Part shown: piece after piece, positions 1 through 34,500 of the stretch
Position numbering within the stretch: position 1 is the first letter of the stretch
How the letters are laid out: every line of letters begins with the position of its first letter
Source of the DNA: Planctomycetota bacterium
Lineage (GTDB): Bacteria; Planctomycetota; Phycisphaerae; Phycisphaerales; Phycisphaeraceae
DNA: 34,500 nucleotides
Direction of reading: 5' to 3'
Assembly: GCA_024276075.1 (NCBI GenBank)
Contig: JAJRXX010000040.1
Coordinates: forward strand, 1 to 34,500
Notes under the pieces: model-generated
What the model saw: the letters and a program-made list of their open reading frames with translations, nothing else
What the model was told of the DNA's origin: nothing
Database searches by the model: none
Position numbers and translations under genes: made by a program

Positions 1-502
1 AGACCAGCGGGTGCAGATTCTGCTGATCTTCGTCAAGCAGGGTGGCTACGAGATACGGCGCGGCAAATTGGCCCGCGGCTTTGAGCCGTTGCGTGGCGTT
101 AAAATTAGCACGCTTGCCTTGGGCGAGCTTCCGAATGTCGGCTTGGATGCGCTGCGGTTCGCGGCTGCGTTCGATACGAGCCGACTGGATCGTCTCGGCG
201 AGCTGTTGCGCGGTGTCTCGAAGCGTATCGACCTTAATCGCTCGATCAAGGGTCAACTCATAGTCCTGGTATTCACCCGCTTCTACGGTATCGAGCAACT
301 CCTGTGGCTTGACGCTGCCCATCAGAGCGGTGCCAGCCGCTTCTGCCAGATCGGGCCTGGCAATCCGTACGTAATGATTAAAATCCGCCCACAGCGACGC
401 CGGGTCTTGCTCTTTTGCCGATGCCGCGCTAACGAGGCACGCCAGCAGAGCCATCGCCAATACGCCCCGCGATCTGTGGTGTAATAGGTCCATAGACTGC
501 AT
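1..502 (-). CDS. Secreted HEAT-like protein, 3' end beyond left edge (partial)
   Basis: The minus strand is open from an ATG at 502 to the edge of the window (167 codons seen). A second ATG at 493 is an alternative start; neither has a strong ribosome binding site. The N-terminus is a signal peptide: basic HHRSRG, then a hydrophobic stretch GVLAMALLACLVSA with a likely cut after ASA. The mature part is helical and charged. It ends, as far as visible, in a HEAT-like helix pair (around AAPYLVATLLDEDQQ), a pattern in which short alpha-helical repeats stack into a protein-binding scaffold. No catalytic motif is visible. I infer an exported scaffold protein of unknown partner. The coding direction is supported by the signal peptide and by codon choice; the product name is only a fold guess. 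Confidence 0.6.
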   Translation of the reverse strand, partial: MQSMDLLHHRSRGVLAMALLACLVSAASAKEQDPASLWADFNHYVRIARPDLAEAAGTALMGSVKPQELLDTVEAGEYQDYELTLDRAIKVDTLRDTAQQLAETIQSARIERSREPQRIQADIRKLAQGKRANFNATQRLKAAGQFAAPYLVATLLDEDQQNLHPLV

Positions 503-901
503 CCCAATGGTAGGTGGCGCAACCAGCTAGGCGCAAACCAATCGCAATTTATCAAGCTGAAACGAACCGTCAACCAGCAACCCAGGGCACACCCATTTCA
601 ACCCGTCTAAAAATGACACGAACAACGGCGAAAATGAACATTCCCGCACCCCTCAACGATTGCATTTTATATCGTATCCGATAGGGTAATCGTGTTGAAC
701 GTATAACGGCAGTGGCTTGGCAGGGGCTACGGATTTACTCGCGGTGATTTGGTCGATGTGCGCGGGGCTGTGCAAAGGCCACAAAGCCCCACAGCGTGTT
801 CATGGGACGCCGATACGGGGCTTTCCCGGACGTGTTGAGAGCGTGTTCCCCGGTCAAAAGCTCGACCGCAACCGAAGCACAAAGCAAGCGGCGCGGGTAT
901 C
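503..901. other. Intergenic region with GGGGCT/AGCCCC alternative stems
   Basis: No convincing gene lies here. On the plus strand, upstream of the GH10-like gene, GGGGCT occurs at 723-728, 764-769 and 817-822, and one complementary block AAAGCCCC lies at 783-790. The block can pair with the upstream GGGGCT copies or, over 8 bp, with GGGGCTTT at 817-824, so the RNA can fold in mutually exclusive ways. I could not match this to a riboswitch class. No clear sigma-70 promoter was found. Confidence 0.35.
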
Positions 902-2494
902 ATGCTGAAGTTTCAGGTATTTAACGAAGTTGACGAAGAGGGGCCGGCTAAGAGCTTCCCGCTGCGCCATGTGTACATGATCGGCTCGGACCACAACCCT
1001 ATCCGCGCCGAGATTACATTCCAAGACGGCCTGATCATCTGCAAAAAACGTGAGTCGGGCACAGCAGCGCTGGCGCTGCAGCAAGAGATAGGCGAATGCG
1101 GCAAACTCATCGTACAAACCTCTCAGCTACCCGAACGTGACGAGCCGTACCTACTGAACCTAGAATTGGCTAGGCAACGGCTGCTGCTGCTGTACACCAA
1201 ATCCGAAGACTGGGGCCTGTTAAGCCTGAGCCAAGACCATCCCATGGTGCAGCGGCTGACGTTTACCCGTCGGATGTTTATCGAAGCGCTGTGCATCCAG
1301 AACGAGCAGCCGGACAAGGCTGACAATTTAGCCCGGACCTGCCTCGAGGCAGCGATCCTCGCCGGTGAGGAACTGGCCCTGGTGCACGCAGACCTGTTGC
1401 TAAATCGGCGTAAGATCAGCGGCGCGGTGCCTCAACGCCCACTGGGGTGTGGCATTACCCTCCAACAACAAGTCGACCGCGTACGCCCGGAACTGCTCAA
1501 CAGCATCGACTTTTTCTACCTGCACACGCCATGGCGCGCCCTGGCACCCGAAGAGGGTGAATACGACTGGTCGACGATGGACCGGTGGGCACAATGGGCC
1601 AAGCACAGCGGCATGCCCGTGATCGCTGGGCCAATCGCCAGTTTTTGGCCGGGGCATGTCCCCGATTGGCTGTTCATCTGGGAACACGACTACGAAACCG
1701 TACGCGACATGGTTTATCAACACGCCCAGCGTGTGATAACACGCTACCGGGACACGGTGGCTGGCTGGACGACGGTGTCCGGACTTCATGTCAACAGCTC
1801 GTTCCCCTTCAGCTTCGAACAACTCATGGAACTATCGCGGATGACGACCATGCTCGCGAAAAAAAACCATCCGACCGGCCAGGTGCTTATCGAAATATGC
1901 CAGCCCTTCGGCGAGTACTACGCTGTCAACCAACGGTCGATCCCCCCGTTGATGTACGCGGACCTACTGATCCAGAGCGGGATCAATTTCGATGGGTTTG
2001 CGATCAAGCTGGTGATGGGTGGTGGGTCGCCCGGCCAAACCACACGCGACCTCATGCAGATCAGCCATCTTCTCGACCAATACGCCAGCTACGGCAAACC
2101 GGTAACACTCGTCGTCACAGCCCCCAGCTCGATGGTACTAGCACCCACCGAACCGACGCCGCAAGCACAACCCGCTGATCCAACCCAGGGAGCCCCCTAC
2201 CACAGTGAGCACCACCACGGGTACTGGCGTTGGCCATGGACACAGCTCACGCAAGGCCAATGGCTCGAAGCCGTGCTAAAAATCGCCATGAGTAAGCCGT
2301 TTGTTGAAGCGGTCGCCTGGGGCGAATGGGCGGATCGACCGGGCATGGACCTGCCGACATCGGGCCTAATCGGTGAGGATCGCCAGATGAAACGTGTCTT
2401 TCAAAAGCTCGCGTCCTTCCGGAAAAACCTATCAAATGTGGCTGGACGATCCCCAACCACGTCGCCGCCAAACAGATCGCCCACGAGCAACTAA
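902..2494 (+). CDS. GH10-like (xylanase-fold) protein, catalytic residues apparently lost
   Basis: 530 aa. Residues about 180-510 follow the glycoside hydrolase family 10 TIM-barrel pattern: a cysteine-glycine start (LGCGIT), a W-x-LAPEEGEYDW segment like the usual EP-x-G-x-F, PGHVPDWL (like H-x-LVWH-x-x-P-x-W), RY-x-x-x-VAGW before the acid/base position, and AVAWGEWAD near the end. Classical GH10 enzymes have WDVVNE and a strand ending in TE. Here the corresponding stretches read WTTVSG (289-294) and VVTAPS (404-409), with no glutamate in either place. Residues 1-175 form a separate N-terminal region of unknown type, and the last 20 residues are a Ser/Pro/Thr-rich tail. There is no signal peptide, so a cytoplasmic or non-enzymatic role is likely. 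A carbohydrate-binding or scaffold role is inference. The HhH gene follows after 30 bp. Confidence 0.65.
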   Translation: MLKFQVFNEVDEEGPAKSFPLRHVYMIGSDHNPIRAEITFQDGLIICKKRESGTAALALQQEIGECGKLIVQTSQLPERDEPYLLNLELARQRLLLLYTKSEDWGLLSLSQDHPMVQRLTFTRRMFIEALCIQNEQPDKADNLARTCLEAAILAGEELALVHADLLLNRRKISGAVPQRPLGCGITLQQQVDRVRPELLNSIDFFYLHTPWRALAPEEGEYDWSTMDRWAQWAKHSGMPVIAGPIASFWPGHVPDWLFIWEHDYETVRDMVYQHAQRVITRYRDTVAGWTTVSGLHVNSSFPFSFEQLMELSRMTTMLAKKNHPTGQVLIEICQPFGEYYAVNQRSIPPLMYADLLIQSGINFDGFAIKLVMGGGSPGQTTRDLMQISHLLDQYASYGKPVTLVVTAPSSMVLAPTEPTPQAQPADPTQGAPYHSEHHHGYWRWPWTQLTQGQWLEAVLKIAMSKPFVEAVAWGEWADRPGMDLPTSGLIGEDRQMKRVFQKLASFRKNLSNVAGRSPTTSPPNRSPTSN

Positions 2495-2524
2495 AAACAA
2501 CTGCTTCCTCGACAAGTAATCCAC

Positions 2525-2917
2525 ATGGCACAGCACCCCGTGACACAACGCAAGCCACACCTCACTTCGACAGTTTGTCTCATTGGCTTTGTGCTTGTGA
2601 TGCTCGGCGCGACAATGACCATTAGCCGATCGCAGAGATTGGGCCGTGATCAAGTAGACGTTATTCCTACCGGTTATCGAATCAATCTGAATTCAGCAGA
2701 CGCGCCTACCCTTTGCCTCCTGCCCGGGATCGGGCCACGGCTAGGACAAAAAATCATTGAACACCGGACCCACAGCGTGAGCTGGTCCACCGTAGACGAA
2801 TTGCAAGATGTATCCGGGATCGGGCCAGCGAAGGTTGCCGCGATCCGTCCCTGGGTAGCGTGCGTACCCCCACCAATACAAACACCGCATAAAAACGCGC
2901 AGGCGGCATCACCATGA
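2525..2917 (+). CDS. ComEA-like helix-hairpin-helix protein, membrane-anchored
   Basis: 130 aa. A hydrophobic segment at about residues 15-33 (TVCLIGFVLVMLGATMTI) anchors the protein or acts as a signal. After a short linker, residues about 52-110 form two helix-hairpin-helix motifs: INLNSADAPTLCLLPGIGPRLGQKII and FxTVDEL-type SWSTVDELQDVSGIGP. This is the ComEA C-terminal pattern, which binds DNA non-specifically. In competent bacteria ComEA holds incoming DNA outside the inner membrane. No other competence gene is nearby, so uptake is not proven. It probably shares a transcript with the GH10-like gene 30 bp upstream. The tail (PPPIQTPHKNAQ) is Pro-rich and probably disordered. Confidence 0.75.
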   Translation: MAQHPVTQRKPHLTSTVCLIGFVLVMLGATMTISRSQRLGRDQVDVIPTGYRINLNSADAPTLCLLPGIGPRLGQKIIEHRTHSVSWSTVDELQDVSGIGPAKVAAIRPWVACVPPPIQTPHKNAQAASP

Positions 2918-3024
2918 CGAACCACGTGCGTCAGCAAACAGGCCTACCTTCAACCAAAGCCCACTGATGCTCGTGTCTACTCTTGGGTACAGAGGCAGGC
3001 TCGGGTATCCTGGCAGGACCCCTA

Positions 3025-3744
3025 ATGGAATCATCACGCCACAAACGTTTACTGACCCAGCATGTCCGCACCGACCAACTGATGGGGGTTGATGCGGTAC
3101 CGATGGGTATAGCCGCCGCTCAAACAGTACCGACGTCAGCGCCGGCCATGGACCATGCGGAAAAGCTAAACATCCTCGAACAAATGGACCGGGATGAGGT
3201 TCAAGGCTGCTCGAAGTGCGAGCTTTGCCACAGCCGAACGCAAACCGTATTCGGCGAAGGCGACGCGGACGCCAAGCTAATGTTTGTCGGCGAAGGTCCC
3301 GGACAAAAAGAAGATAGTCAGGGTCGGCCTTTCGTTGGACGCTCGGGTGAGATGCTCAACAAGCAGATCGACGCGATGGGCTTGCAGCGTCAAGATGTGT
3401 ACATCGCCAACGTGGTCAAGTGCCGACCACCCAACAACCGCGCCCCAACGCCGATAGAGGCGCAAACGTGCTGGGAATATCTCCGTCGTCAGATACTCGT
3501 AATTAGGCCGAAGGTCATCGTCACGCTGGGCGGGCCCGCAGCCAAGATGCTCCTGAACACCAAAACGGGCATCACAGCATTGCGTGGCACCTGGCACAGC
3601 CTCGACCAGCTCGCACCCGACGGGCCGGTGATCCCGGTGATGCCCACGTTTCACCCCGCCTTTCTCCTGCGTGCCTATACACCCGAAAACCGAAAAAAGG
3701 TTTGGTCCGACCTTCAGAAAGTCGTCAAACACCTTGAAAAATAG
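3025..3744 (+). CDS. Uracil-DNA glycosylase, family 4 (Fe-S type)
   Basis: 239 aa from the ATG at 3025. An in-frame TTG at 2983 would add 14 residues, but the ATG has a better-placed purine block (GGCAGGA). It removes uracil from DNA as the first step of base excision repair. The family signature is clear: cysteines in GCSKCELC and later in VVKC and QTC, placed as the 4Fe-4S ligands of this family; motif GEGPGQKED with the GRPFVGRSG loop; VKCRPPNNR; and the C-terminal HPAFLLR histidine motif. The first 60 residues before the cysteines are a poorly conserved, probably flexible extension. It stands alone: 107 bp after the ComEA-like gene and convergent with the LuxR-type gene. Confidence 0.9.
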   Translation: MESSRHKRLLTQHVRTDQLMGVDAVPMGIAAAQTVPTSAPAMDHAEKLNILEQMDRDEVQGCSKCELCHSRTQTVFGEGDADAKLMFVGEGPGQKEDSQGRPFVGRSGEMLNKQIDAMGLQRQDVYIANVVKCRPPNNRAPTPIEAQTCWEYLRRQILVIRPKVIVTLGGPAAKMLLNTKTGITALRGTWHSLDQLAPDGPVIPVMPTFHPAFLLRAYTPENRKKVWSDLQKVVKHLEK

Positions 3745-3774
3745 GCCGGCGAGACACCCGCAACAGACAAACGC

Positions 3775-4536
3775 CTATTTCGGCTGATCAAACAACGAGA
3801 TCAACTCTCTGCGCGAGCTCACACCCAGCTTGCGGTAGATATTTTTGACGTGGGCGTGAATGGTGTGCGGCGAGCGGTGTATGGTCTGAGCGATCTGTCG
3901 TTCGGTGGTGTCAGATCGCAGGTAATTTAAGACCAGACGCTCGGTCCGGCTGAGCTTGGCCAGCAGAGCCGCAGCCGTAACGCTCTTGGGCACGCCGGCG
4001 ACGCCCGGCAAACGCCTGTGGGTCTCGTGGTCGTACCCGTTGCGTACGACCCGCGCCAAAGCGGGTTTAAGCCGTTCGAGTAATTGGACCTGTTGGTCGG
4101 TAAACGCGGGGCTCAATCCACACCGAAGGTAGGCGACCATGCACCACATGGACCCAAGCACAGGGAACGTGATGCACAAGGAGTCGGTTACAGGAGCGAT
4201 TATTTCGAGCGGGCGGAAGAACCGGACTTTGGCGTATTCCAACTCGTCGACCAATTGTCTGGGACGAAACACTTGGTCAAATAACTCGGATCGGCGGGCG
4301 TACTCGAAGACCGAGTCCTCATGTTTTGGCCAGCCGGCTAGGACCTCCTCTTCTGCTGCGCTTAACCCAAGTCGGCAGCACTGCACATACGAAGACAACG
4401 CGCCGTCGAGCCCCTCAAATAAGCGGATCGCAGCCACATCGGCTCGAATAATCGGAGCCGAGATACTCGCCGCATGAACCAGTGAGCCGTAGAGCGCCGA
4501 CTCGAGCCGAGAGTATATTTCTACTTCGTCGATCAT
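3775..4536 (-). CDS. LuxR-family transcriptional regulator
   Basis: 253 aa. The C-terminus (about 188-250) is a GerE/LuxR helix-turn-helix: LAKLSRTERLVLNYL, then ERQIAQTIHRSPHTIHAHVKN with the recognition helix, then IYRKLGVSSRRELISL. The first 180 residues resemble a GAF-like sensor (PVTDSLCITFPVLGSMWCMVAYLRC), but no ligand residues can be named and there is no receiver-domain aspartate signature. There is no membrane segment, so it is a soluble DNA-binding regulator. It is convergent with the uracil-DNA glycosylase, and a long AT-rich region lies upstream. A perfect inverted repeat at 4619-4639, 83 bp ahead of the start, is a candidate autoregulatory site. Confidence 0.8.
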   Translation of the reverse strand: MIDEVEIYSRLESALYGSLVHAASISAPIIRADVAAIRLFEGLDGALSSYVQCCRLGLSAAEEEVLAGWPKHEDSVFEYARRSELFDQVFRPRQLVDELEYAKVRFFRPLEIIAPVTDSLCITFPVLGSMWCMVAYLRCGLSPAFTDQQVQLLERLKPALARVVRNGYDHETHRRLPGVAGVPKSVTAAALLAKLSRTERLVLNYLRSDTTERQIAQTIHRSPHTIHAHVKNIYRKLGVSSRRELISLFDQPK

Positions 4537-4618
4537 CCCCGAATACCCTCCGTCGCCAATCGCGACAACGACAGGCTTTCCTAGTAGGTGTTAGGGCTTA
4601 ATTATCTAGTATCCACAC

Positions 4619-4639
4619 AAAGTAAAGTGCTTTTACTTT
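4619..4639. promoter_or_regulatory. Perfect inverted repeat upstream of LuxR-type gene
   Basis: AAAGTAAA - GTGCT - TTTACTTT is an 8-bp perfect dyad with a 5-bp spacer, 83 bp before the start of the divergent-facing regulator. The symmetry suits a dimeric regulator; autoregulation is inference. A weak bidirectional terminator is an alternative, although the stem has only two G-C pairs. Confidence 0.35.
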
Positions 4640-5438
4640 TCACATAAACGTACGTTTTTAGATTAAAGCAAATGTTTCAGATGTTACGAATCTACATTGA
4701 CTTGCTGCTTTATACCCACACTGACTAACTTGCATTATTGAGCGAATACCCGCCGAGTCAATGGATTATTGGCATAAATACAAAAGACGAATCAGCAGCA
4801 CCTCAACAAACATGCCGCCCATACGCAAGATGTTTATTAAACATTAGTTATGAGATATTTTGCAGATCGAAAAAGGGCCGAATACAAGGGCTTTCACCCT
4901 AGATGTAGCATACCGCGCGTTTAGCAAAATACCCTATATAAAGCACATATTACCCTGATAAATTCATTTACACAACGGGTTTCTATCAAACACCATCGAT
5001 ATAAATACGTTTCCTTCAACTTTTGATTCTTAAAACTTACTCCCTGAAATTGGTTTTCGTACGCCGATCTGAAACAAACACCTTTCTCGGCTATACCCGT
5101 GCCGAAAACAAATCTCAAACACTTTTAAAATAATGGATTACATCCATTTTCCGGCGTGGTTTTATACCTACACGCTCAAGTGAACAATCTGCCAAACCTT
5201 CAAGCCGATGGCTCTGGGTTCCGCTCGCTGTGCGACGCGTGTTCTATTCACACGTTTGTGACCCGGGAAGGTGCCGCGAAAGTAACGGAGGGATTGTGCC
5301 GATCAGACTGTCTGTAACGGTTATAAGGACCCTTTCAAGTGTCCGACGAATATGGGTCGATAAACCTACTGAAGCACAGGAAAAACGTTCCCAGCTTGAC
5401 TTCAGATTTACGATTGTCCTTCGAAGAGAGAGGTTGGG

Positions 5439-5645
5439 TTGGCAAGAATAATCAACAACTTCGCCAAAATACCCGCAGACGCTCGCAGCAAAGCCATGTA
5501 TTGCCGCATGGTCGCGTGCTGGGCAGTAGACATGTTGAGCAGCCGAATGCCTATAACGTGGCTCGATCACCATGCCTCAGATTCGGAGTTGTCTGACGAT
5601 CAGGACTGGCACCGGCTCTATGGAGGAAGTGTTCTCGACGATTGA
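5439..5645 (+). CDS. Possible small hypothetical protein upstream of fliD
   Basis: 68 codons from a TTG, preceded by the purine block GAGAGAGG at about 5426-5433 with a 5-base spacing. The predicted product has an N-terminal helix (IINNFAKIPADARSKAMY), two cysteines in the middle and an acidic C-terminus (SDSELSDDQDW). I recognise no family. Third codon positions are moderately GC-rich, as in real genes here. Against it: the TTG start, the short length, and a 109-codon frame on the other strand over part of the same DNA. If real, its position 116 bp before fliD would suggest a flagellum-linked role, but that is a guess. Confidence 0.25.
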   Translation: MARIINNFAKIPADARSKAMYCRMVACWAVDMLSSRMPITWLDHHASDSELSDDQDWHRLYGGSVLDD

Positions 5646-5761
5646 TCCTCGGCTTAGATAGCCGACCCGACCATGCCTGCTAGCACGTACCGCGATCCCA
5701 CACGATCCAGCGAGCAGACCGGTCAGATTGAGATTGGGGCACGCACAAAGGTAGCTCACCT

Positions 5762-8700
5762 ATGGGTACGATCACCTCAGGTATAGGGCTGGTCAGTGGT
5801 ATCAACACCACTGAGATTATCGATCAGCTCCTGGCGATTGAGGCACGGCCTAGGCAACTCGTCGAACAGCGTAACGCGGTGCTGACTTCAGAGCAGGTCG
5901 CCTTTCAGAACATCAACGCCAAGCTCCTGGTATTGAAGCTGTCAGCCAACTCCTTTGTAACCAACCGAACCTTCAGTACGACCTCATCGGCAAGCTCAGA
6001 CGAAACGGTGCTGACCGCTTCGAGCGGAACCAGCGCAGTGCCAGGGACCTACGATTTTACGATTGATCGGCTCGTTAGCTCACAACAGGTAATCACAGGC
6101 GGCTTTACAGACCAAAACACCACGGCCATCGCGTCTGCGGGAGGGACCCTCACGTTTGAGTTTGGCGATGCCCGGCTCGACACCGAAACACAATTAAGCG
6201 ATCTCAACGGCGGCGTAGGCGTGACACGCGGAAAAATACAGATCACAGACCGATCGGGAACATCCGCAGTGGTAGACCTCAGCAAAGCACTGACGGTCGA
6301 CGACGTGCTCAACACGATCAACAACACCAGCGGGGTCAGCGTAACAGCGAGCGTGGAAAACGACGGATTCAAGCTCGTGGATACCAGCGGTGGCGGAGGC
6401 ACGCTGTCAGTCGCCGACGTCAATGCCAGCGGCACGACCGCGACCCTGGGACTCGGTGTCGCTGCGGTGGGCAATACTCTCACCGGCTCACAGGTCAACC
6501 GCCTTGGCGCCAAGACAAGCCTCAGCGCGCTCAACGACAACAACGGTATACGCATACGCACAGGCATCGATGACTTCCAGATAACGCGACGCGACGGCAC
6601 CACCTTTAACGTCAACCTCGACGGTTCCACCACACTCGATGACGTGATCAACACGATCAATACCGCTTCGGGCGGCAGCGTCACCGCTAGCGTCGATAGC
6701 GCGGGCACCGGTCTACAACTGATCGACACCTCGGTCAGCAACGGCACAATCCTCCAAGTCACAGCACTAAACAGCTCCAACGCGGCCCTGGACCTGGGCA
6801 TCCTCACCACCGACGGTGACGACGACGGCACGCTCCTGGGCTCACGAGCACTGTCAGGGTTCAACACCAGATTGATCAAATCACTCAACGGCGGATCGGG
6901 CGTCACCACCTTGGGCACGGTCGACATCACCAACCGCACCGGCGCCACCACGGGTGTGGACCTGTCGTCAGCTACGAGCGTCGCAGATGTGATATCGCTA
7001 ATTAATAATGCCGGCGCAGGCGTCACCGCGTCCCTCAACAACGCCGGTAACGGGCTGCTGCTAACCGACACCACTGGCAGCACCACGTCGAACCTGATCG
7101 TCGCTGACAACACCGGCACCGCCGCGGTGGACCTGAACCTAGCAGGCTCAGTAGCAGCCACATCAATCGACTCGGGAAACCTTCAACTACAGTACATCTC
7201 CGAGGCGACCAGGCTGGCGGCACTCAACGGTGGGCAGGGCATCGCCAGCGGCAAGTTCACCATCACCGACTCCAACGGGCTAACAAGCACCGTTGATCTG
7301 ACCCAAGGCGAGACCACGATCCAGGAAGTGATCAACGAGATCAACAGCCGTGGCTTGGCGATCAACGCTCAGATCAACAACAACGGCGACGGCATCCTTA
7401 TCCAAGACACCGGCGCCGGCGTATCGGCGCTGAAGATAGAAGAGGCCGGATCGAGCACCGCACGCGATCTAGGCATCCTCGGCGAAGCGACCACGCCCGG
7501 GAGCGATTTAGTCGGCAGCTTTGAAAAGACCCTTTCGATCGCCAGCGTTCAGGCCCTCACAGGGGCAACCGCTCTGAGCACGCTCAACGGGGGGGACGGC
7601 GTAAACATCTCGTCCGGCGTCGATGACTTCACCATCATCACCCGCGACGGTGCGACTCATCAAATTAATCTCGACGGATCAACGACGATCACCGATGTGA
7701 TCAACTCCATCAACACCGCCACCGGCGGGTCCGTCACCGCTACGATCAACGCGCTTACCACAGGCTTGAAAATCACCGACAACACCGCGGGTGTCTCCAC
7801 CTTCACCATCGCCACGGCAAACAACTCCACCGCGGCTACCGATCTGGGTATTGTGGCAAGCGACGACGATGGCGATGGTATCATCAACGGCAGCACCATC
7901 GTGGAGACCACCACGCTTCAAGACTTGGTCGATCAGGTCAATGCGCTGGGTGTCGACGTCAGGGCTACGATCATCAACGATGGCTCGGCCAACACGCCGT
8001 TTCGCCTGAGCCTCCAGAGCACCAAATCGGGTAAAGCCGGTGAGTTTATCTTCGACGACGGCGGACTAGGCTTTGGAGCTACCACACTCGTCGAAGCGCA
8101 GAACGCGGTGGTCTTTTTCGGATCGCCCGATCCCGCCAAGGGTATCGCCATTACGTCCTCGACGAACACGCTTGACTCGGTGATCCCCAGCGCCACCATC
8201 GACCTAAAAAGCGCCAGCACCAGTTCTGTACAGGTCACGATCACCCGTGACGACAACGCGATCGTCGACGCGGCCAGGCGATTCGTCACCGACTTTAACT
8301 CCCTAAACGATACGCTCACCGAACTAGACAGCTTCAACGCCGAGACCGAAGAACGCGGTCTGCTGCTGGGGGATTCGACTATCGCCTCGATACGTTCGAC
8401 GCTATTCAGGCTCATCAACGGCCGAAACTCAGACCTAACCAGCCAATTCAGAACGCTCGCACAGGTCGGCATTACGGTGGGCGGCGGCTCGCGCCTCCAG
8501 TTTAATGAGACCAAATTCCGTAGCGCTTTTACAGCCGACTCCGACGCCGTCGAGCAGCTATTCACGTTTAAGGAAACCTCGACGGACGCAACCACCGGCG
8601 AGGTCACGCTGCTCAAGGGGGGCATCCTCCCACGAATCGACGATCTATTAAACAATCTCACCGACCCACTCACGGGCCTTCTGCAAGGCCGTGTCAGTTC

Positions 8701-8890
8701 CATCGGCGACCAGATCGATCTGAACAACTCCCGTATCGAACAACTCAATTCGCAGTTGGAGTCCAAACGCCAACGGCTCGAGTTTCAGTTCCTGTCTATG
8801 GAGAAAGCACTGGCACAGCTTCAAGCTCAGAACTCCGCACTTTCCGGATTCACCGCCGCGTTCAATCAGGCAACTAGCAGGAATCAGTAG
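5762..8890 (+). CDS. fliD: Flagellar filament cap protein FliD, extended by repeated IN modules
   Basis: 1042 aa, roughly twice the usual FliD length. FliD forms the cap at the tip of the growing filament and helps flagellin fold into it. The N-terminal D0 part (SGIGLVSGINTTEIIDQLL, 6-24) and the C-terminal coiled part (about 830-1040, including VTDFNSLNDTL and the final SLESxRxRLE-like QLESKRQRLEFQF) are typical. Between them are five tandem modules of the flagellin hook IN type, about 110 residues apart (about 143-232, 251-347, 368-462, 479-574, 600-698) and a degenerate half module (714-768). Each has LxxLNGGxGV, an FxIxDRxG strand, then DVIxxIN and a GLxLxDT end. Modules 2 and 5 are the closest pair, and both are followed by Asp-rich linkers (DGDDDG at 351-356; DDDGDG at 701-706). 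An AAAGG block precedes the ATG. No other flagellar structural gene is adjacent. Confidence 0.9.
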   Translation: MGTITSGIGLVSGINTTEIIDQLLAIEARPRQLVEQRNAVLTSEQVAFQNINAKLLVLKLSANSFVTNRTFSTTSSASSDETVLTASSGTSAVPGTYDFTIDRLVSSQQVITGGFTDQNTTAIASAGGTLTFEFGDARLDTETQLSDLNGGVGVTRGKIQITDRSGTSAVVDLSKALTVDDVLNTINNTSGVSVTASVENDGFKLVDTSGGGGTLSVADVNASGTTATLGLGVAAVGNTLTGSQVNRLGAKTSLSALNDNNGIRIRTGIDDFQITRRDGTTFNVNLDGSTTLDDVINTINTASGGSVTASVDSAGTGLQLIDTSVSNGTILQVTALNSSNAALDLGILTTDGDDDGTLLGSRALSGFNTRLIKSLNGGSGVTTLGTVDITNRTGATTGVDLSSATSVADVISLINNAGAGVTASLNNAGNGLLLTDTTGSTTSNLIVADNTGTAAVDLNLAGSVAATSIDSGNLQLQYISEATRLAALNGGQGIASGKFTITDSNGLTSTVDLTQGETTIQEVINEINSRGLAINAQINNNGDGILIQDTGAGVSALKIEEAGSSTARDLGILGEATTPGSDLVGSFEKTLSIASVQALTGATALSTLNGGDGVNISSGVDDFTIITRDGATHQINLDGSTTITDVINSINTATGGSVTATINALTTGLKITDNTAGVSTFTIATANNSTAATDLGIVASDDDGDGIINGSTIVETTTLQDLVDQVNALGVDVRATIINDGSANTPFRLSLQSTKSGKAGEFIFDDGGLGFGATTLVEAQNAVVFFGSPDPAKGIAITSSTNTLDSVIPSATIDLKSASTSSVQVTITRDDNAIVDAARRFVTDFNSLNDTLTELDSFNAETEERGLLLGDSTIASIRSTLFRLINGRNSDLTSQFRTLAQVGITVGGGSRLQFNETKFRSAFTADSDAVEQLFTFKETSTDATTGEVTLLKGGILPRIDDLLNNLTDPLTGLLQGRVSSIGDQIDLNNSRIEQLNSQLESKRQRLEFQFLSMEKALAQLQAQNSALSGFTAAFNQATSRNQ

Positions 8891-8928
8891 CCCATCTTGA
8901 CCGACCAGCCCGCAGCACCCTGTAAATC

Positions 8929-9055
8929 TAGAACCGGTTTCAAAAACCCTCTCCCCTCCAGGGGAGAGGTTGGGTGAGGGGTGAAAGCCCCGCAAATCAT
9001 GAACACACGACCCTACCCCTCCCTGACAGGGAGGGGAGTTATGAAACCGGTTCTA
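8929..9055. repeat. Repeat element A, copy 1 (palindromic, MITE-like)
   Basis: A 127-bp non-coding element with perfect 14-bp terminal inverted repeats, TAGAACCGGTTTCA at 8929-8942 and TGAAACCGGTTCTA at 9042-9055. Inside are two hairpins, CTCTCCCC-TCCA-GGGGAGAG and CCCTCC-CTGACA-GGGAGG. A second, inverted copy lies at 22118-22251. It starts 38 bp after the fliD stop and its final TA is also the first TA of element B copy 1. It has no transposase. Confidence 0.8.
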
Positions 9056-9179
9056 AAGCAACTGGCGTCAATATTTTCCATCTTGATTGGATCGTAGGTG
9101 TAACAAACATCTGTATTTCACGGCTTGCAAGCAAGCCGTGCCACCCGGTCAATGAAGATTAATGACGCCAATTGCTCTA
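9054..9179 (+). repeat. Repeat element B, copy 1
   Basis: A 126-bp element with terminal inverted repeats (TAAAGCAACTGGCGTCAAT at the left, ATTGACGCC-like ATTAATGACGCCAATTGCTC at the right) and an internal 10-bp-stem hairpin CACGGCTTGC-AA-GCAAGCCGTG at 9119-9140. An inverted copy at 11288-11413 differs at about nine positions by hand alignment. The last bases, CTA at 9177-9179, are the complement of the ilvB stop codon. TA at both ends recalls elements that insert at TA, but no transposase or clear target duplication proves this. Confidence 0.85.
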
Positions 9180-10958
9180 GTCGAAATTCCCCAAGACCAT
9201 GTCGTCGACTGTCTTACCAGCCGGAAGCATGGGGTAGACGTGCTCGTGTTTCTCGACCACCGCGTCGAGCACCGCCGGCCCATCGTACGCCAGGAAGTCT
9301 TGCATCACCTTCGGCAGATCAGCTTTCTTGGTGCAACGAAAGCCTTTGCAGTTCATCGCATCAGCCAGGGCCACAAACTTAGGATTGTGCATTTCAGTGT
9401 GGCTGTAGCGTTCCTCATAAAAAAGGTCCTGCCACTGCTTGACCATGCCCTGGAAGTCGTTGTTGAGGATGATCGTCTTAGCGGCGACACCGTACTGCGC
9501 AGCCGTGACCATCTCCATACAGGTCATACAAAACGACCCGTCGCCGTCGATGTTCACCACGGTCTTGTCGGGCCGACCGATCTTCGCGCCGATCGATGCG
9601 GGCACACCGAAGCCCATGGTGCCCAAGCCGCCTGACGTGATCAGTTGTCGTGGGTGGCGGAAGTTGTAGAACTGCGCAGCCCACATCTGGTGCTGCCCCA
9701 CGCCGGTAGCGATGATCGCGTCGCCTTGGGTCTGACGGTACAGCTCCTCAATGACCGCCTGCGGCTTCATATGAAACTCGCGTTGATCGTCTTTGTATCG
9801 GAACGGGTGCTCGGTCTTCCACCCGTTGACGCAGGCCAGCCAATCACCGCGGTCCTGTTTTTCGAGTAACGGCAGCAGCAGCTCAAGATTTTTGCGTGCG
9901 TCACCCTCGACGCCGATGGTGACGGGCACGGATTTGTTGATATTCTCTGGCGCGATGTCGAAGTGGATAATCCCGCCTCGACCTTCACGCTCAGCAGCGC
10001 GAGCGCCCGGGGCAAATTTTTCTACATTACCCGTCACACGATCGTCAAAGCGTGCACCGACAGCGATAACGCAGTCGGTATCGCGCATAGCCCAGTTGGC
10101 GTACGCCGAGCCGTGCATGCCCAACATGTGCACACTCAACGGCGATGTTTCGTCAAACGCGCCAAGCCCCTGGAGCGTCGTGGTCACGGGAATGCTGGCC
10201 CCTTCGGCACACCGACGCAAAACCTCGTGCGCCCCGGCTAGGATCACGCCCTGCCCACAGTAAAAAAGCGGACGCTGTGCCCGGTTGATCATCTCGGCAG
10301 CACGCTCGATCTCGGTGGAGGTGCCCAACTCGCGGGTGTGGTACCCGGGTAAGTGGACCTGATCGGACACCGGCTCATTGAGGACCGTGGCGGTGATGTC
10401 TTTGGGTAGGTCAACGAGCACGGGGCCGGGACGCCCTGTGGTGGCGATGTGAAACGCCTCGTTGATCCGCCTGGGGATGTCACGGACGTCCTTGATCAGC
10501 ACGTTCCACTTCGTACACGGGCGGGTGATGCCGGTGACGTCGGCTTCCTGAAAAGCATCGGTACCGATCGCTGAAGTCGCGACCTGCCCGGAAAAAACAA
10601 CGATCGGCGTGCCGTCCATCAGCGCGTCTTGCAACGCCGTGACGGTATTCGTCGCGCCCGGGCCCGAAGTCACCAGCACGACGCCAGGCTTCCCGGTAGC
10701 CCGTGCATAACCCTCAGCCATGTGACCGGCGCCTTGCTCATGACGCGTGAGCACAAACTGAAAATGCGGGCTCTTGTAGATCGCGTCAAAGACCGGCAAG
10801 ATCGCGCCTCCGGGGTATCCGAAGACGTGTTTCACCTCGTGTTCACGGATCAACTCGTGAAAAATCTGTGCCCCGGTCAACCCGACGAAACGATCGGTGA
10901 GGTGACTATCGTTGCGGAAATGGATATCACGGGTATGGAGGCTTTGCTTCTTGCGCAT
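9177..10958 (-). CDS. ilvB: Acetolactate synthase, large (catalytic) subunit
   Basis: 593 aa from the ATG at 10958. The frame is open further upstream to a GTG at 11054, but homology begins only after HLTDRFVGLTGAQIF, and an AGGA block precedes this ATG. The enzyme joins two pyruvates to acetolactate (or pyruvate and 2-ketobutyrate), the first step of valine, leucine and isoleucine synthesis, with thiamine diphosphate, Mg and FAD. Visible signs are the catalytic glutamate in TRHEQGAGHMAEGYAR (E74), the GPGATN loop, RFDDRVTG, and the cofactor motif GDGSF (472-476) to LNNDFQGMV (498-506). No regulatory ilvN or ilvC follows, unlike in many bacteria. The stop codon is formed by the end of repeat element B copy 1. 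Expression probably starts at 11217 and passes a leader peptide (11127-11216). Confidence 0.95.
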   Translation of the reverse strand: MRKKQSLHTRDIHFRNDSHLTDRFVGLTGAQIFHELIREHEVKHVFGYPGGAILPVFDAIYKSPHFQFVLTRHEQGAGHMAEGYARATGKPGVVLVTSGPGATNTVTALQDALMDGTPIVVFSGQVATSAIGTDAFQEADVTGITRPCTKWNVLIKDVRDIPRRINEAFHIATTGRPGPVLVDLPKDITATVLNEPVSDQVHLPGYHTRELGTSTEIERAAEMINRAQRPLFYCGQGVILAGAHEVLRRCAEGASIPVTTTLQGLGAFDETSPLSVHMLGMHGSAYANWAMRDTDCVIAVGARFDDRVTGNVEKFAPGARAAEREGRGGIIHFDIAPENINKSVPVTIGVEGDARKNLELLLPLLEKQDRGDWLACVNGWKTEHPFRYKDDQREFHMKPQAVIEELYRQTQGDAIIATGVGQHQMWAAQFYNFRHPRQLITSGGLGTMGFGVPASIGAKIGRPDKTVVNIDGDGSFCMTCMEMVTAAQYGVAAKTIILNNDFQGMVKQWQDLFYEERYSHTEMHNPKFVALADAMNCKGFRCTKKADLPKVMQDFLAYDGPAVLDAVVEKHEHVYPMLPAGKTVDDMVLGNFD

Positions 10959-11070
10959 CGCAGCAGGTCCTGTAAATTGATTATAGCCCGAATCAACCCA
11001 ACAAAATTTCACGCGGCACAAGCCATGAAACATGCTATCCCGCAGGGCACGCACCGAGCATCGAAAACGT

Positions 11071-11141
11071 AAAGATTAAAGATAGCGATAGTCGCTTACA
11101 ACAGGCAGCGGGTGCGGGCCATCCGCTCACCTAACAGCGAC
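11071..11141 (-). promoter_or_regulatory. Candidate attenuator of ilvB (alternative hairpins)
   Basis: On the minus strand GTCGCT (11141-11136, inside the leader peptide's Val-Ala codons) can pair with AGCGAC (11096-11091), with an inner stem AGCGG/CCGCT. The same AGCGA can instead pair with TCGCT (11088-11084), followed by ATCTTTAATCTTT. A ribosome finishing the leader would cover the first arm and favour the second, terminator-like hairpin. That hairpin has only 5 bp, so it is weak; attenuation is inference. Confidence 0.4.
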
Positions 11142-11216
11142 CGTAGCCGAATTGGCCACCGGCAACGCTAGCAGGAGGGGCAAAACAAGAAACAATATGC
11201 ACAAGGCTTGAAACAT
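11127..11216 (-). CDS. Putative ilvB leader peptide, rich in Leu/Val/Ile
   Basis: 29 codons from ATG 11216 to TGA 11127. The product begins MFQALCILFL and continues with VLPLLLALP and VANSATVAVR: eight Leu, four Val and one Ile out of 29. It lies 168 bases upstream of ilvB on the same strand. Biosynthetic ilv and leu operons of many bacteria carry such peptides, in which ribosome stalling at branched-chain codons controls termination. The predicted -10 box ends only seven bases before the ATG, so the message would be leaderless or nearly so. A hydrophobic signal-peptide-like chance frame is the main alternative. Confidence 0.5.
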   Translation of the reverse strand: MFQALCILFLVLPLLLALPVANSATVAVR

Positions 11217-11223
11217 CGATAGT

Positions 11224-11253
11224 AGTATACGATTCGCAACCACCCACAGTCAA
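11224..11253 (-). promoter_or_regulatory. Sigma-70 promoter of ilvB leader
   Basis: Minus strand TTGACT (11253-11248), an 18-base spacer, and TATACT (11229-11224). The expected start, about 11217, falls at the ATG of the leader peptide. It lies 34 bp inside element B copy 2. A second -10-like TATAAT occurs close to the ilvB start (about 10980) but without a good -35. Confidence 0.65.
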
Positions 11254-11287
11254 CGAAATGGGCGTAAAATCATTTTTTGCAATACAT

Positions 11288-11413
11288 TAGAGCAACTGGC
11301 GTCATTAATCTTCATTGACCGGGTGGCACGGCTTGCTTGCAAGCCGTGAAATACTGATGTCTGTTACACCTGCGATCCAATCAAGATAGAGAATATTAAC
11401 GCCAATTGCTCTA
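11288..11413 (-). repeat. Repeat element B, copy 2 (inverted)
   Basis: 126 bp, with TAGAGCAACTGGCGTCATT at one end and GCCAATTGCTCTA at the other, and the same CACGGCTTGC hairpin inside. It is the reverse complement of copy 1 with about nine differences. The two copies enclose ilvB, its leader and its promoter. It ends 21 bp after the stop of the anti-sigma gene. Confidence 0.85.
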
Positions 11414-11434
11414 AACATCGACCAAACAGGGCGT

Positions 11435-12307
11435 TCAGCCGGTGGTACGTATCCGTTTCGCCGCGCTATCGACCCGGTCAAATGAATTGCCTACGAGGTA
11501 GTAGATCATCCCGCCCTGTCGCCAGAAGATCAGCGGGTTGGCAGCGTCCGATCCGGCCACAGCGTAGAACCGGTCCGATGAGATGTCGGGTGAGCCGGCA
11601 AACCGACGTATCCACAGGCTCAGCGTGTCGTCTCCGGTGGGGTCGTCCTTGGCACGGTAGATCAGGTGCACCGACTTGTCGCCGGGGACGTTGCACTCCC
11701 CCACCGCTTGAAATTCATACCCAAGACTCGACAAGTCCAGCCCCATCGCCGCGGGTCCGCCCAGAAACTGCGCCAACGCTGGGGGCAATTCCTCAATGTT
11801 CTGCGGGAACAGTTCCACGCGAGCGAGCTTCTCGATCTTGCGACTGCAAATGGTGTGACGACTGACAAACCGGATGTAATTCGTATCGGAAATGGTCGAA
11901 CCCGATTTGTTGGCAACGCTCAGTACCGCTAATGCCGAGATGAAAAAGACCGCCGCCGCTATCAGCGGCACCCATCGGCCAATACGCGCCAAGACCGATC
12001 TGCCTCCACCCATGGCCTGCTGCGTTGCGTCGCTGCGGAACCGGTCGCCCTGATCCGCATCAAGCGTCACGGTCTGGGCCAACTGCTCGATCCGTTTCCG
12101 CAACGAGTCGGGTACAACGGGGGTGTCTTGATCTAAGGCACGCTTCACAGCCTGGTGCAACTGCTGCTGATGCATCACCCGCCGAGTGGTGGTCGGGTTC
12201 ATGGCCATGTGCTCGAGCACCCGCAGGTTCTGCTCGACGTCGAGCTCGCCGTCGGCAAAAGCATCCAGGTACTTGCGCACTTCGTGTTCGTTAAGTGATT
12301 CAGCCAT
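11435..12307 (-). CDS. Membrane anti-sigma factor (partner of the ECF sigma)
   Basis: 290 aa, 14 bp downstream of the ECF sigma gene, so cotranscribed. The cytoplasmic N-terminus (LNEHEVRKYLDAFADGELDVEQNLRVLEHM) is the helical start typical of anti-sigma factors (D-x-ELD and a following helix), but the HxxxCxxC zinc motif is missing. A single membrane helix is at about 110-130 (VPLIAAAVFFISALAVLSVA). The rest, about 160 residues, is outside the membrane and would sense the signal; it contains several cysteines (TIC, GEC) and an aromatic C-terminus (FWRQGGMIYYLVG). Binding to and release of the neighbouring sigma factor is inferred from family and position; the signal is unknown. Confidence 0.8.
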   Translation of the reverse strand: MAESLNEHEVRKYLDAFADGELDVEQNLRVLEHMAMNPTTTRRVMHQQQLHQAVKRALDQDTPVVPDSLRKRIEQLAQTVTLDADQGDRFRSDATQQAMGGGRSVLARIGRWVPLIAAAVFFISALAVLSVANKSGSTISDTNYIRFVSRHTICSRKIEKLARVELFPQNIEELPPALAQFLGGPAAMGLDLSSLGYEFQAVGECNVPGDKSVHLIYRAKDDPTGDDTLSLWIRRFAGSPDISSDRFYAVAGSDAANPLIFWRQGGMIYYLVGNSFDRVDSAAKRIRTTG

Positions 12308-12321
12308 CGCACAAACCCATG

Positions 12322-12870
12322 CTACTTGTCGATCGAAATACCTTTCTCCGCCGCCAACGCCGCCAACTGCTCGCTGAGGATGGCCCGGGCCCTGTACAGC
12401 CGGCTCATGACCGTGCCCAGCGCAACCTCCAAAATGTCCGCGATCTCCCGGTACTTAAGCCCCTCGATCGCCCAGAGCAAGATCACCTCGCGGTAGTGTG
12501 ACGGGAGCTGCTCGATCGCGTGTTTAAGTCTTTCATCGACCTGTTCCCAGTCCAAGCTCGACAGGTCCCAGCACGGGCTCGCCGCGTCGAGATCGTTCGC
12601 AACCGCTTCGTTCTGCAGGTCCTCGACCAGCGTCGGCTCCCGCCGTTTCTTGCCGACCCGAGTGTAAAAAGCGTTGTGCAGAATCTTGAATAGCCAAGGC
12701 TTGATCCCCCTTTCACGCAGCTCAAACGTGTTCTCCGCCTTAAACGCCCGAAGAAAGGTCTCTTGCGTCAGGTCCGCCGCTTCGTCGGGATGCCTCGATA
12801 GGTGCATCGCCATGCGATAGACCGAATCGAGCTCCGCAACTGCCATTTGGCGGAATGCCTGCGAGTCCAC
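12322..12870 (-). CDS. ECF RNA polymerase sigma factor
   Basis: 182 aa, starting with GTG behind a textbook AAGGAGGT (8 bases upstream). Region 2 spans about 10-75 (DEAADLTQETFLRAF for core binding, then KPWLFKILHNAFYTRVGKKRRE). Region 4 spans about 115-165 (IEQLPSHYREVILLWAIEGLKYREIA followed by the recognition helix GTVMSRLYRARAIL). There is no region 1 or 3, as in all extracytoplasmic-function sigma factors. It directs polymerase to a small regulon when released by its anti-sigma partner, the next gene. I found no confident ECF-type promoter upstream, so autoregulation is unproven. Confidence 0.93.
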   Translation of the reverse strand: MDSQAFRQMAVAELDSVYRMAMHLSRHPDEAADLTQETFLRAFKAENTFELRERGIKPWLFKILHNAFYTRVGKKRREPTLVEDLQNEAVANDLDAASPCWDLSSLDWEQVDERLKHAIEQLPSHYREVILLWAIEGLKYREIADILEVALGTVMSRLYRARAILSEQLAALAAEKGISIDK

Positions 12871-13041
12871 GCTGGTAGACCTCCTTCATGGCGTAATGGA
12901 CAACACTAATAGACTGCCCAACTATTCCCAAAATAGGCGGTTTGCCCCAAACATGAGGCCGATTTTAACGGATCGGCACCGCCCACAGTCATGTTATAGG
13001 ACAGCCGACATGGTAGCCAACGGTTGAGGTAAGATGCCGCC

Positions 13042-13926
13042 ATGACCGACACCAGCCCGATCATCGGCATCATAGGCGGTAGCGGCCTGGGCGACGCGCT
13101 GACGCCACAGCAGGGCGAGTCCCACGCCGGCAACACGCCCTTCGGCCCACCCAGCTCACCGATCATTCGGACGCAATGGGAAGGCGTGGAGGTGGCCATC
13201 CTCCAGCGCCACGGCCCGGGCCACGTCCTAAACCCCAGCCAAGTCCCCTACCGAGCCAATATCTTTGCACTCAAAAAATTGGGCGTGACGCACATCATCG
13301 CCAGCGGCGCCACGGGCAGCCTACGTGAGCAAATCGCTCCGGGTGATCTTGTGATCCCCGACCAGGTGATCGACAAGACCACCAAGCGGGCGGCTACGTT
13401 TTACGAACACGCTGCGGTGCACGTCGAGTTTGCTCAGCCGTTCTGCCCGGTGACACGGCGGTGGCTGATCGACGCTGCCCACACGCTTGCCGGGGTGACG
13501 GTGCACGCACAGGGCACGTACGTCTGCATGGAAGGGGCCGCGTTTTCGACACAAGCCGAGAGCCACATGCACCGCGCCTGGGGAGGCGACCTGATCGGCA
13601 TGACCGCGTGCCCCGAAGCCAAGCTCGCACGCGAAGCGGAGATCGCCTACGCACTGCTTGCACTGCCGACCGATTACGATTGCTGGCGAGAACACGACCC
13701 AAACAAGCCGCAACAGGAATTGCTCGCCGAGATCATCGCCAACCTCCAACAAGCCTCAGCCCGCAGCATCGAGTTAATCAAAGCGGCCTTGCAAGATACC
13801 ACCACGCTGCGAGAGCCCAGCCCAGCTCACAACGCGCTGAAGCTGGCGATCTGGTCCGACAAAACGAAAATCGATCCCGCCCAAGTCAAGAGGCTTGACG
13901 TGCTCTGGGGCCGGTGTTTCACCTAA
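13042..13926 (+). CDS. mtnP: S-methyl-5'-thioadenosine phosphorylase
   Basis: 294 aa. It splits methylthioadenosine with phosphate into adenine and methylthioribose-1-phosphate, the first salvage step for the by-product of polyamine synthesis. The phosphate loop is IGGSGLGDAL (11-20). The RHGPGHVLNPSQVPYRAN motif (56-73) is that of the PNP/MTAP family. CMEGAAFSTQAES (162-174) and MTACPEAKLAREAE (187-200) form the substrate pocket. The DYDCW (211-215) and the lack of the guanine-binding Glu/Asn pattern favour MTAP over purine nucleoside phosphorylase. It stands alone, divergent from the sigma gene. No other methionine-salvage gene is in the window. Confidence 0.9.
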   Translation: MTDTSPIIGIIGGSGLGDALTPQQGESHAGNTPFGPPSSPIIRTQWEGVEVAILQRHGPGHVLNPSQVPYRANIFALKKLGVTHIIASGATGSLREQIAPGDLVIPDQVIDKTTKRAATFYEHAAVHVEFAQPFCPVTRRWLIDAAHTLAGVTVHAQGTYVCMEGAAFSTQAESHMHRAWGGDLIGMTACPEAKLAREAEIAYALLALPTDYDCWREHDPNKPQQELLAEIIANLQQASARSIELIKAALQDTTTLREPSPAHNALKLAIWSDKTKIDPAQVKRLDVLWGRCFT

Positions 13927-14035
13927 AGCGGGACCGTTTCACTTCAAACGTAGCGGGTCAATACGAGCCACGACCGTGAGAAAGCGGGTAAACCGTAGCC
14001 ACAGGCGATACATGAAATCCAGAAAGGTGCACCCT

Positions 14036-14485
14036 TTAATTCTTTGAAACAGTCCTACCAAGACGGCCAGAAAGCACGGAAAGCACGTCACGTTGAAAAT
14101 CCATATCATGCCCTTTGACCCAACCGTAATCTTCCAGCCATTTGGCTTCCGTCTTGACCTCTAGCTTCGTTGGATCCGTGACAGATGGATACTTGATAGT
14201 CAGACGACCCATATAGCGAAGAGCCATAGCACCCCGAACTCCAACAATCCCGGTTATCCAAGTTGTTCGAAGATAGCCACTGTCCTTGTCAAGAATTTCA
14301 ATATCCCAGTCGCGGGCCACTGAGTCGACTGTCGTTTGCCATGCCTGATCGTAGTCACTTTTAAGGCCTTCACGGATCTCAATAGTCTTCCACCCACCTG
14401 GAGTCCGAACGAAGCTCGATGGCGCACAACCAGTGCTAATAATGCCCAGCAAAGCGATGGCGCATAGAGAAAAAACATGATTCAT
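14036..14485 (-). CDS. Predicted lipoprotein of unknown function
   Basis: 149 aa. A signal peptide (MNHVFSLCAIALLGIISTGC) ends in a lipobox with the acylated Cys at position 20, so the protein should sit in a membrane by its lipid. The mature part has a DYDQAWQTTVDSVARDWDIEI segment, then SGYLRTTWI and a beta-rich stretch LTIKYPSVTDPTKLEVKTEAKW, similar in outline to small outer-membrane-assembly lipoproteins that carry a BamC-like fold; this is only a resemblance. AGGA lies about 10 bases before the ATG. It follows the 24-codon lipoprotein gene by 49 bp on the same strand. Its base composition is more AT-rich than that of neighbouring genes, which may indicate transfer. Confidence 0.65.
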   Translation of the reverse strand: MNHVFSLCAIALLGIISTGCAPSSFVRTPGGWKTIEIREGLKSDYDQAWQTTVDSVARDWDIEILDKDSGYLRTTWITGIVGVRGAMALRYMGRLTIKYPSVTDPTKLEVKTEAKWLEDYGWVKGHDMDFQRDVLSVLSGRLGRTVSKN

Positions 14486-14534
14486 CGTAATTTATCCTGT
14501 CAAAATTGAATGGTCGCAATTTACCGAAGTTGCA

Positions 14535-14609
14535 TTACAATTTAACCGGCTCACATCCCGCCAACACGAAGAGTGATACGATCAAAAGAAGAAACGAGAA
14601 TGTTGCCAT
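14535..14609 (-). CDS. Tiny lipoprotein (24 aa), entericidin-like size
   Basis: Too short for usual gene finding. From ATG 14609 the product is MATFSFLLLIVSLFVLAGC plus EPVKL, ending at TAA 14535. It is a full signal peptide with a lipobox LAGC, leaving a mature lipopeptide of only six residues. A strong GGAGGA lies 8 bases upstream of this ATG; a second ATG at 14615 is too close to it. It is followed by the larger lipoprotein gene 49 bp downstream, so the two probably form an operon. Such minimal lipopeptides exist in other bacteria (entericidin-like, lysis-like), but I cannot assign a role. Confidence 0.55.
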   Translation of the reverse strand: MATFSFLLLIVSLFVLAGCEPVKL

Positions 14610-14633
14610 GGCCATGCTCCTCCTTTACGACAG

Positions 14634-14654
14634 AAAAAAGGCTTGCTTAAAGCC
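14634..14654 (-). terminator. Intrinsic terminator in leader of the lipoprotein operon
   Basis: Minus strand GGCTT-TAAGC-AAGCC followed by TTTTTT (14639-14634). It lies 10 bases before the GGAGGA of the small lipoprotein gene and downstream of the promoter at 14694-14722, so it would end transcription before the genes unless read through. It could also end the csrA transcript. Confidence 0.55.
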
Positions 14655-14693
14655 GACAACTCTCCGATACACCTCTTTTAATCAAGAAAAATA

Positions 14694-14722
14694 AGTATAG
14701 AACGGAGTCTATTCATCTGCAA
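14694..14722 (-). promoter_or_regulatory. Sigma-70 promoter of the lipoprotein operon
   Basis: Minus strand TTGCAG (14722-14717), 17-base spacer, TATACT (14699-14694). The expected start is about 14687, giving a leader of about 78 bases that contains the terminator at 14634-14654. Confidence 0.5.
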
Positions 14723-14808
14723 TGCGCATAAACCCGTATCTCGATCCAAACAGCCAAGTGGCTCTGAGTAGCGTTCGATCGTCGCGAGGGTTCAAGTGGG
14801 AAATAGGT

Positions 14809-15009
14809 TTACTCATCCAATGGCTGGGGGGGTGATTCCTTAGCCTTCTGTTCGGCCAGCTCCCTGCGGTTAATTGGCATTTCGCGGGGGAAATCAAAGG
14901 ACAAGCGCACCTTGTCGCCTTGGATGTCCACGACACGGATCACGCCCAACGGGTTCTTCGGATCGCCTAGGACGATCTCCTCACCGATGCGTCGAGTCAG
15001 CGCAAGCAT
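14809..15009 (-). CDS. csrA: Carbon storage regulator CsrA
   Basis: 66 aa from ATG 15009, chosen because AGGAG lies 9 bases upstream and the conserved N-terminus MLALTRRIGEEIVLG starts exactly there; the frame is open further up without homology. CsrA dimers bind GGA motifs in mRNA leaders and block or protect translation. The first strand (LTRRIGEEI) and the RNA-binding end REMPINRREL are present; the tail (KAKESPPQPLDE) is a short extension. In flagellated bacteria outside the gammaproteobacteria CsrA often controls flagellin together with FliW; fliW is not seen here, and the fliD gene is 6 kb away. Confidence 0.93.
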   Translation of the reverse strand: MLALTRRIGEEIVLGDPKNPLGVIRVVDIQGDKVRLSFDFPREMPINRRELAEQKAKESPPQPLDE

Positions 15010-15171
15010 GTAAGGCTCTCCTGTGGTGCTCGATGCCGGCTGTGTCCGATCAGCGGGCAGCGTGTCAATAACACGGGCAAAAACAGCCCCAAGCGTCGTG
15101 GCTCGCATTTACTTTTCGACCGATCGCCCTGCGGATCGGCATTAATGGCGACTCACAAGGTCCGGATATGT

Positions 15172-15453
15172 TTAGTGGACCTGCTCCACAGCGACCACCT
15201 CGGGCACTTTTTTCTGGATATTACGCTCGATACCCATGTGCAGCGTCATCGAGCTCGATGGACAGCCCACACACGCTCCATGCAGGCGTATCCTCGCGAC
15301 GCCGCTGTCGGTGACCTCGACCAGTTCGACGTCTCCGCCATCGGATTGCACCGCTGGGCGAATACGTTCGATGACCTGCTCCACTTGGTCAAAAATACTC
15401 ATCGCACCACCAGCGAGAGGTGCAGGGCCGGGTGTGACAGATTTATTTGGCAT
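15172..15453 (-). CDS. NifU-type Fe-S cluster scaffold protein
   Basis: 93 aa from ATG 15453; ATG 15402 (MSIFDQVEQV) is an equally good alternative, since the first 17 residues are an Ala/Pro-rich stretch without homology and no strong ribosome binding site decides. The body is the NifU C-terminal domain: VIERIRPAVQSDGGDVELV, then RLHGACVGCPSSSMTLHMGIE with the CxxC that binds a cluster, then VPEVVAVEQV. It assembles or carries 4Fe-4S clusters to target enzymes. It is not next to SUF genes. It is on the same strand as csrA, 162 bp upstream of it. Confidence 0.9.
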   Translation of the reverse strand: MPNKSVTPGPAPLAGGAMSIFDQVEQVIERIRPAVQSDGGDVELVEVTDSGVARIRLHGACVGCPSSSMTLHMGIERNIQKKVPEVVAVEQVH

Positions 15454-15539
15454 GGGCAAGCGTCTTCTGAGTTGATATCAGTCAATTCGTGCAAAATTTA
15501 CTATATTTGAATAATAGGCGGGTAAAAACGATTTGCCAA

Positions 15540-16313
15540 TTACGATTGCTTGGTTTGACGTCTTCTAATCGATATCCACATACCTACACCCGCCACGCAC
15601 ACCAGGACGGTGCTGGGCTCGGGCACCTCGACTGGATGCCATATTGGGTTGATCAAGCCGGGGTTTGAAGCATAAACCGGCGTGGTGCTCTTCAGCAAAC
15701 CATCCAGGCTAGGGGTATCTATAAGAAAAAATGACTCCCAAGGCTCGGTTTCGTAACGCATGGGCTTGGCGATGAGTTGCCCGGGCGCAATCGCGAGTAC
15801 CGGTTCTCCCTCGTATGTTTGAGCCGATCCCACAGGTCCGAACGTAACCGCGTCTAAAAGATCCGCTGTCACATCGTCTAGAAATTGCTGTATCCGACCC
15901 GTATTGGGTATCAGCCGTGTAGGACTATCAAACAACAACAGCGTCCTTGGCCCGTCCAGGTTCAACTCTGTGTTGCCATCGAGCGTCGTCACAGCGTCCG
16001 AACCGAGATCGATCGGCCAAGCCCCCCCGGTCACGACCCGCACACCCGGACCCGGGCCCAGTGAAATAACCTGCAAAATCCGCCCGTGACGGTTTTCGCT
16101 TGTAGACGCGCTGATGATGACCAATTCCGGCTGATCGAATCCATCTAAACCGACCAACTCAATGTAGGCTGGCAGCGTCAGAACATCTGAATGGACCACA
16201 TTGTGTGTTTGACGGGCAGTGGTCTGGACCTCGCTGATCCAACCCGCCATGCACGGACAGACCCATACAAGTTGAAGACACGCGAGTGTGGCGTGCCAAA
16301 TCATTCGCATCAC
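15540..16313 (-). CDS. Secreted PEP-CTERM protein
   Basis: 257 aa. Signal peptide about 1-23 (HATLACLQLVWVCPCMA). The C-terminus is a complete PEP-CTERM sorting signal: VPEPS (230-234), a hydrophobic stretch TVLVCVAGVGMWISI, then the basic end RRRQTKQS. Such proteins are cut and anchored by an exosortase, usually in species that make exopolysaccharide. The middle part has YIELVGLDGFD and repeated short beta segments, somewhat like lamin-tail-type domains; no enzyme motif is seen. It stands alone on the minus strand behind the tRNA-tuf promoter region. Confidence 0.8.
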   Translation of the reverse strand: MMRMIWHATLACLQLVWVCPCMAGWISEVQTTARQTHNVVHSDVLTLPAYIELVGLDGFDQPELVIISASTSENRHGRILQVISLGPGPGVRVVTGGAWPIDLGSDAVTTLDGNTELNLDGPRTLLLFDSPTRLIPNTGRIQQFLDDVTADLLDAVTFGPVGSAQTYEGEPVLAIAPGQLIAKPMRYETEPWESFFLIDTPSLDGLLKSTTPVYASNPGLINPIWHPVEVPEPSTVLVCVAGVGMWISIRRRQTKQS

Positions 16314-16663
16314 ACATCACCGCCTATTTTCAACTCCGGAAAATTTGGGGTACTTACAAGCACTCAGTAACGGAATGTAAAAAAAAACGATCAACAAGTA
16401 AACCTCACACCCCACCAGATAGTGAGTGTTTAGGGTGTTCCAATCGCTTAGATATAGGTTGACGATGCGTGGCTCGAATGCTAATCTCCCGCCTACTGTC
16501 AGTCGGGTGGCCAAGCGTTTTAGCCGTGGCTGACCCGAATGCGGAGATGGGCAAAGGGATGCGGCCGCTTCGTCTGCCAGGACCATTTGGTTTAGAGTCG
16601 TTTGGGTGTGTTGCGAGTCTGGGTCTGCATGGGGGGCGGCAATGGCTCGAGAGGCACATTATC
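16314..16663. other. Divergent intergenic region before tRNA-Thr
   Basis: There is no gene in this stretch. It holds the 5' side of the PEP-CTERM gene (to the left) and, on the plus strand, the promoter at 16459-16487 with a transcribed leader of about 170 bases containing complementary blocks (TCGGGT near 16502 with ACCCGA near 16533). Confidence 0.5.
16459..16487 (+). promoter_or_regulatory. Sigma-70 promoter of tRNA-Thr / tuf
   Basis: TTGACG (16459-16464), 17-base spacer, TAATCT (16482-16487). The start would be near 16494. The tRNA and tuf lie downstream without an obvious terminator between, so one transcript with later tRNA processing is likely. Confidence 0.6.
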
Positions 16664-16735
<72 letters not shown>

Positions 16736-16937
16736 CTTGGCGACGGCGGCGTGGCGAGGTTTGATCGGGCTTGGATGTACCGCCACGATTGGTTAGGATA
16801 CCCACTTCGCTCGTGTCGGGCGGATGGTTTTTGGCGCGTCCACGCAACGGGCGCGGATGAAACATAAACGAGGACAGGGCTGGCACACGTCGTTCTAGCC
16901 CGCAGTTAAAGCCGAATAGGGCAGAGGTTAAGATCCG

Positions 16938-18149
<1,212 letters not shown>

Positions 18150-18213
18150 TCCCAGCGGTAGGCGATCGGAGCCTTCCGCCTAAAACACAGCTAACAGTGG
18201 TAGTGAGGTCGAT

Positions 18214-18393
18214 ATGGCCAAGAAAGCCGGAGCCGTTGAATATGTGTGGCTACAGTGCACCGAAACGGGTGACTTGAACTATCGTACGCCTGTCAACGTC
18301 AAGGGCGGCATGGCGGAAAAGCTCAAGGCCGGCTTGAAAAAGTATTGCCCACGCCTACGCAAACACACGCTGCATAAGATAAAAAGGAAATAG
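18214..18393 (+). CDS. rpmG: 50S ribosomal protein L33
   Basis: 59 aa, GAGG before the ATG. It is a small protein of the large subunit. The matches are [13 protein letters not shown] and [13 protein letters not shown] at the end. Zinc-binding L33 proteins have two CxxC pairs; here each pair keeps only its first Cys (C15 in CTET, C45 in CPRL), so zinc is probably not bound (a C-minus-like form). The order tuf-rpmG-tRNA-Trp-secE-nusG is classical. Zinc-free L33 copies are often used under zinc limitation, but here it sits in the main locus, so it is probably the housekeeping copy. Confidence 0.93.
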
Positions 18394-18481
18394 AGCCGTG
18401 TGTCTGGATCGCATTTGGATACCGCGATCCAGCGGAGGCTGCGGCACTGGCCTCGGATTACCATTCGGCCCTTTTTGCTCT

Positions 18482-18554
18482 ACGCCAGTAGCTCAATTGG
18501 TAGAGCAGCCGTCTCCAAAGCGGCAGGTTGGGGGTTCGAGTCCTCCCTGGCGTG
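18482..18554 (+). tRNA. tRNA-Trp (anticodon CCA)
   Basis: 73 bases: acceptor ACGCCAG/CTGGCGT, D-arm GCTCAATTGGTAGAGC, anticodon stem GCCGT/GCGGC-like with loop CTCCAAA (anticodon CCA), T-arm GGGGG-TTCGAGT-CCTCC, discriminator G. CCA is not encoded. Position between rpmG and secE is the usual one. Confidence 0.96.
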
Positions 18555-18633
18555 TTAAATCAAGTCGTGGCCAAGGTCCCGGCCTAGAGTAATTAGCGAT
18601 CGATCGACAGAGGTACGAAGGAGCGTTTAGAGG

Positions 18634-19044
18634 TTGTCTTTTTTCAGCATGTACAAATCCGGGCAGGGCTATTGGACACGCATGCTCAGTGCTGTGGGGG
18701 CTGGCGTCCTGGTCCTATCGGGTGCAGCTTGGATTTGGAACGAGCTGAGCGTGATCTCGGATGAGAATAATCGGCTATACATCCAGGCGGGCGTCTTTGT
18801 TTCGATGGTCGTGGTATTCGCCGCCCTGCTGTGGTGGGTGCTCAATAAGCCCAGGATCGTTGACTTTATGATCGCCACCGAGTCAGAAATGCGTAAAGTA
18901 AACTGGCCCACGCGGCGAGAAATCGTCGGATCGACCTGGGTGGTAATCTGCGGCACGCTGCTGATGGCGACGCTGTTGTTTGTGGTAGACATTTCCTTTG
19001 CCTTGTTGTTTAGGGCGATTGGTGTCCTCGAAGGCGGAGGATAA
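18634..19044 (+). CDS. secE: Preprotein translocase subunit SecE
   Basis: 136 aa from a TTG placed 10 bases after AAGGAG (18618-18623); an ATG at 18649 would shorten it by five residues. SecE clamps the SecY channel. Three membrane helices are seen (about 17-36, 49-69, 95-125), and the conserved cytoplasmic amphipathic helix is ESEMRKVNWPTRREIVGST (83-101), the SecE signature. The extra N-terminal helices resemble the E. coli-type long SecE. nusG follows after 52 bp. Confidence 0.93.
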   Translation: MSFFSMYKSGQGYWTRMLSAVGAGVLVLSGAAWIWNELSVISDENNRLYIQAGVFVSMVVVFAALLWWVLNKPRIVDFMIATESEMRKVNWPTRREIVGSTWVVICGTLLMATLLFVVDISFALLFRAIGVLEGGG

Positions 19045-19096
19045 AAAGGCAGACGGATCGCGGGCTCAGCCCCGTCCGTCTAGCAGGAACCCACGC

Positions 19097-19711
19097 ATGT
19101 CCGAAGATCAAGTAACACACGCCGATCAGATTGACGAAGAAGAACCGCTTATCTCGCCCGGGATGAACTGGTTTGTGCTGCGCGTGGCGTCGAATAAAGA
19201 AGACTACGTCCGCCAAACGCTTCTGCGCAAGGTCAAGATCGAAGGGTTCTCCGATCTGGTCAACCGCATCCTCGTGCCCACCGAAAAGATCAAGACCATC
19301 AAGGGCGGCAAGCAGAAAATCACCGAAACGAAACTCTACCCCGGCTACGTCTTCGTCGAGATGAAGCTCGAGGAAGACGGACGCATACCCCAGGACGTGT
19401 TCTTCCTGATCAAGGAAACCACGGGCGTGGGTGACTTCATCGGCACCGCGGGGCGCCCCAGCCCGATGAGCGTGCCCGAGATCGAAAAGATGCTCGCCGC
19501 CAGCAAGGCACCCGAGGAACTGCCAACGGTCAAGATGGAATTCGCAAAGGGTGACCACATCAAGATCAAGGAAGGCCCGTTTGAAAACATGGAAGGCTCC
19601 GTCGACGAGCTTCTCCCCGCCCAGGGCAAGGTACGCGTGATCGTCACGATCTTCGGTCGAGCCACCCCGCTCGAGCTCGAATACTGGATGATCGACCGGG
19701 CCGAAGAATAA
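19097..19711 (+). CDS. nusG: Transcription termination/antitermination factor NusG
   Basis: 204 aa from ATG 19097, with AGGAA 9 bases upstream; the frame extends further back over the secE end without homology. The NGN domain (about 22-135) begins MNWFVLRVASNKEDYVRQTLL and includes KLYPGYVFVEMKL and GVGDFIGTAGRPSPMS. The KOW domain is FAKGDHIKIKEGPFENMEGSV to the end (VIVTIFGRATPLELEYWMI). NusG rides on RNA polymerase, contacts Rho and ribosomes. The rplK-rplA-rplJ-rplL genes that usually follow nusG are absent here; an unrelated gene follows. Confidence 0.97.
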   Translation: MSEDQVTHADQIDEEEPLISPGMNWFVLRVASNKEDYVRQTLLRKVKIEGFSDLVNRILVPTEKIKTIKGGKQKITETKLYPGYVFVEMKLEEDGRIPQDVFFLIKETTGVGDFIGTAGRPSPMSVPEIEKMLAASKAPEELPTVKMEFAKGDHIKIKEGPFENMEGSVDELLPAQGKVRVIVTIFGRATPLELEYWMIDRAEE

Positions 19712-19751
19712 CCCCATCGACAGCAAAAAGCGGCCGGAACACGCCATTAAC

Positions 19752-19765
19752 TTGATTTATATCAA
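19752..19765. promoter_or_regulatory. FNR/CRP-type palindrome
   Basis: TTGAT-TTAT-ATCAA is an exact match to the FNR/Dnr consensus TTGAT-N4-ATCAA, flanked by C and G that extend the symmetry. Its centre (19758.5) is about 60 bases before the start expected from the FliA-like promoter downstream, a usual activator distance. No Crp/FNR regulator gene is in the window. Confidence 0.45.
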
Positions 19766-19783
19766 GCACTTAATCATATTCGC

Positions 19784-19811
19784 TAAACTTTTCCGCACGG
19801 TTTTCCGATAA
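19784..19811 (+). promoter_or_regulatory. FliA (sigma-28)-like promoter
   Basis: TAAACTTT at 19784-19791, 12 bases, then TCCGATAA at 19804-19811. The FliA consensus is TAAAGTTT-N11-GCCGATAA, so 14 of 16 bases match with one extra spacer base. Transcription would start near 19818, 40 bases before the ATG at 19858. Confidence 0.5.
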
Positions 19812-19857
19812 TAGTAATAGAAACCTCGGGGTGCGGACCTCGAGCGGAGACCTATCC

Positions 19858-20208
19858 ATGAGCGTGTTAGGCACTGGTGTAGCTGCGGGGGTGGCCCAAA
19901 CGGGCCTTCAGGCGCAGCAGACCGCACGCAAACAAGACCGCAAAAAGGCTCAGGACGCCGAGGCTGCACGCCGCGTGCGCGAGACGTTCGAGGCACACCT
20001 GCACGCTACGGAGGACGTCGACAAGGTCGAACTGGTCGAAGCGACGACACTCGAAGGGCATGTGCAGCAAGACTTGGTCGAACCGCAAGGCGAGGCCACA
20101 GACGAGCCGGTAGCTGAACTTGAAACAGCTTCTAATGCCCCGTCAACCGACACAGATCCGTCGGACGACGAAGGCACGCTGTACCACCACCTCGACGTGA
20201 CCGGCTGA
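19858..20208 (+). CDS. Hypothetical protein behind FliA-like promoter
   Basis: 116 aa from ATG 19858 (GGAG about 10 bases upstream). The first 30 residues (MSVLGTGVAAGVAQTGLQAQ) are small and Ala/Gly/Gln-rich, followed by a highly charged helix, KQDRKKAQDAEAARRVRETF (about 28-50), then an acidic, low-complexity C-terminal half (EPVAELETASNAPSTDTDPS) ending LYHHLDVTG. There is no signal peptide, membrane helix or known domain. The FNR palindrome and the FliA-like promoter suggest control by oxygen or energy state and by the flagellar cascade. A role in motility is inference only. Confidence 0.6.
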   Translation: MSVLGTGVAAGVAQTGLQAQQTARKQDRKKAQDAEAARRVRETFEAHLHATEDVDKVELVEATTLEGHVQQDLVEPQGEATDEPVAELETASNAPSTDTDPSDDEGTLYHHLDVTG

Positions 20209-20264
20209 TACCTTCTTTTCAATTACCCCCTCCCCCATCGACCCCAGCGCGATATAATTATTTC

Positions 20265-21587
20265 ATGTCGTGGCCGATCCTGTTTGGCATTACTGCGTTC
20301 CTGTCGATCGTGTTGGCTGCGATCAGCCTGTGGCTATACCAACAACGCAAAACGCTTGGCGACCGCTACAGGCAACAGGTGGACTCATACAAAACAGAAA
20401 TCACCGACTTCAAGACCGAGATCGACAGATCAAAAGAGAAGGTAGCCGGTCTTGAACGTGATTTGGCAGTTGCTGAGGAAAAGCAACGAGGCATGACCGA
20501 AAATTTTGAATCTGCACAGCGAAAATCACAACAGACATTTGATTCACTTGCGGGCAAAGCGTTGAAGTCGGTCAGCGACCAGTTCCTACAACTCGCAAAA
20601 AAGACTTTTGAGGGCGAGCAGAAAGACGCCACCGCCCAGCTCGAACAGCAGAAACAGGCGATCGATGCGCTGATCAAGCCGGTCCGCGAGTCGCTCGACA
20701 AACACGCCAAAGCCGTCACCGACATCGAAAAAAACCGTGAAGGCGCTTACCACAGCCTGCGCCAGCAGATCACCTCGATGGTCGAAGGGCAGCGCCTGCT
20801 GCACAAAGAAACGGACAACCTGGTCAAAGCGCTACGCCGGCCGGAGGTGCGCGGACGCTGGGGCGAACTGGTCATCGAACGTGTACTAGAGCTAGCCGGG
20901 ATGACACAGTATTGCCACGACTCGCAGGTGACCAGCCCAGACGGCTCGCTGCGCGTCGACAAGATCGTGCGGTTGCCCAGCGATCGCAACATTGTGATCG
21001 ACGTAAAGACCAACGCCGATGCGTACCTCAGCGCTATCGAGACCGACGACGCTGTTCAGCAAGACGCCCACTTGGCCCGACACGTGAAGCAGATCGAGGA
21101 TACCGTGCGCGAGCTCTCGTCCAAGCGGTATCAGGACCACTACCCTTGCGCCGACTTTATCGTCATGTTCATCCCCGGCGAGCCGTTCCTCCAAGCCGCA
21201 GCACAGCGCAAGCCGACCCTCGTCGAAGACGCCATGGAGCGGGGCGTGGTAATCGCGACACCCAGCACACTGGTAGCGCTGCTCAAGGCGGTGGCTATGG
21301 GTTGGCGTGAGGTAAAGCTCGCCGACAACGCCCGCCGTATCAGCGAACTGGGCGTGGAATTGCACGAGCGCATCGCGACCATGGTGGGCCACGTCGAAAA
21401 ATGTGGTGGTCACTTAGAAAAAGCCGTCAATGCTTATAACGATCTCGTTGGATCACTTGATACGCGTGTGCTGGTTTCTGCCCGCAAATTCAAAGGCTTG
21501 GAAGCCGACAGCCGAAAAGAACTCCCCGCAGAGGGTCAGGTCAAGCAGATCGACATCCAGCCACGGGCCGTTCAATCAAGCCCGTGA
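20265..21587 (+). CDS. rmuC: DNA recombination protein RmuC
   Basis: 440 aa. An N-terminal membrane helix (about 4-24, FGITAFLSIVLAAISLWLY) is followed by a long coiled coil (about 28-185) and the RmuC nuclease-like domain (about 190-380): RRPEVRGRWGELVIERVLELAGM, then VDKIVRLPSDRNIVIDVKTNADAYLSAI with the D-(x)n-D-x-K core, and DFIVMFIPGEPFLQAA, ATPSTLVALLKAVAMGWR. RmuC limits inversions at short inverted repeats in E. coli. That is of interest in a window with inverted repeat pairs. It is single, 56 bp after the unknown gene. Confidence 0.93.
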   Translation: MSWPILFGITAFLSIVLAAISLWLYQQRKTLGDRYRQQVDSYKTEITDFKTEIDRSKEKVAGLERDLAVAEEKQRGMTENFESAQRKSQQTFDSLAGKALKSVSDQFLQLAKKTFEGEQKDATAQLEQQKQAIDALIKPVRESLDKHAKAVTDIEKNREGAYHSLRQQITSMVEGQRLLHKETDNLVKALRRPEVRGRWGELVIERVLELAGMTQYCHDSQVTSPDGSLRVDKIVRLPSDRNIVIDVKTNADAYLSAIETDDAVQQDAHLARHVKQIEDTVRELSSKRYQDHYPCADFIVMFIPGEPFLQAAAQRKPTLVEDAMERGVVIATPSTLVALLKAVAMGWREVKLADNARRISELGVELHERIATMVGHVEKCGGHLEKAVNAYNDLVGSLDTRVLVSARKFKGLEADSRKELPAEGQVKQIDIQPRAVQSSP

Positions 21588-21632
21588 CCAAGCGATGAGA
21601 CTAATTCTGTGCGGAGTGAGGGCTGCGTTTAT

Positions 21633-21917
21633 TCAGATCAACTTCGGTAGCTCAGCGTCGACCTCGGGGAAATACCTGCGGATCACCGAGCAGTCGAATT
21701 TCGCCAGGATGCTCGACGCCGATTCACGCTCCAACAGGAACTTAAACGCGGCACGAACGACCTTTTCCGGCGCGACGCGGCCGTGCGACCACAGATCGTA
21801 GTCCGACCAGTTGAGCGTGACCTCGTGGTTCTGTGTTTCGCCCCGTTCCTTCAGGCGCACCTGGTACTTCCAGTTGTTCTTGCCTTCGGTTTCGGTGCCG
21901 ATCTCGATGCGGGCCAT
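21633..21917 (-). CDS. Conserved-looking hypothetical protein
   Basis: 94 aa from the second of two adjacent ATGs (21920, 21917), chosen because AGAGG then lies 8 bases upstream. The product MARIEIGTETEGKNNWKYQV is followed by alternating beta strands (VRLKERGETQNHEVTLNW) and a helical C-terminus (EKVVRAAFKFLLERESASSIL), ending in RRYFPEVDAELPKLI. It is soluble and of mixed charge. I do not recognise the family. It is convergent with rmuC. Confidence 0.6.
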   Translation of the reverse strand: MARIEIGTETEGKNNWKYQVRLKERGETQNHEVTLNWSDYDLWSHGRVAPEKVVRAAFKFLLERESASSILAKFDCSVIRRYFPEVDAELPKLI

Positions 21918-22117
21918 CATAAAAACCTCTGTCAATCAAGGCGTCAATTGCTGCAGGCGAAATTATAGCCCACAGCCAAACGATTACCGAGACGCCCAAG
22001 CGCGTCGGTATCCATTGACCCTATCGGCAGACTTTGAGTGGCTTTACACTTTGGATCACGACTGTGACACGAGTGGTCGAGACTCACTGGTTGCAAGCAA
22101 CCTGCGCACACCTCTTT

Positions 22118-22251
22118 TAGAGCCGGTTTCATAACTCCCCTCCCTTTCAGGGAGGGGCAGGGGGAGGGTAGAGTGTCCGTGATTAACGAGGCTTTCACCC
22201 CTCACCCAACCTCTCCCCTCAAGGGGAGAGGGGGTTTTGAAACAGCTTCTA
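22118..22251. repeat. Repeat element A, copy 2 (inverted)
   Basis: 134 bp with ends TAGAGCCGGTTTCA (22118-22131) and TGAAACAGCTTCTA (22238-22251), related to the ends of copy 1 with a few mismatches, and the same two hairpins in reverse order (CTCCCTTTCAGGGAGG; CTCTCCCC-TCAA-GGGGAGAG). It fills most of the 21918-22275 gap and ends 24 bp from the gnd stop; the rest of that gap (21936-22117) shows no gene. Confidence 0.75.
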
Positions 22252-22275
22252 GTCATTTATCTTCTGTGATCCGTA

Positions 22276-23790
22276 TCACACCTTGGACTGCGGGCGCTTG
22301 GGATGGGGCCAATCCACATGGAAAAATTTGCCCCGTTTTTCGTCAACGCGCTCGTAGGTGTGTGCGCCGAAGTAGTCACGCTGCGCCTGGAGCAGGTTGG
22401 CTGGCAGTCTCGCCGAACGGTAGCTGTCGTAGTACGCCAGCGCCGACATGAACGCTGGACACGGCACACCCGCTTGGGCCGCCAGCGATACCGCATAACG
22501 CCAATTCGCCTGGGCGGCATTGACCTTCCGCTTGAAGTAGGGGTCGAGCAGCAGGTTCGGCAGCCTCTTGTCTTGACGATACGCATCGGTGATCTTCTGT
22601 AGGAACCGGGCACGGATGATGCACCCGCCCCGCCAAATCATGGCGATCTTGCCGAAGTCGAGCTTCCAGTTGTACTCTTGCTGCGCCTGGCCCATCAGGG
22701 CAAAGCCCTGTGCGTACGCGCATATCTTCGAGCAATACAGCGCGTCGCGCACCGCGTCGATGAGCTTCTTTGCCTGCGGCTTCGTCGGCTGGCGGCGTGG
22801 GCCACGCAGCGACTTGGACGCATTGACGCGCTCCTCCTTGATCGCGCTGATGCACCGTGCGAAGACCGCCTCGGTCATCGTCGGCGCGCAGATACCCATA
22901 TCCAAAGCGTTGATCGAGGTCCACTTGCCCGTGCCCTTCTGCCCCGCGGTGTCCAAAACCGAGTCGACCAGAAATTTCCGCGAATTGGCAGGGTCTTTCT
23001 GCTGGAGGATGTCAGCGGTGATCTCGATCAGGAACGAGTCGAGGTCGCCTTGGTTCCAACGGTTAAATATTTTCGACATCTCGTTGGGCTTCAAACCCAG
23101 CAGCTCTTTGATGAGGTTGTAGGCTTCGCAGATCAATTGCATATCGCCGTATTCGATGCCGTTGTGGACCATTTTGACGTAGTGACCCGCGCCGTCGGCA
23201 CCGATGTACGTGGTGCAGGGCACGCCGCCTCGCACGGGCTTGCCCGGTACGGCACCCTCGAGGGGCTTGCCGGTTTTGCGATCGACCTTGGCGGCAATGG
23301 CGTTCCAGATGGGTTTGAGTTGGTCCCATGCTTTCTTCGAACCACCCGGCATGAGCGACGGCCCAAACCGAGCGCCTTCCTCACCACCCGACACACCGCA
23401 ACCGACAAAGCACAGCCCCTTCGCCGCTAGCGCCTTCTCCCGACGGATCGTGTCGGTCCACATCGAGTTGCCGCCGTCGACGATGATGTCGTTTCTGTCC
23501 ACCAGGGGCACGAGCTTTTCGAGCACGTCGTCGACGGGCTTGCCCGCGGGTATGAGCAGGACGATCCTGCGTGGGCGTTTGAGTGACGCCACGAGCAATT
23601 TCAGGGTTGTACAGCCCACGAGACCGCCGGGTGTATCGGGGTTAGCCGAGACGAATCGCCGCACCGACGAAGCCTGCCGGTCAAACGCAGCGACACAAAA
23701 ATCGTGATCCGCCATATTTAATGCGAGGTTTCGGCCCATCACGCCCAAGCCGATCATGCCCACGTCAGCGGTTGCGGTCTTCTTTGCCAT
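22276..23790 (-). CDS. gnd: 6-phosphogluconate dehydrogenase (decarboxylating)
   Basis: 504 aa from ATG 23790 (GGAG 8 bases upstream); the frame is open 30 codons further but homology begins at [20 protein letters not shown], the NADP-binding GxGxMG fold. It oxidises 6-phosphogluconate to ribulose-5-phosphate and CO2 in the pentose phosphate pathway. The catalytic domain has [55 protein letters not shown] (the catalytic Lys and the Glu), and [15 protein letters not shown]-terminal [13 protein letters not shown] contributes to the dimer. It is alone; no zwf or pgl gene is adjacent. It is about 30 residues longer than the usual 470. Confidence 0.96.
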
Positions 23791-23913
23791 AGGAAATCGC
23801 TCCAAAATAAACGGTTCTGAAGCCTTCTTATCGGTCGGATTCGCAGCGGGCGTTATTTTGTGGGTAATCGGCCTGTTCAACCCGGCAGCGACGGGTCCGG
23901 GGCGATACCCCTC

Positions 23914-24627
23914 TCATTTGGCACCCACAAGCCGACCCGACTCGAGCACCACCGTCTGGTCGGCGAACTGAGCGATGCGCTGGTCGTGCGTGACCATGAC
24001 GATGGCCTGTCCCGCCCGGTGAAATTCGCCCAATACTTCCAATATCTGATCGCCGGTGGTGGCGTCGAGGTTGCCCGTAGGCTCGTCGGCCAACAGGACG
24101 TCCGGCTCGTTGATCAGGGCGCGTGCGATGGCGACGCGCTGGCGCTCACCGCCTGAGAGCTTGGCAGGCCTGTGATGCAAGCGGTGCGACAAACCCAAGC
24201 GGTTTAATAATTGCTCAGCACGGCTGCGCGCCTCGACTCTGGTCCTGCTCCAACCGACGATCGACTGCCCCGCCATCGCCGCAATCAGGACGTTTTCCAC
24301 GACATTCAACTCGGGCAACAAGTGATAAAACTGAAACACAAACCCAACGTGCCGATTGCGGTACCGGTCGAGCCGAGCGCCGCTAAGTGAGAAGATCGCT
24401 TGATTGTCAAAGACCACCTCGCCCTGAGTTGGCCGGTCCAGCCCGCCCAGAACGTGAAGCAACGTGCTCTTGCCCGAGCCGGACGACCCGAGTATTGCTA
24501 ACCATTGCCCGCGTCGAATCTGTATGTCCAAGCCCTGCAACACATGCAGGTCCTCGCCACCCATGCGGTAGGTTTTGGTCAACCCGGTGGCGTTCAGCAG
24601 CACGTGTTGGTCGGTTGCGTTGCTCAT
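23914..24627 (-). CDS. lolD: ABC transporter ATPase, LolD-like
   Basis: 237 aa. Walker A GSSGSGKS (47-54), Q-loop [18 protein letters not shown], signature LSGGERQR (156-163), Walker B LLADEP (177-182) with GNLDATT, and the switch histidine THD. The FQFYHLLPE pattern and GNLDA are those of the LolD/MacB-type group that powers mechanotransmission rather than transport. Its partner is the LolC/E-like permease upstream (54 bp away, same strand). In Gram-negative bacteria the pair extracts lipoproteins from the inner membrane. Confidence 0.9.
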
Positions 24628-24681
24628 GTCGTATTAATCACACCCGGGCATAGCCTCGCCCACTTCATACGCCCAAGCGTA

Positions 24682-26157
24682 TCACTCGTACCGGATCGAT
24701 TCGACGGGATCGACCCGTCCCGCTGTGTATGCGGGGATCAGCGAGCCCGCCAAGCTGCTGAGCACCGCCATCACAGCGATCAAGGTCGTCTCCAGCGGAT
24801 CGAGTCGGCTCGGGACCTTGTCAAAGTAGTACACACTGGGGTCCCACATCGTGAAATTAAAATACACCGTGAGAAAATCCTGTATCTCGTTGATGTGGTA
24901 CACGATCGCCGCCGCCAAGGCCGTGCCCAAACCCGCGCCCAAGCAGCCGATCACCAGCCCGTAGCCCAGAAATATCGACATAATCCCGCCGCGTGACGCG
25001 CCAATAGCACGCAACACGCCGATATCGCGTGTCTTCTCCAAAACGATCATGTAAAAAATCACGCCGATCATCGCCACCGCCACGACACTGATGATTGCGA
25101 ACAAAAAGGTCAGCAGCATTTTCTCCTTTTCGACAGCACCGAGCAGCGTGGCGTGACGCTGCTGCCACGTCTGCACCCAAAGCGGCGGCATCCCGGAACG
25201 CGCGCCGACGAACTGCTCGACCTTGGCGGTGACAGCCCGATTCAATTGGTCCAGCGAAACCATGTCTTGCCCGCGAAGCATGATCTCGCTGGCACGAGAC
25301 GGTAGTGTCCGGCCGGTGGGCTGGCCCGTATCAGGGTCGGCCTCTTCCGCGGCGTCCATGCGCAACATCTGCTGGAGCAGGTCAAACGGAACGTAAACAC
25401 GATTCGCATCGATCTCGTACAGACCGCTCTTAAATTCGTTCGCCACAACCATGCGGCGTACCGCGGGCTCCATCACGGTGCCTCGCAGCGTCAGCGGCAA
25501 CACGGTCAGGGTCAATTCAGTATTGAGCGGACTGACGGACAAGTGGTACTTCCCCTGCTCGTCACGCCTGTTATACGGGCTGACCTCGATGCCCAGCACG
25601 ATCCCCGGCAGCGGCGGCTGATTAAGCGGTTGGTGCAACGGTGTGAACGACATGCCCAGGTCACGCAGGTCCACGCGCTGGTATTGCTGCATGCTTGACT
25701 CGTACATGGCACGCTGCCGCTGTGTCATCTTGTCGATCGGCGGCAGGGTCCGTTCCAAATCGTCGAGCAGGTGCTGATTCGTCCAGTAGAGCGTGTCGCG
25801 GTAGTTGGTGACGTCATCGAAGCTCTTCGGATCGACGCCGACGACCTCGATCGTGTGCACACGGTTGAACATATTGATCAGCCCGTAGGCGCGGACCATA
25901 GCTGTGGCAGCGGCGACCTCAGGCAGTTGATCCAACTCGTCGACCAGTTCCTGGTGGTGTGGAAACCCCGAGAGGTCCGACCCGATCGTGACCTGCCCGG
26001 TCAGACGCTGGGCAGACTCGCGCATCAGTTGCAGAAAGCCTCCCATGACGCTGATCACGATGATTACCATGGCGGTGCACAGCGTGACAGCCAACGCTGC
26101 AAACAGCGGCGCCAGCTTCCGCCGCAGGTACTTAAAGATCAGCAGGAGCTTGTACAT
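24682..26157 (-). CDS. ABC permease, LolC/LolE-like (FtsX family)
   Basis: 491 aa. An N-terminal membrane helix (about 17-40) ends in ISVMGGFLQLM, the typical start of LolC/E. A large extracytoplasmic domain (about 45-350, MacB-like periplasmic core) follows, then three C-terminal helices with the FtsX motif EKTRDIGVLRAIGASRGGIMSIF and the end TAGRVDPVESIRYE. It works with the LolD-like ATPase encoded next. With a single permease, a homodimer (LolF-like) is likely, as known outside the gammaproteobacteria. It is transcribed divergently from the transglutaminase-like gene with only 49 bp between starts. Confidence 0.88.
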   Translation of the reverse strand: MYKLLLIFKYLRRKLAPLFAALAVTLCTAMVIIVISVMGGFLQLMRESAQRLTGQVTIGSDLSGFPHHQELVDELDQLPEVAAATAMVRAYGLINMFNRVHTIEVVGVDPKSFDDVTNYRDTLYWTNQHLLDDLERTLPPIDKMTQRQRAMYESSMQQYQRVDLRDLGMSFTPLHQPLNQPPLPGIVLGIEVSPYNRRDEQGKYHLSVSPLNTELTLTVLPLTLRGTVMEPAVRRMVVANEFKSGLYEIDANRVYVPFDLLQQMLRMDAAEEADPDTGQPTGRTLPSRASEIMLRGQDMVSLDQLNRAVTAKVEQFVGARSGMPPLWVQTWQQRHATLLGAVEKEKMLLTFLFAIISVVAVAMIGVIFYMIVLEKTRDIGVLRAIGASRGGIMSIFLGYGLVIGCLGAGLGTALAAAIVYHINEIQDFLTVYFNFTMWDPSVYYFDKVPSRLDPLETTLIAVMAVLSSLAGSLIPAYTAGRVDPVESIRYE

Positions 26158-26206
26158 GGGGGGTCATTATACGCAGCTTGCACATTCATACCGCAACGAC
26201 CGTAAA

Positions 26207-27829
26207 ATGATGATGATGACTCGAATACCTCGGATTACGGGTACGCGCCTTGTTGCTGTTGTAATAGTGGTGATAACCAGCACCGCGCTGCCGCCGACCG
26301 TGTGGGCCGCAGCACCGCCGCAGTTCGAACGCTGGTACGCCGTGATGCTCGAAGACCAGCACGTAGGCTGGCTGCACGCATCTGAGCGCCGATCAGATCA
26401 ACCACCCCACGCCCCGCCAAGCATTACGACTCAGATACAGTTAAAAATCTCGGTCCGCCGCGGGCCAGCGGTTGTGCGCATCGCCTCCGACAATAGGTTT
26501 GTTGAGACCGGCGATGGCCGTCCAATCTCAGCACGTTACCGCCAAACGCTGGGGCTAATGGCTGTCACGCACAACATTCGCTTCCGACCCGATCAGATCG
26601 AGTGGACGACGCGCCAGCAAGACCAGAAGCAAAAGCGCACCCTACCCTATCCTCGCATACCAGACGCCGATCCGTCGTCCGACGACCCCGGCTGGCTGGC
26701 CCCCGGCCAGATACAGCGGTACGTCCAGGAACAAATTGAGGCTGGCGCGACAGAAATTCAGTACTGGACGCTCGACCCATCGCTAGGGCCCGAGCCGTTC
26801 GCTGTGCGCATGGACGTCCGGGGCAAGGAAGATTTAACCGTGTATGGAAAAGTTGTGCCCGCGTTGGTCTGCGACGTGACCGTCTCGAACCTGCCCGGCG
26901 TCACCACGCGTGAGTATCTCGATCACGATGGGCGCAGCGTCAAGTCCATCCTGTCGCTGATCCCCGGCATGACGCTGAGCATTATCGAAGCCGACCGTCA
27001 GTTGGCCACAGCCCACATCAACCCGCCCGAGCTGCTGGCATCGACGTTGATCGAGCTGGATCGCCCCATACCTGAGCCTCGGAAGCTGCGCTACGCGCAG
27101 TACGCCCTGACGCTGCTCACGCCACAAACCGACGACTCACAACAAAGCATGCCCTTGAACCTACCCGATGAGGGGTGCCAACAGGTCGAGTGGCCCAGCA
27201 AGCACAAAGCCATCGTCACGGTCGACCTGAATCGACCGACGACCGGTCAAGCCCCACCGCCTGATGATTCCTATCTCGACGCCAGCGCCATGCTCGACGC
27301 CGATGACCCGCAGGTACACAAGCTAGTCAATCAAGCGTTGCCGTCGGATCGGACCAGCCAGACACCCGTGCAGAGGACCGAAGCACTTCGACAATTCGTA
27401 CACCAATACATCGACGAGAAAGACCTTTCCGTAGGCCTAGCCACCGCCAGTGAGGTCGCACGCACGGGGCAAGGCGACTGCACCGAGCACGCCGTGCTCT
27501 TAGCCGCGATGCTCCGGGCCGCCAACATCCCCAGTCGAACAGTCAGCGGTGTGATCTACGTCGAGCGGTTTCTGGGACGTGACGGTGTATTCGGGTACCA
27601 CATGTGGACCCAAGCATGGCTGACCGATGAACGCACAGGCCAAGGCCGATGGGTAGACCTGGACGCCACGCTCCCTGACGCGCCGTTTGACGCTGCTCAT
27701 ATTGCGTTATCGACCAGTGACATGAGCGACCGGGCCTTAATCAATGACTTGGTGGCCATGGTCCCGGTCATCGGCCGATTAAAAATAAAAGTGGTCGGAG
27801 CCGCCCACGAGACGGATCCGACCCCTTAA
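26207..27829 (+). CDS. Secreted transglutaminase-like (papain-fold) protein
   Basis: 540 aa from a run of four ATGs (26207-26218); the true start among them is open and there is no clear ribosome binding site. The signal peptide is about 1-35 (LVAVVIVVITSTALPPTVWAA). The C-terminal part, about 365-500, is a transglutaminase core with Cys425 in GQGDCTEHAVLLAAMLRA, His465 in GYHMWTQAWL and Asp486 in WVDLDATLP, a full triad. Bacterial members are mostly proteases or peptidases, some acting on cell walls. Residues 36-360 are a beta-rich region without known motifs. Substrate unknown; export to the periplasm is likely. Confidence 0.82.
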   Translation: MMMMTRIPRITGTRLVAVVIVVITSTALPPTVWAAAPPQFERWYAVMLEDQHVGWLHASERRSDQPPHAPPSITTQIQLKISVRRGPAVVRIASDNRFVETGDGRPISARYRQTLGLMAVTHNIRFRPDQIEWTTRQQDQKQKRTLPYPRIPDADPSSDDPGWLAPGQIQRYVQEQIEAGATEIQYWTLDPSLGPEPFAVRMDVRGKEDLTVYGKVVPALVCDVTVSNLPGVTTREYLDHDGRSVKSILSLIPGMTLSIIEADRQLATAHINPPELLASTLIELDRPIPEPRKLRYAQYALTLLTPQTDDSQQSMPLNLPDEGCQQVEWPSKHKAIVTVDLNRPTTGQAPPPDDSYLDASAMLDADDPQVHKLVNQALPSDRTSQTPVQRTEALRQFVHQYIDEKDLSVGLATASEVARTGQGDCTEHAVLLAAMLRAANIPSRTVSGVIYVERFLGRDGVFGYHMWTQAWLTDERTGQGRWVDLDATLPDAPFDAAHIALSTSDMSDRALINDLVAMVPVIGRLKIKVVGAAHETDPTP

Positions 27830-28093
27830 AGGGCGCTGTAGCTTGGTAAGGCTTGACGAAGGGAGGATCAAGCCGCTCCAACCCAAGCCTGAATCGCCCC
27901 CCGGAAAGACGCGATCCGTGTAACATCATGCAGCGCCGTAGCCGAGCATTGCACCTGTTTCATCGTCACCTTTCAAGTGAAGAGGGTGACACCCTACTGG
28001 CACCGACGGCAATCTTTTTTTTGTTCTGCCATATGACAAACAAATCGACACACCCGAGCCACCACGTGCAACGCCATTGATTGAGGACACCCT
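27830..28093. other. Intergenic hairpins and a T-run before nnrD
   Basis: No gene. There are two hairpins, GGCTTGA/TCAAGCC at 27850-27874 and GTCACC/GGTGAC at 27965-27990, and an eight-T run at 28015-28022 that lies too far from the second stem (25 bases) for a normal terminator. GAGG at 28083-28086 is the nnrD ribosome binding site. Confidence 0.4.
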
Positions 28094-28966
28094 TTGTTGA
28101 GCCTAAACCTGATTAAACAGCCCCCTGACGTCCCGCCGAGGCCAGCCGAGGCACACAAGGGCACGTTCGGCACAGTCATCGTCGTGGGCGGGTGCGACAC
28201 CATGATGGGCGCGCCAGCGCTGTGTGCGACGGCTGCGCTGCGCAGCGGCGTGGGCTTGGTCAAACTCGCGGTCCCTGCGGCGGTGCTGCCCGTGGCGATT
28301 GCCATTGAGCCGGGCGCAACTGGGGTCATACTCGGCGAAGACGCCCAGGACAGCCTGTGCAGCCTCGACGAGGCCGACCCCAACCACAAAGCTGTACTGG
28401 CAGTCGGCCCCGGGATGGGACACTCGCAATCGTCGGGCGAATTGGTCGATCTGCTGCTACGAGGCAGCCGACGGGTCGTGCTCGACGCGGATGGACTCAA
28501 TCACTTGGCTAAAACCGCCCAAGCCAGGCCCCTACCCGGCTCGGACCTTATCATGACACCCCATCCAGGCGAGTTCGCCCGTTTGGCCAAGCCTTTAGGC
28601 ATAACCATAGACCCCAACAACCCCGCCACCCGGCCCGACGCAGCGGCACAGCTCGCCGTGGTACACCAGGCCGTCGTCGTACTCAAAGGCAAAAATACCA
28701 TCGTGACAGATGGTGAAAACCTCTATGTCAATGAAACAGGCAACCCCGCCTTGGCAACCGCCGGCAGCGGCGACGTCCTGACAGGCTTAATCGCCAGCCT
28801 GATCGCCCAAGGTATGGCTCTATTTGATGCAGCTACACTGGGTGTCTACCTACACGGCCTAACAGCCGACTCCTGGGCTAAACACCACGGACCATCTGGG
28901 CTAATCGCACGCGATCTCACTGACCTGATTCCCGAAACGATGAACGAACGCCGTAAAGCGGATTGA
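28094..28966 (+). CDS. nnrD: ADP-dependent NAD(P)H-hydrate dehydratase
   Basis: 290 aa starting with TTG 28094 (or the next TTG, 28097), 7-10 bases after GAGG; no ATG is possible upstream in frame close by. It repairs NAD(P)H hydrates back to NAD(P)H using ADP. Ribokinase-like fold with VIVVGGCDTMMGAPALCATAA, GPGMG, VVLDADGLNHLA, MTPHPGEFARLAKP, LKGKNTIVTDG, and the last motif NPALATAGSGDVLTGLIASL, all typical of the CARKD family. In E. coli the same domain is fused to the epimerase NnrE; here it is a stand-alone dehydratase, with no epimerase partner in the window. Confidence 0.93.
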   Translation: MLSLNLIKQPPDVPPRPAEAHKGTFGTVIVVGGCDTMMGAPALCATAALRSGVGLVKLAVPAAVLPVAIAIEPGATGVILGEDAQDSLCSLDEADPNHKAVLAVGPGMGHSQSSGELVDLLLRGSRRVVLDADGLNHLAKTAQARPLPGSDLIMTPHPGEFARLAKPLGITIDPNNPATRPDAAAQLAVVHQAVVVLKGKNTIVTDGENLYVNETGNPALATAGSGDVLTGLIASLIAQGMALFDAATLGVYLHGLTADSWAKHHGPSGLIARDLTDLIPETMNERRKAD

Positions 28967-29358
28967 CCCGAAAAAGCTACAAGAACTCCAATTTTATACC
29001 AATCAAGATCAATACTTGCGCGGCATCTGCGAACGCGAAGGCAAAACAAACAATCACTTACATCCTTTACAACGCACTAGAAATATATCCAATGCGTATT
29101 ACGCCTCAATTACCTCGATTTCAACTCTACAAACCACAGGCATTTTTACTATCAGCATTTGTGACCGGTTGTTATTTTCAGTACAAAAGAGAAAAAGGGC
29201 GAGCATAGACACGAGACCCAAATGGGGGGGCCATGTTTACAGGTCCACGTGCTGCTCGCCCTTTTATTTACTCGACCCCAAGTACATGCTTTCATTACAT
29301 AATTAGGGTTATCGACTACGCGACTAAGATTTTTACAAATTTACCTCATTTATCAAAT
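28967..29358. other. AT-rich convergent intergenic region
   Basis: Nothing codes convincingly here between nnrD and the convergent WYL gene. It contains the long-stem hairpin at 29193-29265, followed by AT-rich sequence. Confidence 0.5.
29193..29265. terminator. Large bidirectional terminator-like hairpin
   Basis: AAAAGGGCGAGCA (29193-29205) and TGCTCGCCCTTTT (29253-29265) form a perfect 13-bp stem with a 47-base loop. A-rich on one side and T-rich on the other, it could terminate both nnrD (from the left) and the WYL gene (from the right). The loop is far longer than in ordinary terminators and has its own short pairings. Confidence 0.55.
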
Positions 29359-30336
29359 TCACTCAAGTTTAGAATCATTATTAATTTCGATGCCGCGTTG
29401 AAACATCTCTCGTACCCGGACCCGCAACGCTGTGGGTTTTAGCACCCGCACCTGGCCCGCGTAGCCGCACAGCCACCACGCGATCTCTCCCAAGCCATCG
29501 ACCTCAAACGTCATCCGACACCGCCCATCAGGCAACAGACGGTGCTGCTGGCTGGGATGCCACAACACCTCCGACACATTCGTGGCGACTTTGGGTGTAA
29601 ATTCCAATTCGACACGGTAAACCTTCCCTTCCGGGATCAGTTGCCACGCCTTACCGAGCTTGTCCTGCGCGTTAAATCGTGCGGGACGAGTGAAACGCGA
29701 CTCGGTCGGCTGGATCGACGAAAAACGCGAGAGCTTGAACACACGCACCTCTTTGTGAACGTCGGTGTAACCCAACACGTACCAAGCCCGCGTGACAAAA
29801 TGCAACGCATACGGCTTGAGCCAGCAGTTAAACGGCTCGGGCTCCACCGGGCTCTTGTAAGTGACGCTGCAAACGCGCCCCTCGTCGATGCAACGCTGTA
29901 GATCGGTGTAGAAACGGTTGCCCGTGGCTTGCGTCGCCTGTGCACCGGGGTCCACCGTGACGTTGGCCATCAGGTCGCCGCAGGCACCTCGGATCGGCTC
30001 GGGGATCGTCGCGGTGAGCTTGTGGATCGCCCCCAGTGCCGCGTCCCGCAGCGGCATGTCTCGCCGACCGGCGGCGAATTTACCCAGCAGCATCAGCCCC
30101 AGGGTCTCGGGGATGGTCAGGCTAATCGGCGGCAGGAAGAAGCTGCGCGCGACTTGGTAGCCCGAAGTTGAGTCATGATAATACGGGATTCCCGCTAGCT
30201 GTAACACCTTTAAGTCCCGGAAAAGCGTGCGTCGGCTTACACTCAGTTCAGACATCAGGTCCTTGGCCGATCCGGCGCTGCCGCTCTGGAGCAGCGTGAT
30301 AAGCTGTAGCAACCTGTGTATACGAGAAACACTCAT
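29359..30336 (-). CDS. WYL-domain transcriptional regulator (YafY-like)
   Basis: 325 aa. N-terminal winged helix-turn-helix (about 1-55): IHRLLQLITLLQSG and the recognition part LSVSRRTLFRDLKVLQLAGIP. The WYL domain (about 140-240) contains RAWYVLGY (W185) and the preceding SVTYKSPVEPEPFNCWLKPYAL, and is followed by the WCX part with LEFTPKVATNVSEVLWHPSQQ. WYL domains bind nucleic acids or nucleotides and often regulate DNA damage, defence or metabolic genes. No obvious target gene is adjacent. A dyad AGTGCC/GGCACT at 30377-30396, 40 bp upstream of the start, could be its own operator. Confidence 0.9.
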   Translation of the reverse strand: MSVSRIHRLLQLITLLQSGSAGSAKDLMSELSVSRRTLFRDLKVLQLAGIPYYHDSTSGYQVARSFFLPPISLTIPETLGLMLLGKFAAGRRDMPLRDAALGAIHKLTATIPEPIRGACGDLMANVTVDPGAQATQATGNRFYTDLQRCIDEGRVCSVTYKSPVEPEPFNCWLKPYALHFVTRAWYVLGYTDVHKEVRVFKLSRFSSIQPTESRFTRPARFNAQDKLGKAWQLIPEGKVYRVELEFTPKVATNVSEVLWHPSQQHRLLPDGRCRMTFEVDGLGEIAWWLCGYAGQVRVLKPTALRVRVREMFQRGIEINNDSKLE

Positions 30337-30376
30337 GACAGCTTGCCCTCCCAGTGTCTACCTCGGTGTCGAGACC

Positions 30377-30396
30377 AGTGCCAAACAGGTGGCACT
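30377..30396. promoter_or_regulatory. Inverted repeat upstream of the WYL gene
   Basis: AGTGCC - AAACAGGT - GGCACT, a 6-bp dyad 40 bp before the WYL regulator start and 54 bp after the end of the dehydratase gene. It is a candidate operator; nothing else supports it. Confidence 0.3.
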
Positions 30397-30449
30397 GCCG
30401 TGCCTGTAAAGTCCCCTTCCACGCCGCGATAGATTTGCAATCGGCGTCG

Positions 30450-30977
30450 TCAGTCCGTGCCGATCGATTCAGGCGGCGCGAAGCCGCTCTGGCGTAGCAG
30501 GTCCATGAAAAGATCCGTAAAAACGAAATTGCGCTGTGGGAACGCCAAACCCGATCGGTTGTGATCCACGTGGCTGAACATCAGCTCAATGCTCGCCATC
30601 GGCCGACGCCCTCCATCTAAGGGATTGACCCGTTCTACGATGCCTGTGACCGACGCACCCATCGTGTCAAGACGCTCGATGGTCGCGGTATAGCGGATCG
30701 TATCACCCGGGCGGGCCGCGTCGGTGAACTTCGCCTTGGCGATCTTGGCGAGAATGACCTTCTCAACAAAGTCATTGGCGTGACCGACCAGGATACCCGC
30801 GGTCTGGGCCATCCCCTCGATTATCAAGGTATTGGGCAAAACAGGCCTGGGAGGGCGAGACCCACGTGCAGGGAAATGATCGTGTAGTACATCTTCAGCT
30901 AGCGACACGTTCTTGATAGCGACGCACCGCACAGCCGTTTCGAGTTCTATGATTCGATCGATCCATATCCAACGCAT
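30450..30977 (-). CDS. Hot-dog dehydratase, FabA/FabZ-like (first)
   Basis: 175 aa. It keeps the dehydratase active-site pair: His34 in DHFPARGSRPPRPVLPNT and Glu54 in LIIEGMAQTAG, matching the H-F-P...P-x-x-L-xx-E pattern of FabZ/FabA. RPGDTIRYTATIERLD and VDGGRRPMASIELMFSHVD-like strands complete the hot-dog fold. It would dehydrate a 3-hydroxyacyl group on an acyl carrier protein. It lies 161 bp downstream of the acyl carrier gene on the same strand, in a set with another dehydratase. The extra C-terminal 30 residues are unique. The starting strand MRWIWIDRI is typical. Confidence 0.85.
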   Translation of the reverse strand: MRWIWIDRIIELETAVRCVAIKNVSLAEDVLHDHFPARGSRPPRPVLPNTLIIEGMAQTAGILVGHANDFVEKVILAKIAKAKFTDAARPGDTIRYTATIERLDTMGASVTGIVERVNPLDGGRRPMASIELMFSHVDHNRSGLAFPQRNFVFTDLFMDLLRQSGFAPPESIGTD

Positions 30978-31138
30978 AGCAAACGGCCAATCGACAAGCT
31001 ACCCGATCAAATACGACCGCCAGCCACAATCTCCCCGGACGACGGACTGCGCCGCGGCCCCTGTATCTCCCGTTCCGTACCAAGCCGAACTGAGCCTAAG
31101 CCCCATCATCCCGATGAGCGATAACCACTTCGGTCTTT

Positions 31139-31525
31139 TCAGCCCAGCTTGTTCTGTACAAATTTCGCAATCGCATCCACTGTAAACACATTTGAAAATT
31201 CATCGACGCTACGGCTTTTGTCAAATTCATCCAGGCTCGTATGCGGCAGCCGACGACGCAACTCCTGCATCCCGTTGTCGGTCACCTTCCCGTCGACGAC
31301 GTATTGCGGATCGTTCAACACATTGTCCGGGAACAGTTCGCTCTGCTCGATCTTGATGCCAAACGCCTTTTCAAGTCGGAAGACGATGTCCAGAAAGTCG
31401 ATCGACTCGGCACCCAGGTCTGCTACGAGCTTGGCCTCGGCGCTCACCTCATCATCGTCGACCCCCAAGGCGTCCACCAGGACCTCCTGCACCTTGCCGA
31501 GTACTTCTTCTTGTGTCGTTGTCAT
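31139..31525 (-). CDS. Acyl carrier protein, extended
   Basis: 128 aa, about 45 longer than standard ACP. The core (1-85) is ACP: LGKVQEVLVDALGVDDDEVSAEAKL, then VADLGAESIDFLDIVFRLEKAFGIKI with the phosphopantetheine Ser41 in GAES (usual DSL replaced by ESI). The C-terminal extension (NDPQYVVDGKVTDNGMQELR, then SVDEFSNVFTVDAIAKFVQ) re-enters the usual last helix, so an insert of about 45 residues sits in the loop between helix 3 and the final helix. It carries acyl chains for the two flanking dehydratases. Gap to the upstream dehydratase gene is 59 bp. Confidence 0.9.
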   Translation of the reverse strand: MTTTQEEVLGKVQEVLVDALGVDDDEVSAEAKLVADLGAESIDFLDIVFRLEKAFGIKIEQSELFPDNVLNDPQYVVDGKVTDNGMQELRRRLPHTSLDEFDKSRSVDEFSNVFTVDAIAKFVQNKLG

Positions 31526-31584
31526 AATGTGTAATCTCCGTTACAAACCTGAATTACCATCCCCGCTCTCGCTTCACCGTAACA

Positions 31585-32046
31585 CTACGGAGATGCGCTC
31601 AACGGCGCCACCCGGAATCTCCCCTGCACCGCCACCTGACCATCGACGGTCCCAACGCCCGCGATCTCCCAGCCGTCCCCATCTTGCCCCCGCAGTGTCA
31701 CCTCCAAACGGAGGCTCTGACCCGGGCGGACCATCTGTCCGTACCTAACATTTCGCACCTCGGTGAGCACCAACGGCTCTCGCCCGGCACAACCGTCCGG
31801 TTGCTCCTGGCTCGGCGCGGTGCCTTCACCGTCCCAATCGCTGGGCCAATAAGGCGCGTCAGACGCCGATTCCGCCAGCAAAAGCCTAGCGGTCTGAACC
31901 AATGCTTCGAGCATCATCACACCCGGCAAGACCGAAAACCCGGGAAAGTGGTCCGCCAAATATTCCTCAGCACTCGTGACGTTTTTAACCGTCACCAGCT
32001 TGTCATCGTGACGCTCAAGGACCTGATCAATCAGCTCAAACCGCAA
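31585..32046 (-). CDS. Hot-dog dehydratase, FabZ-like (second)
   Basis: 153 aa. His33 in DHFPGFSVLPGVMMLEALVQ and Glu47 form the FabZ active site; the central helix is LEALVQTARLLLAE. An insert of about 30 polar residues (PYWPSDWDGEGTAPSQEQPD) lies after the helix. The strands LTEVRNVRYGQMVRPGQSLRLEV and VAVQGRFRVAP complete the fold. It is the first gene of a three-gene set (this gene, acyl carrier protein, first dehydratase). No ketosynthase or reductase is adjacent, so the full pathway is unknown; a specialised fatty acid or lipid branch is plausible. Confidence 0.85.
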   Translation of the reverse strand: MRFELIDQVLERHDDKLVTVKNVTSAEEYLADHFPGFSVLPGVMMLEALVQTARLLLAESASDAPYWPSDWDGEGTAPSQEQPDGCAGREPLVLTEVRNVRYGQMVRPGQSLRLEVTLRGQDGDGWEIAGVGTVDGQVAVQGRFRVAPLSASP

Positions 32047-32172
32047 ATCTCACCTTTAAGCAGGTAAACTCAAGAGTTTATTCGTAGACCTGCCCCAACG
32101 CAACATGATCTTCAGGCACACTACCCCGACCGCAACACGGCGACACGCGTTCTGCTGTACGCTAACGGGAAT

Positions 32173-33039
32173 ATGAACCGGGATGAGACACAAGTTTTTC
32201 TCAACGGGGCGTTTATACCCCGAAGCGAAGCGAAGCTCGATATCGAAGACCGCGGCGCGATGTTCGCCGACGGCGTCTATGAGGTGGTCTGCTACCACGC
32301 CGGTCGCCCGTACGCCATGAGAGAGCATATCACCCGACTGCGTGCGAGCCTGGAGGCCATCGGGATCAACCCACCGAAGCAGATCGATCAGTTCGACCAG
32401 ATCAGCAATCAATTGGTCCAGCGCAACCACCTGACCGACGCTAAGGTCTATTGGCAGGTCACCCGTGGCAGCGGACATCGGGATCACGCCTTCTCAGCCG
32501 TCACGACCGCCCCGACCGTGTTGGCGATCGCTTACCCTACAGATGCGCTCGCCCTCTCGTCACAGCCGCCTCCTGTGCGGGCGATGCTCACTGAGGACCT
32601 GCGGTGGCACCGGTGCTCGATTAAATCACTGATGCTGCTGCCCAACGTGCTGGCGAAAAACAAAGCGCTACAGGCTGGCTATCACGAAGCAATCATGCAC
32701 CGGCATGGACACGTCACTGAAGGCACTGCTACAAGTGTGTTCATCGTTCGGCAAGGCCAACTCTGGACCCACCCGGCTGACCAATGGATCCTCGACGGCA
32801 TCACCCGACGCAGGCTCCTGCAATTTGCCCGCGAAGCACAGATACCCACCTATGAACGTACCTACACGACCCAGGAACTACTCACTGCAGACGAAGTATT
32901 CATCTGCGGCACCACCACACCGGTCGCGGGGGTCGTGGAAGTCGACGGCACAACCATCGGCGACTCACAGGTCGGCCCAATCACATCTCGCCTGTACACC
33001 GCTCTCGTCCAAGACATGCTTCAATCGGGCGGCGATTGA
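32173..33039 (+). CDS. D-amino-acid aminotransferase, fold-type IV
   Basis: 288 aa. The PLP lysine is K151 in RWHRCSIKSLMLLPNVLAKN, very close to the D-alanine aminotransferase signature; E183 in TEGTATSVF is the acidic PLP partner. FADGVYEVVCYHAGRPY and the end GTTTPVAGVVEVDG complete the class IV pattern. The likely reaction is exchange of amino groups between D-amino acids and 2-oxo acids, feeding D-alanine or D-glutamate to peptidoglycan; a branched-chain aminotransferase is less likely given the HRCSIKSL motif. Gene stands alone, divergent from the dehydratase set. No strong ribosome binding site (ACGGGA 7 bases before the ATG). Confidence 0.85.
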   Translation: MNRDETQVFLNGAFIPRSEAKLDIEDRGAMFADGVYEVVCYHAGRPYAMREHITRLRASLEAIGINPPKQIDQFDQISNQLVQRNHLTDAKVYWQVTRGSGHRDHAFSAVTTAPTVLAIAYPTDALALSSQPPPVRAMLTEDLRWHRCSIKSLMLLPNVLAKNKALQAGYHEAIMHRHGHVTEGTATSVFIVRQGQLWTHPADQWILDGITRRRLLQFAREAQIPTYERTYTTQELLTADEVFICGTTTPVAGVVEVDGTTIGDSQVGPITSRLYTALVQDMLQSGGD

Positions 33040-33070
33040 AAGCTCCCTAATTGCCACGCAACACGAACGA

Positions 33071-33694
33071 TTAATCTGACCGTATTACCCGTGTCGGCGG
33101 GGCATCGAGCGGGATATGTGTGTCCGTGATACCGTGCTGCGCCAGGTAGGACTCGAGCATCACGATGTAACCGGTACGTATCAGCGCCACGCCATCAAGC
33201 CCCAATTTTCGACGCACCTCGAACACCGCCTCTTCGGTGGAGCCCTCGATCTCTACAAAATGCCCCAGGTACGGCAGCGTATCGAGCTGCACACTGCAGC
33301 CGAGGCACTCCCAGTATTCCCGACGCTTCTCGAAGCTGCGTACCGGGCCGAAGCCCAGCGCCGCTAACATCTGGGCCATCGCTTGTGCATCGACGACGGC
33401 CAATTCGATCTCCTGGCGCGTCTTAAGCTCGCCGGGACCAAGCGGGCCCTTGTAGGTCACAGTGGTTTGGCTATGTGTACCTTGGGTATCCCGCTCCACA
33501 CGCACGCGCAACCCACAATCCGTTGATCGCAGCGTGCCTCCCGGCGTATCGAAATACGTATTCACCTCGATCACCGCTCGACTGCTTGTGGCACCAACCT
33601 TCAACAGTCTCGCCACCAAGTCACCGACCTCGGTTAGCTTCATCTTCGCTTCGATTTCGACGCCCACAACAACCCCTTCATAGCGCCCCACCAA
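33071..33694 (-). CDS. CYTH-domain phosphatase-like protein
   Basis: 207 aa from a TTG with GGGGAG 7 bases upstream; a GTG at 33667 preceded by AAGGGG is the alternative. The CYTH signature VEIEAKMKL (E13, E15, K17) begins the tunnel-fold beta strands, with matching charged strands GLRVRVERDTQG, VTYKGPLG, ELKTRQEIELAV and FVEIEGSTEEAVFEVRRKLGL. Members are triphosphatases, class IV adenylate cyclases or polyphosphate-related enzymes; the sequence alone cannot decide. It ends the operon started by the HEAT protein: 24 bp after the membrane protein gene. Confidence 0.82.
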   Translation of the reverse strand: MVGRYEGVVVGVEIEAKMKLTEVGDLVARLLKVGATSSRAVIEVNTYFDTPGGTLRSTDCGLRVRVERDTQGTHSQTTVTYKGPLGPGELKTRQEIELAVVDAQAMAQMLAALGFGPVRSFEKRREYWECLGCSVQLDTLPYLGHFVEIEGSTEEAVFEVRRKLGLDGVALIRTGYIVMLESYLAQHGITDTHIPLDAPPTRVIRSD

Positions 33695-33718
33695 ATTGGC
33701 ACTCCCCGTCGGACGAGT

Positions 33719-34189
33719 TTATCGGTTCACACCCGTCCGCCGCTGGCCAAACAGAATCTGACGAATACGATCGAGCCGCGATTGGATTCGTTTTTTCGCC
33801 CGTGTGTGCCCCGACTCAACGTGTTGATGGATATGGTGATCGAACGTGGCCTCGGATAGCAGCAGGGTAATCGGCGAGGGCAATTCCTGCTGATGTGCGA
33901 CCCGTACCAGCAACCGTATATCCGCAGACGTAAGCCCAAAGCCTTCCACCACCTGGCTTAACAGCTTACCTGGTGCCTGCTTCGGTTTTTGCATGCGACG
34001 CCGTCGCCAATACAACATCATCACGAACGCTGTGGTGAGAAAGGTCACAACGACGATCACCGACTCAATGGGGATCAGGTCGCTACTCCGCAGCCGCCAC
34101 TGCTGGCTAAGCACCTCCCACGACACCACCTCCGGGAGTTCGCCCCAATTCCTTGCTGCCAAGATGGTCAAATTTTTCGTTATTGCCAT
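33719..34189 (-). CDS. Single-span membrane protein of unknown function
   Basis: 156 aa. One membrane helix at about 41-60 (PIESVIVVVTFLTTAFVMML) is followed by a strongly basic patch YWRRRRMQKPK, placing the C-terminal 95 residues in the cytoplasm. That part is helical and has GFGLTSADIRLLVRVAHQQELPSPITLLLS and a basic end KKRIQSRLDRIRQILFGQRR. I recognise no family. The two neighbours in the same operon are the HEAT protein upstream (27 bp gap) and the CYTH protein downstream (24 bp gap). Confidence 0.65.
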   Translation of the reverse strand: MAITKNLTILAARNWGELPEVVSWEVLSQQWRLRSSDLIPIESVIVVVTFLTTAFVMMLYWRRRRMQKPKQAPGKLLSQVVEGFGLTSADIRLLVRVAHQQELPSPITLLLSEATFDHHIHQHVESGHTRAKKRIQSRLDRIRQILFGQRRTGVNR

Positions 34190-34216
34190 AGCTATCCCGT
34201 ACGTTAATTGTCAGTG

Positions 34217-34500
34217 TTAGGCTGCGTGGCCCGCGCCTTGAGGGTCCATTAAATGGATCAAGCCGTGGACGACCTGATCCGCTCGTTTTTTGACATCCTG
34301 GTCCGGGTCGGTGATCGACATCTCCGCCACATGCCGCGCCACATCGACCAAGCCTAAGGCTTCGACGACCCACAACGCGCTGGAACGTTGCGCAGGTCGT
34401 GAGTCATCGAGCGTGGTCGCCAGCGTCGTCATGGCGTCACCCGCGCACATCTGCATCAACGCTCTAATCGCATTGGCACGCGGACGCGCCTGGTCGTGCT
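34217..34500 (-). CDS. HEAT-repeat protein, 5' end beyond right edge (partial)
   Basis: The minus-strand frame is open from the edge to TAA at 34217 (94 codons seen). The visible C-terminus is clear HEAT-like: ARPRANAIRALMQMC, then AMTTLATTLDDSRPAQRSSALWVVEALG and DVARHVAEMSITDPDQDVKKRADQVVHGL, each helix pair about 30 residues with an Asp/Arg turn. It is the upstream gene of the three-gene operon with the membrane and CYTH proteins. The missing N-terminus probably holds further repeats. Confidence 0.7.
   Translation of the reverse strand, partial: HDQARPRANAIRALMQMCAGDAMTTLATTLDDSRPAQRSSALWVVEALGLVDVARHVAEMSITDPDQDVKKRADQVVHGLIHLMDPQGAGHAA

Follow-up and report, generated by a model that had tools for sequence, protein, structure and literature searches.

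The ilvB gene examined here is preceded by a short open reading frame (ORF) that is almost certainly a real leader peptide element, to judge by its sequence and that of its relatives. The ORF ends in conserved valine codons, and a small conserved hairpin starts directly after its stop codon. (The window, as the term is used here, is the whole stretch of DNA that was analyzed: 34,500 nt at the start of a contig of a planctomycete of the family Phycisphaeraceae; coordinates refer to it and are collected in Table 1). Ribosome-mediated attenuation of some kind is likely to act at this valine leader. The best reading, to which we assign a probability of about 0.5, is that it is the regulatory 5' leader of ilvB and works as an attenuator, in which the ribosome senses tRNA-Val and Rho may well be the off-switch. 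The downstream gene encodes the large subunit of a biosynthetic acetolactate synthase, and its nearest records in a similarity search come from Phycisphaeraceae and other Planctomycetota.

Table 1. Positions of the ilvB gene and of the parts of its leader in the window
Feature	Coordinates	Strand	Remarks
Leader promoter	11224..11253	-	TTGACT -35 (11253-11248), 18-nt spacer, TATACT -10 (11229-11224)
Leader ORF, MFQALCILFLVLPLLLALPVANSATVAVR-stop	11127..11216	-	29 codons; probably leaderless; end of the ORF conserved in relatives
Sensor codons GTC GCT GTT (Val-Ala-Val)	11133..11141	-	Val conserved at first and third positions
Stop-abutting hairpin GCGG-ATGGC-CCGC	11114..11126	-	Covariance-model match 11112-11144, E 1.4e-9
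AGCGAC-TA-TCGCT, previously proposed terminator stem	11084..11096	-	Exists; not supported as a functional part
Untranslated spacer, hairpin to ilvB	10959..11113	-	155 nt; C-rich and G-poor in most relatives, weakly so in the window
ilvB, acetolactate synthase large subunit	9177..10958	-	TIGR00118, E 2.6e-236, above cut-off

The leader ORF of the window runs from an ATG at 11216-11214 to a TGA at 11129-11127. Reading of the sequence confirms what a first-pass annotation had noted, that 13 of its 29 codons specify Leu, Val or Ile. Short ORFs with Val-rich ends also lie upstream of ilvB in relatives, and share the string Val-x-Val-x-TGA-GCGG-NNGAC-CCGC at the stop codon; the window's version of this element is GTC GCT GTT AGG TGA GCGG ATGGC CCGC. 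Among 56 sites, the first sensor position is Val in 52 and the third in all 56, the latter having been fixed to GTN by the pattern that picked most of the rows. Val accounts for 190 of the 392 residues encoded by the last seven codons before the pre-stop codon at these sites. Codon choice is also skewed (GTT makes up 39% of the Val codons in these seven positions, versus 5% in the genes that follow). Most of the listed relatives' leaders do not share the first, Leu-rich half of the window's peptide. The earlier proposal that a leader peptide would link branched-chain amino acid supply to ilvB gains support from the conserved end of the ORF, and the amino acid should be narrowed to valine.

Valine is very probably the cognate amino acid, since the element stands before ilvB, whose product makes valine, and also before valS, whose product charges tRNA-Val. 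In pattern and homologue searches together it precedes valS in at least 13 of 41 genomes. Ten of the pattern-search sites (L114-L123) stand before an ORF reading as valyl-tRNA synthetase, and one of these genes was named by family search (TIGR00422 and NF004349, both over their cut-offs); a search with this family-named valS as query recovers the valS loci and adds the leaders L126, L131 and L147. The valS of the window's own genome (L153) is without such a leader, and no leader was found by the strict rule at 18 leuS loci. The two genes, ilvB and valS, may form a valine regulon. The placement of the element also bears on the most skeptical explanation, that the ORF arises by chance or specifies a small secreted or membrane peptide of no regulatory role. 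The window's peptide is indeed hydrophobic and resembles a signal peptide, but what is conserved is the Val codons and the hairpin, before both ilvB and valS, and this explanation is scarcely credible.

The hairpin has a stem of four base pairs (GCGG-NNGAC-CCGC) and follows the stop codon with no gap. The stem is paired in all 52 distinct rows of the alignment, with zero mismatches, and in eight of these rows both sides are changed (C-G to G-C). The two-sided change, GGGG/CCCC, is found in valS copies only (9 of the 13 valS leaders have it, the other 4 having GCGG/CCGC) and may trace to one event. Most rows of the alignments (A1/A2) were picked by a pattern in which some of the sensor, stop and stem columns were fixed. 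The invariance of those columns is therefore in part built in, whereas at the second base pair of the stem the pattern allowed C or G on each side. The first-pass annotation had missed this hairpin, as it had the valS copies. Of the features that it suggested looking for in relatives, conserved Val codons are present, and two-sided stem changes are seen in the GCGG/CCGC hairpin. Folding of the window's leader as a whole is no better than that of shuffled sequence (z 0.14). Two other pairings were considered and rejected. Val codons (GGUC) can be drawn paired with the hairpin loop (GACC) in many leaders, but 74.6% of cells are paired in this way versus 74.2% in shuffles, and in a register-free test 217 of 300 permutations are at least as good; an alternative hairpin that would span the stop region, columns 10-13 against 19-22, has 30.3% of its cells paired.

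Sequence conservation of the hairpin and stop region exceeds what coding alone would require. This speaks for an explanation in which a protein or small RNA binds the stop-codon hairpin, or in which the hairpin is a processing site, the leader peptide being secondary. The presence of terminal Val codons before two valine genes, which indicates codon reading, argues the other way, and we regard such a binder or processing site as improbable.

The element is common among close relatives of the gene. Of 50 distinct assessable ilvB loci whose protein is 66% or more identical to the window's, 43 carry it according to a covariance model, itself built from the pattern-picked rows (the 50 exclude 6 records that lack an N-terminus or have insufficient upstream DNA). 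It is absent from the remaining seven, including the closest relative (L002/L031). By eye, in six of the seven a -10-like box is followed by a short ORF containing Val codons; L023 has none. Among more distant ilvB loci (55-60% identity) the element is found in 0 of 7. A covariance-model search of 392 genomes of the phylum, run with stricter filters that lose weak matches, yields matches at E ≤5e-6 in no families but the window's own and a second one of its order; among the weaker matches outside the order, 0 of the 14 loci inspected have a valine leader.

The ilvB leader ORF is probably leaderless, judged by the position of its promoter. The predicted start of transcription at the leader ATG, proposed earlier on the strength of TTGACT-N18-TATACT, is supported. 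Both boxes are present as described, with 7 nt between the -10 box and the ATG. A simple promoter scan finds 1 site in 1.2 kb versus 0.7 in shuffles, which is not significant alone. More telling is the strict motif TTGACN{18,19}TATACTN{6,11}ATG, whose sole match in the 2.88-Mb genome is the ilvB leader, and which has four further matches in 26 relatives, two of them (G005 and G006) just 5' of the ilvB element by position. The leader promoter is counted as significant on the basis of this genome-unique match and the recurrence of the layout in relatives. By a loose, best-of rule a -10 box precedes the start codon in 53 of the 56 Val leaders (41/43 for ilvB, 12/13 for valS). A strict leaderless rule (a TANNNT box that agrees with TATAAT at 5 or more of its 6 positions and sits 6-11 nt ahead of an ATG in frame) is passed by 41 of the 56, where the frequency at 8,566 background ATGs predicts 0.34. 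The same strict rule is passed by 6 of the 18 Ile/Leu leaders considered below.

What had been proposed for the remainder of the leader is classical ilv attenuation, with GTCGCT inside the ORF as antiterminator and AGCGAC/TCGCT as terminator stem. This sequence, with its T-rich tail, is present in the window, and the leuA and ileS genes of the lineage apparently have terminator attenuators. Terminator-like sites nevertheless occur at chance level in the window (1 versus 1.5 in shuffles) and show no excess in relatives' Val leaders, whether by scan (1/55 versus 0.8) or by a fold-based test (4/56 versus 2.0 in shuffles). A like test detects terminators upstream of ileS (10/20 versus 0 in shuffles, two of the ten, L219 and L220, being weak and without an Ile leader) and of leuA (12/17 versus 1.3), the stretches compared being 260 nt before the family match for ileS and leuA, and stop codon to gene for the Val leaders. 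(Gene starts in the terminator and base composition tests are approximate, taken as the first ATG of the open frame). The putative antiterminator segment GTCGCT is the conserved first Val codon and its neighbor. The only covarying or above-chance partner found for the Val codons or stop region is the small hairpin, weaker pairings being below the sensitivity of the tests; p ≤0.05 for pairing of the stop region to RNA further 3' is attained in 4 of the 56 Val leaders. Attenuation by an intrinsic terminator is accordingly judged quite improbable, and the ilvB valine leader is probably not a case of classical attenuation in the strict sense.

Eighteen Ile- or Leu-rich leader ORFs upstream of ileS and leuA were examined; their stop codon is TAG in 16. 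In these leaders the RNA around the stop codon is able to base-pair with the 5' side of the terminator stem, at p ≤0.05 against shuffles in 7 of the 18, and the general claim of such pairing rests partly on arms read by eye. In the window's own genome leuA (L196) is preceded by a leader ORF rich in Leu, MKTSGTIRLRNDLLLELLGLGLLRVG-stop, and by a terminator with a U tail; the pairing of the stop region there, considered by itself, stays within chance (p 0.32). Upstream of ileS in relatives, at L216, L217, L218, L224, L233, L234, L236 and L241, a terminator with a U tail follows an Ile-rich leader ORF. These ileS leaders are apparently terminator attenuators for isoleucyl-tRNA synthetase. The leuA and ileS leaders thus resemble the Val leaders in having a leader ORF with cognate codons before the cognate gene, but differ in having U-tailed terminators with which the stop region can pair, neither of which is found in the Val leaders. 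This suggests that two designs coexist in one lineage: attenuation at a terminator for leucine and for isoleucine, and for valine a design that has a stop-codon hairpin and lacks a terminator.

The case for Rho comes from base composition. The 90 nt 3' of the hairpin average 37.5% C and 21.8% G, and C exceeds G in 53 of 56 Val leaders, compared with only 10 of 23 control upstream regions (a small control set). The window's own spacer is barely biased (27.5% C and 25% G on an 80-nt estimate of its extent; this 80-nt estimate served for the composition and terminator tests, and the likelier 155 nt for the pairing and fold tests). A match to Rho is found in 25 of 25 genomes searched, the window's own included, and 24 of these are over the family cut-off. 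A second, weaker Rho-like match occurs in at least 21 of the 25; the copy in the window's own genome (G000:C6) contains one in-frame stop. The composition is suggestive, and it is somewhat short of an even bet that Rho is the off-switch of the valine leader.

The preferred reading, a Rho-assisted attenuator that senses tRNA-Val, would work as follows. Translation of the leader would begin at the very 5' end of the emerging transcript, with RNA polymerase just ahead of the ribosome. With charged tRNA-Val plentiful, the ribosome would reach the stop codon, open the hairpin and leave, exposing C-rich unstructured RNA on which Rho could load, so that transcription would end before ilvB or valS. 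With charged tRNA-Val short, the ribosome would park on the first Val codon with its leading edge at the stop codon, and the hairpin could stay folded because that edge ends there; transcription would continue past the ribosome-occupied leader, Rho action presumably being prevented by the parked ribosome or the folded hairpin. In a model of ilvB1, as set out in the accessible text of PMC13236596, a stalled ribosome hides 26 nt centered on the codon. A footprint of that size on the first Val codon (11141-11139) would cover the leader through the last base of the TGA, leaving the hairpin free; at the stop codon it would cover the hairpin except for its last base. By this geometry the hairpin could report passage of the ribosome over the Val codons. 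As far as the sequence goes, the switch may also have the opposite polarity.

Poly-cysteine leaderless ORF attenuators of mycobacteria are reportedly the subject of work by Canestrari in 2020; in the mycobacterial cysteine attenuators, RNA structure hides the start site of the next gene. In the E. coli tnaC leader, free tryptophan causes the ribosome to arrest at the stop codon. The first of these suggests a different mechanism for the valine leader, namely translational attenuation, in which the element or spacer would hide the region where ilvB or valS begins, until stalling of a ribosome on the Val codons frees that region. The shared layout lends this some plausibility. Leaderless attenuator ORFs for cysteine are known in mycobacteria (PMC9031893); they too are short, and their consecutive cognate codons lie close to the stop codon. 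Against it, the element pairs with its own start region no better than with those of other loci (as well or better in 35 of 100 permutations), and the spacer, which in relatives varies from 41 to 301 nt, is unstructured (mean fold z -0.28 over 54 spacers). Pairing of the element with the spacer is likewise unremarkable (9 of 60 permutations as good). The valine leader therefore differs from the mycobacterial attenuators in its amino acid, and in that hiding of the start site is unsupported; translational attenuation is unlikely, if a little less so than a binder or processing site.

Other known systems are also close to the valine leader. Leader-peptide attenuators of ilvB are known in E. coli and in Actinobacteria (PMC1262725, PMC10272879 and PMC13236596, in their accessible text). 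Those of the latter (Corynebacterium ilvB-II, Mycobacterium ilvB1) also have a leader ORF with branched-chain codons before ilvB; as described in those passages they possess a U-tract terminator and an antiterminator, neither of which was found in the Val leaders, where the element is moreover shared with valS. The ilvB motif of Leptospira resembles the Val leaders in placing Val codons in a leader ORF before ilvB (three or more Val codons in succession, some 70 nt ahead of the main ORF), and is set apart by its description, which in the accessible text of PMC10272879 mentions no stop-abutting hairpin and no valS copy. Rho-dependent leader-peptide systems such as tnaC, named in the accessible text of PMC1262725, share the arrangement of a leader ORF followed by untranslated RNA with no intrinsic terminator. 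They are distinguished by their signal, free tryptophan in the case of tnaC, where charged tRNA-Val is the likely signal at the valine leader, and by the role of Rho, which at the valine leader is putative.

It is tempting, if with somewhat less than even confidence, to see here a distinct attenuator type, defined by the stop-abutting hairpin with its Val-x-Val ribosome position, terminator-less (Rho-type), serving an ilvB/valS valine regulon, existing beside the Leu/Ile terminator attenuators and known to date from the Phycisphaeraceae and one sister family. Rfam, at gathering score, matches only tRNAs in the window and 12 relative loci, and gives nothing relevant near ilvB even when E values as high as 5 are admitted. 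Planctomycetes go unmentioned in the main text, as far as it is accessible, of a survey that covers 50 bacterial genomes (PMC11109978). The literature searched (most subscription papers and all bioRxiv preprints being outside its scope) contains no description of the valine-leader element and, in agreement with the first-pass annotation, no case of ilv attenuation in this lineage. The present analysis suggests ribosome-mediated control of amino acid genes in Planctomycetota, of which that literature likewise describes none. Being short and sharply conserved, and standing ahead of two genes, the element lends itself to small reporters that can test what its 4-bp stop-codon hairpin does.

Several other features lie near the leader. 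TATAAT at 10985-10980 on the minus strand, 21 nt 5' of the ilvB ATG, was read from the sequence (the promoter scan does not report it) and may be an internal promoter that bypasses the leader. Leader and ilvB are flanked by two inverted copies of a 126-bp repeat: a MITE-like element with inverted ends at 11288-11413, just 5' of the leader promoter, and a second copy, inverted and 93% alike, at 9054-9179, which adjoins the 3' side of ilvB. The repeat has at least 40 near-full-length copies in the genome, the window's two included (40 scored among 210 candidates). Further upstream on the same (minus) strand lie a zinc-finger anti-sigma-like gene (11435-12307) and an ECF sigma factor gene (12322-12870).
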